Origin: Amyloporia xantha
Lineage: Eukaryota > Basidiomycota > Agaricomycetes > Polyporales > Adustoporiaceae
NCBI GenBank assembly: GCA_036971615.1
Contig: JAYKKR010000004.1
Coordinates: forward strand, 1,922,001-1,986,000
Reading direction: 5' to 3'
Length of the DNA stretch: 64,000 bases
Made by a program: the position numbers and the translations under genes. Every line of letters starts with the position of its first letter. Positions within the stretch are counted from its first letter, which is position 1. Below the pieces are notes generated by a model. The model saw only the letters and a list, made by a program, of their open reading frames with translations. It searched no databases and was not told the DNA's origin. This document shows positions 1-64,000 of this stretch, piece after piece.

Positions 1-949
1 AATATGAACGCCTGGAGGAAGTGGATAGCCCCGACGAATTCAAAGGCATCTTCCTTGATGTCGTCCGTGGTGAGTTGTTAGACCATTTGGGCTTCTCGTC
101 GTACAGCGAGTTGATTTGATGTGAACATTAGCTCATCACTGGGTATGGGAGACGTCAAGTATTCTTCATCGTGATATCAGTGTGAACAACATCATGTTCT
201 ACAGACAGGATGGTCGTACCGTCGGCGTCCTGTGCGACTGGGACCTTGCGATGGAGTTGAGCCACGAGGAAGAAGCTGCTGCATACGAGTCGGATGCAGA
301 ATCCGAATGGGGTGACGAGGAAGACAAGAAAGAAATTGAAATGCCCGAGGCGAATGAAGAGAGTGCAAAACCCGGCATCAAGGATGGCGCAAATGCTGAA
401 GATGATGAAAGGGACCCTCTTATGGAGTCGCGGTGCAGAGCAAGACATCGTACAGGCACAGGGCCATTTATGGCTCTTGACCTCCTCCGGGCAGGGGATG
501 CGCCTCCTCATCGCTATCGATTCGATCTAGAATCATTCTTCTTCGTTCTTGCATGGTTCTGTGCCGTATACGACCCCGAGAAACGCAAGCTCGGGCATGT
601 ATACCAGTGGGAGAACCAAAATCTGCTCACCATCGGTCTTAACAAGCGACTATTGCTTTCGAGCAAGGACACTTACCGACAGATCTTTTCCAATACGCAT
701 GCCAGCTATAAGCCGCTCGTGAAACAATGGGTTTTCCCGCTGTACCATTTTTTCGCTTTCAACTGCTTGGAGCGACAAGCCATACATTTCCTGCGTACAG
801 ATCGCGAGCTAGCAGAACGCCAAGGAAAAACAGCGGAGAAGATTTCACTCACGGCACAAATTGAACGCAAGAAAAATCAGATTGCTGAGCGTACGACTTA
901 CGAAGGGTTTATGGATCGCCTTCACGCGTCCCTGGACGTGGCGGAATGA
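1..949 (+). CDS. FunK1-type protein kinase, C-terminal part (cut by window edge)
   Basis: This is the C-terminal half of a FunK1-type (fungal-specific) protein kinase. The frame runs from base 2 to base 69, then a phase-1 intron at 70-131 (GTGAGT...ATTAG), then on to the stop at 947-949. The intron is supported by frame: joining the exons gives an AHHWVWETSSILHRDIS reading, so the ATG near 182 is internal. Visible motifs are the catalytic loop HRDISVNNIMF, the FunK1 form of the DFG motif (CDWDLA), an acidic insert rich in Asp and Glu, and the family signature TGTGPFMALDLL followed by RFDLESFFFVLAWF. Expected activity is Ser/Thr phosphorylation; the substrate is unknown. A near-identical copy lies at 39.4-40.7 kb. 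FunK1 assignment is confident; whether the whole gene is intact is unknown because the 5' end is outside the window. Confidence 0.88.
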
Positions 950-1140
950 AGACATCACTTTCCAGTTTGTTGCGGTGTATTGCTACTATTTTTCAAATAT
1001 TACCCTACAGGCAGTTCCATGATAGCATTTTGTACTGGATGGACAGCCGTCTAGTTTCCCCACTGTCGCACGACCTTTACTACTCCGATACAGTGCCAAC
1101 GAGATCCTACATCAATAAAATTGATGTCCCGTTCATCGCC

Positions 1141-2284
1141 TCACGTGAAAGTGACAGCTGTCGTCAATCGCTGTCTCTCAGGGTCAGGAAGGAGAGCTGA
1201 TTATGCCTCGTCTATATTATTGAAGCGGATCAACGGACCAGTAAGTGCATTCGTGTCGAGCTCAAGTGGCTAAATTCGATAAGTTTGATGAGCACTAGAA
1301 TCGTCACGGTCACTACTTCATGTGTCTTGATAGCTGTGTCGCAGCAGAACTTAGGTTGTTCCCCCTTGCGCATGCATGAACGGACAACTTACTGATGCTT
1401 CTATTCCAGAGTTTTCTAACGTCTGGATTGACCTTGGCTCCATTCGTACCGATGTTAGCGATCGTCTCTCCTATGACGACAACGTCATGGCAGAGCTCAC
1501 GGGTCACAAGTTCACCGATATTGCTAGTTACAACATACATGATTTGCCCGTCTGTAATCTCCATGATCTCTTGCGCCACATTTGGACCCGGCTCTATGAC
1601 GTGTACTGCCCCCTGCTTCTTCGCTGTTGCAAGATACCTTAGGTCGGAACCAAGCACGGTGACAATAGAAGGTGAGTATGGCATCGACGCCGCTACGGCG
1701 ATGTTTCATGTATGGCAGTGATTGTTAAGTAGTATTCTCCTCCTAGCGGAAGCATCACTTGAATTGTCTTGCACATGGTACGAAGAGAGCAGCCGATTGA
1801 TGCCAATGCGTCGTCAACCACATTCCGGTGCATGGTGCAGACTCGAGGCGGTATACGGTATGCGAAAATACTCCGCCCGGGTGCCATCATCTGTGTTTCC
1901 GAGGAGTCATCCGTCGCGTACATAATACGAGAGAACCTCCTGACGGTAATGATGACATACCCCGGCTTCCACACGATGTGATGCAGGATACGTCGAACGA
2001 TGGCCGGCCAGCGGGTCGGAACGTAGTCATAGCCGTGCCGACGCCTTCATAGCTGAGGATGTGGCCTTGCTCCACGCTAAATAGGTCGTTCTACGACGAC
2101 CTGCAAACCGGTGTCTATGCAACGGAGAGTTAGTGAGTACAGGCACGAAGGATGATCTAGGCAGCAGACCTCCAATGACTGTCTTGGTGAGTTTCAAAAT
2201 TGCATCTGTCGCCGTCAGCAAGTGTGGTTTGGGTCGTTCTTCAACAGGGAGCTTCCCCACACCTAGGAAAACAAACCCTCTCAC
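1141..2284 (-). pseudogene. Alcohol dehydrogenase-like MDR pseudogene (ADH copy 1)
   Basis: This is a decayed relative of the ADH-like gene at 52040-53193, which it follows from its N-terminus to its C-terminal tail. The start codon of the intact copy has become GTG here. The intron after the VIGG segment is recognisable. Just after it the frame is lost, and several frames must be combined to follow the protein. The catalytic-zinc Cys is already replaced (VIGDTGLQ in place of ICGTDLH), as in the two sister copies. The C-terminal half is still readable from PYSPSIVTVLGS to KLWNRSIS. No function is expected. It lies next to FunK1 copy 1, whereas the other ADH copies are about 48 kb away, so it was probably dispersed by segmental duplication. 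Confidence 0.8.
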
Positions 2285-3339
2285 AGTAGTAATGCCACGG
2301 ATACGTTGGTGAACGTTGAGAATAATACGACATGATGTGGATGAAGCGCATGCTAAACGATCGAAAATACAGACTGATGTTCAGTACCCTCGCTTTTATC
2401 GCAATTCCTACTGGGCACTCATCAGCAGCAAAATATGTGCCCACTAGCAATGCATGCCAGCGGCTATGGAACACAGCACACGATGCACTCCCATGGAGTA
2501 GCTTGTGAGATCGAGAAATGACTGAAACCTCCTATAGAGCTCGCATGGCAGGAGCTAGTTCAGACCGACCGACTCGTACAGCAGAAGCGCAGAGGTCATG
2601 TATCAGAATGACAATCTTCAGATTTTGATAATGTTCGCCGAACCCTGGTCGAGCGATGCTTACTCTCCTTAACAATCAATATCAGTGGTAGAAGCGCTAT
2701 GTCTGGTCGGGCGAAACAGAAGCAATGTCTGAGAGCGCATTATGCCTGTAGAGATCTGACACTTGTCATTCATGACAGGGCGCCTGTTTGTGGTGACAAT
2801 AAAAGTGCCGCTGGATCTAAACCAATGGAGTTCACTATAGCTAGTTGTTTTTGCAAGCTATCCCGCTGAAAGCGGGCATGGTGACGAGAAATCACGCTGC
2901 GAGAACATATCATTCAGCATATGTAAATCTGCCAGGTTAGATGCCCATGTACTCTACTCACCGCACGATACCACATATCCTAGGTGCTCTATTGATCAAC
3001 TGCTCGAGGAATGGGTGAATCAAGGGCGATAGTGACATCATTAGATCAGAAGTCTCCCCTGCTCATTAAAAATTCACTTAGCGTCTGTGACTCGACGTGT
3101 CTTCGTACAACAAGAAGGCATGAGCGACTCTACTTGAACCTTGCTACCGAGCGGCCGTCCGGCCATCGCAGTGAGAGTTTCGATGCAAAAAAGCAAGCAA
3201 GGTTTCTCCCATAAAGTACACCTTTAAGAGAGTCCCAGAGGATGCAATCAAGACTGAATTAAAAATCATAACGCTTCATTCAACTGAGAGAGTGATTGAG
3301 AGAATGAGACAGTGTAAACGTTGCGCATGCGATTTTCGG
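2285..3339. other. Intergenic, 5' flank of ADH copy 1
   Basis: No gene is supported here. The part nearest the ADH pseudogene (about 2285-2470) resembles the upstream flanks of the ADH-like genes at 51.3 kb and 53.2 kb, for example around the CTTTTATC and TGCCCAC words. The promoter was therefore duplicated with the gene. The rest is AT-rich, and its short open frames are not conserved elsewhere in the window. Confidence 0.5.
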
Positions 3340-3344
3340 AACTT

Positions 3345-3740
3345 CAAATTGACTTCACTCACGCATTCCAAGATCGTTGCGGAGATCGCCGAGATTTCCT
3401 TGGAGCCGTCATGCTGAACTGTAAGTACATGTTCGTTGATATACATTCAAGCATTGTGAGATTTTCGCAGACAAGTTGGCAGCTCTACAACATAACCCAT
3501 TCTACCTTGAGTCTTTTCTGGAGTCTCCCTCTCCTCTTTTCGCGAGTGCAAAAATTTCGGCAGAGTCCGGGATGGGTCTGGGCGTGCGCTGCAGGTGTGC
3601 AAACTATTCGTACTCATCAAAGACATATACATATGACAAAGTATCAAACATAGCATTTTATAATCCAAGTGCCCTATTTCGGAATTTCCAGGACATACGC
3701 GCAATTGCAGACGTGGATGGTGGCTGTAGCAACTTATAAG
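3345..3740 (+). other. Conserved coding-like remnant at the arm end
   Basis: Both arms hold a similar stretch here with a possible splice donor (GTAAGT near 3421) and acceptor (TTTCGCAG near 3470). The flanking words read DRRDFLGAVML and LAALQHNPFYLE in this arm, and DRRSREFLEDAMLKF and LAALQQNPFYLE in the other. The first word is faintly like the RNase III signature, but it is far too short to call. The frame does not stay open in either arm. It may be the last exons of a gene left outside the duplication. I do not assign a function. Confidence 0.25.
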
Positions 3741-3875
3741 TCGATAGGCGCCCGTCCCAGTCTCCGCGTCGACCGCATCAAAGTTGTTTGATCCCTCTCT
3801 ACTCATCGTCGTGGGCTGTTTGCTATTGCTGTCGACGATTTGCAAGATCATATTTCAGAATCTCACTAAGTGAAC

Positions 3876-4693
3876 ATGGCTAACTCCACCTATAAGTCCT
3901 ACGTCATCCCCAACTCAGTCCTCATAGCCTCGCTCGGACTATCCAGACATCCCGAGGGAGGTACTAACAGCCTTGTCGCGGCTTTATGTTTGCCAACCGT
4001 GTGACTCTCCAGGGTACTTCGCGGAAACTGATCGCCAGTCGGAGATGATTCCTTCTCCATTTGCCGGTTGGTGCTGTGCCTCACGCATTCGAATTGTGCT
4101 ATATTCTCTTTGTGCAGAGAATGCTCCGCGATCGCTAGCGACAAGCATTTACTACCTCCTTACACCCGATGAGCGCAACGGCGTGTTTCATATGAACAAG
4201 TCTGCCGTGCGTCATGCATTCAATCTGTCATTGGTCGACACTGTCTCGAATTTCGATACATAGACCATGCATGTCCACCATCAAGGTCGCGCTGAGTACA
4301 TCCTGATCACACCCAGCAGCCCTCCTCGTATTGAGCGCAAGGTATGCTTCTTCCTGCCTAGAAAAAAAAGCAACTTACGTCTTTATCTCAAGATCATTGG
4401 TCCTAACATCAACGCCGGCGACGTCCTTCAGCTCCTCGTCCCCTCGGGCGTCTGGAAGATGTCCCGCCTTCTCCCTGCAGATCTCGAGTCCGCTGACTCG
4501 TAAGTCAGAATGTCCGACTTTCACTCAAAGCTGAGCTGAATTTGACGCGTCCTGCTACAGGCCCGACACACGCGATCACACTGGCTGTCTGATCACAGAG
4601 GTCGTGTTCCCCGGCTTCCTGACCAAGGCCGAATTAGAGTCACTGATGGGTGGACCGGAAGCCGAGGAGTGGATGGAATATGTGCGAGAATAG
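3876..4693 (+). CDS. DUF985-family cupin protein, left-arm copy with a 21-bp deletion
   Basis: Six exons (3876-3960, 4013-4066, 4118-4206, 4264-4341, 4393-4499, 4561-4693) give 181 residues, close to the usual size of the DUF985/Cupin_5 family. Motifs include HPEGGYFAETDRQSE, SIYYLL, FHMNKSATMHVHHQG with its histidines, and ERKIIGPNINAGDVLQLLVPSGVW. The family is a single RmlC-like beta-barrel; its biochemical role is poorly known, and I infer no substrate. Compared with the right-arm copy at 15423-16267, seven residues (AWEDHGF) are missing between VVFPGF and LTK, a 21-base in-frame deletion within a motif the family usually keeps. The copy is open but may be impaired. It lies upstream of an MDR reductase in the same orientation, about 1.75 kb apart. 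Confidence 0.82.
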
Positions 4694-6369
4694 GATGCCG
4701 CATACTGGTGAGTTATATATGTATTGAGTTCATTGTCGAGAGAGGATGCTATCTGTTGACGCAGTGAGTTCTTACATTTAAGGGTACATCACAGTCGACG
4801 AGAACACACGTAATGCATCTCTGGTTACATAATGTCCACCGCCCAAAACTAGCGGCGTATGTGGCTGTGCACCGCCGCGGCGTGGCGAGGGATTCTTGCC
4901 ACACTTTGTTCGACTCTGGAGTCCACGTTGTAAACCTTATAACTCCGTATCTGATGTCTTACCTCTCGCATGCCGTGCACACCCATGGTTCCTCATTGAG
5001 CAAATCTAGCAATGGCACTTATCAGCCTTTTCGAATGCAACTTCACGGTGGTTCTGGTGAGGACCTGCTAATAGGTCGTGCACGATGAACGTACGTGACA
5101 GAAATTATGTGTGTTCTGCAGAGTCTGTCACTTGAACATTTCACTGGAGTATAGGCAGGGGCTACCAGAGCAATGAGGTGAAACACTGATATTCTGAATT
5201 AATACTGGCCACAACGGGTGAATAGGCATGTCCTCCTCATCGAAGACATCTCTGATATCAGAGAAGTTTTTTTACGTTATAGGAGAATCGAATCTATAAC
5301 CTCGAGATAGAAGCCCTGTGAGTAATGAAGTCATATAGCGACTATTTCCATCATCGAGGATTACTTACTACTTTGCTCTTCAAGGAGATGATTGACACTA
5401 CAGCATGCTACACTCACCCCATCTCGCTGATATCACGATTAGCTGTGAACCCCCCTACAGCGTCAGAGGCATGCGGCTTCATACAGAACTTAGGAAGTTC
5501 TCTTTATGAAATCATCTTGGTCGGAAATCTATCTACATCAACTTCTAGGATCAGAAGTCTTCATGGGGCCTAAGCAAGGTTCACTGTTCCAGGAGACGAC
5601 TGCTACCGCATCGAAAGCGTGCACCACTACTGAGAATGCTCAGGCTGTCCAGATTCAACTCGAGACGCTTGTGAATGGAAGAGCGCGCTCTAATTCCGCA
5701 CTTAGTGGCATACACTGCTACGCGATTCAAAACACGCCACCTCAGTACTTGGACACAGGCGTGAAACCACCTATCTCACGGACAAACGGGCAAGATTGCT
5801 CAGGATGATCATAGGTGACCAGGTAGCTATCGCGGTCTATTACAAACTAGCTTCCGTGCTGACTGTAAGGCATACGACTTCTTTCATTTACCATACATGT
5901 ACCGTCATCTTTTGTGGCATTATCGCACATGATTCGTGCGACCTGCAGAATCCCCGACCCTCCATGTCCAAGCATGTGATTAAACCGACAGCCATCTGCA
6001 TGTAATATGCAAGTGCTGTTTGCGCACTCTAGAGTTCGTCGTCGTTCTGTCCGGCCTTCGGTCTATGGCCGAGGGTAGCCCAGAGCGCATTGGAATCATT
6101 ATACATTTGACCCCTCGTGTGAGCGTCTACTCAGACTATCTGTGTAGAACGTGTCTTGGTCGACGTCGTTTGCAGCCTTCGTCGTGAAGCGCATATACGG
6201 ATGTTGTATATTCATCAGAACGCCACTCTTCGCTTGATCTATTCAGCATTAGCAGTTCTGTAAATGTGTCTCCTATCCGAGTGCTGTTGGCGGGAAAATG
6301 CGATGCTTAATAATGCTCCCTAGATCTATGGCGTCAGCCAACCCGGCGCAAGTTGACTTTTAGCCGAGG
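4694..6369. other. Non-coding stretch between cupin and MDR genes, left arm
   Basis: No confident gene. A 91-codon open frame at 4813-5088 has a matching 77-codon frame on the minus strand of the other arm (15019-15252), sharing words such as VHRRGVARDSCH and ITPYL. It lacks a recognisable domain, and the matches fit plain DNA duplication. The rest (5100-6360) is conserved between arms without a shared reading frame. Confidence 0.4.
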
Positions 6370-6378
6370 TATATATAC
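6370..6378 (+). promoter_or_regulatory. TATA box of left-arm MDR gene
   Basis: TATATATAC lies 74 bases upstream of the ATG at 6452. The same element sits at the mirror position before the right-arm copy (13841-13849), so the core promoter was duplicated with the gene. Confidence 0.6.
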
Positions 6379-6451
6379 TGGATTGGCCGTCTGGCTCCCA
6401 GCCGCATCATATCTGATTTTACACTTTCACCTTTGCGAATCATAAATCAGC

Positions 6452-8312
6452 ATGCCTTCCGTCACTAACGGACGTGTCCTCTTCAACGAGATTCCGACAG
6501 GTCTGTCGGTCATCAGACCCCTCTTGATCCGAGATCGCTGGTTGTATAAATCCTGACGTCTGATCCTCCAGGGCTGCCGGAACCTGGAAAGACAATCGTC
6601 TATGATGCATCACAGACGATCGATCTAGATGGTACCCCTTTGGATGGCGGGTTCCTCGTCAAGAACCTGGTGGTTTCGATCGACCCGTACATGAGAGGTA
6701 GAATGAGAGATGCAAGCATCCAAAGCTATGCGGTATACACTTTCGGCATAGACGGATGTTCTGACGCTCACGCAGCATTGTGCAGAGCGCTTTTTTGCCA
6801 GGAAAACCGTAAGTCATGCTGCTCTAAAGTACTTCTGTATCCATGCAGCGCATCTCGTACCTGACGATGCACGGGGATGAGGGATGTTGCGTAAATCTGG
6901 CACCCTTCGACGCAATGCCGGTCTGTGTGCAGACATGTCGACTCCTGAGTCTCATGTCATGACTGACGATGCGTCAGCCTCCTCGGTCGCAGTCGCATGG
7001 CTTTATCGACTGTTTTGCGATGAACGGGCGAGCCGGTTTTTTTCTTAATGGAGAGCTGACATACATGCTCTGCTAGACTCGACAACTTCGGCGTGGGCCT
7101 TGTCCTCCGCTCTGAAAACTCGTCAATAAAAGCAGGCGACCATATCTACGGCTTCGTCCGTAAGTACAGTCGAGGAATTGCTTCTCGTCACGTCCGAACT
7201 CTTTCTCTTCCGACACTCACCACTTGGTCACAGCTTTCGAGCAGTACTTCATCGCCAAGGATGCAGGTGCTTTCCGCGTGTTGAAGAACGAGGGAAAGCT
7301 GCCATGGTCTGTGTATATTGGCGTCTGTGGCATGCCCGGTACGTCGCGGCGTCCTCTCCATCTGCCACAGGCTCATACTGACACTGACGATTGGCAGGCC
7401 AGACCGCCCACCACGGATGGAAGGAATTCGCACACCCAAAGAAGGTACGTGCTTTCGTGGTCACAGTATGTATGCTTTCCCCCTTACTCGGACGATAGGG
7501 AGACGTGGTCTTTGTCACCGCCGGAGCCGGTTCGTCATTTTAGTTCGATTGTTGTATGACTTGACCCCTCATCGTGTGCCCCTCAGGACCCGTCGGAGCG
7601 TAAGTGCCGCACGCCCTTCCTTGCCCACCGCACGTCCCTAAACCTAAATCCGCCCACCCACCCTCCAGCACCGTCATCCAGCTCGCCAAAGCCGAAGGCC
7701 TAAAAGTGATCGCATCCGCCGGGTCGGAAGAGAAGGTCGCCTTCGTGCGCTCCATCGGCGCCGACGTCGCGTTCAACTACAAGACGGAGAAGACGCTAGA
7801 TGTCCTCAAGAAAGAGGGGCCAATTAACATGTGGGTGCCGACCGACGTCTTGCCTTGACCCGTACGTCGCATTAACCACACACTCGTTAGCTACTGGGAC
7901 AACGTCGGCGGGGAATCTCTCGACGCCGCTCTCGAAGCTGCCGCCGTGAACGCGCGGTTCATCGTAAACCGCCCCTTCTCCCAGCCACGCGCACACCTAA
8001 CCTGGTTCACCACCACCCCACACCCAGGAATGCGGCTACATCAGCTCCTACAATGGCGGCGACGTCTACCCGGTGAAGAACCTCGGGCTCATCTTCGCCA
8101 AGCAGCTGACGCTCCACGGCCTGCTCGTCAGCCCGCTGCGGCCCAAATACGACCCGATATTCTACGAGGAGATCCCGGCGCGGGTCGCGCGCGGGGAGAT
8201 CAAGTACTCAGAGGACGTGACGCGCGGGCTGGAGAACGTGGGGAAGGCGATCGTGGACGTGCAGACGGGGAGGAACAAGGGGAAGAGCGTCGTCCTCGTG
8301 GCCGAGGAGTGA
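6452..8312 (+). CDS. Zinc-free MDR NADP-dependent oxidoreductase (PTGR/LTB4DH-like), left-arm copy
   Basis: Eleven exons (6452-6500, 6572-6732, 6786-6808, 7077-7159, 7234-7338, 7398-7444, 7499-7529, 7587-7599, 7669-7830, 7891-7963, 8028-8312) give 343 residues with no internal stop. The N-terminal catalytic domain carries LVVSIDPYMRGRM; the Rossmann fold carries VTAGAGPVGATVIQLAK, and no zinc ligands are seen. This fits the prostaglandin reductase / alkenal double-bond reductase branch of the MDR superfamily, which reduces alpha,beta-unsaturated carbonyls with NADPH; the substrate here is unknown. The nucleotide-binding motif is split by two introns around a 13-nt exon (7587-7599). All three introns of the spacer paralogue are shared, plus seven more. 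The 5' exons are richer in A and T than the GC-rich 3' exons. Confidence 0.9.
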
Positions 8313-9802
8313 GCGGCCGCGCGGCTGTCGCTCCCTGTGTGTGTGATAGTAAGAGTAAGAGATAAGTAGTCTTAGAGTGAACAATGGTTGGCGCCTGGGA
8401 GGAACAAGTTTTCAGGCACCCTGTCTCCTTCACATGGAGTGCGAATCGGGGTGGGGAAGATCGTACTGCATCCGCAAGCTCAGACGTCGATCGAATGTGT
8501 AGAAAGTCTATCAATTAGCTTGTCGGACATCGACAGCGGTGGGTAACCTGTTTTTCAGGAACTCGGGTACTATGATGGCCTAACCAACGTCAGTGAGCAC
8601 TTCGTCGGAAAGCCTCCACCTCATCCAGATGTGCAACGATCGCGTTAGACGTTTCACATTGTCCCCGGTGAACGACGCAGGTAGGCAACCTCATCGGAAC
8701 GGCGAAGGCTGTGCCCTCCGTATGCGCGAAATCTGCAGGCTCGAGTCGTCCATCTGGCTAATTCAAGTTGGCAGCGCGCCTTTGGCTTCCACCGACCGTC
8801 GGAGACGTTCGGCGGCTGTCCGGGGGGTATTAGCGTAAACGTGTCCCTTCACGTTCTCCAACGGCATCATTCGGAGTCCTCGCCTTCGAGCTGGCAGTAA
8901 CCGACCCTCAGGCCGAGCGCGATCGTCGCAGGAAGGGCGGGGACGTATGCACATTCCCTAGGCGGACGGGATGGGGCTGCTGCCCGAGGGCTGTCATGAG
9001 CAGCCGAGGCTGGAGGTCGCGGTCGTTCGGTGTGTCGTACGTAATGCGAGCCCAAAATGGCGCATACATCGAGCCTGCATGGAGTTCGCCAAGCGCATTT
9101 CGACATGTAGAGCGGCGTTATGGGATATCTCTTTTCAATTTCAAGCAGGGATTTGAAGACCAAGAAACGAAATTGAGTGGAGGCCGTCACAGGCCAGACG
9201 GACAGAGCCGCCCCGAACACGGCGGGGGCATTCGACATGCCCGAGCGCGCTCACCCACACTAGCCGGTCGCTCGGGGGGGCGACGTCGTAGTAGTAAGGA
9301 AAACAGGCGCCGGGCGCATGGCAATGGGGCTGCCGAGGGAGATACAGTCAGCAGAGGCTGAACATTATTGGTCAGGGACGGCCATGGGCGGGCGAGAGGA
9401 ATAGCGCGAGGGTCGACAGCGCCTGAGAGGTCGGCTGAGGGTTGTGTAGAAAGCTGTGAGTGGTGGCATCTATATATGACGGGTTGTTGATATTGAAAAT
9501 GAAGTGCGAATCGGGAGATCGCAGCGCAATCAATACGAGTGTCGATCGAGGAAAGGCTATCAGCTGGCATTCCCAGGTTGTCAGTATGGACGAGCAGTAC
9601 AGAGGCAGCGACGTGGCCAGAGACCGAGGCAGACTGGCCGACCGACGGTGCTGACGAAGACGATGGCGCACAGGCATCGTCATCGATCGCGCTGTCTATA
9701 TCGGGCAGGAGCCGAGTCTGACAGAGTGGCTGAGTAAGGCTCATCCGCGGACGTCGACGGAAGCCTCCAGTAGCCCTCCGTCAGAATGGATCTCCAGTTG
9801 AT
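8313..9802. other. Left part of the inverted-repeat spacer, no gene seen
   Basis: Unique DNA between the left arm and the third MDR gene. Open frames on both strands (for example 185 codons on the minus strand at 9187-9744) are rich in Ser, Pro and Arg, show no domain, and look like chance frames in GC-rich DNA. Confidence 0.45.
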
Positions 9803-9809
9803 TATAAAG
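9803..9809 (+). promoter_or_regulatory. TATA box of spacer MDR gene
   Basis: TATAAAG lies 83 bases before the ATG at 9892. It is followed by a pyrimidine-rich leader, as is common for well-expressed basidiomycete genes. Confidence 0.55.
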
Positions 9810-9891
9810 ACTCGCTGCACTCGCAACCCTTGGCTTTTCTCCCACTCTATCCCATCTCGCACGCTCAGCTCTACTACTACATCTCTCAAAA

Positions 9892-11550
9892 ATGGCACCC
9901 GTCACTAACGGCCGTCTCCTCTTCAACGACGTCCCCACCGGTCTCCCAGAGCCCGGCAAGACCACCGTCTACGATGCGTCGCAAAAGATCGACCTCGAGA
10001 CCACTCCGCTCAACGGTGGCTTCCTCATCAAGACCCTCGTCCTCTCTATCGACCCTTACCTCCGGGGCAGGATGCGCGACCCCAAGATCGAGAGCTACGC
10101 ACCCGCCTTCGCCAAGGGAGAGCCGTGAGTGTCCTCTCTTTGCTTTCATTCTTTTTTCTCCTGGGAGGCTGTCTGTTCGGTTGCTTCGCTTTCGACTGCT
10201 TTCCTCTCTCACACAGATCGGCGCATTCATGATGCATAGGCGTATCCATGACGTCAGATTGACGCTCTGCTGCCCTCTATACCATCCTCAAGCGAGGACG
10301 TTTCGTCTACAGGGTCTAGCATTGCGTCGACTGCCTCCGTCGTGTTTTGCCGTAATCGGTGAACAGCGCCAGACCGCAGGGATACCCGGTTTGTGCGCGT
10401 ATATGCTGTCTTGGCTGCCTCTACTCTAGAAGTACAGTCCATGGTACGACAGCCGGGCGTGTGAGCGTCGCTGTAGCAGCGCAGCAAGTAGCTGGCATCG
10501 AGCTGCAACTTCAAGCCTACAATCGCTTGTGATCGGGTGCTCTGCTTGTCGGCGTCGTATTCTCTTTCTTCTCTGTCTTGTTATCCAGATGATGCGAGAG
10601 GCACACAGACGCTGACCGTGTTCGCGCGCAGGATCACCAACTACGGCGTCGGTCTCGTTCTGCGCTCCGAGGACCCCGCGATCAAGCCCGGCGACCACGT
10701 CTACAGCAACGGGTTCCCGTTCCAGGAGTACTTCGTCGGCAAGGGTACGAGCAGCTTCCGGGTGCTGGAGAACAAGGAGGGCCTGCCGTGGTCGGTGTAC
10801 GTCGGGGTGTTAGGGATGCCGGGGCAGACGGCGCACCACGCGTGGAAGGAGTATGCGCTGCCGCAGAAGGTGCGTGGTCACGACCCGACCCGTGTGGGAC
10901 GTCGTTGGGGGTGGCTGACTCGTGGTGCAGGGTGACGTCGTGTTCGTGACGGCAGGCGCAGGGCCGGTCGGGGCGACGGTGATCCAGCTGGCCAAAGCGG
11001 AGGGCCTGAAGGTGATCGCGTCGGCCGGGTCGGAGGAGAAGGTCGCGTTCATGAAGTCGATCGGGGCAGACGTCGCGTTCAACTACAAAACGCAGAAGAC
11101 GCTGGACGTGCTGAAGAAGGAGGGCCCGATCAACATGTGCGTGACTGCTGTCGACGCCGATTGCGATGTACTGACCTGTCTTGCGATCGCAGCTTCTGGG
11201 ACAACGTCGGCGGGGAGACGTTCGAGGCGGCGATCGAGGCGGCGGCGGTCGGGGCGCGGTTCATCGAGTGCGGGATGATCTCGGCGTACAACGGGGGCGA
11301 GCCGTACCCGGTGAAGAACCTGGTGCAGATCGTCGGGAAGCAGCTGAAGATCTCGGGCTTCATCGTGTTCTGGCTGCACGAGAAGCACTTGGAGGACTTC
11401 TACCGCGAGATCCCGGGCAAGGTCGCGAGTGGGGAGATCAAGTACACGGAGGACATCACGCGCGGGCTGGATCGGGCGGGGCATGCGATCGTGGACGTGC
11501 AGGTCGGCAGGAACAACGGCAAGAGCGTCATCCTCGTCGCGGAGGAGTGA
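9892..11550 (+). CDS. Zinc-free MDR NADP-dependent oxidoreductase (PTGR/LTB4DH-like), spacer copy
   Basis: Four exons (9892-10124, 10632-10869, 10931-11136, 11193-11550) encode 344 residues. Motifs are LVLSIDPYLRGRMRDP in the catalytic domain, GMPGQTAHHAWKEY, then VFVTAGAGPVGATVIQLAK (dinucleotide-binding glycines) and ASAGSEEKVAFMKSIGADVAFNYK. It belongs to the same family as the arm copies, a cytosolic NADPH-dependent double-bond reductase; the substrate is unknown. Only three introns are present, all at positions shared with the 11-exon copies. The first is unusually long (507 nt). Codons are strongly G/C-ending, unlike the 5' halves of the arm copies, suggesting higher expression or better maintenance. 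It is probably the parental or least altered form. Confidence 0.93.
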
Positions 11551-11875
11551 GCGCGTTTACTGGGGAGGGAAGATGTTAATCACAAGAGGGACTCAGTTAG
11601 TAAATGTATTGCTAGCACGTAAGAATTAATGCATTCATTATGCGTGGATTTAATCGTGTCGTACACATGGGGTGTCATTGAACTTAGTAAGGTACATAGA
11701 CACCATGACGGCTCAGTGCGTCAGAGCTGAGAGGTCTGAAAGGAACCATATCGAATATAAGCAAGCTCACGACGAATCTTGCTCTATGATCTTCGATACG
11801 CGGATGACCATACAAATACACCTGAGTCGGGGAGCACTCGCTTCTGCGTTCGTCTACAAAGAGAGGGAGGTCCCT
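11551..11875. other. Spacer between the third MDR gene and the right arm
   Basis: AT-rich 3' flank of the spacer MDR gene up to the stop codon of the right-arm copy. A long plus-strand open frame that crosses it (11672-12508) is a shadow of the minus-strand MDR gene. Confidence 0.5.
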
Positions 11876-13766
11876 TCAATCCTCCTCCGCAACGAGAACG
11901 ACACTTTTTCCCTTATTCCTCCCCGTCTGCACGTCCACAATCGCCTTCCCGACATTCTCCAGCCCCCGCGTCACGTCCTCCGAATACTTAATCTCACCGC
12001 GCGCGACCCGCGCCGGGATCTCCTCGTAGAACACCGGGTCGTACTTGGGCCGCAGCGGGCTGACGAGCAGGCCGTGGAGCGTCAGCTGCTTGGCGAAGAT
12101 GAGCCCGAGGTTCTTCACGGGGTAGACGTCGCCGCCGTTGTAGGAGCTGATGTAGCCGCATTCCTGGATGTGGGCGGTGGTGAGCGCGGGTTAGGTGTGC
12201 GTGTGCGTGGGGCTGAGGGATGGGGGTGGGGATGGGCGACTTACGATGAACCGCGCGTTGACGGCGGCAGCTTCGAGAGCGGCGTCGAGAGATTCTCCGC
12301 CGACGTTGTCCCAGTAGCTAACGAGTGTGTGATCAATGCGACGTACGGGTCAACGCGAGACGTCGGTCGGAACCCACATGTTGATTGGCCCCTCTTTCTT
12401 GAGGACATCCAGTGTCTTCTCGGTCTTGTAGTTAAACGCGACGTCGGCGCCGATGGAGCGCACGAAGGCGACCTTCTCTTCAGACCCGGCGGATGCGATC
12501 ACTTTTAAGCCTTCCGCTTTGGCGAGCTGGATGACGGTGCTGGAGGGTGGGTGAGCGGATTTAGGTTTAGGGACGTGCGGTGGGCAAGGAAGGGCGTGCG
12601 GCACTTACGCTCCGACGGGTCCTGAGGGGCACACGATGAGGGGTTGAGTTATACAACAATCGGACTCAAAATGACGAACCGGCTCCGGCAGTGACAAAGA
12701 CGACGTCTCCCTATCGTCCCATCGGCACGAGTAAGGGGGAAAGCATACATCCTGTGACCACGAAAGCACGTACCTTCTTTGGATGTGCAAATTCCTTCCA
12801 CCCATGGTGGGCGGTCTTGCCTGCCGATTATTGCAGCGTCAGTACGAGTGCATGGGTGATTGAGAGGACACCGCGACGTACCGGGCATGCCACAGACGCC
12901 AATATACACTGACCATGGTAGCTTTTCCTCGTTCTTCAACACGCGGACGGCGCTTGCATTCTTGTAGATGAAATAATGCTGGAAGGCTACGACAGAATTC
13001 ATATGGAAAAAATCAACGAGTTTGGACGTAAAGAGAAATGGTTTCTTGACCGTACTCACGGAACATGCCGTAGATATGGTCGCCTGCTTTTATTGAGGGG
13101 TTTTCAGAGCGGAGGACAAGGCCCACGCCGAAGTTGTCGAGTCTAGCAGGCACATATGTCAGCTCTCCATTGAGAAGAAAACCGGCTCGCCCGTTCATCG
13201 TAAAACAGTCGATAAAGCCATGCGACTGCGACCGAGGAGGCTGACGCATCGTCAGTCATGACATGAGACTCAGGAGTCGACATGTCTGCACACAGACCGG
13301 CATTGCGTCGAAGGGTGCCAGATTTACGCAACATCCCTCATCCCCGTGCATCGTCAGGTACGAGATGCGCTGCATGGATACAGAAGTACTTTAGAGCAGC
13401 ATGACTTACGGTTTTCCTGGCAAAAAAGCGCTCTGCACAATGCTGCGTGAGCGTCAGAACATCCGTCTATGCCGAAAGTGTATACCGCATAGCTTTGGAT
13501 GCTTGCATCTCTCATTCTACCTCTCATGTACGGGTCGATCGAAACCACCAGGTTCTTGACGAGGAACCCGCCATCCAAGGGGGTAGCATCTAGATCGATC
13601 GTCTGTGATGCATCATAGACGATTGTCTTCCCAGGTTCCGGCAGCCCTGGAGGATCGCACGTCAGGACTCATACAACCAGCGATCTCGGATCAAGAGGGG
13701 TCTGATGACCGACGACAAACCTGTCGGAATCTCGTTGAAGAGGACACGTCCGTTAACGGAAGGCAT
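11876..13766 (-). CDS. Zinc-free MDR NADP-dependent oxidoreductase (PTGR/LTB4DH-like), right-arm copy
   Basis: This is the mirror-image partner of the gene at 6452-8312, with the same eleven-exon structure including the 13-nt exon inside the GAGPVG motif. Each exon can be followed without a stop; the start reads MPSVNGRVLFNEIP (one codon shorter than the left-arm start) and the end reads LVAEED. The C-terminal exon differs from the left arm at about 20 of 282 positions, nearly all third-codon changes, which suggests both copies have been under protein-level constraint. The N-terminal exons and intron 3 are almost unchanged between arms. The expected reaction is NADPH-dependent reduction of activated double bonds; the substrate is unknown. 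Family assignment is confident. Confidence 0.88.
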
Positions 13767-13840
13767 GCTGCTTTATTATTCGCAAAGGTGAAGGTGTAAA
13801 ATCAGATATGATGCGGCTGGGAGCCAGACGGCCAATCCAG

Positions 13841-13849
13841 TATATATAC
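13841..13849 (-). promoter_or_regulatory. TATA box of right-arm MDR gene
   Basis: TATATATAC on the minus strand (plus strand GTATATATA), about 75 bases upstream of the ATG at 13766; mirror of the left-arm element. Confidence 0.55.
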
Positions 13850-15422
13850 CTCGGCTAAAAGTCAACTTGCGCCGGGTTGGCTGACGCCATAGAGCTAGGG
13901 AGCATTATGTAATAAGCATCGCATTTTCGCGCCAACAGCACTCGGATAGGAGACACATTTACTGAGCCGCTAATGCTGAATGGACCAAGCGAAGAGTGAC
14001 ATAGGTTCTGATGAGTATATACACCATCCGTAGATGCGCTTCACGATCATGAAGGCCGCAACGACCAAGACATGTTCTACACAGGTAGTCTGAGTAGACG
14101 CTCATGCGGGAGGTTAAATGTACATGATCAATTTGTCTGGGCTACCCTCGGCCATGGACCGAAGGCCGAGCAGAACGACGACGAGCTCCAGACAGTGAGC
14201 AATAAGCACTTGTGTTTCACATGCAGATGGCCATTGTTTCAATCACATGTGCGACTAATGCCACCCTGTCGCCGGTCGGGGTCCACGCCTGGGTCGACCA
14301 CCGAGGTGTCGTGTTTTGATTCGGGTAGCAGGGTATGCCACTACGTGCGGAATAAGAGCGCCCTCTTCCAAGGTTCCATCTACAAGCGTCTCGACTCTCG
14401 AACTGAATCTGGAAGAGCATTCTCAGTAGTGGTGCCAGTGCACAATTTCGATGCGGTAGCAGTCGTCTCCTGGATCAGTGAACCTTGCTTAGGCCCGATG
14501 AAGACTTCTGATCCTAGAAGTTGATGTAGATAGATTTCCGACCAATATGATTTCATAAAGAGAGCTTCCGAAGTTCTGTATTAAGCCGCATGTCTCTGAC
14601 ACTGTAGGTGCACAGCTAATCGTGATATCAGCGAGATTAGGTGTGTGCAGCATGCTGTAGTGTCAATCATTTCATTGAAGAGCGAAGTAGGAAGCATACC
14701 TCGGTGATGGAGATAGTCGATACATGACTTCACTATTTACAAGTCTTCTATCTCGAGGTTATTGATTCAATTCTCCCATAACGTAAACAAACTTCTCTGA
14801 TAGCGAACGATTTTGTAGAACTGTACAGAATGGTTCGCTATCGGAGATGTCGTCGATGAGAAGGAGTACATGCCTGTTCACCTGTTTGTGGCTAGTATTT
14901 GTTCAGAATGTGACAATGTCAGCGCTTCACATGACTGCTCTGGTAGTCCCTGCGCATACTCCAGTGAAGTATTCAAGCAATAGACTCTGCAGAACATACA
15001 AAATTCTGTCACGTACATTCATCGTGCACAATTTGTTAGCATGTCCTCACCAGAACCACCATAAAGGTCCTTCCAAAAAGACTGGTAAGCGCCACTGCCA
15101 GATTTGTTCAACGAGGAACTATGGGTGTACACGGCATGCGAGAGGTAAGACCTCAGATATGGAGTTATAATGTTTACAATGTGGGCTCTAGAGTCGAACA
15201 AAGCGTGGCAAGAATCCCTCGCCACGCCGCGGCGGTGTACAACGTACAACATACGCCGTTACTTTCGGGCGGTGAACATTATGTGACCTGAGATGCATTA
15301 GGCGTGTTCCCGTCGACCGTGATGTATGCTTAAGTGTAAGATCGAGAACTCACTACGTCAACAGATAGCATCCTCTCTCGACAATGGCTCCGCACATATA
15401 CAACTCACCAGTATACAGCATC
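13850..15422. other. Non-coding stretch between MDR and cupin genes, right arm
   Basis: Mirror of 4694-6369. It contains the 77-codon minus-strand frame at 15019-15252 that matches a left-arm frame; otherwise no conserved coding potential is seen. Confidence 0.4.
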
Positions 15423-16267
15423 CTATTCTCGCACATACTCCATCCACTCCTCAGCTTCGGGTCCACCCATCAGTGACTCTAATTCTGTCTTGGTCAGGAA
15501 GCCGTGATCTTCCCATGCGAAGCCGGGGAACACAACCTCTGTGATCAGGCAGCCAGTGTGCTCGCGTGTGTCGGAACTGCACCAGGGCGCGTCAAATTCA
15601 GCGCAATTTTGAGAGTGAAAGTCGGACATTCTGACTTACGAGTCAGCGGATTCGAGATCGGCAGGGAGAAGGCGGGACATCTTCCAGACGCCCGAGGGAA
15701 CGAGGAGCTGGAGGACTTCGCCGGCATGGATGTTAGGACCAATGATCTGGAGATAAAGATTTAATTCGCTGATTTAATGAGCCAAAACAGGCCTACCTTG
15801 CGCTCAACGCGAGGAGGGCTACTTGGTGTGATTAGGATATACTCAGCGCGGCCTTGGTGGTGGACGTGCATGGTCTATGCGTCGGAGATCGAGACGGTGT
15901 TGACAGATAACAAATACATTGCGTAACGCACAGCAGATTTGTTCATATGAAACACGCCGTTGCGTTCATCAGGTGTAAGGAGATAGTAGATGCTTGTCGC
16001 TAGCGATCGCGGGGCATTCCCTACAGAGAGAGTATAGCATGATTGTGATGCGTGAGGCACAACACTGACCTGCAAACGGAGAAGGGATCATCTCTGACTG
16101 GCGATCGGTCTCCGCAAAGTACCCTGTAAATTTAAACGGTTTGCAAACATCCAGCCACGACAACGTTGTTAGGTATGCCGACCTCCCTCGGGATGTTTGG
16201 ATAGTCCGAGTGATGCTATAGCGACCGAGTTTGGGATAACGTAGGACTTATAGACGGGGTCAGCCAT
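15423..16267 (-). CDS. DUF985-family cupin protein, right-arm copy (full motif)
   Basis: Six exons mirror the left-arm gene, from MADPVYKSYVIPNSVAI to EEWMEYVRE. Motifs include HPEGGYFAETDRQSEMIPS, TSIYYLLTPDERNGVFHMNKS, TMHVHHQGRAEYILI and NIHAGEVLQLLVPSGVW. Unlike the left-arm copy it keeps the complete VVFPGFAWEDHGFLTK segment, so this is the better functional candidate. DUF985/Cupin_5 proteins are small RmlC-fold barrels with uncertain chemistry; the conserved histidines suggest metal or small-molecule binding, but that is inference. It runs in the same direction as the right-arm MDR gene, which lies downstream. Confidence 0.87.
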
Positions 16268-16810
16268 GTTCACTTAATGCGAGGCTGAAAGATGATATTG
16301 CAAATCGCCGACAACAATAGCAAGCAGCCCACGACGATGAGTAGAGAGGGATCAAACAACTTTGATGCGGTTGACGCGATGAGTATGACTAGGACGGGCG
16401 CCTATCGACATATAAGTTGATACAACCACCGTCCGTGTCCTGATATAGGGCACTTGGATTATAGAGTGCTATGTTTGATACTTTGTTATATATATCCGTG
16501 ATAAAAATCGAATAGTTTGCATACCTGCAATGCACGCCCAGACCTGGTCACCCATCCCGGACTCTGCCGAATCTTTTGCACTGCCAGTGGCGGAAGGCGG
16601 AAAAGGAGACGCCAGAAAAATTCAAGGTAGAATGGATTCTGTTGTAGAGCCGCCAGAATGTCTGCGACAATCTAACAATGCTTAATTCTACCAAACGAAA
16701 GTGTACTTGCATGAGTGCAGAACTTCAGCATGGCGTCTTCCAGGAACTCTCGGCTTCGGCGATCTTCGCAACAATATTAGTCTTGTCAGAATGCGTCAGT
16801 GGATTTGTGC

Positions 16811-17167
16811 TCATTTGCAAGCCGGGCGTTTGTGTTAGACGACTCAGTGCGCGCGCAATTGAATAATATATACTCTCGGACTTTGTGCACTCATTCACTG
16901 ATGAATCCTCAAACTGTACGACAACTCACATGGAAAATAAGGATTGGGGTGGATTAATCCACCGGAAAATGCATCATAAATTAGAATCCTAAATATACGC
17001 AAGACTATAGTAATGTACCAAGTGGTCGACGAGCAATTGCAGCAAAACTTTGACAGCAGGAGATTCAAAAGCGATATCTAATCGCAGTCATTCATAACGA
17101 CAAGTAGACAGCAAGCATGTATGGTTTCCGGAAGACATCGTGGGACACCGTCGCACCACTCACCTCG
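16811..17167. other. Intergenic between right arm and FunK1 genes
   Basis: No gene seen. The part from about 16920 matches the 3' flank of the second tandem FunK1 gene (around 20820), so it belongs to the tandem FunK1 repeat unit. Confidence 0.45.
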
Positions 17168-19958
17168 CTACAAAAGGCTAGCTGGCTTCTTTTGTTGAAG
17201 ACGCACACTCTTCCGTGTGCCAGGTTTGACGTCCTCAACATCTGCGCTCTGGTTGGTCCCCTTTGTCCTCCGCTTGGGTACAGGCTTACTCGCTGTGGAT
17301 TCAAGGGTATTGGTATTGGACTGCTTCAGTCCTTTTCTGTGAGAGTGTCCCGATTGTCCCGATCCTGCGGGTGTTCCTGCATGAGGCCCAACGTGTATGT
17401 TCGAGTCCTGATGTTGCCCATCCTTGTTTTCCTTGGGTTTGTTTTCTTTCGGTGCATCAAGACCGTCGATCTTGAGCGCGGGAATTGGCGTCTGATCCTC
17501 CATGCTGTGTCTGAAGTCGGTGAGGAAAACATCCTTCTGCAAATTCCGCCAGGCTTGTCGGAACAGGTGACCACATCGTTCGTGAAGACCGTCCATAGCC
17601 TGAAGGACAGGAGAAGCCAGATCAGTCTCCACCTTCACGTAGCTCTCGACTAGAAGTGCCCTGATGGACTGCAGCTGTATGCAAATACCCTTGAGAGATG
17701 GATGAACGGCAATTTTCCCCTTCTCTAGCTCGATTGGTCCGGTGAGCGCTGCCTCTCGGGTGGTCCTGGCGTAAAACAGAGCTTGGGCGAGCCGCTTTTG
17801 TGATTCGTAGTCCCAGTCCTTGATCCCGGCGACGCATTTGGTGAACATAAAATAAATCGCAATCCACCAGAGGGACTCCAGATCATGCATAGGGTTGTAT
17901 CGGAATTCGGCTTGGGTAGGCACAATTGATACAGAGTCGGGTACGTCGCCCTGAGGTTCCGGAGAGTCATCCTCGAACCGAATGTTCTCCCTAACTGTAG
18001 CAAGATCGATGTCTACCGCCGTGTCTACGGGATCGGCCGCAGGACGCAACCTGTATTCGCGGAGCTCCACTTCCACTGCCATAAATTGTGCCGTCCCCTA
18101 TATATGATTTCTTAAGACACCGGAGGAAGTGAACATAGCACAAATATACCCACAGTGCGAATTTCATGTGTTGTCAGTGTATCCAATTTCTTTGCATATT
18201 CGAAGTCAGACAACTTGAGCTTGTTCCCGTAGATGAGGAGATTGCCTGTGCTAATGTCCCGGTGGACCCACCCATGCTGATGCAGGCACAGTAAAGCTGG
18301 CAGCATAGTAAATTAGTGAAGCGAGCCAAATTCTCATCAGGACTCATAAGTATCCTTACCTATTGTTGCTCGAGATAACACTCTGAGAATTTCTTTCACC
18401 GAGGTCAGATCTTTCATGGTTTGGCAAACCTCCTTGAAAATAATGCGATAGTGCGTTCTGCATTGATACTTGTAGGTGGGTGGAACAACACGCCCGATCA
18501 CCTCCTGGGCCTCACGCCCAATCAAAGCCCCGGTACCTGTCGCTGACGGACCGTTGGAGTCGCGTGCTGGGCCTGGAGGACTTGGTGCTTGCACTAGGAG
18601 TTGAGAGGACGGCGTGTTCTGCTGCGAAGGGCAGGCGCTTCGCTTTGTAGGTGCGTCGGTGGTGTCACACTGATCACCTATGTAGACATCCCCGTGCTCG
18701 AGAACGGTCAGAAGCCACTCCGAAAACGGGTAGCCATCATCCGCAGGTTGCGATGGCGATTGAGCGAGTTCATCCAATATGTGACCCTCCCTGTCCCTAT
18801 CAGAATCAATCCAGCAGTCCTTCAACGCGACAGGATCTCCACACACCCCGCCATTCACCAGCTTATGTGCCTTCCATACTCGAGTCCCTCGGCCCCGCAA
18901 GGGATTCGCCCCGATATCTGATATCATCTCAAAGGTGCGATACGTCGTTTCCCTGAAGTCACGTCCCGACTGTGTCCGCACAGTGATGTCATAGCGGGGT
19001 TCTGCTTTTCCGCCCTTCATCCCGTCCGTGTCATCACGGACACGTTCAATTGTCGGGTCCCATCCCGCCTCGTGTTTCTCAGCATACATGAATCTCAGAA
19101 AGAACTCGACGACCTTCTCGTGCTCCTGAAACAACATCAGCATGTGCGTATAGCACGAGCAATGCAGAGTACTGACCGTGGTGAAATCGATCGGCTCGCT
19201 GACTATGGGTCCTCCGCGGCTGGCAAACCACATTCGCATGTCCGTGTTCTCGATTGTCAGCCCGTACGTGAACCGCCGACACGGGTCCTCACGCATGCAC
19301 TGATGCATACTCCATATTACCTTCGTCATGTCCTAGAATTAATGTCGAGTTCAGCATCGCCGCGTGTGAAGACAGGCATATTAGTCACGTCGTATATGTC
19401 CGCCTTTGTCTTGTGACGCTTGTACTCGGCAGAAAGAGCAATGTCTCTCCAGAGCACCTGTCCATCCCCGTCAGGAATGACGAAGTATCCGTCTGGACGG
19501 GACGACGACTGGCGGTTCTGACTCTCAGGTGTGGCGTTGGGGTTGTTCTTGAAATGCAGGAGCCTATGTGTGTCGTGCTTGTGGTTAACGCTAGCAATCG
19601 CATTTACAATTTCTTCGAGCGGCTTGAATGCTGGATCTTCTTTGACCTTCGTGTCTGCAGGGTCTGCTTGAAACGACCTCCATCGACCACTGTGTATGTG
19701 CTTGCGCTTCTTCAGCGCCCGGACGGTTTGTTTCACATTGAGTTCTTTGTGCAGAGGAGGCAGCACGTTATCAATAAAATAATTGACGTTAAACTCCGTC
19801 AACAACCCGCCGGTGTCCGTCATGACAGCTTTACGTTGTTCTGTGAGGCCGCTGCTATCGTATGCTGAGCCTAGGGTTTCCTTCGCGGAAGCAGGTGTGT
19901 CAGACTGTACTGAGGTCGCAATGCCACTTCAGACAGGAGTAACTGGAGGAGCCGCCAT
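17168..19958 (-). CDS. FunK1-type protein kinase, tandem copy 1 (early in-frame stop; possible shortened start)
   Basis: Five exons (19389-19958, 19177-19332, 18360-19125, 18154-18296, 17168-18097). Motifs are GDPVALKDCWID (lysine of the N-lobe), WVHRDISTGNLL (catalytic loop), LSDFEYAKKLD (DFE in place of DFG) and a charged tail ending KSVRLQQKK. Compared with the sister gene at 21043-23882, codon 10 of the ancestral frame is TGA (19929-19931), a CGA-to-TGA change. Translation could restart at the in-frame ATG at 19823, giving 809 residues and losing 45, or the gene may be dying. Intron 1 uses GTGACT where the sister has GTGAGT. Expected function is phosphorylation of unknown substrates. The rest of the frame is open, so a shortened functional protein remains possible. 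Confidence 0.78.
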
Positions 19959-21042
19959 GATCAGGGATGGTTGAATGACAAATCCATCTCACGCACCTTA
20001 TATTTCTACTTTTCGAGGCGTGGCTTGGATGTGTGGCCGTGGGTGAAGAATCAAGAAAGAACAATGGTTGTGATGGTCTGAGTTTAGATTGAAAGGCGTG
20101 TCTGCCTGAGTCAAGTCGATGAATTGGGGTGATACCCAGCAGCGAGTGTGGACTGAGTCGCGTGGTGTTGAACAAGGCGTTGAGTAGGGCAGGACGCGTT
20201 GAAGTTTCGGCGGCCCCGATTGCAGATCCCATCAGATCGAAGGTGATCTGAGCCCACGTTGGTGATCCGTCACAATCACGTGGCCTTAAGCTAGGAGACG
20301 GTGACCGTCACCTAGGCCAAGAAGTAGCTTTCTGCCGTCATCCTCTACTCACACATCCAGCCGGGCGGAGTGCAAACATACAAGGGCTGCGCTCTAAAGA
20401 CGGTGCACTGCATCCAGAGCATGGTTTCGCCGTTCAAGATTGGGGGGGGGTTGCAAGTGTTTGAGCTAACCGGCGACTCGGAGGTGAGGGGGGGTTCTGG
20501 AGCTGTGCCGTCAGATTAGATAGGAGTTGTGAGTAGGGATAGAAACTGGGATTTTTAGAAGCTCTTAAAGAAGTCAGAGTAGAGTTGTGGAATGCATGCA
20601 TGAAGATTTTTAGAAATGTTCCATCCTACGTCTAACACAACTTGAACTGGTCGACAATCTTTTGACGATCTTCCCAGTGCAGTGCATTCTTTGGGTAAAC
20701 CTTGCAGACCGAGGTCATCGTCGCTACGTCATCGAGTTTCAGGTTTCCTCAGAAGCTCAAATCTGAATTGGATGTTCAACAGAGGGCGACTGTCGTCTTC
20801 GTATTAGAAGACAAGAAGTGGTGGGGATTGATCCACCTTAGAATACACGATACTAGATTAGACTCCTAGATAAGCCCAATGTTATAGTAATGTACCAAGT
20901 GACGAGCCAATTGCAGTAAAGGTCTGAAAGCAGGAGACATGAAAACAGTATCTGATCACAGCTAGTGGTACTACGACAAGCATACAGCAGCCACAAATGA
21001 TTCCAGAAGACGTCGTGAGATACCGTCGCACCACTCACTTCG
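19959..21042. other. Intergenic between the tandem FunK1 genes
   Basis: The first 300 bases are a duplicated FunK1 promoter region. The middle (20280-20810) is unique and includes a run of ten G residues near 20450. The last part is the 3' flank of the second unit. No gene seen. Confidence 0.5.
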
Positions 21043-23882
21043 CTACGACAGGCTAGCTGTCTTCTTCTGCTGAAGACGCATACTCTTCCGTGTGCCAGGT
21101 TTGACGTCCTGAGCATCTGCGCTCTGGTTGGTCCCCTTCATTCTTCGCCTTCTGGCAGATCCACTCGCAGCGGAATCAAGGGCGTTGGTATTCGACTGCT
21201 TCAGTCCTCTTCTGTGAGAGGGCCCCGATTGTCCAGATCCTATGGGAGGTCCTACGTGTTCATCTAAAACCTGAAGTAGCCCATCCTTGTTTTCCTTGGT
21301 TGCGCTTTTAGTCGACGCATCAAGGCCATTGATCTTGAGTGCAGGGATTGGCTTTTGATCCTTAGCATTCTCCTCCACAACGTTACTGAAGTCGGTAAGA
21401 ACAATGTCATCCTCAAGACATTGCAGGGCGGCCGCGAACAAGGCCGCACATTGTTCGTGAAGACCATTCACAGCCCCGAGGTTAGGGGAAGGCAGATCGG
21501 CCTCTACCTTCCGGTAGTATTTAACTAGAAATGCTCTAATTAGCTCCAGACACTTGCAGACGCCCACAAGGGATGAATGAACGGCTTTGATCCCTTTCGC
21601 CAGAGCTGCTGATTGGATGAGCGCCGGCTCACGGCTGAGCCTGGTGTAGAAGAGATCTTGGGCGAGCTGCTTTTGTGATTTATAGTCCCACGAATCCGAG
21701 TCCTCCTTCTTGGCGCCAACAACGCATTTGGTGAACATGAAGTAAATCGCGATCCACCAAACAGACTCCAGATCGTGCATAGGGTTGTACCGAAAATCAG
21801 CTGGGGGATGCCGATCTCGTGCCGACGTTGCGTCAGGGCCCTGAGATTTCAAGGCGGAATTCCGAGTCGAGGTTAGACGATTCCGCCTTAACGCAGCTAG
21901 ATCGACGGCAAAATCTATTCTTTTAGGCTCTGTAGAAGTGAACATGTATTCGCGCCTCTCCACCTCCACGGCCATAAATTCTGCTGTTCCCTGAAGAATA
22001 TTTCGTAAGATATAGGAAAAAGTGGTTGTGACACAAAACACTCACAGTGCGAATTTCGTGTGTTGTTGACGAATCCAATTTCTTCGCATATTCGAAGTCA
22101 GACAACTTGAGTCTGCCGTTGTAGAAAAGAAGATTGCCTGTGCTGATGTCCCGATGGACCCATTTGCGTGCATGCAGGGATATCAATGCTAGCAGCATGG
22201 TGTATTAGTAAAGCGAACCGCGCTCCCAGCAAGGCCTATGAGCGTACTTACCGAGTACTACTTGAAATAACGCCTCGAGTATTTGTTTCACTGAGGTCAT
22301 ATCTTTCATGCCAGTTTGGCAAACCTCCTTGAACACGATGCGATAGTGCGTTCTGCATTGATATTTGTAGGTAGGAGGATCCACACCCTTGATCACCTCA
22401 TGAGCCTCACGGGAGGTCAAAGCCCCGGTACCTGTCGCTGAAGGACCGCTCGAGTCGCGCGCTGGGCCTGGGGGACTTGGTTCCTGCACCGGGATCTGCG
22501 AGGATGTCTCCTCCTGTGAAAGACGACAGCCCCGCTTAGTGGGTGCGTCAGTGGTGTCATAGTGACCACAAAGTTTAATATAGACATCGCCATGATCCAG
22601 AACGGTCAGGAGCAAGTCTGTAAATGGGTAGCCATCATCCGCAGGTTGCGATGGCGATTGAGCGAGTTCATCCAATATGTCACCCTCTCTGGCCCTATCA
22701 GAATCAATCCAGCAGTCCTTCAACGCGACAGGATCTCCACACTCTTTGCCATTCACCAGCTTATGTGCCTTCCATACTCGAGTCCCTCGGCCCCGCAAGG
22801 GATTCGCCCCGATATCTGATATCATCTCAAAGGTGCGATACGTCGTTTCTTTGTGTCTACGTCTCGTCTTCGACCATGTCCACACAGTGATGTCGTAGCG
22901 GGGCTCTCCTTTGCCGTCGTTTGGCCTGTCCACGTCATCAGGGACACGTTTGATCGTCGGATCCCATCCCGCCTCGTGTTTCTCAGCATACATGAATCTC
23001 AGAAAGAACTCGACGACCTTCTCATGCTCCTGAAGCAACATCAGTATTGGCATCAGCATGTGCCCATAGCGCTAGCAATGAGCCGGTTACTGACCGTGGT
23101 GAAATCAACTATTTCGCTGACTATGGGACCCCCGCGACTGGCGAACCACATTCGCATGTCCGTGTTCTCGATCGTCAGCCCGTACGTGAACCGCCGACAC
23201 GGGTCCTCGCGCATGCACTGATTCATACTCCATACTACCTTCGTCATGTCCTAGAATTAATGCCGAGTTCAGCATCGCCGCGTGTGAAGACAGGCATATT
23301 ACTCACGTCGTATACGTCTGCCTTCGTCTTATGACGCTTGTACTCGGCAGAAAGAGCAATGTTGCTCCAGAGTACTCGTCCACCCCTGTCAGGAATGACG
23401 AAGTATCCGTCTGGACGGGACGACGACTGGCGGTTCTGACTCTCAGGTGTGGCGTTGGGGTTGTTCTTGAAATGCAGGAGCCTACGTGTGTCGTGCTTTT
23501 TGTTAACGCTAGCAATCGCATTTACAATTTCTTCGAGTGGCTTGAACGCGATATCCTCTTTGACCACCATGTCTGCAGGGTCGGTTTGAAACCACTTCCA
23601 TCGACCGTCGCGTATTGCCGGGTTCCTGCCCTTCTTCAGCGCCTGTACAGTCTGTTCCACGTTGATTCCTTTGCGCAGAGGAGGGAGCACATTATCAATG
23701 AAATTATTAACGTTATACTCCGTCAACGACCCGCTAGCGTCCGTCATGAGAGCTGTACTTTGTTCTGTGAGGCCGCCAATATCGTACGCTGAGCCCAGGG
23801 TCTCCTTCGCGAAAGCAGGTGTGTCAGACAGTACCGAGGTCGCAATTCCACTTCGGGAAGGAGTAACTGGAGGAGCCGCCAT
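21043..23882 (-). CDS. FunK1-type protein kinase, tandem copy 2 (intact)
   Basis: Five exons (23307-23882, 23095-23250, 22252-23029, 22046-22188, 21043-21990) encode 866 residues with no stop. The N-terminal FunK1 region carries RRFTYGLTIENTDMRMWFASR. The kinase part has GDPVALKDCWID (N-lobe lysine), KWVHRDISTGNLLFYNG (catalytic loop), KLSDFEYAKKLD (DFE metal-binding motif) and GTAEFMAVEV after it. FRYNPMHDLESVWWIAIYF is the usual FunK1 signature. The tail is basic (RRRRMKGTN, KSMRLQQKK) and may be nuclear or DNA-interacting; that is inference. It is divergent with the disrupted FunK1 gene at 24304, with 421 bases between the starts. Family assignment is confident; substrate unknown. Confidence 0.9.
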
Positions 23883-24303
23883 GATCAGGGATGGTTGAAT
23901 GACAAATCCATCTCACGCACCTTATATTTCTACTTTTCGAGGCGTGGCTTGGATGTGTGGCCGTGGGTGAAGAATCAAGAAAGAACAATGGTTGTGATGG
24001 TCTGAGTGTAGATTGTAAGGCGTGGCTTCCCGAGTCAAGTCGATGAATTTGGGTGATACCCGGCAGCGAGTGTGGACTGAGTCGCGTGGTGTTGAACAAG
24101 GCGTTGAGTAGGGCAGGACGCGTTGGATTTCGGCGGCCCCGATTGCAGATCCCATCAGATCGTCGAAGGTGATCTGAATTGGTGACTGGCCACGGTCACG
24201 TGGGAGCTGGGGTTGTGGCCACAGTTGTTCGCATGGCGGGCAAGTAGCTTTCTAGTAGCCTCCCTTCTGGATACTTACCCGCTGCAACACTCATTCAGAC
24301 TCA
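23883..24303. promoter_or_regulatory. Divergent promoter region between two FunK1 genes
   Basis: 421 bases separate the minus-strand FunK1 start at 23882 from the plus-strand FunK1-like start at 24304. The first 300 bases are nearly identical to the region upstream of the other tandem copy (19959-20250). No individual element was identified with confidence. Confidence 0.4.
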
Positions 24304-25326
24304 ATGTGCGCATATCTCTGCCCATTCTCTGCTTACCCAAAATTCGACGAGGACCTCGCTGACGGTATTACACCTCTTGTGCCGTTATTTCCGAAGGCGC
24401 AGTCAACACCGGCGGAAAACTCTTTCCGACTTCCCGTAGCACTTCATCGCTTCCCACACACGTGGACGCATTTTCCTCTCAAGTTGAAATATAAAGGCCG
24501 CACTACTACGTCCAAGAGGGTCATCGCCGATGCCGTCCAGGAGTATGTTCAGGCTGAATTCCATGCAAATATCCACCGCGAATTTCCTGTTCTGGATTTT
24601 GTTCGCGCGGTCTGGAATTACGAGCCAGCGTATCTACCCAAACGCGAATACTCATTGCCATCTAACGCAGTCAATCAATACTCCAAAGCTACTGAGAGGT
24701 CTTCGCGTAATCCTCTGGTGACCATAATCGAGAGCCTGTTCACCCAGGTTTACCCCGGTTCCATTATACTCCCACATCAATCTCTTACCGATGGTACTCG
24801 CCTCCGTAAAATTGATGCACACATGATTAACGTGAAAGATCGCAGAATGGACGATAAGTATGCCAATCCTAGACCAGACCTTGTATTCAGCACTGTCCAG
24901 GATACTCAACGGTATGACTGGGACTGGTATATTCCGTATGGCGATGTAAAAAAAGAAGTCACGCTAGAGACACACATGATCGATATACACATTGACGTCC
25001 AGAAGCTGCAGCAGGTTCGCAGGTTCGCATATCACTCTGGTATAATAACTCTAAAGGAACGCTATAGCAATTGCCCACACCTCTGGGGTCGGATATTCTG
25101 TCAATTCAGAAATGCTCTACTCCGCGTGATGCGAGCGTATCAGGTCGAAAACGCAAGCAGTCACCAAGCGTATCCGAGGTAGCCAGTCCTCCTCGAAAAA
25201 GGCCCCGTTTAAGTTTAGATACTCCCGCAGCTACGGCTTCTCCAGCAGATGATTCGCTAGTCTCATTGACCATTGACGAAGTACAGTCAGCAAAGTTCAT
25301 CAACGAAATGATGTCTCATGGAGTCC

Positions 25327-25489
25327 TGTTGGAATTTCCAGTATCTATGCTCGGTACATATGGATCATGTGACCTAGGATAGTATTTACTTCGATTATTC
25401 GTACTCGATTCCTTACGTGTTTGCTGGCGTAGTCCAGTTCAAGCACGGATATATTTCTTCATTCTGTGGCTCCCGGCTCAAATCTAACA
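25327..25489 (+). repeat. 5' LTR of the TRIM-like element
   Basis: 163 bp, TG...CA ends, no difference from the 3' LTR found by eye. Confidence 0.92.
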
Positions 25490-26434
25490 CAAACACGTCC
25501 CGGATAGCGACCGGCACCAACGCTAGAGTACTATCGGGACCACAGCAAGTCGTAACTCGACTGATCTCGTTGATCAAAGCCCCACCAGTACTCGCGGGCA
25601 CCGAATGATGACCTCACCATCTGGTGGCACCACCAACACTACCGAAAACCCCATCGCGACCACCACCAGCTGCGACAGAGGCACTCGAGCCAATAGAGCC
25701 GAGAGGCGTCCCAAAGAGACCGCCGACGCATAGCGCGGAACGAGACTCACGGAGACAGCCGGGACTCGTCGTGCACCGGAGAGACAAGCCAAATTGGCGT
25801 CCTCACGGAGAGAATGCTAGGGAGGATATGGTCAGCACAGGAGGAGACTGGAGGAGAGGATCGGGCACAGATAGGTTGGAGGAGGAGAGGAGAGGACGAC
25901 GAGCAGAGCACATCCCGAAACGAGGAAACCGCCGCCGTACGTTGTCACGAGCAGAGCTATTCCCGAGATTCCAAGCGCAACACCTCTGACCACTTGCCGA
26001 TGGCGAGGGCAAGTGCCAACACTCAAAACAATCCGAGGAGAACGCCTCCGTGTACATTCCGCCAACATCCCTTACTCCGAGAGGCACCAAGACCTCATCG
26101 TAGGCACTTGCGCGGATCATGGGGACATCGCGCAGCCCCACCAAGACCTCATTGAAGGCATTTGCGCAGTTATCGGACGTCGCGCACCCACTTATCCACC
26201 TTTCATTATTCCGACAACTCAACCACTCCGAGGCGATCGTAACAATCAGCGCATCAACCCGCTCGCCAACTTCCGCTCTGCCAGTGGAGGATCACATGTG
26301 TCTGTCGAAGGGTAACACTCGGAGATTTCACGTATGGTTTGAGGGGGTGATTTCACTCTTTTTATATGTTCATTTTCTGGAATATTTCCTGCTCACCAGT
26401 TTATATTTCCCTTCGCATATCAACTGAGGGGGTG

Positions 26435-26597
26435 TGTTGGAATTTCCAGTATCTATGCTCGGTACATATGGATCATGTGACCTAGGATAGTATTTACTTC
26501 GATTATTCGTACTCGATTCCTTACGTGTTTGCTGGCGTAGTCCAGTTCAAGCACGGATATATTTCTTCATTCTGTGGCTCCCGGCTCAAATCTAACA
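26435..26597 (+). repeat. 3' LTR of the TRIM-like element
   Basis: 163 bp, the same sequence as the 5' LTR, preceded by a polypurine tract and followed by the AGTCC duplication. Confidence 0.92.
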
Positions 26598-26910
26598 AGT
26601 CCGATGCTACGCAACGGGTCTCTTGATCGAGGACTTTACAATTAAACTTTGGTATGCGGATAGAATGGGGCTCGTCACATCCAGGCCGTTCAATTTTCTC
26701 GTCGAACCAGAGAAGCTCCTCCTCATCGTAGCCGCGATGGGTAGCGCAGATCTCGCGAGAATGGGCGTGTTGCCGTTTCTCAAATTTCCATCGACCTCGT
26801 TTGACAACTACAACGGTGCCAGATTGGTGTTTCCGATCCCTATGGATGTCGATCAGGGCGAATCGTCGGAGGATGTGGCCGCGACATCAGTACTTTCGAC
26901 ATTGGCCTGA

Positions 26911-27131
26911 CGCCCTGACAGCTCTGACAAAAAATGGAAATTGCCTAAAATGGAAATTTTGTGAATCTGACTGAGAGCCTAGCAGACCCTGACCTAAACC
27001 TGAAAAAGATTTTTTGCAACATGGCTAATGTCACCATTGTAGAATTCAAACAAATTCATGGTCTGACACCCTGACTGTACTGACTAACCCTGACAGGCCC
27101 TGACAAGTGATTTGTCAGGGCTGTCAGGACG
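26911..27131. mobile_element. MITE-like element with 19-bp terminal inverted repeats
   Basis: The left end CGCCCTGACAGCTCTGACA (26911-26929) and the reverse complement of the right end, CGTCCTGACAGCCCTGACA (27113-27131), match at 17 of 19 positions. The 221-bp element is AT-rich inside, has no coding capacity, and carries further CCCTGACA words near its right end that form a strong hairpin (about 27088-27127). It begins immediately after the stop that ends the disrupted FunK1 frame. No clear target-site duplication was found, so the exact ends are uncertain. Confidence 0.55.
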
Positions 27132-28411
27132 ATGTTGAAAGTTCTGATGGAGACACAATCAGGGGAAAGTACTCGAGGAAGTGGAGTTCCTCATTGATCC
27201 TACACGAAAGATCGACACGGACTTCGGTGCCATCGGACGAGGCACGACCATCGTGCCTCTCAAGACGACTCCCCCAGCCCTCTGTGTCGTTCTTATACAA
27301 CATATTACTGCACTAACAGCACAAGTACTGTTATATATACAGCTGTGTTCAGAGGACGGAGCTGTGGATGTAGCACGGATGCATCGCAGATGTAACACGT
27401 TACATTAGCCCACAGGTCACTGATACATCGTACTACTTACCATTTCGGATGACAGCGCTGTCAAGCATCGGGCCGCTGAATCAGGCCCGACTGGTATTGA
27501 CGTCTGGATCAATGATGGCGCACCGGGACCATTGCTTCCTCCCGCCAGCTTCCTTAATAGGCCTCACTGTGTGGCGCTGTCATTGAATGATCTATTTCGG
27601 CTCTACATAGTCAGCACATCAATGGACCTGCAGGTTGGTTGTATCCGCGCTCCAGTTCATTTCCAGCATTTTTGTTATCGCACTGCGGCTTGCACGCTGT
27701 TCTTGGGTACATAGTATCTTGAACCCGCCTCCAAAGCCTGCATTCGCAATTCAGTGACTTGCCCGGCTGCGCTGCGAGCACTCTGGAAGTATATAGCACG
27801 CTACCGGAAAAGTTTACGTACCATAGTATGAATACCAGCACCTTGCCCTCTCGAAAAGTTTGTCTGTGTGCTGTGTCTGCGAAATTCCGATCAGAAGCGC
27901 CCATATGCGCCATCGCCGCACGCGGCGCGCCTGGAAAAACCCCCAAGACTGTATTATCCAGCATTCAAAGTACAACGCGCATATGAAAGCTATATTCCCA
28001 GTCATTATCTACACTGTGCATGATGACTCGGATGCTTAGTAGAGACATCATGTACCAACTGCCCATTGACGAAGCTTAACATTCCAGTTTTGAGCTGTAA
28101 CAACCAATTTGTATTCGGTTACAACTACTGACTATCATTACTCGAGATCAAGCTATTTTTGAGACTACCAAGGAAACCGCAAACTCATGGATGCGGCAAC
28201 AAGAAGAGCAATTACATCATAATCGGATATCAGGTAGGTGTCAAACGAAATGAACTCGCACACTGGACAAGGCGATAATATCCAATTCAAGAAGGCGATA
28301 ACAACAGAAAGATGGTGGAAGGAAGAGACGCGATTGGTAGCCAGCATCAAGAAATCAATACACAAACCAGACGGTGTGTTCTCAACAGAATCTGTACGAA
28401 CCTAGCAACCT
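27132..28411. other. Mostly non-coding; possible FunK1 remnant at the start
   Basis: At about 27160-27270 a short frame reads LEEVEFLIDPTRKIDTDFG and then AIGRGTTIVPL. This resembles the segment that follows the N-terminal region in FunK1 kinases and may be a remnant of the gene broken upstream. It stops soon after. From 27300 to 28411 I see no gene. Confidence 0.35.
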
Positions 28412-30862
28412 CTACTTAACCCTTGGCTTTTTTGATGCCCTGGAGCTTGCCTGACCTCTAGCGGAACGCTTCACAGGTACCGGGTTATTCTCCTTGTTGT
28501 TCTTCGCAGCGAGCCGCTCCGCGTCCGCCTGACTAGACGGCAATGTTGTCATCGTCCGTAGCTGCGGAGATGCATCTGGCCGCGGAGGTGCCTTGCGTGC
28601 CCGTTGAGGGCGATGCATAGGCGCGGGTAGTGATGCGGGGGTTGGATTCTCTGTGTCCACAGGACTGCGACGCCGCACGGATGTGGTCCCATGACCCCCA
28701 CTGTGTGCTGCACCTGACGAAGATGGCTGTGGACTTGTGACAGTGATCGAAGCCGGTCCCAATGACTGAGTTTGCAATTGCCTGTCACGATCGACAGCTC
28801 CCGACAGAGGATCAACGGCTCCAGATGAATCCGAAGACACCAGAGTCAACTCGGCAGCACTTGGAATTTGAGGTGGCGGTGCCTGTTGCACGATCCGACC
28901 TGTGGCATCCACAGCCGGAACTGTTAGACGAAGAGCCTGAGTCATCCCCGTGCCTGCGCAAACAGACGGCGAGCTTGCGGATGAAGTAGCATGAGGGGGT
29001 GTTCCCGTCACTGTGGAATCTGTAGTCTGAGTCGGGAGTGGAAGTGGAGCGTTATCGCGCAAGACAGGGACTGCTAGACGATGTCCAGATTCATCTAGAC
29101 TCTGGAAATGGTAAGACATGGAAGGAGCGACGGCGTTTGCTGGCAGATGTCCAGACTCGTCAACACTCTGGAAATGGTAAGGCATGGAAGGAGCGACGGC
29201 ATTTTGAAGCAAGCGAGGTGTGGCAAAGATGCTAGAGAAACCATTTGCTTCAACAGGACTCTCGACGCTGCCGTTCGCTCCGGATCCATCTCCCAACCAG
29301 CTAAAATCAAATTGCAACGGCTCAAGGGCCGGCTGAAGCTGCTGATTCAAGATGTCTCCAAGCACTGAAAATTCTACTTGCGGATTGGCTACGTCACGAT
29401 TGAACGGCGGTGGAATATGAATAGCATTCCAGTCAACGCGTGCATCCATTGACTCGGCAGGGCCCGTGGGTTGGTCCTGTAATTCCAATCCAGGCATCAG
29501 CGGCATGGGAGCTGCACTGGTGTCCGTCGTGATAGAGGCAAGAGCGCCCCCCAGTGTGTCTGTGCCAGTTACTGACGTGTGAATCGATGATCCGCTGGCT
29601 TCAGGCAACTGAACACGAGGTGGAACAGGTGGTACAATGAGAGCCGAAGAAGGTGCTGGTTCGGATGTAAGGGCAGCCGATTTGCTTGCGGCTTTTCCTT
29701 CGCTGTCCGAAGCTGACTGACATGAGGCGGGGATCTCGGTGCTGCCATGTAATGATAGCGATGGACGTGCATCAGGCGCTGTTGTCACATTGTCGTCAAT
29801 AATCTGCTCGTCAATAAGAATGATAGAAGACTCACGGATAGCGACTTTGAGGAAGTCCAAGAATGGCTTGACAAAACAAGTCTTGAAGTCGAGCATAGTC
29901 TGGCCAAAGTTATGACCCGCCGGTGTTGTACCTTGGTGGAAGCTATGAACACGACTGGGTGAGCTACTCATCTCAATGAGGACGCAAGCGATGCTATTAC
30001 CATAAAGTCCTTATCGCGCCATCCTCCTCAGGAGAAGGTCCGCCACCTATAACGGTAAACATCCACCCAGTCCTGCGGTTCAGCTCCTCGAAGAAATTCT
30101 TGAGTATAGTAGGTGCGTGGTCAATTATGCTATAGAAGGGAACTTAAGTCACATGTCTGTAATGATCGGGGAAAGACGTCTTACGCCTGACGGTGGGCTA
30201 GGGTAACATCGGGCTCTTCCTCGCTTTCCGATTCACTGACTGCTTTCAGGGCATCAAATTCCTTCTGTATCGCTTCCTTGACCTCTTTGGTATCAGTCTC
30301 AAATGCCTCTCTGGTCAACCGTTTGATGACATCTAAACTCTCCTTCTGCCCAAGATTGCGTGCCGCCATCTCGGCTTGGACTGCGGCCTTCACTTTGAGG
30401 TCATAGTACTTACGTGAATACAATTCGACAGGCTGCAAACGGCGACGGCCTTTGGGCTTCATCGATGTTGAGAAGTCCCATATGGCTTGTGGTTGTGGCA
30501 CATGCGCTCGCCGCCCTGGTTGTGACGCTTTATTGCGAAACCAGCGGTGCAATTGCTAGCAAGGCAAGTTGTCAGAATCTGGGATGATAGGCCAAGGCGA
30601 TACTCACCGCCTTTCGCGCCTTGACAGCGTCACCCAATGCGGTCTCTTGCTCTGAAGTAAGCATCTCCACATCACCGAATAGCCTCTGCCGCTCCGAGAA
30701 CTGCGTGAACCATTCATGTTCGACGGCAGTCCAGAATCGAGGTAAAGTTTTGCACTTTTGAGCGTGTAAGAAGTCGCTGAACTTTTGGTTGAGGAACTTC
30801 AACTCCCCTTCCGTGGCCCAGGTTGGAGGAGCCATAACGCCGTTATCTGTCGGACGGACCAT
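28412..30862 (-). CDS. Low-complexity nuclear-type protein of a transposon-associated basidiomycete family
   Basis: Proposed exons: 30608-30862, 30185-30555, 30001-30129 and 28412-29966, giving 769 residues in frame. The N-terminal 90 residues (WATEGELKFLNQKF, FWTAVEHEWFTQFSER) and LHRWFRNKAS resemble a family I recognise beside transposons in mushroom genomes. A second block reads TGWMFTVIGGGPSPEEDG and then HQGTTPAGHNFGQ. The C-terminal 500 residues are rich in Ser, Pro and Ala, end in a basic RASKKPRVK tail, and contain a 22-residue tandem repeat (NAVAPSM(P/S)YHFQS(V/L)DESGH). No enzyme domain is seen. The last intron would be only 34 nt, so that junction is the weakest point. It is divergent from the gene at 31184. 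Function unknown; nuclear localisation is inference from the basic tail. Confidence 0.7.
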
Positions 30863-31183
30863 GTGAGCAGAGTACGCAGCTGTTAGGGAGAGAAAATCAT
30901 ACAACACGGTCTAGATGATCAAGACCCTCACTAATGCCCCACCCGTATATAGACCATTCTCACCGACCAATGAGAAGCGATTGCGAATAATGGCCAACCC
31001 CCTACAATTTCAGATGGGATTGACCCGAGCAATGTGATGGGTTATTTCCTCATGTCCACCTCAATCCGGGTCCTCGGAGGAAAACTTATAAATCACCCGA
31101 TCTTCAACGTAAGTGACTCAACCGCCTTCACCCCCAACTCCCGCTGTTACTCACTGTCCCGTACCCTCACGACACTCTTCAGC
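30863..31183. promoter_or_regulatory. Divergent promoter region
   Basis: 321 bases between the divergent starts at 30862 (minus) and 31184 (plus). It includes TATAT near 30945 and a pyrimidine-rich leader before 31184. Confidence 0.35.
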
Positions 31184-31969
31184 ATGACGAACCTCAGTGG
31201 CACTAACAATGCTGGTGGGGCTGGCCCTGCTGGCGGCAACTCGGAGAGCGAAGACGCGTTCTCCTTGGACGCACTCAGACAAGCACTGCGCATTGTCTCC
31301 GAACAGCGCGCTGGTAAGCATACCTTGTCAATTTGCGGATCCCATCTTCACGTTCAGACATGCAGCCGGGCGCACTCAGCGTCCCGAACAACAGCAGGGT
31401 AAGTCGGAATTCCATGTTTAGACACGTCCTTGCATTCACTTTTCCCAAAAGCTGGGCCTCCCCCCATGGCGTCTGGTCATGGTGCGACTGCGTCGGGTTC
31501 ACAAGCCCTCTACAACTCGTCGGGTGGCAATTCGACCTCGGTTCCTGCTACATCGGCTGCCCCTCCTGTGGCCGGAACTTCTGCACGAGGCGCCACAGCC
31601 TCGATGAGTCCCGGTCATAGTAGCTCTGGTGGCGGAAGTTCCAGTGCTCCTCCTGGAGGTTGTGGCGGCGGAGGTTCTGGTGGTCCTCCCGAAGGCTGCA
31701 GCGGTCAGCCCGATTGTCCTCCGAACCAGCAGCCTGCGCCAAGGTGGTATGCCGTCACGAGGGGGCGCGCTGTCGGCATATTTGTAGGATGGTTAGTACC
31801 TCACCCGATCCCTGCTTGCCTGCTACTGACTGTTGAGGATAGGCCGAACGTGTCCCCTCTCGTCACCAGTGTAACTGGCGCCGTCTACCAGCGTTATCCT
31901 TCATTCGCTGCCGCTCTCGCCGCGTTCAATGCGGCCTCCGCCAACGGCACCGTGAGCATCATCTTGTGA
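31184..31969 (+). CDS. Gly/Ser-rich protein with C-terminal viroplasmin (RNase H1 N-terminal)-like domain
   Basis: Four exons (31184-31313, 31366-31398, 31452-31791, 31843-31969) give 209 residues. The middle is low-complexity (Gly, Ser, Pro). The C-terminal 55 residues, from PRWYAVTRGRAVGIFVGW through VTGAVYQRYPSFAAALAAFNAA, have the layout of the small RNase H1 N-terminal / viroplasmin-like domain (WYxVxxGRxxGIFxxW ... YxxFxxxxxAxxAF), which binds RNA-DNA hybrids or double-stranded RNA in characterised proteins. No RNase H catalytic domain follows. Genes of this design are common near transposons in basidiomycetes (general knowledge, not checked). Exon 2 (33 nt) is the least certain. Confidence 0.75.
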
Positions 31970-32270
31970 GCTTGTGCAGGAGGTCCAGTTGCTGGACTTG
32001 TTGCGGCCGAGCTGCTATCGTTTCACTGTCTGCAGGCGGCGTGGGGGTGTCATAATATTTTCTTGTTGATAACTATCCGTATCATACAATGCATGTATCA
32101 TGTGGTGTTCCTTCGACAACCCCGCCGAAGTCCTTTTCTTGGTGATAGCACCTCTCTGTATGTCCCGTTGTCAATCAATGCATTTGTCAGCCGTCGCCTA
32201 CGCAAAATGCCCAGCAGCTCTTAGCACAGATATATTAAGAGTTCTGAAGGCAACGCTGCAGTAAAGCACT
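31970..32270. other. Intergenic
   Basis: 3' flank of the viroplasmin-like gene and 5' flank of the next gene. TATATTAAG near 32230 could be a TATA box. Confidence 0.35.
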
Positions 32271-33017
32271 ATGGGTCGATCCCGCAAATACTTCACGCAG
32301 GCAGACAAGCTCGTAGCCAAGCGTGAGCAGCAAAAGAAATATATCAACTCAGTTAGGTAGTTATCACGTACATTCAGAATATATTATTTGCTGATTAGTA
32401 ATAACAGGGGGCGAGCCACACGCTCAGTTCAAAACAGAAACGCGTATGCGGCTCGTCATGGTGGCTACCCTAGTCCCTTTCACCATATCTTGCCTGGCCT
32501 GCCCACCCAGCTCATCACCTATGCGCGGCGCGCTATACCAGTTAGCAATCACACCAGCGAATACGGTGACCTTGGACTGTGGAACGCACCATTTGCTGTA
32601 GTATTACCTGCCGAAATCGTTACCAAGTCTACCGAGCACGCAAGTATATTCGACTTACCGGATGACGATCTTGACAGCATGGAACGTGCTCTCAACAATC
32701 AGCAGTTTTGTCTGTTCGTAGAAGCCGGCTATGAACGGTATGGTAAATGGGCGGAGGGAGCCAGAGCCGAGGTTAGAAAGAGATTTGGCCACGAGTTGGA
32801 ACAGCGGTTGCGCGCATGGAATGAGACGATGCGTAGCGCAAATGACATGAAGGAACCAATGGCATGCATTGGGATGCGCGTGGGGCTGGAGTGGGGTGCG
32901 AGGATCATCTGTTGTTTGACGAAGGAGCTTGAAGTGCAGAAGGATGCGGGCGACAGATACGAGGAAGCATTCTGTGCTGGTAATCTGCCATGGCAGTGTA
33001 TGAATACCTACATATAG
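32271..33017 (+). CDS. Hypothetical protein with a basic N-terminus
   Basis: Exon 1 (32271-32356) starts MGRSRKYFTQADKLVAKR; intron 32357-32407; exon 2 runs to the stop at 33017. The product is about 231 residues. The first 50 residues are rich in Arg and Lys (KREQQKKY, RNAYAARHG), reminiscent of a basic DNA-contact region, but no zipper or known domain follows. The rest (LDSMERALNNQQFCLFVEAGYERYGKWAEGA and on) is helical in character. I do not recognise the family. It sits between the viroplasmin-like gene and the KDZ transposase, on the same strand as both. An additional 3' exon (33028-33300) is possible. Confidence 0.6.
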
Positions 33018-33027
33018 ACAAGAATAG

Positions 33028-33300
33028 ATGTCAGTGTTTCAAAATGACCATGAACAGGAGAGTATGTCAGTTGAAATATCGACCTGGCACTTAGATGAGA
33101 TATCTCGGACTCACAGACAAGCTAGCGCTTTTCGGCAAGAACTGCGGTATGCTGGCATTTACAACCTTGACCATACAGCGCTCGTTGAAGATGCATGTCA
33201 TGGTATCTACTCGTGGGCCTCAGTCAGACCAACAGCGAGTACAGTGAGTACGGAGAGGCTTGACGAACACAATGAGGTCCTCAGGCGAACGGCAGCATGA
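33028..33300 (+). CDS. Uncertain small ORF, possibly the last exon of the preceding gene
   Basis: A 90-codon frame with normal amino-acid composition (STWHLDEISRTHRQASAF, YNLDHTALVEDACHGIYSW). The frame has TAG just before its ATG, and I found no canonical splice that joins it in phase to the gene ending at 33017. It could be a separate small gene or a final exon reached by an intron I missed. No domain recognised. Confidence 0.35.
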   Translation: MSVFQNDHEQESMSVEISTWHLDEISRTHRQASAFRQELRYAGIYNLDHTALVEDACHGIYSWASVRPTASTVSTERLDEHNEVLRRTAA

Positions 33301-34505
33301 CCGCTATTCTCTCTCTGATTGGCCGGCTCATGCTGTTGTTGTCACCGGCTTGCAGCCACGCCACAATTCAAGCGGAGTTTAAATTACAGGATATAAGGTG
33401 ACGCTCCCTGAGCAGCTTTCGCCATCTCACCTCTTCTCCGTTCTTTACCTTTACCCTCCACTGCTCACCACTGACGAGTGCCCTCGTGCCACGTTGCTTG
33501 GTGTTACGGTCCTTCATATCGCTTTCCTCTCTTGTTTTTTGTGCTGCTTCCTCGTTCCACTTTCCCTGGTCGTATTTCCTTTTGGTTATGCATCGTTGCC
33601 TCGGTATGTTTATTCCATTTCCTTGACTGCGATGAGCTCATTACCTTTAGGCCGCCGCACGCTGTAGCCGTGCGCGCTGTGATATGATTCACCAGGTAAG
33701 TGTCGGCATATCTGGTCATGGGTGATTATGTTCATTTAGTCCCTTGTCGTAGCATTGTATTCCAGTGGTGTGGCCCTAATCAGATGGGTCCTGGTGTGGT
33801 GAGATGGCAGGTTTTGTACGGTTTGTTGTTAGTCTATCCATCCGAGTTTTGCTACCTGTCTGAATTCCTCATTTTTTTGATTTTTGTAGGATGTATCTAG
33901 CCACTGCCTTGCATGCCGGACGTCGTTGTTATTGTAATCGTGCTGCGCGTTCTTAGGATGTAGTTACCATGTTACCTAGATATCAGTCAATTATGTATCT
34001 GTCGATAATGATCCCAGATTTATTGCATGTGGGACTGTAAATGTATATTTCCGAATATACTATGCAGTATTCATGTCGTACAAATAAAATGCTGCCGTTG
34101 CATTAAGTCAAATTGAATGTATATTTTGGACTGAAATAAACTGTATGCGTGTTAATCACAATGAACACTCAATTACGAAGGTGAGCCGACTAATTCCCCG
34201 GGCTTGATTCTTCACATACAGCCCGCTTGCTGTCCGCCACATTTCGCTACTATTGCCACGTCTGTTCGCATACGCCACTCCTCGCTACGCCACCCCTCGC
34301 TGCGCCATACCTCGCTACCTTGATACGACAGTAGCTTTCTATCTTAGACAATTTTTTTGGGTCTGAACAGGATCCGCATTGTCAACATCAGAGCACAAGA
34401 CTCATGTCTTCGTGGTTGCTGACCTCGTGTGATCAGTGAGTTCGCGTTTTTGAGATATAAAATGTGCCCAGAAAGTGCTCATATACCCCAGCTTTTCCTC
34501 ACAGT
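33301..34505. other. Intergenic upstream of the KDZ transposase
   Basis: AT-rich with long pyrimidine tracts. Around 34250-34320 the word TCGCTACGCCACC is repeated several times with variation. No gene seen. The left end of the KDZ element may lie here or further left; no terminal inverted repeat was found. Confidence 0.4.
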
Positions 34506-37500
34506 ATGGCTCATCCGGGTCCGCTCAAACGCCTGCGGGCGTGGATCATTAGGGCCACAATGCCGCTGAAAAGACGGCGGCGCCAACATGACCCTAATTT
34601 TGAATTCTACACTCTGTCCGACGATGAGAAGAGTCCTACCCAACCATCTACTTTGCCGCCTCCCACACTGCATCGTCACACCGACTTTTCCTCTCAGTCT
34701 GACCGCGTCTCTGCTCGTACATCCTTCATTACAAGTACCACTGGCCCTCCTACTCCTCCACCCTCTATGACGTCTGTCTGCACTGAGTACGGCGATGAGG
34801 CTTCTTCTGCCACTCACGAGGACATATCTGAGGGTCTCGATGATATCAATGTTGACTTCGTTCACGAGTTCATCGACATGGAAGATGTGCAGAAACAGCG
34901 CCGGCGCACTGCGGGGGTAAGCATAGCAATGTATATCTCTTTACTTCTCTGACTTTGAAGCCATGCAGGATCATCCGCTTCGTGAATGGATGCCACACCG
35001 GGATGAGTGGTTGGCTGAGCTCTTGCGGCATGAGGGGCGCTGCGGGTTTGTCAATGAACTCTGCATCCGCTGTCACACAGGGCCGGCCCTTCTAAGATGC
35101 GAGGATTGTTGTGACCCCGCTTTATATTGCGAGCTTTGCATGGTCGAGTTAAATAGCAGGAATCCATATCACCGGATCAGGGTAAGCGCACCTCCCGTTA
35201 CTTTGTTATTCAACTGACGTGTACTCATGCAGCACTGGGTCAAGACGCACTTTCGACGGAAGACACTCAAGGACATTGGTCTCCGCATCCAGCTGGGACA
35301 CCCAATCGGCGAGCGCTGTATCAATCCGCAGCGCGCGTGGGCCGATGACTTTGTAGTCCTTGATACCACTGGTGTTCACGCGGTCGGACTCGACTTTTGC
35401 AACTGCGAGACGGCTGAGTCCCATACTGTGCAGCTCCTACGTGCCCGCTTGTTCCCAGCCACCTCTCAGAACCCGAAGACCGCCGCAACATTCCGCCTAA
35501 TGGAGCACTTTCACCTCCTGTCTACACAAGCCAATGTTTCGGGCTTCCAGTTTTACGCCACTCTCGAGCGGCGGACGGACAACACCGGTGTGAATCCACC
35601 TAAAGTGAGTTAGTACCATGAATCTACATGCCTGAGGATTGACAAACCCATACAGGATCGATACCCGGCATTCATGCGGATGATTCGGCAGTGGCGCCAT
35701 CTCAAGATGCTCAAGCGGGCCGGACGAGGGCATGATCCTGGTGGTATTGCAGCTACGGTCCCAGGTAGCTGCGCAGTCCTCTGTCCTGCGTGCCCCCATC
35801 CAGGCAAGAACCTGCCACCAGACTGGGAAGACGCCCCGCCGGAGCGCAGGTATGTCGTATGAAGGTCGTAGTATGTTGCATCTAACGTGGACATTTGCCT
35901 AGCTGGCTTTACCGCTTATTCGTCGGCCTAGATGCCAACTTCAGGCTCAAGCGGAAAAAGGTCTCCTCCGACGAGGTTGACCCTGGCCTCAATAATGGTA
36001 CCGCGTTCTTTGTCGAGGAGAAGGCGTACAAAGATCACATTGCAACATTCGGAGCCAAAATCAAAGAAGAGCCGAGCACGTGCAATAACCACGACGCCGT
36101 CAAACTCGCGAGCATGAAAGGATCACAAGGCACGGCTGCCAGCGGAGTCGCTACCGTTGAATGTTCCCGACATGACATGAAGCGGCCGTGTTCCGTAGGT
36201 GATCTGCAGAAGGGGGAACGGTATGTGGTTCTCTACGCTCAATATATTATGACTAACGCGTATGTACAGTTATGTGAATATGGACTACTTGTTCGGAAGT
36301 AGCATGGCACAGAACACGCCCGTCGAGATCGTCGTTTCCTACGATATCGCCTGCCAGTGGTCTATCCACTTCTGGGAGCGGATGGTGCAGTACTCGCCGA
36401 CATTTGACATGGGGAACCGACAGATCCGGTTTCTGATCCCGAAGTTCCATCTTCCGGCACATCGACGCTACTGTATTGACAACTATTCATTCAACTGGAC
36501 AAAGCATGTTGGACGTACTGATGGCGAGGCTGTCGAGCGCGGATGGTCTGCTGTCAATCCCTTCGCTTCGAGCACTAAAGAGATGGGCCCTGGCTCTCGG
36601 CGAGATCTCTTGGATGATGTGTTCGGCGACTACAATTGGCGTAAGATCTGTGGCCTCGGTATGTGATTCATGACCTGATGATGACACCGTCTGACATTTG
36701 TAATATATACATAGCTGCCTCAATGCTGACCAAGATCAAGAACGCTGTCTCGGAGCGCAGCGACCATGTTGCGATGTTCAACGAGTTCCACCTCGCATTG
36801 CCCGCAGAACGAACTGCCGAATGGCAGGCAGCCGTGGAAAAATGGGAAGACGATCCAAGTGCGCCGAACCCGTTTGAAGCCACTCGTCGTGGTAGGCCTT
36901 GTGTTTGTTATCCGTATGATAGCATCCTGACATCACATCAGCTGTCACGCAGGCATCAGTTCGTCTCCAGTTGGCGGAAGAAGATGCGGCCCGTCTACGA
37001 GGTGATACAATCGCGCTGCACGAACAAGTCTCTCCGAGCGTCCTGATCACATCAGGACTTGAGTTGGAAGAGCAACAGTAAGTGCTGCCCCCATGCTGCA
37101 ACGTCTAACTTGCCCTAACATCACTCATCTCAGGCGTCGCCTCCATGCTGACATGGACAGTCTCGGTCAACATTCCACGGACCTGCAACGCGCGAAGATC
37201 CTCGAGCGGCGCAATGCTCTGCAACGCAAGTTCGATGCGTGGACGGAAATACAGCATCTATACATGCCCGAGCTGGCCGGGATTCGTGCACGCGCCGCCT
37301 CGGCTACAGGAAATGAATCGCCCCCGCTCGTTCACCAGCTACCTTTGTTCCTGCCCTCAGAAGTCATCCACCTAGTGCCGTGTGACCGTGTCCTCCTTGA
37401 CTGCGAGTACCGCCTTCGTTATGCCCAGGCACATGACATCCTTGAGGACATGCGCCGTCATCTGCGGCTGAGAAGTCATTTGTATAATTTCAAGGATCGT

Positions 37501-38176
37501 TTCGTCCGAGGGCAGCGCCCCAACACGCGGGCACGTTCCATTGTGTTGAGCGTCCAAGTGAAGATCGATGCAGATGCTGCTCGCTACCGAAAGACGCGGG
37601 CTGCTCTGGAGACATTGGGGGAGAAGATTGGCGATCAGTCATGGGCACTTCATTTACTGCCCCTTGAGGATGCCGACATTCGCGGTATGACAGAGGGGCT
37701 GTATTACGAGAGTGAGGGTCGGCGGTCCTTGTCATGGATCTGGCGAACGGAAGGTGTCGGAGCCGCGGAGGGTAACGACCAGGGCATTCAGGAGGGTGAG
37801 TTAGTCTTCATCATCACATTGCATAGTAGCTGATGACTGTATAGCTTTTCGGATCGAGTGGTGTAAAGCGCGGGCAAGGGCGCATCGTCTTACCGAAGAA
37901 TGCAAACTGCTCGAGGAGGAGATGAGGCGCATTGTGGCTACTCATGAATGGTACGCAGGCTGGTGGTTGAATCAGATCGGTGATGCGCCGGCGACGTCGG
38001 TCGAGCATGGGGAGGGGCTCGTAGCGTATGCCTTCCGGCAGGCCGAAATACGTCTGGCTATGAGAGATACTTGTCGTCACGCTTGGCGGTGTGTGCCCGA
38101 GTGGCTGCGGTTGGGGATGTGCCCCTCAGAGCCAGAAGGTACCGGCTCAATTGTACCCGTCGAGCAGTGTGTGTAG
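34506..38176 (+). CDS. KDZ-family transposase with CxC2 cysteine cluster, full length
   Basis: Ten exons (34506-34916, 34969-35181, 35233-35604, 35656-35849, 35903-36220, 36270-36658, 36715-36891, 36942-37077, 37134-37795, 37845-38176) join in frame to 1067 residues without a stop. About residues 162-195 form the CxC2 cluster (CGFVNELCIRCHTGPALLRC, then CCDPALYCELC). The RNase H-fold core shows the expected acidic residues: VGLDANFRL (Asp about 407), VSYDIACQW (Asp about 528), then FHLPAHRRYC and GRTDGEAVERGW (Glu about 589 or 592). Kyakuja-Dileera-Zisupton enzymes move DNA elements by cut and paste. The C-terminal third is helical with heptad-like charged stretches. An open, complete frame in every exon suggests recent activity. 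Confidence 0.92.
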
Positions 38177-38330
38177 ATATATGTAGCGTCTTCTTGGTTG
38201 AGATACGCAAACTGTCGCATTGTGAAATAATATAATACATTATCATGTATCATTGACCTGTAACTTGAGAAGGATACTCGGCCGCAATGATACATCATGA
38301 CCTCTGAAAGGACATTTTGAATTGCCGTGG

Positions 38331-38710
38331 TTCTATCTCGTACGACAAGTGGTAAATACTTGTGATACATCATGATGTATCATGATATAACACGGCCTTC
38401 AAGGCTTAACCTTACGCTCTATGCCTTCACTCATACTGCCTTGGCAAAACCACGCGCCTAAGAGAGCAGTATCTCGTTTGACAAGGCAAACCCTAGGTAA
38501 AGACTACACTTTGCTGGCTTCTAATTCTATCTCGTACGACAAGTGGTAAATACTTGTGATACATCATGATGTATCGTGATATAACACGGCCTTAACCTTA
38601 CGCTCTATGCCTTCACTCATGCTCCCTTTGCAAAACCACGCGCCTAAGAGAGCAGTATCTCGTTCGACAAGGCAAACCCTAGGTAAAGACTACACCTTGC
38701 TGGCTTCTAA
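38331..38710 (+). repeat. Two-copy tandem repeat (194 and 186 bp) with perfect palindromes
   Basis: Unit 1 is 38331-38524 and unit 2 is 38525-38710. They differ mainly by an 8-bp gap in the GGCCTT(CAAGGCTT)AACC part. Each carries the perfect 18-bp palindrome GATACATCATGATGTATC (38364-38381 and 38558-38575). It lies 155 bases after the KDZ stop and may be a subterminal repeat of that element. Confidence 0.85.
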
Positions 38711-38910
38711 CCGCAGGGACAGCAATCACGCCGAGCTCGTAGGCGAGGCGCGCCCTGGCCAGATTAGAACGGCGCAGGGGAGCGAGCAGTGCCGGTGCGG
38801 GCTTTGAAAGTCAGCCTCGGAGGACACCCTATAAAATTGGATCAAGACAACATGGTGAGTATGCAGGAAGTGCAAGCCATGCTCTCTCGAGCGAATTTCG
38901 AACAGGACAG

Positions 38911-39377
38911 TGAGCACAAACCATTAAAAATCAAAATCGAGCGCCGTGCGGGCGCGAAAAGCGGAGCGGGGTTGTAACAGATTAAGAACGGTGAGCACAA
39001 ACCAGTAAAAATATTCAAAATTGAGCGCGCTGTGCGGGCGTGAGGAGCGGAGCGGGATTGGACCTGATTAGGAACGGGCGGGACGCCAAGGCGCACGAGC
39101 GGGTGATCGAAGGGATGCGAGTAACGCAGCAACATCAATGCTAGTAAAGGAAGGGGGGCGGGACGCCGCGCAAGCGGGTGATGTTCCGAAGGGATCCGAA
39201 TAATAAAGCGGCATCAATGCTAGAAAAGGGAGGGGGGCTGCAGGGCACGCGAGCCAGCTAGGGACGGTAGCAGAGCCTACAATGACAGCCCCGTGTTGTA
39301 ACAACAACCAGGGTGTGCGAGCAGGCTAGGGATGGTAGCAGAGCCTACAATGACAGGCCCATGTTGTAACAACAAAG
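38911..39377 (+). repeat. Three successive two-copy tandem repeats
   Basis: Pair a (about 38911-38991 and 38992-39077) begins TGAGCACAAACCA. Pair b (about 39076-39154 and 39155-39233) begins GGCGGGACGCC. Pair c (about 39249-39310 and 39313-39377) contains GGTAGCAGAGCCTACAATGA. The pairs are unrelated to each other; each is imperfect and about 60-85 bp long. They lie directly before the FunK1 copy, and its first ATG at 39332 falls inside pair c. Confidence 0.75.
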
Positions 39378-40668
39378 CCTCCGGTAAGAGCTACTCATGT
39401 AACACCATGTGTGCTGACGAACCAGGTCCTGATGTATCACTAGGCCAGGGACAGGTGACTCCCCAGCTTGCGGCACGCTTTGGACACGAAGATCTGGTGG
39501 CGAAGGTCGCGTGGCCGCCGGCTAGCCGTGATGCAGAGGACAACCTTATCCGGGCTGTCCGATCCTGCCTCAGTGAAAAGAAGCAGCAGTGCCTAAAGTA
39601 TGTCGTTGAACTCAAATGTTCAATAAGTCGCACAATGGAAGAGATGTTGCTTCCGAGGGCCTTTATGGAAGACCTCTTGGACTATGAGCCACGCGTCTTC
39701 CGCATGATGGTGCTCAAGAAATATGAACGCCTGGAGGAAGTGAATAGCCCCGACGAATTCAAAGGCATCTTCCTTGGTGTCGTCCGTGGTGAGTTGTTAG
39801 ACCATTTGGGCTTCTCGTCGTACAGCGAGCTGATTTGATGTGAACATTAGCTCATCACTGGGTATGGGAAACGTCAAGTATTCTTCATCGTGATATCAGT
39901 GTGAACAACATCATGTTCTACAGACAGGATGGTCGTACTTTCGGCGTCCTGTGCGACTGGGACTTTGCCATGGAGTTGAGTCACGAAGGAGAAGCGGCTA
40001 TCTACGATTCGGATGCAGAATCCGAATGGGGTGACGAGGAAGACAAGAAAGGCAGTGAAGGGGTCGAGGCGAGTGAAGAAAATACAAAACCTAGCATCAA
40101 GGATGGTGCAAATGCCGAAGATGATGAAAGAGACCCTGATACAGAGTCGCGGTGCAGAGCAAGACTTCGTACAGGTACAGGGCCATTTATGGCTCTTGAC
40201 CTCCTCCAGGCAGGCGATGGGCCTCCCCATCGCTATCGATTCGATCTAGAATCATTCTTCTTCGTTCTTGCATGGTTCTGTGCCGTATATGACCCCGAGA
40301 AACGCAAGCTCGGGCATGTATACCAGTGGGAAGACCCAGATCTGCTCACCATTGGTTTCAACAAGCGAGTATTTCTTTCCAGCAGGAACGCTTACAAACA
40401 GATCTTTTCAAAGACGCATTCCAGTTATAAGCCGCTCGTGAATAACTGGGTTTTACCGCTATATGCACATTTCGCGCACTGTTGCTCAGAGCGACAATCC
40501 CTCTATCACCTGCGCGTATGTCTCGAGCTCGCAAAACGTCGAGGTCAAACTTCGCAGAAGGTTTCGCTCACGGCACAAATTGAGCGTAAGAAAAGGGAGA
40601 TCGCCAAACGTACTACTTACGAGGAATTTATGGATTGCCTTGACGCGTCGTTGGACGTGACGGATTGA
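39332..40668 (+). CDS. FunK1-type protein kinase, copy 2 (5' end probably truncated)
   Basis: Two exons (39332-39788 and 39851-40668) separated by the same phase-1 intron as copy 1 at 70-131. The frame includes LVAKVAWPPASRDAEDNLI (N-lobe lysine), LPRAFMEDLL, HHWVWETSSILHRDIS (catalytic loop), LCDWDFA, TGTGPFMALDLL and RFDLESFFFVLAWF. FunK1 proteins normally have 200 or more residues before this point. Here the frame begins inside tandem repeats, so the natural start and N-terminal region are probably lost or replaced. The sequence differs from copy 1 mainly in the acidic insert and the C-terminal 100 residues. The kinase core is intact, but the real start is uncertain. Confidence 0.78.
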
Positions 40669-41342
40669 AAAAATCATTCTCCAGTCTGTTGCAGCGCATT
40701 CCCGTTATTATTGTGAGCACCTTTGAATCCAAACCGTCGATAACTTTATGTTACCCCTTCAAGCGCGTGTGAGGAGACACGGGACTGAACTCCAAAAAGA
40801 ACCTCAATTCGAGCCATAATTGTTCCCACGTGACCGACGCGACTAACCCGCCTTCGCCATCGCGGCTACGAATTTACGATACGCGTCTTGTTCTCGTCGT
40901 GCTGCTTGCAATTGACATACTACACTGAATACCGCACGATGCCCAGTGGAGGTAAAGCATCAGCTATACCACTGATGAGGACCCTGGTACCGCCACACTG
41001 CTGCTTCCTGTCCATCGGGCTTTAAGCTGGTGCCCGACTGCAACCCGACTGAGCGTCGTTCTGCCATACACGTGTCGAGGATCATATAGGAAGGAGCAAA
41101 GAAGGTAGTCCGTGTGGTATCATCAAAGTTCTTTATATGATCCACAGAAGTCACTCCATGATTTACTGGAAGGATCGTCGACGATGCTTACCCCAACCAG
41201 TTGCTCTGATAGCCTACTTAGATTGGTCTTAGAAGCTCAGAACCGACTATCACCGGTCGAATCATTCGATCGGCACCCAGATTTACATTCTACAATTCGC
41301 TCACAGTACTTAACAGCATGAACGCCCTCCGCATTTCAAGTC
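40669..41342. other. Intergenic between FunK1 copy 2 and the amine oxidase
   Basis: The first 45 bases resemble the 3' flank of FunK1 copy 1 (950-995); similarity then ends. No gene seen. It is the shared 3' flank of two convergent genes. Confidence 0.45.
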
Positions 41343-44300
41343 TCACAATTCCAACTTGATCCGATGATACAACTCGGCCCCCTTCCTCATCTCATCCGCA
41401 CTCTCTGGCGGAGCCTCCTCACCGTCCAGCCCAAACGCCTGCACCCCAGAGTACTCGAACGGCGGGACCGTGTTCGGCACGCAATTCACGGACTTGACGC
41501 CGTAGTCTTCGTACGTCCACGCGGCACCAGGGTGGGTGGGTGGCGAGAGGAGGATGGCATTCGTTGCATCCATCGATACGTCCGAGTCGAAGTAGTTGAG
41601 CGGGGTGAGGAAGAAGCTAGAGAAGGCGCGGCGCGTCAGGCTATTCGTTCCCCCGCCAGGAAAGTGGTAGACATACCTGGAAGTAGCGACGTTCGTACGC
41701 GTGTTCGGCGCGTCCTCCGCTTGAGGCTATAAAGCGGTCAGGAACGTTTGAGTAGCGCGGTAGGGAGCGAAACGACCACACGTACAAGATGATGCATCCC
41801 GACATTTACCCACGCGACCAGATCCTCCTGGGTGATATTCTCCCCATCAAAGAACTTGTGGAAGTCGACCATCGGCGCGCCGGGCAGGTTCTGGTTCCAC
41901 ATGCTGCTCGATGTCGGCTCCGTCTCCTTGCGGCGCGACACGGCGAGGTTGTATCTTGCCCAGTTGGCGTTGTTCAGCAGCCGCTTCGAGCCCACGACCG
42001 TCTACCCCCGGGCCACCGTTCAGGAATCAGACGGTCACATGGAGAGCAAATGGAACAAAAACGCGCATGGATGGATGGAGCTGGAACTCACGTTATGCAC
42101 GGGCGAGTAGCCCGGGTGGATCGCGTACCCACGGGAAATGCCCCATCGGTTGCGCTCGTCAGTGTTCACGAGTGCGTATCCGCCTTGGAAGTTTGGCGGG
42201 AACCGAAGTAGTGCATCATCCTCGTTCTCGATAATCTTCCGCGTGATCTTCTGCTGGAGGACGGTGCTACCCCAGTCGTCCTCGAACCAGGGCTGCTCGA
42301 CCTCCTCTTGCGCAGTGCTGGTGGACAGCAGCGAGTTTGCCGGGCCAGCAACGTCCAAATCGACCTGCCATGCAAGACAAAATGCTGAGGGTGTGAAGGA
42401 GGGAACACCGGATAAAGTGCTGACCTTATAATTAATAACGTGGTCGTGCAGCGATCCCACTGAAATGAACGTTGAGTAACATCATGGCGATGGATATATG
42501 GATACCTACTAGTCGTGTCGCGGATAGCCGTGCCATACCCTTCTTGTGTGGGCTCCCAGAAGCCGCCCTGGAGGTATCCGGACGCAGAAAGCTTGACTTC
42601 TACGGTACCATCGAGCTGGAAGATGTAGTCGAACTACGGCATATGAGCTGCTGCTTCTGGGTATGATATCCTGTTGACTCACCACTGGCAGATAAAATCA
42701 GATGAGGGAATATCACTTCAAACTCAAAACGGGGGAGAAACCCGGCATTACTCACAGTAATCATAGCTGTTTCACCGTCAGCGAATCAAAAAATGTGAAA
42801 ATACCGCCACCACTCACTTTCCGACGGTCGCAATACTCCTCACGACTAGCACATAGCCCTTCACCGCGCCGAACTCACCCGCACTATAGCCCATATGACG
42901 CGTAAGCGGGAGACCCGTATCATGCTCGAACACGCAGATTGCGCGCTGCCGCGTGATACTGCCCATATACGAGTGCGTCGTCGCGGGGAGGAAGACAGCC
43001 TCGTGCGGGCAGTCGTACCCCGGGAGCATGTCGCGCACAGAGGCGCCCTGATAGGTGATTTGATTCAGGTCTTATGTAAAACACCTAGGAGGGAGACGAG
43101 TACGTACCATGCCGAAGTAGCGGTCGAGCCATGCGGTCGTGGATTGCATGGGGTCGTTCCCGGCTGCAACCATTCGATAAGACATGCGATTTCATCATTC
43201 AAAGTACACCTACCGTACTGTGCGATCGCCTCCTGCGGCGCAAGCTGTCACCAAGTAGTCAGCAACCAGCGTTACCAGACCATACACGAAAACGAACCTC
43301 GTAGATCAGCCTCTCGCCCTTGAACCGCACGTCCCAGAAGCTGAGGCCCATATCGCGATCGAATCCGAGGTACATGCCCCAGCCCATCCAGCTCACATAC
43401 TGTGTCGCACGATCGACGCGGAAGCGGAGACCGGCGAACGAGACCGAGCGTGGGCCAGGAAGATGATCGAGGTCGCGCGGGCTGGTGTCAGGGCGGAAGC
43501 GCGTCGTCCATGCGGTGTCCTTGCTGTCCGGGCGCGCGGGGAGCCGCTTCAGCGTCCCGCTGTGGAACGCGTCGAGGAACTCGGCCGTGCTGTTGAACAC
43601 CTGGTGGTTGTACACAATCTAAGGGCGGTGGGCGTGAGCGAGGACAGGCCGGGGAGGGTATGGAACCACGAACCTTGAGCAGCTGCCATTGGCTTGGATC
43701 TGTCCCGGACATGTCCATGTAGATGAAGAACCCGACGGGGTGCAGGTAGAGCCCCGGGACATTGCGTCGCCAGTTGATCCACGTCCGGCGGAACGTGCCA
43801 TCGAAACTGAGAGGCCCAACAGCGCCCGCGACGAGCGTGTCGTTTGGCAGACCGAGAGCGACGCCGTCGAAAAGTTCCTAAACGGACGAATTTGCATGTG
43901 CCGGACACAGACAATTGATCGACTCACCTTGGTCGCTTCGGCGAGAGCGGGCATGATGTCCGTCAGCATTGGGCTCATCTCGGCGAGAGATGTGATGCCC
44001 CTGGCGTTGAACGGCACAGAGTCGCGGTGGTAGATCTCCGTGAGCTCGCGCATGCCCGTCTTCTCGCTGATGGGCAGCGGTCCGACGAGGTAGTCCTGCA
44101 CGACAGGCTCAGATGCCGCTCCGTGGTGGATCGTCACACGCGCGTAGCGATCGAGCGGGGCCTGGCCAGCAGGATCGGCGAGGTAAGCGAGCGCATCTGC
44201 TTTGGCAGGGCGGAAGGCGCCGATGTGGTAGATGAAGTTGTCGGAGAGTGTGATACGATTGCCGGGGGTGAGGTTGAGTGCGCGCTCAGGAGCATCGAGC

Positions 44301-44614
44301 CAGTCGGCGATCGCGACCGTTTCGGGGACGGTGAGTGAGGCCCAGGGATTGACGGGTGCTGGTGGGGATGCCGGAGGAGGGAGACCCGACGCGCACTGTT
44401 TCAGAGGCTCGTCGTTTGAGTCTGCGTAGCCAGTGGGACTCGGGGTGCGGAAGTGGTCCAGATAAGGAGGGATAGTGTAGAACGCAGAGAGCGCAGCCGT
44501 TGCTACTACGAAGAAGACACTCAGAAGGAGGCGTCGAGAGTGCAGGGATGGACGGCGAGGTTCATGCTCGGTGCCGTCGTCGCTTTTGAGCGACTGGTAG
44601 TGCGCGCTGGCCAT
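41343..44614 (-). CDS. Copper amine oxidase (TPQ-dependent), with microexons at the active site
   Basis: Fourteen exons give 837 residues: 43928-44614, 43674-43877, 43298-43618, 43214-43244, 43108-43163, 42818-43047, 42756-42766, 42683-42684, 42510-42633, 42425-42459, 42092-42364, 41786-42001, 41677-41726, 41343-41616. These enzymes oxidise primary amines to aldehydes, H2O2 and ammonia using copper and topaquinone (TPQ). Seen: a membrane anchor at residues 29-48 (type II or secreted with an uncleaved anchor), catalytic Asp about 428 (TAWLDRYFG), TPQ motif TVGNYDY with Tyr about 511 (83 residues on, the spacing of the E. coli enzyme), copper ligands LHDH (560, 562) and GMHHL (728). The TPQ codon is on an 11-nt exon, and the frame needs a following 2-nt exon. 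The upstream in-frame ATG at 44686 is less likely. Confidence 0.88.
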
Positions 44615-45852
44615 AGCTAAAGACGGCGTCGAGCAGAAATAAGCAATCTCCTCCTCACGGGATAAGTACTCAGAGAGCAACGCCAAGGATGCTCCATATC
44701 GCTGAGCCTCGAGTCAGGGCCGGGAATAGATATAGAAAGCGACTTGACCGAGCTTGTGGACCGTGCCGATGTGAATGACTGGTATGGGCGCTTAGATAAC
44801 TTGTCGAGATTCTACTATCATCTGAACGCCGGCAGCCACTCTCGTTCATACTCAACCTTTGGAGTGAGTAGTGAGAGGACCATGAGTGTCATTGATGGAG
44901 AAGGCCACTGTATCAGTGCCACTTGATGATCAGGCCTAATAAAAGATGCTGGTGGATACCGTCGGGCTTGTTCAATGCGCATCCACTCATGCACCCGGCG
45001 CGTCTGGATCCAATATGAATTCAAGACAGAGCTAGCCGGGGAGTACACAATTGAGTGCCCTACGCTCTGAAGAAGGAAGCGGGTACTGGAGTGACCTCAG
45101 AAGACCGCGCGCGGTTCATGACAGCGATAGCGAAGCCAGCCGTGAGGACTCCTGCAGCTAAGATGCCAGTGGGGCGATTTCGATTCTTAGGAGTCAGCTG
45201 TTGCAATTGATACGGACGCCTGCTGAGCTTACCGTGCTGTCACGACTTTAGGCAATGTCCAAAGTACCCGGACTCTCCTTGACCACCATGTACTCATGGG
45301 ACGGCAATGGCTTACAAGGCCTGTTGATGACAATCAAAATGTTGGTCTTGTCCTTCTTTGCCGTAAGCTAGTTATAAGGTTCGAATTCACACAGCGGGCA
45401 ACAGGCGATGTGCGAGGACGCAAAAGAGGCCAAAATGGTCAAATCAGGTTGAATAGGGTTGAATAGTCGTCCCCGACTTTTCGAATTCTGCCCGTGGAAT
45501 GTGCACGTAAAAGCCAACTAAAATCAGGATGTGCACGCAAAACAGACTGAAGTCTAAGGATGAGTGACAACCCCGTGATGGCGGGAACGGCCGGCTGGAC
45601 AGAAAGGGCAACGTTGAGGCGCATTTCGGTCTATTTCGGTGGGAAGACCCTAAGTGGCGCCTCCTGCAGGCTGCACTGTCTTGTCCATACCAGCCAGCTT
45701 GTAGGCGTCGCCATTCTTTGCGGTACAAATTGTATAGAATCTAATTGGTATACTGTATATCCCAATTTACAGCGCTAACTGTGTAGAAAGGCGGGGCAAC
45801 TCATCCGTTTCCTATTAGGGTTGACTGTAGCCAGTTCGTTTCAGCTTTCACA
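44615..45852. other. Divergent intergenic region
   Basis: 5' flanks of the amine oxidase (minus) and the kinase-like gene (plus). ATAGATATAGAAAG near 44725 may be the amine oxidase core promoter. No gene seen. Confidence 0.4.
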
Positions 45853-47468
45853 ATGGCCGCATTGCTTATTGTCGGCCGCACACGCTCTATATACGGCGTG
45901 TGGCACAGAGATCCCAACGGTCCTATTCTTAAGAAGCCTCCACCCGTTGGAAAACGCACTCCGAACGGTCTCATGTGGGGAGACAACTGGGACAGCTTCT
46001 TTTTTGGTGAAGTCATGCCTGGCAAAAATTTGGTCACCATATGGAGCCGCACGATGATACAGGAGTATGGAGAGAACTATTACCGCATTGCTGACTTAGA
46101 AGGACCTGAAAGTAATCCTCGCGTGATCCCGCCTTACCCTCTCCTGGATGTCGTCGATGAGACTCAGGATTTCGCCGAGGAAGCTCAGGATGTCGTCGAG
46201 GAAGATTGGGATCTCACCATGAAAACTCAGGATGCTGCACCGGGACAGGCCTCGTCTCCGAAGAAGCGCAAGAAACGAAAAAAGCGCAAAGGAAAGAAGA
46301 AGTCCAAGTCACAAAGCATCTCTATTAACGACCTGCCGAAGCTGGAGGAGTTTATCCCCAAGGAATTCTTTCCTGATGTCCTGATAGTGCACGACGCCAA
46401 CGATCTGACATCCGGGCTCACGAATAGATCTGATTCCCAACAAGACCAGGGACGAGATACGTGCACTCAATACCGACGTGTTTGGCCAACTAACGACTCG
46501 GAGATATTTAAACCGAGCCAAGCGATCATTGGAAAGAAGTTTGCACACCAGGTATCTGAGGAAGACGATGTGTACATCTTTGGCTCTGGTTCGCCTTTCA
46601 CATCAGGTCCTGGTACAGCAACAGCTTCTTGCGCTGCAAACTCGACGCCTACAGAGCCGAGGGTCGCGCACTTGCATTTCAATGTGTCCACGCGTTTGGG
46701 TCAAGGACACCACTCCGTCGTCTATCGTGCCGCGCTCACCCTCCCATTCCCTCTAGCAGCTAATTCGCCTACTGGTCAGGTGGCTGTCGCAGCTAAATTA
46801 GCGTATCCCGTGACACGCGCGCGTGAGATGCTCAGAAACGAGGGCGATATATACAACAAATTTCCGAGACATCTCATGGAGGACTGGAGCGGCCTCAACG
46901 TAGTGCCGTCACACAAATTTCCTGTCCCTGTTGATGCTGTGGTGCCTAAATTCTATGGGTACTATGAGCCTGTGGATGGCGTACTGCCGTCTTCCAGACC
47001 TGGGCGTAGTCCGATACTCCTCATGGAAGAATGCGGCGTCGAGTTGAAGACTCATAAACTGAATCTCGATCAGCAGTACGTCCAGACCTTACTGCGCAAT
47101 AAATATAAGAAGCGCTTCATCTAACCGTTTGGCGTTCGCCTTGCAGGTCCCAGTGTTACACACATCTTCTCCGCCTGCATTCGGCGCAATTCATTCACGA
47201 CTCTACGTATACCCGCAACATCATGGTCCAGCCCGGTCCTCTCCGCTATGAACCGTCAGCGCGCACGCTCGAGCAGCCCAGTTTTCGCGTCATCGACTTT
47301 GGCCGCAGTGAGCACTTCAAGGACTGGTTCAGGCGGAACCACGGTAAGGATCCGTCAGAGGTGCCAGAAGAGGAGAAGGAGCAGATGACGGCAGGGTGGC
47401 GAAATCGCATAACTTTTCAAGAGAAGGTTGCTCGGGACACACTTGGGGTCGATTTGGGTGATGTGTGA
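45853..47468 (+). CDS. Divergent protein-kinase-like protein with lysine-rich segment
   Basis: Two exons (45853-47075 and 47147-47468; donor CA|GTACGT, acceptor TTGCAG) give 514 residues in frame. A Lys/Arg tract around residues 138-156 (KKRKKRKKRKGKKKSK) looks like a nuclear or nucleolar signal. The kinase-like half begins at about residue 280 with RLGQGHHSVVYRA (glycine-rich loop), then VAVAAKLA (lysine), LLMEECGVEL (hinge-like), FIHDSTYTRNIMVQPG (catalytic loop, HDS in place of HRD) and FRVIDFGRSEHF (DFG intact). It is not a FunK1 protein; it resembles a basidiomycete kinase-like family. Catalytic competence is doubtful because the loop is altered, but Asp, Asn and DFG remain. Confidence 0.82.
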
Positions 47469-48052
47469 GCCCTTGTGTCAGGGGAAATCGTCTGGCGCGG
47501 TAAGAACACAATCGCTCACAAGACTTTTATTTTCCCTTTTTTCTTGCTCTCTGGAAATTGAATGGGACTTGTGACTTGTCTCACGAGCATGTAGACTACG
47601 GATTTCTTGACTCGAATGGTACCTGGAGCGCACCGGCGGGGGATGTGACGGAGCACTGACGGCTTAGGCGCGACGAGTCATCGAGGTGACGTCCCGCTTC
47701 CGCGCACACGAGTTGTGCGGCCAGTGGGGCGCGTCTCGGATCCGTATGTAACGTCTCTCTCGACGATTCAGTCTCCAGGATGATATCTGTGTATAGTAGC
47801 TATCCTTCCAATTGCAAATGCATATGTACTACATGTGGTCCGCTACGCACCTGCCAGATGCTGCAGTCTTGACATCGACAGATGTCATTGTAGCCGAAAA
47901 AATCTGTCGGTGTTTGCTCGATTCTGGGGCTGCATTACATTCCAGTCACCAAATATCCATGGAATAATATTAGAATAACATTTCTAGTACATGCAATTAA
48001 CAACTGGAGTCTCCAGTCTTGCGACAAATTATATTCGGGACGAATGCTTCAT
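47469..48052. other. Intergenic between convergent genes
   Basis: 3' flanks of the kinase-like gene and of the ADH gene. No gene or repeat seen. Confidence 0.45.
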
Positions 48053-49208
48053 TCAAAGTTAATAATAACTTTGAGTGCCTGATTCTCCGCGGCGGCCTGG
48101 AAGGATGAGTATGCTTGGCCGATATCGCTGAATTTGAACGAATGCGTCGCAAGAGCCTTAGCGTCGAGTCTGCCAGATTCAACGAGTCTGATCAACATGG
48201 GCGACGTCACTCCGTCTACTAGGCGAGTGGTGATGGCTGAGCCACAAAAAGCTAGAAATCAGTCCGATGTTCAGAAGAAAATGCGCAGACGAACCAATGT
48301 TCCTGTCCCATAGCTTCTCCAAGTGTAGATCAACCTTGCCTCCATGCACGCCGACGTTCGCGATCGTGCCCCCCACTCCGATGAGTTCCTGACATAGCTC
48401 GAACGTCTTCGTCACTCCCACAGCCTCAATCGCAGTGTCTACGCCTCTGCCGTCAGTGAGATCCATCACCTGCTTCACGGCGTCGGGTCCCGACAGCACG
48501 ACATGGGTTGCGCCGAGCTTCTTGGCGGCCTCCAGCCTAGCCGGGTCGAGGTCAATCATGATCACCACCGACGGCGAATAAAGCTGGGCGGTCATCAGTG
48601 CAGACAGACCAACCGGACCTGCGCCGATGATGGCGACGCTCCCGCCGGGCTGCACTTTCCCGTTCATCGTCCCGCATTCGAGCGCAGTAGGGAGTATGTC
48701 GCTGATCATAACCAACGCGTCCTCGTCCACATCGTTCGGCACCCGGTGCAAACTCGAGTCCGCAAATGGTATGCGCACATATTCTGCCTGGGTGCCGTCG
48801 ATGGTGTTCCCGAGTATCCACCCCCAGAGGTGCAGTGTGATGGCATCGCTCGCCAACAGTAGTGGCAGGAGCCACATGCGGTGATGCACGAGATGATCAC
48901 CCGGTCACCTGCCTTGAACGCAGTAACACCTGGTCCGACAGACTCGATTGTCCCGAGCCCTTCGTGACCGAGGATGCGGCCCTGCTGAACGCTGGGTACG
49001 TCTCCCTTGAGGATATGCAGATCAGTACCTAACAAAAATGAAGTCAGTTGCGGGCGTCAGATGAAATTGAGGTCGTGACATTACCACAGATCGTTGTCTT
49101 GGCGAGCTTCACCACTGCGTCGGTTGCTGCTGAGATCTTCGGCTTGGGGCGCTCCACCAGACCGAAATTCTCCCGATCATGGTAAACTAGTGCTTTCATG
49201 GTGGCCAT
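48053..49208 (-). CDS. Zinc-dependent alcohol dehydrogenase (MDR), interrupted by a one-base frameshift
   Basis: Introns at 49029-49084 and 48252-48294. The protein runs from MATMKALVYHDRENFG to ALKVIINFE, near the usual 345 residues. Zinc and cofactor sites are complete: catalytic ligands ICGTDLH (Cys 41) and GHEG (His 63, Glu 64), four structural-zinc cysteines in ACGSCHYCWRAMPSHC, and IIGAGPVGLSAL followed by MIDLD, which favours NAD. Within a run of five G at 48821-48825 the frame shifts: SHCTSGG is in one frame and WILGNTIDGTQAEYV in the next. The family expects one base more. This could be a real deletion or a homopolymer error in the assembly. Expected reaction: oxidation of alcohols to aldehydes or ketones. 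It is the only ADH in the window with a full active site. Confidence 0.8.
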
Positions 49209-50119
49209 GCTGCGAAGACACTGAGGATGCTAGAGCTGTATATGAGAAGGTCGTGGTGTATGGAAGATAGACAGACCACCGAGTAGGATGTTGTTCTAGG
49301 CAGACCCCGCGAAATGGCCGAGAATCTGTAAGAGGCGGATGCCAGCCTAGTCTGAATCCTAATATTCAAGATCGGCGTTAGTCGTACATCGACTGAAAGA
49401 CAGACAGAGATTCATACGCGCACATTTCGCTGTCACAGTCAAAGTCGAAACTTGAGGAGAGTAAAGAGGCCGTTCGTCATAGATTTGACGTCCGGGAAAG
49501 TGTTTATATTGTAGAATTTGGGACGTAAACGCGAGGCCAGCCTAGAGGTATGTAGTAGACCACATGTTAGCAGGCTGGGGCGGTCTAGTGTACTAGCCCT
49601 AGGGAAGGTCGCCTGTATCAGCCTGTATCATGCTAGATGGCTGTGTAATAGTATAATTAAGCCGCACCTCGAAGAGTCCAGACCGACAAAACAGAGTACG
49701 TAGTCCATCATCTGACGAGTGACATCACAGGTGAAAGTGCACACCGCCCGCATGCAGACCGGGTTAGCGGAACAGAATTAGATAACACTGCACTACAACT
49801 TGTACAAGCTCACAATCGAGCTCAACCTCGGTGAACAGGCCCGCGGCGACTAGAAGGTCGTAACACTAACAGCTAACGGCGCCCACGTCGCGTCTGCACG
49901 TGACATGTCTAGCCAATAATGTTTGATAAATAGTAGCAAAGTAGCAGTCGACGTCGTACAAAGCGGTCACAGAAAGGAGAATACATCGTCCATTGGTCGA
50001 CATCAGTGAGTTTTCTAACAAATTACGACGATCTTCCGGCGTTCCCGACATCCAGATAAATCAAACCCACATTACTCTGAGATCCTACACCAATCCAGGG
50101 ATGTCTCACAACAGTGCCT
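49209..50119. other. Intergenic between ADH genes
   Basis: No gene seen. The 49209-49450 part is the ADH 5' flank. Confidence 0.4.
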
Positions 50120-51258
50120 TCACCCAAAAGTGATAATAGTCGTCAATCCCTGTCTCTCAGGGTCGGAAAGAAGAGTTGAATACGCCTCATCTATATCATC
50201 GAAGTGAACTGACTGCCCTGCAAACGCCTTGGTGTCAATCTTGCCGTCTTTGATAAGCCTCACGAGCACCTGTATGGTCGTGGTGTCTACTTCGCGTGTC
50301 TTGATTGCTGGATCATAAAAACAAAAAGGTCATCCAGTGCTCCTTGCATAAACGAGGCACTCACTAATGTTTTTATGCCATAGTTTTCCAACGTCTAGAT
50401 TGACCTTGGCACCACGGATGCCGATGTTAGTGATGGTCCCCCCAACGGCGACAACGTCCTGGCTGAGCTCAAGGGCCCCAGGTTCCCCGATGCCAATGAT
50501 TACGGTGTCCACACTCTGTCCTCCTGTAATCTCGATTATTTCTCGAGCTGCATTTGGTCCCGACTGCACGACATGCGTTGCTCCCAACTTCCTCATTGTC
50601 TCCAAGTATGTCGGCTCCGAACCTAATGCAATGACCATCGAAGGCGAATATAGCAGTGACATAGCTACCACAGCGGGAGGAAGGGGGCCGTGATTGCATG
50701 GCTTCGTAATCACCACGCTACTAAGGCTTAGACGAATATCCCCGCTGTTCGTCACGCACTCTAGTGCAGTGCGTCACGTACATCCAATTAGTGCCAATGC
50801 GTCGTTGTCCACGTCTCCCGGTGCATGGTGCAGACTCGAGGCGGCATACGGTATGCGAACATACTCCGCTCCCCGCCGACAATAATGGCATACCCCACAC
50901 GACGTGATGCAGGAAATGATGACCCGGTCACCCGGCTGGAATGCAGTCACAGCTGCGCCGACGGAATCGACGATTCCGATCCCTTCAATGTTCATGGCCG
51001 AGGATGCGGCCAGGCTCCACGTTAAATAGGTCGTCCTTGACGATTTGCAAATCAGTGTCTATGTAAGGCATTGCAAGCGAAGGTTAGTGGGTACTGGCAC
51101 GTGGCATCCGATGACCTTGGTAGCATACCTCCAATGACAGTCTTGGTGAGTTTCACTATTGCGTCTGTTGCTGAGAGAAGCTGTGGTTTAGCTTGCTCTT
51201 GGACGCCGAATTTCCCTGCGCCGAGGTAGACTAGGCTTCTCATAGTGATATCAGTCAT
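50120..51258 (-). pseudogene. ADH-like MDR pseudogene (ADH copy 2)
   Basis: Follows the neighbouring gene at 52040-53193 throughout, from MTDITMRSLVYLGAGKFG to LTTIITFG. Three lesions are visible. An extra 7 bases (CATTGAA) after RILGHE near 50990 bring a stop into frame. About 60 bases are missing between CHYCRR and AEYVRIPY (near 50878), removing the last structural-zinc cysteine. An in-frame TGA follows DALALIGCT near 50773. Catalytic Cys is already Gly (VIGDTDLQ), though the His of GHE is kept. The nucleotide-binding motif is replaced by a PCNHG segment. No function is expected. Confidence 0.85.
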
Positions 51259-52039
51259 ACTACGAGAGGTATCTCGGCCTTGAAGATGTGCTTATAAAAA
51301 GGTTCAGTGCAAATTGACCGACAGATATTGAGAGGTGGAAGCGCCTGGAGATACAGCTCGACATTTCCGTGCTGCATTTATCTCATTTAGTGTACGGCGC
51401 CCACCAGTGAAATGTGCGCTAGCGCTGGGAATGCACGTTCACTGCACGACCGTGGACGGTGCGGGTGGCCAATAGAAACAATTGTTGAGATGTTTCATAG
51501 ACTTGTTGGCGCGGAATCATACAACATAGGTACAGTAGTTGTGCGGTCGTTCGGAGCGCCCAACCAGCCGCCATTCAATCAATAGCACCGCAATGATATC
51601 GCAAGTGCTAGAAACGTTCAGAATATTACCCGTAGATAAAATGAATGATAGCATGCTCACCATTGATGGTTAACATCTAATATCTATGCGCTGGAGACAG
51701 TACAAGGTCTCGATGGATAGGGCTGTGATAGATTTATGAATTTAGTATACGATCGTTGAGTACGAGCAGAAAAGGAGTCATCCGAGAAATGCAATATCAA
51801 ATTTTCACTCGAAAGCTTGGAAAAACTTGCATGTCTCCGGCGGGGAAGCAATAAGCCACAGGGCGTTGCACGCGCTTATCCGTCAATCAAGAGTGCCTGA
51901 AAATTTGCGAACTCCGGAGATTTCAGATTGCTGCAGCCATATTTGCAATATCAAGATATGATGAGTGGTGTAGGTAGTTGTATGGAAGAGACGCACTTAG
52001 GCAGCTGCAGGCCGTCCAGGTGTGTCTTATAACTTGTCT
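51259..52039. other. Intergenic, duplicated ADH 5' flank
   Basis: Resembles 53194-53930 along its length. No gene seen. Confidence 0.5.
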
Positions 52040-53193
52040 CTACTCGAAAGTGATAACAGTCGTCAATCCCTGTCTGTCAGAGTCGGAAAGGAGAGCTGAA
52101 TATGTGTTGTCTATGTCATCGAAGTGGACCGATTGCCCTGCAAGCGCCTTGGTGTCAATCCTGCCATCCTTGATAAGCCTCAAGAGCACCGGTATGGTCA
52201 CAGTGTCCACTTCGTGTGTCTTGATTGCTGTATCGCAAATTGCCACGTTAGTAAATTTTTCCCAAGATGGATGGACGACGTACTGATGTTTCTATTCCAT
52301 AGCTTACCCATGTCCAAGGTGACTTTGGATCCATGGATACCGACATTAGCGATGGTTCCCCCCACAGCAATAGTTTCTTGGCAAATCTCAAAGGTTGCAG
52401 GTTCACCGATATCGCCAATCGCTATATCCACGCCCTGTCCCTCGGTAATCTCTATAATCTCTTGCACCGCATTTGGGCCCGACTCTATAATATGTGTCGC
52501 TCCCAGCTTCTTCGCGTTTGCCAGATACACTGGATCCGAGCCAAGCACGATGACTACTGACGGCGAGTACAGCGACGACATCAATGCGATGGAATTTCCT
52601 GTGTTGCAGGGATTTGGAATCAATACTTTGTGCCCTGATGAAGTTGACTGGAGTGCCTCGAATGCGGTACATAAAGTGCAGCCAACCATCACCAACGCGT
52701 CGTCGTCCACGTCTCCCGGTGCATGGTGCAGACTCGAAGCGGCATACGGTATGCGAACATACTCAGCCTGGGTGCCATCGATGGTGTTTCCGAGGAGCCG
52801 TCCGCCGGAAACGCAGTGCGAGAGGATCCGCCGGCGACAATAATGGCATACCCCACACGACGTGATGCAGGAAATGATGACCCGGTCACCCGGCTGGAAG
52901 GTAGTCACAGCTGTGCCGACGGACTCGACGATTCCGACCCCTTCATTGCCGAGGATGCGGCCAGCCTCCACGCTAAACAGGTCCGTCTTGACGATTTGCA
53001 AATCGGTGTCTATGTAGTGAGGGTTCGTGAGTGTAGGAACGCAGAAAGCCCTTGGTAGCATACCTCCAACGACTGCCCTGGTAAGTTTCACGATTGCATC
53101 TGTTGCTGAGAGCAGCTGTGGTTTAGCTCGCTCTTGGACGCCAAATTGCCCGGCGCCGAGGTAGACAAGGCCTCTCATGGTGGTATCGGTCAT
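52040..53193 (-). CDS. ADH-like MDR protein lacking catalytic zinc ligands (possible pseudoenzyme)
   Basis: Three exons (53064-53193, 52284-53009, 52040-52227; the second intron has a clear CTAAC branch site) give 347 residues without a stop. The fold is clearly that of zinc alcohol dehydrogenases. The four structural-zinc cysteines are kept (SCGVCHYCRRRILSHC), as is NTIDGTQAEYVRIPYA. But the catalytic Cys is Gly 43, the following His is Gln 48 (VVGDTDLQ), the His of GHEG is Asn 65 (GNEG), and the GAGPVG nucleotide-binding loop is replaced by NPCNTG. A classical dehydrogenase reaction is therefore unlikely. The open frame and intact splice sites suggest either a new role (binding or regulatory) or very recent loss of constraint. 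Confidence 0.82.
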
Positions 53194-55223
53194 GCTAGGA
53201 AAGGTATTCCGGCCCTCGGAAAGTCGATATGGAAAGATTCAGTGCGATTCGAACAAGAGATATTGAAAGGTGGAAGTGATTTGAAGATACAGCTCGACAT
53301 TGCTCAGTTCTGCTTTTATCCTGTTAGTGCACGGCGCTCACCATCAAGATATGCGCCCACCGTAGCCCGACTTGCGCTCGCATTGTAAATGCCTGCGCAC
53401 CGCGGGTGGTCAACGGGAACAATTGTTGAGATCATCGATGGAGCTGTGGGCGCAGAATCATTCAACATAAGGTTACAGGTACAATGATTCCATCTAGAGC
53501 GCCGAAACAGCCACCATTCAATCAATAACACCACAACAATAAGTATTGGAAGTGCCAGAAAACATCCGGGAGATTACTTGAGACTCGCAGGCAATACTTA
53601 TCATAGCATGCCTACTATTGGGGGGTCAACATCAACGCACTGGAACGAAATCCTGATGGACTAGGGCTGCTGAGATCTCTAAAAATAGTATCAATCGTTC
53701 ATTATAAACATAAGGAGTCATTCGAGGAACACATTGTCGAAGTCAGGTAAATTTCCACTCGAAAATTATTAACGAGACGCATCTACGACAGGGAAACAAT
53801 GATAGCCACAGGGTCGCAGGCGCATTTTCGTGAATAAAGTATTTCTGCAAACTTACAAGCTCAAAAGGTTTCAGATTTATACTGTCAAATTTGAATTATG
53901 GAGAGACGATGAGCGAGATGAGCGGTGTACGGAAGAGAGAACTGAGCTCGGAGAAAGGCCGCTGGCGCTTGTGGCGCGCATTGCATTTGCCGCAGTCCTG
54001 GCGGCGATGTGTGGCATTGCTGCCTTTGCATGTTCGGAACAAGTTTTGAAATCAGCAGGCCTTCGTCAGCGTTCGCCGCTAGTCTCTCTCACTCTCAGAA
54101 AGCACTATCTGGAGTCTGCTTAACAAGTGTTCAACACTTTGGTTGGCATTGGGAGGGTCACTATCACAACGGACGTGGGTACTATTCTTGTATTCAGCTC
54201 TCCTTATGAGAACACTGAAACCAGACCTTTGCATCATGATCAACCGCTCATGGAATGAATGCACCGGACATGTCAATCATCCCGTCGCACACTCGATCCT
54301 GAGAGTGAGTGCAATGAAAGCGGCAATGAAGATTTTCCACTACCCATGGACGTCGACGGCCAGGCGAGTCATGGAAAGCACGGTTCCTGGTGCGGAAGGC
54401 TCGCCTTATAGACCACATTAAGAGTAATCCGTCGTTATCACCGTCCCCGATAACACCTCCAGACAATTTACTGACAAGAGGTACGTATATTTGCCCGCGT
54501 CCGATTTTGACAGCCCTTGCAGCGTCAGCTGAGGACTTGCCGGGCTGCGACCGCCGAGTGGGGTTTTCGCACGTCCCTCGCTTGTACAGGCTTTCTTTCT
54601 TGTTGTCAATTCCACGGCGTCAGATCAATGATTGAAGTAGTAGTCCATCGTGAACAATAGAGATGTATACAAAGTAGCAAAGCAGCTCGCAGAGCGACAT
54701 GACGGACATTGGAAACCGGTAGTACTGTATGTAAAACACTGGGGCCGTCGATGTAGTTGCAATGATACACCGTCCGGTCGTGCCGTCGGAACTTCCGTAA
54801 GTAAAGAAGAAATGTACGATAGAACCGTCATGTCTACCAGATCGTTCGCATCCCGTGTTACAAGTCCGTGTATGTTCGCCGGGAGATGATGTCATCGCAT
54901 CCCGTTGCGTTTGAACGTATCTGGTGCCACGGGCCACGGGTCGCGACATGTTGAGGAGAAGTCTCGCTCCCGGCCTCATGGCGGACCCTGCGTTGACGAT
55001 CTGCACGGACGAAGGGCTCGACTGGATGCTGCGTCACGTATCTGATCGCCGACGGTTCAGTGGGACTCAACATGGCAGTCGAGGAAGCGCGGACACTGAG
55101 AGCAGGATGTGAAATAGAATTGATACAATCTGTTGTCATCATTCATGGTATCAAACTGACCGCATATCAGTACTGTACAGCGGGAGATTCAAGGGTAGGT
55201 CAAACATCAGTGAATCAATGCGG
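53194..55223. other. Intergenic, no gene seen
   Basis: The first 730 bases are the duplicated ADH 5' flank. A 97-codon plus-strand frame at 53830-54123 has a hydrophobic stretch (ALVARIAFAAVLAAMCGIAAFAC) but no support beyond its length. From 54150 to 55220 frames on both strands are short and unremarkable. Confidence 0.4.
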
Positions 55224-56947
55224 CTACAGCAGAAGACAAACACACCTCAGGATACCTCGGTTGTGTAATGTAAGCATCTGAGATTGCACCAGAGTTTCCC
55301 ATAGAGCCTTGGCTTTGCCATCAACATGCCAAGCAACTTCGCCGTAAGCGACGTGAATGTCAACCTTTGTGAGCTTGTCAAATACAGGTCGGGTCAAGAT
55401 GTGTTCCAGCTGAGACAAGCAGCCAAGAGACAGCCTCATCAGGATTGCAGTAAGCTCCTCAGGTCCGTTGATTGTCATGAGACGAATATTGAGCTCTATG
55501 GTGATCTCTTGCATAACTTTGGAGGTGAGCTGAGAGAGAAGCCGTGCTACCCAGCCAGTGTTGAAATCTGCATTGTTGATATGTATGCTGAGCCGCAATG
55601 TTGTGAGCTCTGCGTTATGGGAAATATTGATCGGATACTCTGGGAATACGAATCAGACAGCTCCGAGGATTGAGCAAGGGGTGGTGTGGCTTACTGCCGG
55701 ATACCAGGTCCAGGGTCAGCTCTCGGAGTGAAGCACCGGCTGACTGCATGAGGCATTGGATATTTCCGGAGAGAAAGTGTCTGGGGTATAAAGGAAAGCT
55801 GTTGAGAGGGTAGCAATATGCGGTGCCCAGGGACAAGCAAGTCAGCCTTGCAGAGATGTGAGTAGACATGAAGAAGTGTGTGATGGCGTCGATAGATTGT
55901 CTGTCGAGGCCGTAGAGGGTGACATGCGAGAGTTTCGTCGCATCAGCACATCGTGAGAATACAGCAGGGTTGAAATGATGTGTCTCGAAGCGCATCCAGC
56001 TGCATATGAGCCACTTCAGGACGGGGAGGGCGCAGACGAGCCGTCCGAAAGTGGCAATCGAAGGGAACGTGACGTCATCGAGCCGGAGCCACGTGATGCC
56101 GGTGAACGTGGACAGATTGTCGAAGATGTCCTGCGGGTTAGGTTAGGGGTTAGTAACCTAACCTAAACCTCCTGCTCGCCACTCTGCGTCCGAGATGTAA
56201 AGCCTCGATGTCCCTGTCCACTTTCCGCCCAGCATCGCTGCGAATGTGCCCAGGTGTGGGATCCCAGCCGTGCGCCCGCCCTTGATTTCCACGTCCCTTG
56301 GTCCTGTCCAGCTACTCTTCATTATCCCTATCCGCGCCACCTCCTTCTGTTCCGAAAAAGTAACTAGAGTTTCTCCGTACTCTGACGGCACGTACTTGCT
56401 AGCTCTCCAGTGCCACACGTCTCCAGAGTATGCCTCACGGTACGCCACCAGCGCATCCAGGTCATATCGCAAGTAGGACACGATGTCGTCCCAAAGTTCG
56501 GGTGGAAGATATCGACGCTGTAGAAGGAATTCCACACCGGTGAGCTGCATTCAATAGGCTCTCGGTAAACCCACTTGCCTCCCTTGCCTCTCTTGCCTCC
56601 CTTGCCCATCGCGCCCTTACGCCCTCCTTCCTTGCCCAGCCTGAGCCGGAATTGTCGGAAGCAGCATCATAGTCGTTATCCTCGTCGTCCGAGTCATTTC
56701 CAACGTCCTCGTCGCCGTCCTCCTCCTGTTGTTGTTGCTGCCTGAGACTCAGATCCGTGGACTCATCACTGGGGCCCTGCATCGCTGGTCTCTTGATCAT
56801 ATCGGTGTTAGACGGAATAGCCACGACGGGTAAGCCTGTGTCCTGCTCGTGTCCGTGCAAGGCTATCAGGTTGCCGATTATCGTGCTGTCGCATAGACCG
56901 CTCTCAATCGGATCTCGACTAGAGCCCTCAGGCTCGCTGTGATCCAT
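55224..56947 (-). CDS. F-box protein with leucine-rich C-terminal part
   Basis: Four exons (56621-56947, 56176-56544, 55695-56130, 55224-55639) give 515 residues. The N-terminal 109 residues are acidic and Gln-rich (LRQQQQQEEDGDEDVGND). The F-box-like motif YLPPELWDDIVSYLRYDLDAL starts exon 2, followed by the usual basidiomycete pattern: TGITWLRLDDVTFPSIATFGRLVCALPVL and leucine-rich repeats such as ELTTLRLSIHI. Such proteins are substrate receptors of SCF ubiquitin ligases; the target is unknown. Intron 2 (56131-56175) fits the frame only as a GC-AG intron of 45 nt, built largely of telomere-like GGTTAG words in inverted arrangement. If that splice is wrong, the gene is frameshifted there. 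The 3' end could include a further exon. Confidence 0.68.
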
Positions 56948-59900
56948 AGGTGCAGGACGAGGATTGATGCGGTAGTCAGAGGAGAAGGCAACTGGAGATA
57001 TCAAGAGAGCAAGTGAGCAGTCCCGCGTTTCCTATGGTACAGTGAGAGTTTCCAGGCGGTGAGACAGCCGCCCCATATACCCCGGTGAATATATAACATC
57101 TCCATCATTGGCTACAGCCTCATGGCGGTGTCCCCGGGAGACATAGCATTCATTTCAGTTCCCCCAAACACGTGTGGACAGCGTGGTTAGCAGTTCTCGT
57201 TCTCGCCTCTGCCTATTGCAAATTCGCTTAGTCTTCCCAGTGTCTTGTCGACAAGTTCCCTGACTGGCAAAGGCACCAATGCATTGCTCATTGTTCAGGC
57301 TTCTGTGACGAAATGGTGAGTATTGACTCACTTCGGACGACTCAACAGCACGTTCCGAACAGATTGAAATAGATGGTACAGCAACAGACAAGAAGACAAG
57401 CACCCTTCGACTTGTACACCGAAGGTATGCACAGCATATATATCAAGGCATCTAGAAGCACTGGAAGGCCTCTCGTCCACAGGCAGAATTCGCGCACCAG
57501 CAGAGTTCATGATTATATCTATTGCGGTTCAATGATATCGCGCCATCTCTCTTTCGTCCCGTCCTTTTGCTGCCTGAAGTGCTATCGTCGTGGACGGCAA
57601 GAACCAGCAAGACTTCCACTGCGCGCCCATCGTGGCACATTCTGCGAGTTGCACCTACTGACTGTGTTGACTCTCGGTGCATTAGCTGTGAAGCCGCGCA
57701 TCCGGGATGAGTAATCACGGACTGATGTTCAGCATCGAACGGCAGTACTGGACGTCGAATGGGCGTCCTAGTATGAGAGGCATCCCTCTAAAAAGGTCCC
57801 AAATTGCTTCGCAGCATAAATGTCGATGGCACGCACAGCTCTGACTGAGCGGCTTCAAGAAGTCACACGGATCTAGCCAGTCTCGCATCTCATAGCCACC
57901 GAGCGCTGAGAGGCGCTACAAGGTTCTCGTGCCCCTGATACGACGATAGGCAGGAACGGTATGCCTCATGTTCAAGTACAGGATCTCACATTATCTGGCA
58001 CAGGTCCAGAATGTCCAGCCATAACCTCTCGCTTTCCGGAGCTTCGCTCCCGGGACCACTGCTTCAGCGAAGCGTCCCAATTTCAAAGCGCGTGAAATGT
58101 GTCTTCCGTGTCATTCACACACGACTCTTGGCTGGATCTGTATGTACTCCGTGGTCCGTCTATGAAGGGGACAAGTAGACGACTCGAATGCTTCCTGTGG
58201 TACACCGAGAGTTTTCCAGGCGGTTGAGGCCGCAGCCTCACGTAATCTGTCGATACATACAATGTCTATCATGGTCGGCCATCCCCAAGGCCATCTTCCT
58301 CCTCACCACTCACGACGACCAAGACGGGGCGGCGCGCAGAAGCAAGTCCGGGCGACCTGTCTTTCCCTTCGTTCTCGAAAGGTGAGTTACACTTGGCCAT
58401 CTCGATCCTCTCGTTCAACTCTCCTTCACCCAGCACCGTCCTCTTCCATCTGCATCACCTTGTCCCTGCGTCAAGCAGGGTGATTTGTTCGTAACACGTC
58501 GCTCCTTACATCCAACCGTTCTGTCCTTCGTTCAACGTGCGAATCTCGTACAAGCACCTGAGGAAGCGCTCTCCTGATGATTCTCCAACCACAAGTATCT
58601 CCGGCATTGGGGCCGCTTCCACGATGGCTCCCGTCGTGTCGTTGGAAAGCACCGACCTTGTTATAAACACGTACCGTCCCTCGTGCTGCCGCCACTCCGC
58701 TTACCTACTCTATAGCTCTTAGCGCAGTGCTCACAATCACTGACTCGGCGATCTCCCTGGCGTCCTCTTCAGCATCAGCGTCACCATCTGCTTCTCCTGC
58801 TGCTGATGTCTCCGCCTCTCCCGGCTCCACGTGTCATCGGTGAAGTTCGGCGCATTTAGTGTGGTGAAGTACGATACACGGTGTGTCTCCTATTTTATCG
58901 TCTTGAGGCTGCCAGTGATCGGACGCTAGGTACATTCTCGCGGGGTGAGCGTTCGGCCAATCGTCCTGTCTAACCCTGACCTTGTTTCAAGAGGACTTGC
59001 TGGTTGATCGCTGCGATGCTACTGCCTAGTTATTTGCCGAACGTATATTTATATGGGCTCTCCCGTACTTTAAGAACACAAGGGATTTTCTATCAGATAG
59101 ATCATAGAAAATCCATTTTCCGAAGAATGTCATCGTACTGATGGCTTCAACGCAGATCCTCGAACTTCAAACTTCAAACTTCGAACTTCGAACTTCGACG
59201 AGATGCAGATTCATAATCCAGATAGGGCAATTGAACAGCCAACCGCCGAGGATCGTTGACGATCCTCTATAGTTGTTCAAATCGACCTTAACGTTACACG
59301 TGTCGTCGAACCGTCTGCAACTATACCTGTTGGACTCATTGCCCATGTGAAGGCTAAGTAGCATTCGCAAGAATGTCGTGCCAATGCGTAGATGTGTCAT
59401 GTCAACGTGAGTGCTATGTCTTCAGCCTTACATATTGTAACGAAGGTTCATTTGTGCAGTCCCACCACTGTCGTGCAGGTATAACCAACAAATCTCGCAG
59501 TGGGTGCTACTGGGTCTGACTCTGTCTTAGGCTTTCAAATTAGCAGACGTTTGTGATGCTTTCCACAGCGCTCCCGAGGGGCCCATGTTTCAGCCGAAAC
59601 ATTCTTATCCGGCGGCGACGTCTTTGTAAACCGCAAAATATCATTGATAGCGTTAGGCAGGCTGGAATGATGGCTACAACGACGGCATCCCCTATGTACG
59701 AATTCATGACAAATACACAAGGGCAGAAAGGGAAGGAATTTCATCAGCCCCTTAGCGGGACAGGTCAAGATATCCGCTTGGGGGTGTAGGTCGTCTCAGG
59801 CAGTATATTCGCATTATTAGCTATTACACCGGCCTAATCCACAATACTTCGGTCGCGCTCGTGACCCCTTGCATCAGCGATCCACTTGTTACATAAGGAA

Positions 59901-61667
59901 CTCACAATCGGTGATCTACCAGATTTATCGGAAATCTATCACTATGACTCTGCGACCGACGCCTAGGCATATTGCAATGTATTTACGTCCGTCGCAATAT
60001 GTGAGCGTAGAATTTCTATAGGCACATCTCACCGCTAGAGTGAGCGTTGTATTAATCTACGTCTCTCGTAGGAGAATGAGATGCGCCTGAGATTCGAGAT
60101 ATTTCTCTTACTTCTTCGTGAACCGCATTCAGGGTATCGGAGTGAACTGCCAAGATCAAGATCTTTATGTCAGTTCTGTCAACACGCAGTGGAAGAAACC
60201 AATTTCCGCAGATCTGTAGCCCTGGGCCCGGCCATAAAAACTCTAGGGGAATATGGTGATGAAACGCGTAGTTGCTGAGAAAGCGCGAGCTATGTTGTTC
60301 CTTGGAGCTCGTCGACTCGTGGAGATCCAGGTCCCACAGGATATCACCTGAATATTGACTGACAATAATGAGGGACGTACCGAAAAATGGCACTCTGTGT
60401 CGGAGGAATGAAAGGTAATAGATTTACTGATGGGCTGGTCAGAATACCAACGACCTTGGACGGATGAAAATAAAAAATGCTCAATTGGACCATAGAGTCC
60501 GCAGCTTGCTCACGGAGATCCTTCCCGTTCCGTAGTATCTAAGTCATCTGTTTAGGAGAGGACTATCGGGGCGTTAGCTGAGGTACGAAGGAAACTCTAG
60601 AAACCTGTTTGTGGGGTGCTAAACTTCGACAGAACCATCGCAGATAAAAATATCGGACGCAATCGACATTGGTGCAACAGGCAGCGGGCATTACGCCCGG
60701 GTATCAGACAGAAGACCCCGTCACTTATCTTTATGTTTCAGGGTCTACTCTGGCTGAGGTGCCCCTTGTGCGATAACACCGAGCGAGAGCCGCGGTTTTG
60801 GTCTGGTCTGTGGACGCTAGGAGAATGCGGCTCCCGACATGATTGTGAACGTACTGTCCGATGCGGCGCGGGGCCGTGCGCATGTCGATCATAGATGCTA
60901 TCAATGTTATCATCTTTATAATATGTCCAGGCACAGAAGTCTCCGAGAGGCTGGAAGTTTGATGTGTGACCTGGAATGGTTGCAACTTGTAGGGATGTCG
61001 GCGACAGTTTTCCTGAGACGCTGCAGAGGTGAAAATGGTTTATCAGCCACGACAGGCTGTAAGGAATGCTTGCAAGTTGTATATATCTCTAAGTATGATC
61101 AAGAGTAAGCCGCGTTTGAGCTTTGAAGGCATTCGAGTCAACAGCGCTAGCGATCGCATTTACAAGATCATTACTAGGGTGATGATCGTACCGAATTTCG
61201 AGAAAGGCAAGCCTCGCTTTCTTGCAAGCAGTCCGGCCTTGCACCTGCACTGCATTCAAGGAACACTCTACGGCAAGAGACATCCTACGAACACTCTTTT
61301 CTGATGTACATTCGACTCATCGGTCGATTTGGCGGAAAGTGGAGGTCCGATGCGGCGCCCTGCCATCCAGAGACGCTCGTTTGGCTCCCAGTTCCACATG
61401 ATCCATATGGTCCAAATCTGTTGGTCGTTCCATGAGACTATCATCGAGGAGATTGCGAACAGGTGAGATAGGAACGAACGCACCGACTCTCATACTCCAC
61501 AGAACATATTTGGTGTCGCATTGATGCTGCGCGTCCCTAATCTCTGCAATGTGCGATAGGTGATCTCATTTCGCATCTTCCTGCCGTAACAGCTCGCGTG
61601 ATATCCTAAGTTGGGACGATTCCAGGTCATTTCTCGGTGGAGAACCCCTTATCGCTTAGGCCGTCAT
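56948..61667. other. Long gene-poor stretch
   Basis: 4.7 kb without a gene I can support. Around 57030-57065 and 58195-58230 two related words occur (TGGTACA...GAGAGTTT...CCAGGCGGT), perhaps duplicated promoter DNA. A five-copy 7-bp repeat (AACTTCA/G) lies at 59162-59196. Short frames such as 60052-60393 (minus) and 61089-61283 (minus, with a VNAIAS word also found in the FunK1 genes) are too weak to call. Confidence 0.4.
59162..59196. repeat. Heptanucleotide microsatellite
   Basis: Five consecutive 7-bp units of GAACTTC or AAACTTC. Confidence 0.8.
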
Positions 61668-61676
61668 ATATAAAGA
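61668..61676 (+). promoter_or_regulatory. TATA box of the OPT transporter gene
   Basis: TATATAAAG, 104 bases before the proposed ATG at 61772. An earlier ATG at 61690 would be too close to this box to lie in the transcript. Confidence 0.6.
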
Positions 61677-61771
61677 ACGTCTGAACAGCATGGTCTTCGA
61701 CGCCGTCTGCTGTTCGTCAGCTCACGCCCTTCACTGGAAAGGTCTCCAACGCCGGTCACGCTGGGCTCTTC

Positions 61772-64000
61772 ATGCACACCGACCCCGAGAAGGTTGACGC
61801 TGGGACTCACGTCCCAACCGTCATGGAGCAGATTCAGAAGGACGATCTGTCCGACGAAAAGAAGTCCTACATCGATCAGGTTGTCGAGGTTCCTTCTATT
61901 GACTATGAAGACGATGCTGGCGTGCTCGACTTGGGCACGGACGATCCATTCCCCATCGACCCTAATGCTCCGGAAGAGCAGCAATTCACTTTTCGCGCGG
62001 TGTTCGTTGGTTGCGCATTGGGCGCTGTCATCTCGGCGAGCAAGTGCGCGACTTTCTTACCTCATGTGCATTTGCGGTACTCACAACCTTTATGTAGTGT
62101 ATATCTTGGTCTGAAGACAGGATGGACCTTCGGTGCCTCCATGTTCGGGTCGATCTTCGGATTTGCCATCCTGAAGCCGCTATCCAAGGCATTACCGGAC
62201 CGATTTGGCGGTGGTTACTTCGGTCCTAAAGAGAATGTCTGTTGCCAGAGCGCTGCCACTGTATGTCTATAAATCCGCGTCTACATCCCATTTTTGCTCA
62301 CGATCGACGCCTAGGCTGCTGGCTCTCTGGGTCTGCTTTTTAGCTCGGGTTTTCCAGCCGCATATCAACTTGGTCTGCTGGGGAAAGACCCATCTGCGGA
62401 TTTTGGGTATGTATTCAGTCCTGCTTGCAACCTTACACGAGATGTCTAACGTTCAGTTTTGCATAGGCGTATCATTACGTTCACGATTTGCTGTGCCTAT
62501 GTCGGCATCTTCTTCACTATGCCTTTGCGTCGGCTGTACATTCTGAAGCTCAAACTTGTCTTCCCGAGCTCAGTCGCGACTGCGTACACCATCCGTTCCC
62601 TACATGTCGGAGTCAACGCGGCTGCCATTGCCAAGAAGAAGACGTGGGCCTTGGCTATCTCTTTCGCTATTTCTATCATCTGGCGTGTGACCAGTGAATA
62701 CGCGCCTGGTATCATGTGGGACTGGCATTGGAGTTGGTGGTTCTACAAGGCCGGATGGAAATGGATCATCTGTGCGGAGAGCTGGGTTCGTACTTTCTCT
62801 TCAATCTCACGAGGCACGTATCCTTATTGCGAGTCCGACTATTGTGCAGGGATGGATCTGGGAATGGACGCCCGCTTTCATCGGCGTCGGCTTGTTGGTA
62901 CCCATGAACAGCTCAGTCTCTTTCATTGGTGGCGCCGCGCTCGCCTGGGCTATCATCGGTCCCGCCCTTGTCACGACTGGCAAAGCCTTTGGCACGGCCA
63001 TGTCAGCACAGTATCCTGGGTACATCAATTATTCCAACATGGTCCTCGACGATCCCGTCCACAAGCCGTCGCCAGAGTACTGGATGATCTGGCCGGGTTG
63101 TATGCTCCTCTTGAGTGCTAGTGTCGCCGAGATCGGTGCGAATTACAAGACGATCGGCACAGCATTCTCTGTCATGATGGCCCCCCTCATGCAGCGCATC
63201 CGCCCAGGAAAGGAACAGGTGATAAACCAGGAGGACGGATTCTATGACCCAGTCCCTCTTGACGAACAGACGCCGTGGTGGATGTGGGTTGGCGGTCTCA
63301 TTGCCAGCTCGATCATGACTATGTGTGTCATGAAGTATCAGTTCGGACAGAACGCTGGTATCACACTGCTCTCCATCGTCTTCGCGTTCATCTTCTCGCT
63401 GGTTGGTGCGGAATGCGTCGGCCGAGTGTCAGTAAACCCCGTCACGACGCTTGGTAACTTCTCGCAGTTGGTATGTTGTAATTTAGAGACTTGTCCGATT
63501 TGACTCTGATTCATGTCACTTATAGATCTTCGGTGGTATCTCGAAGGGCTCCAACATGCCGCCTGCGAAAAACCAGCTTAACAACGGCCTTACGGGCATG
63601 ATCTCTCTCGCCGCGGCAGAGCAATGCTCAGACATGTTGGGCGATCTCAAGACAACTCATCTGCTGAGCGCGTCTCCCCGAGTTCAGCTCTACGCCCAGT
63701 GCTGCGGCGCTCTCGTCTCCATTTTCCTTTCCAGTGCGATGTACGTTGTCTTTTCCACGGCGTATCCTTGCATCAACACACTTTCGACGACAAAATGCTC
63801 CTTCCCCGCTCCCGACGTCAGCGCCTGGCGGGCTGTTTCCCTCGCCGTCTCGGAACCGCAACTGCCTATCCCCTTGTCTTCCGGCGTCACCGCACTCGTG
63901 CTGGGAGGGCTCGTCATTGTGACCACCGCGGTCAAGTACCGCTACTTCTCTCCCGCTGCGCAACAATGGTTCCCTAACTGGAATGCGATCGGTATTGCGT
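61772..64000 (+). CDS. OPT-family oligopeptide transporter (cut by right window edge)
   Basis: Exons 61772-62043, 62098-62260, 62315-62406, 62467-62785, 62850-63470 and 63526 to the window end, all in frame. OPT proteins are proton-coupled plasma- or vacuolar-membrane importers of small peptides, glutathione or metal chelates. Seen: an acidic cytosolic N-terminus of about 70 residues, then membrane segments with SNVYLGLKTGWTFGASMFG (family hallmark), GGGYFGPKENVC, PSSVATAYTIRSLH, VGLLVPMNSSVSFIGGAALAWAIIGPAL and VNPVTTLGNFSQLIFGGISKG. The ligand cannot be read from sequence. The start at 61772 is chosen from the TATA distance and the following acidic leader. About two-thirds or more of the protein is present; the 3' end lies outside the window. 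Confidence 0.9.

Follow-up and report, generated by a model that had tools for sequence, protein, structure and literature searches.

We report a copper amine oxidase gene of the polypore Amyloporia xantha in which the predicted exon 8 is two nucleotides long, and we consider it likely (a probability of roughly 0.8) that this is a real coding exon joined to its neighbors by sequential splicing, as predicted from the DNA. It directly follows an 11-nucleotide microexon carrying the codon of the tyrosine of the topaquinone (TPQ) cofactor. In related fungi the intron downstream of this codon, where one is read, lies at one of two alternative positions two nucleotides apart, and the gene described here appears to hold introns at both.

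Results

A copper amine oxidase gene with a predicted two-nucleotide exon

The gene occupies positions 41343..44614 on the minus strand of the window, the 64,000-nucleotide stretch of contig JAYKKR010000004.1 that was analyzed. Joining its 14 exons gives a coding sequence of 2514 nucleotides including the stop codon, the length proposed in the initial annotation, and an open frame of 837 amino acids with zero internal stops. The family assignment made there was also borne out: the product matched the PF01179 catalytic-domain profile with 409.9 bits against a cut-off of 27, DUF1965 was matched as well, and 3pgb_A was the top PDB sequence match (E = 2.6e-139). The two top-ranking PDB sequences, 3pgb and 1rky, both align their NYDY with that of the A. 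xantha protein, and the HDH and HH of the latter align with identical letters of both. We take such an HxH and a distal histidine to be the copper ligands of copper amine oxidase. The TPQ motif N-Y-[DE]-Y is present in the spliced model, where it needs the inclusion of exon 7, while the frame downstream of it needs exon 8.

The order of exons and introns around the motif, all on the minus strand, is as follows. Exon 6 (42818..43047, 230 nucleotides) ends in GTC GGA AA, and intron 6 (42767..42817, 51 nucleotides, phase 2, GTGAGT..CAG) lies within the Asn codon preceding the TPQ tyrosine. Exon 7 (42756..42766) is the 11-nucleotide microexon CTATGATTACT, whose TAT is the TPQ tyrosine codon and which aligns with the NYDY of 3pgb and 1rky; the initial placement of this tyrosine in an 11-nucleotide exon is supported. 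Intron 7 (42685..42755, 71 nucleotides, phase 1, GTGAGT..TGCCAG) has a branch-like CTGAT 13 nucleotides before its end and is followed by exon 8 (42683..42684), the two nucleotides TG, which complete the Leu codon T|TG. Intron 8 (42634..42682, 49 nucleotides, phase 0, GTGAGT..CCGTAG) has a branch-like CTCAT 10 nucleotides before its end and leads to exon 9 (42510..42633, 124 nucleotides), which starts with TTC GAC TAC (FDYIFQLDG). The three intron lengths and the CAG and TAG ends are those noted at the outset. Introns 6-8 have the GT-AG ends, the size of fungal introns (49-71 nucleotides) and the branch-like CTNAY of U2-type introns, the last being CTGAC, CTGAT and CTCAT, respectively, at 10-13 nucleotides from the 3' end; CTNAY is absent from 6 of the 21 introns tabulated.

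Three further observations concern this region or its counterparts in the genome. The two arms of a 12-nucleotide inverted repeat (92%; 42555-42566 and 42650-42661) lie in exon 9 and intron 8, respectively, and the repeat may be due to chance. Apart from this gene, the genome matched at one copper amine oxidase locus only, locus counts being lower bounds: a paralogue (G000:C23), which by eye also has an intron inside its TPQ motif (L009, 3973-3913, minus strand), placed elsewhere: AAC TAC G|GTCCGT..GCAG|AA TAC. A second exact TGCCAGTGGTGAGT is present in the genome at G000:C45:1277245-1277258, which is the level of chance because the reversed control pattern also matched once.

A single GT/GC-AG splice chain gives the family motif

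According to the initial annotation, the frame is lost without the two-nucleotide exon. We enumerated the splice chains that place one, two or three introns, none longer than 260 nucleotides, between sites in the interval 42860-42570. Among 2245 frame-keeping, stop-free chains with GT/GC-AG introns of at least 40 nucleotides, NYDY was present in 70 and NYDYxFDY in exactly one, the chain originally proposed, confirming the need for exon 8; under the same limits, zero single-intron and two-intron solutions gave NYDYxFDY. Allowing AT donors and introns of at least 30 nucleotides raised the number of chains to 20,232, two of which yielded NYDYxFDY, the second requiring an AT-AG intron and a different TG. 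A longer exon 9 was likewise ruled out, as had been claimed: exon 9 cannot begin earlier in frame because the in-frame codon directly before TTC is TAG.

Predicted order of events in splicing

The pre-mRNA would contain two small U2-type introns with inner sites only two nucleotides apart (CAG|TG|GTGAGT). Because an acceptor and a donor this close together could not be occupied simultaneously, the introns would have to be removed stepwise, one after the other, presumably by intron definition, which sizes of 71 and 49 nucleotides would suit. Removal of intron 7 first would leave CTATGATTACTTG|GTGAGT, a usable donor junction, and removal of intron 8 first would leave CAG|TGTTC, also usable. The resulting mRNA would read TVGNYDYLFDYIF and could direct the synthesis of an active, TPQ-forming amine oxidase. 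Splicing errors here are costly: if exon 8 is skipped, the frame shifts and runs into a stop in exon 10; if exon 7 is skipped as well, translation ends ten residues past ..GN; retention of intron 7 leads to a stop two residues past NYDY, while retention of intron 8 shifts the frame but leaves it stop-free to the end of exon 9.

Alternative readings of the junction

An improbable alternative is that the allele was broken recently or the assembly is in error here: a two-base change at the microexon junction would have spoiled the frame, with the CAG-TG-GTGAGT bridge a coincidence. The single 122-nucleotide intron (42755-42634) that this reading supposes does have canonical ends, and it misses the frame by exactly two nucleotides. 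The bridge was evaluated in 20,000 dinucleotide shuffles of this 122-nucleotide stretch, which is bounded by the outer sites, requiring 45 nucleotides or more per intron. An AG-NN-GT bridge is not rare per se (2234 shuffles), and 591 shuffles had one coding for L/I/M/C; however, a bridge coding for L/I/M/C whose two sites both reached or exceeded the observed strength occurred in 0 of the 20,000. Nor is another stop or frameshift found across the 837 codons, and also against this alternative stand a site that is not a homopolymer, a contig of at least 1.98 Mb, and a stretch that matches the assembly once. The initial annotation had named an indel in a pseudogene as the alternative; the comparison with relatives below also disfavors it because the extra DNA, measured against either type of relative, is itself intron-shaped.

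We consider it quite improbable that the two-nucleotide exon exists but is inefficiently included, with exon 8 (or exons 7 and 8) skipped in the majority of transcripts, which would be frameshifted, so that the enzyme is switched on and off through splicing. Skipping or retention here does frameshift or stop the reading, and scoring of the splice sites lends the idea some substance. Against a small reference chosen by eye (11 of the 13 introns of the gene and 8 of the paralogue), intron 8 has a good donor (9.4 bits) and intron 7 a fair one (6.5 bits; reference range 5.9-11.5), but both acceptors are weak, that of intron 7 (3.49 bits) being no better than the weakest of the 19 reference acceptors and that of intron 8 (2.47 bits) scoring below all 19. 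These weak acceptors also count against the favored reading of a real exon 8. An artificial 1-nucleotide exon was reported to be skipped in one third of transcripts (PMC4674806), whereas the natural 1-nucleotide exon of Arabidopsis APC11 is reported in the same paper as constitutive, and our analysis gave no sign of regulation. Another splice pattern giving the same protein, for example a 40-nucleotide GT-AG intron and an AT-AG intron using the TG at 42715-42714, is hardly credible: it occurs once when AT donors and 30-nucleotide introns are permitted, and it requires the non-canonical AT-AG although an alternative with a canonical GTGAGT donor exists. A stwintron reading was rejected, as no splice signal is split and two coding nucleotides stand between two uninterrupted introns. 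An origin from a repeat or introner was also rejected: a 211-nucleotide stretch matched the genome once at E<=1 (simple repeats and very common words skipped), and direct repeats of at least 10 nucleotides were not reported within 42500-43000.

Homologous proteins and fragments

A first protein search gave 211 matches, the best 120 of which were listed (P0001-P0120); two more, run with parts of the protein, gave 77 and then 27 matches (19 new), resulting in 96 short proteins. A search for orthologue DNA in viral contigs and genome contigs, with G000 as the only fungal genome collection covered, gave zero tblastn-confirmed relatives; a 17-base pattern matched 27 prokaryote contigs among the genome contigs, which was taken as chance. 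Among the best 120 of the 211 homologues, 48 match the regular expression NY[DE]Y-x-F[DE]Y, while the motif is combined with a different junction in 23 and missing from 49. We think that most of the 72 of 120 that fail the expected motif, which include a few partial proteins, reflect gene-model errors at the TPQ microexon. Leu occupies the exon-8 codon in 33 of the 48 that bear it. All seven listed homologues found only in lgn or jgi (P0019, P0021, P0038, P0040, P0062, P0076 and P0094) read NYDYLF[DE]Y, so that these relatives show the expected mature product; to judge from their long open reading frames (525-846 amino acids on contigs of 2646-4580 nucleotides), they are probably RNA-derived. 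One of them, P0076, is 89% identical to the A. xantha protein across 62% of the latter.

Nearly all of the 96 fragments come from lgn, ena or jgi contigs; they run directly into introns, probably because intron models were not used in calling them. Intron positions in relatives are accordingly deduced from the translated read-through of unspliced open reading frames rather than from DNA, and the fragments are counted as sequences, not as independent species (P0191, P0192 and P0194 are among near-identical ones), with the orthology of those without names resting on similarity.

Two alternative intron positions downstream of the TPQ tyrosine

An exit into intron 6 (AA|GT, seen as ..GK*, ..GKYV or similar) was read in 43 of the 96 fragments, and 23 read straight to NYDY with intron 6 absent. 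In five fragments (P0133, P0138, P0149, P0153 and P0175), a single open reading frame contains, by eye, the TPQ microexon and its two borders; P0122, P0123, P0124 and P0173 were rejected as microexon fragments, having GK elsewhere and NYDY read without intron 6. Judged by these translations, this gene is not alone in having a TPQ microexon.

After the motif, a phase-1 donor (an NGT codon, e.g. CES = TGT GAG TCN) was found in 7 of 96 fragments (P0121, P0142 and P0179 and, in a shifted frame, P0138, P0149, P0153 and P0187), with P0133 added by eye, and a phase-0 donor (LVS, IVS, LVR or IVR) in 13 of 96, with P0175 added by eye. On the acceptor side, V before F (..AG|TN TTC, phase 1) was seen in 8 of 96 and Q or K (NAG|TTC, phase 0) in 9 of 96; a second intron was not read in 7 of 96, some of which may be RNA. 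Both ends are visible for the phase-1 intron (T|GT..AG|TN-TTC, the position of intron 7) in P0121, P0179 and P0187, and for the phase-0 intron (the position of intron 8) in P0128 and P0177; the position of intron 7 is also shared with P0142 on the donor side. Both introns in one relative were not seen among the 96 fragments; their coexistence in relatives is hardly tested by this, as only five fragments show both ends, each with one intron.

The best full-length matches of the phase-1 fragments are to Fomitopsis/Rhodofomes (P0142, 93% over 74 amino acids; P0187 and P0202, 95% over 42 amino acids) and, for P0121, to Polyporus (82% over 148 amino acids). The phase-0 fragments include P0207 near Phanerochaete (98% over 41 amino acids) and P0177 near Fibroporia (71.5%), the others having more distant matches. 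The annotated Fibroporia protein P0003 keeps 48 nucleotides in frame (NYDY L VSVSLFKSQWIADDQQ FDY), equivalent to a phase-0 intron at the position of intron 8. A classification of Fibroporia as phase-0 only was dropped, as the protein would be identical if intron 7 were absent or had been spliced out by annotators; the proposal of intron sliding discussed below was given slightly less weight on this account. The closest annotated relative among the best 120 of 211 matches, Rhodonia placenta P0001 (83%), has a record without the tyrosine motif (TVGNDIVQFDY). Its Gln before Phe implies, at the level of the protein record, a phase-0 acceptor there too; for the intron end, the protein yields only a degenerate 13-nucleotide stretch that can be matched to portions of intron 7 and of intron 8 alike.

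In a tree of 19 rows, with the trait region removed from every row, the A. xantha protein and Rhodonia paired (88/93) and, together with Fibroporia, Laetiporus, P0076, Rhodofomes and Fomitopsis, formed a clade (96/97) whose deeper order was poorly separated. A broader quick tree of 48 rows, 16 of which retained the trait region, was without resolution for the pairing with Rhodonia and for the place of the A. xantha protein in the clade of 7.

Separately, in three annotated proteins (Grifola P0080, Serpula P0085 and Athelia P0109), only about 50-75 nucleotides of read-through separate what may be a phase-1 donor from a phase-0 acceptor. One frame-keeping intron cannot reconcile such a donor and acceptor, and the distance is too close for two introns; these records may be annotation artefacts or hide an annotated intron, or may be further genes with a double intron and a two-nucleotide exon.

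Predicted presence of both members of a near intron pair in one gene

Compared with the phase-1 relatives (P0121, P0179 and P0187), the A. xantha gene has 49 extra nucleotides, GTGAGT..TAG, exactly between TG and TTC; compared with the phase-0 relatives (P0128 and P0177), it has 71 extra nucleotides, GTGAGT..CAG, immediately behind the first nucleotide of the codon. The extra DNA is intron-shaped either way, and the gene therefore appears to carry both members of a near intron pair with a two-nucleotide exon caught between them. As in near intron pairs, both positions are documented in relatives with both ends read (phase 1, n = 3; phase 0, n = 2), but the mutual exclusion of such positions within one gene does not hold in the predicted structure, which has both, two nucleotides apart. 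The initial annotation had called the arrangement of microexon and two-nucleotide exon exceptional. This does not apply to the TPQ microexon, given the five fragments that display it; what would be exceptional, on the predicted structure, is the presence of both alternative positions of the following intron together in one gene.

Discussion

Exons shorter than three nucleotides between two spliceosomal introns and missed by annotation have been reported in plants, where the 1-nucleotide exons of APC11 and VPS55 are described as confirmed by RT-PCR and RNA-seq and as conserved over land plants (PMC4674806, PMC8831610), and a model combining intron definition with stepwise removal was argued for the Arabidopsis APC11 exon (PMC4674806). 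By contrast, the exon described here is from a fungus, is two nucleotides long, lies between introns of 49 and 71 nucleotides, adjoins an active-site codon and is predicted from DNA. Neither '2-nt' nor '2 nt' occurs in the main text of PMC8831610 as available. In full-text literature, a search for a 2-nt exon or microexon gave matches that were off-topic by title (an HLA-F study and a rare-disease database), which is not proof of absence because most subscription papers lie outside the scope of the search.

Among fungi, the P450 genes of the white-rot basidiomycete Phanerochaete chrysosporium resemble the present gene in having very short exons and introns of 45-55 nucleotides, but the shortest exon reported for them is 6 bp (PMC1184071). 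Xlr2 of Trichoderma is likewise a case of a functional microexon in a filamentous fungus, one that is regulated and lies in a transcription factor (PMC11121469); as far as their accessible text goes, neither report is about a 2-nucleotide exon or a cofactor site. The 2024 abstract of the latter describes functional microexons as previously undescribed in filamentous fungi (PMC11121469), while basidiomycete microexons as such are not new, given the P450 exons down to 6 bp in the earlier report (PMC1184071).

The two positions, a few nucleotides apart in orthologues, resemble the near intron pairs of Drosophila, although in that study the positions of a pair were deemed very unlikely to have coexisted and genes with both introns were filtered out (PMC2891723). 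Intron sliding was found there in 9 of 31 pairs (PMC2891723), and is called rare or doubtful elsewhere, one 2-bp mammalian candidate with non-canonical sites being reported as left after checking (PMC7730772, PMC2740785). Stwintrons, a proposed source of 1-nucleotide intron sliding, also involve stepwise removal of neighboring introns, but they nest one intron within the splice signal of the other (PMC7730772), whereas both introns here have complete ends.

It is conceivable, though we lean against it, that the gene preserves an intermediate stage of intron sliding in its two-nucleotide exon. On this view, an intron would have shifted by two nucleotides via a stage in which the old and the new intron were separated by a two-nucleotide exon, and loss of one or the other member of the pair would have given rise to the fungi that have the phase-1 intron only or the phase-0 intron only. 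In a bolder form of this proposal, the double state would be older than A. xantha: Fibroporia and Rhodonia appear to have the phase-0 side, and their records would be compatible with a phase-1 intron too.

If spliced as predicted, exon 8 would be among the shortest spliceosomal exons known. The gene would run counter to the working assumption, as expressed for Drosophila, that introns a few nucleotides apart are not present together in a single gene (PMC2891723), and it would offer a concrete, testable route for intron sliding. In practical terms, many public models of homologues lose or garble the cofactor tyrosine at this same spot.
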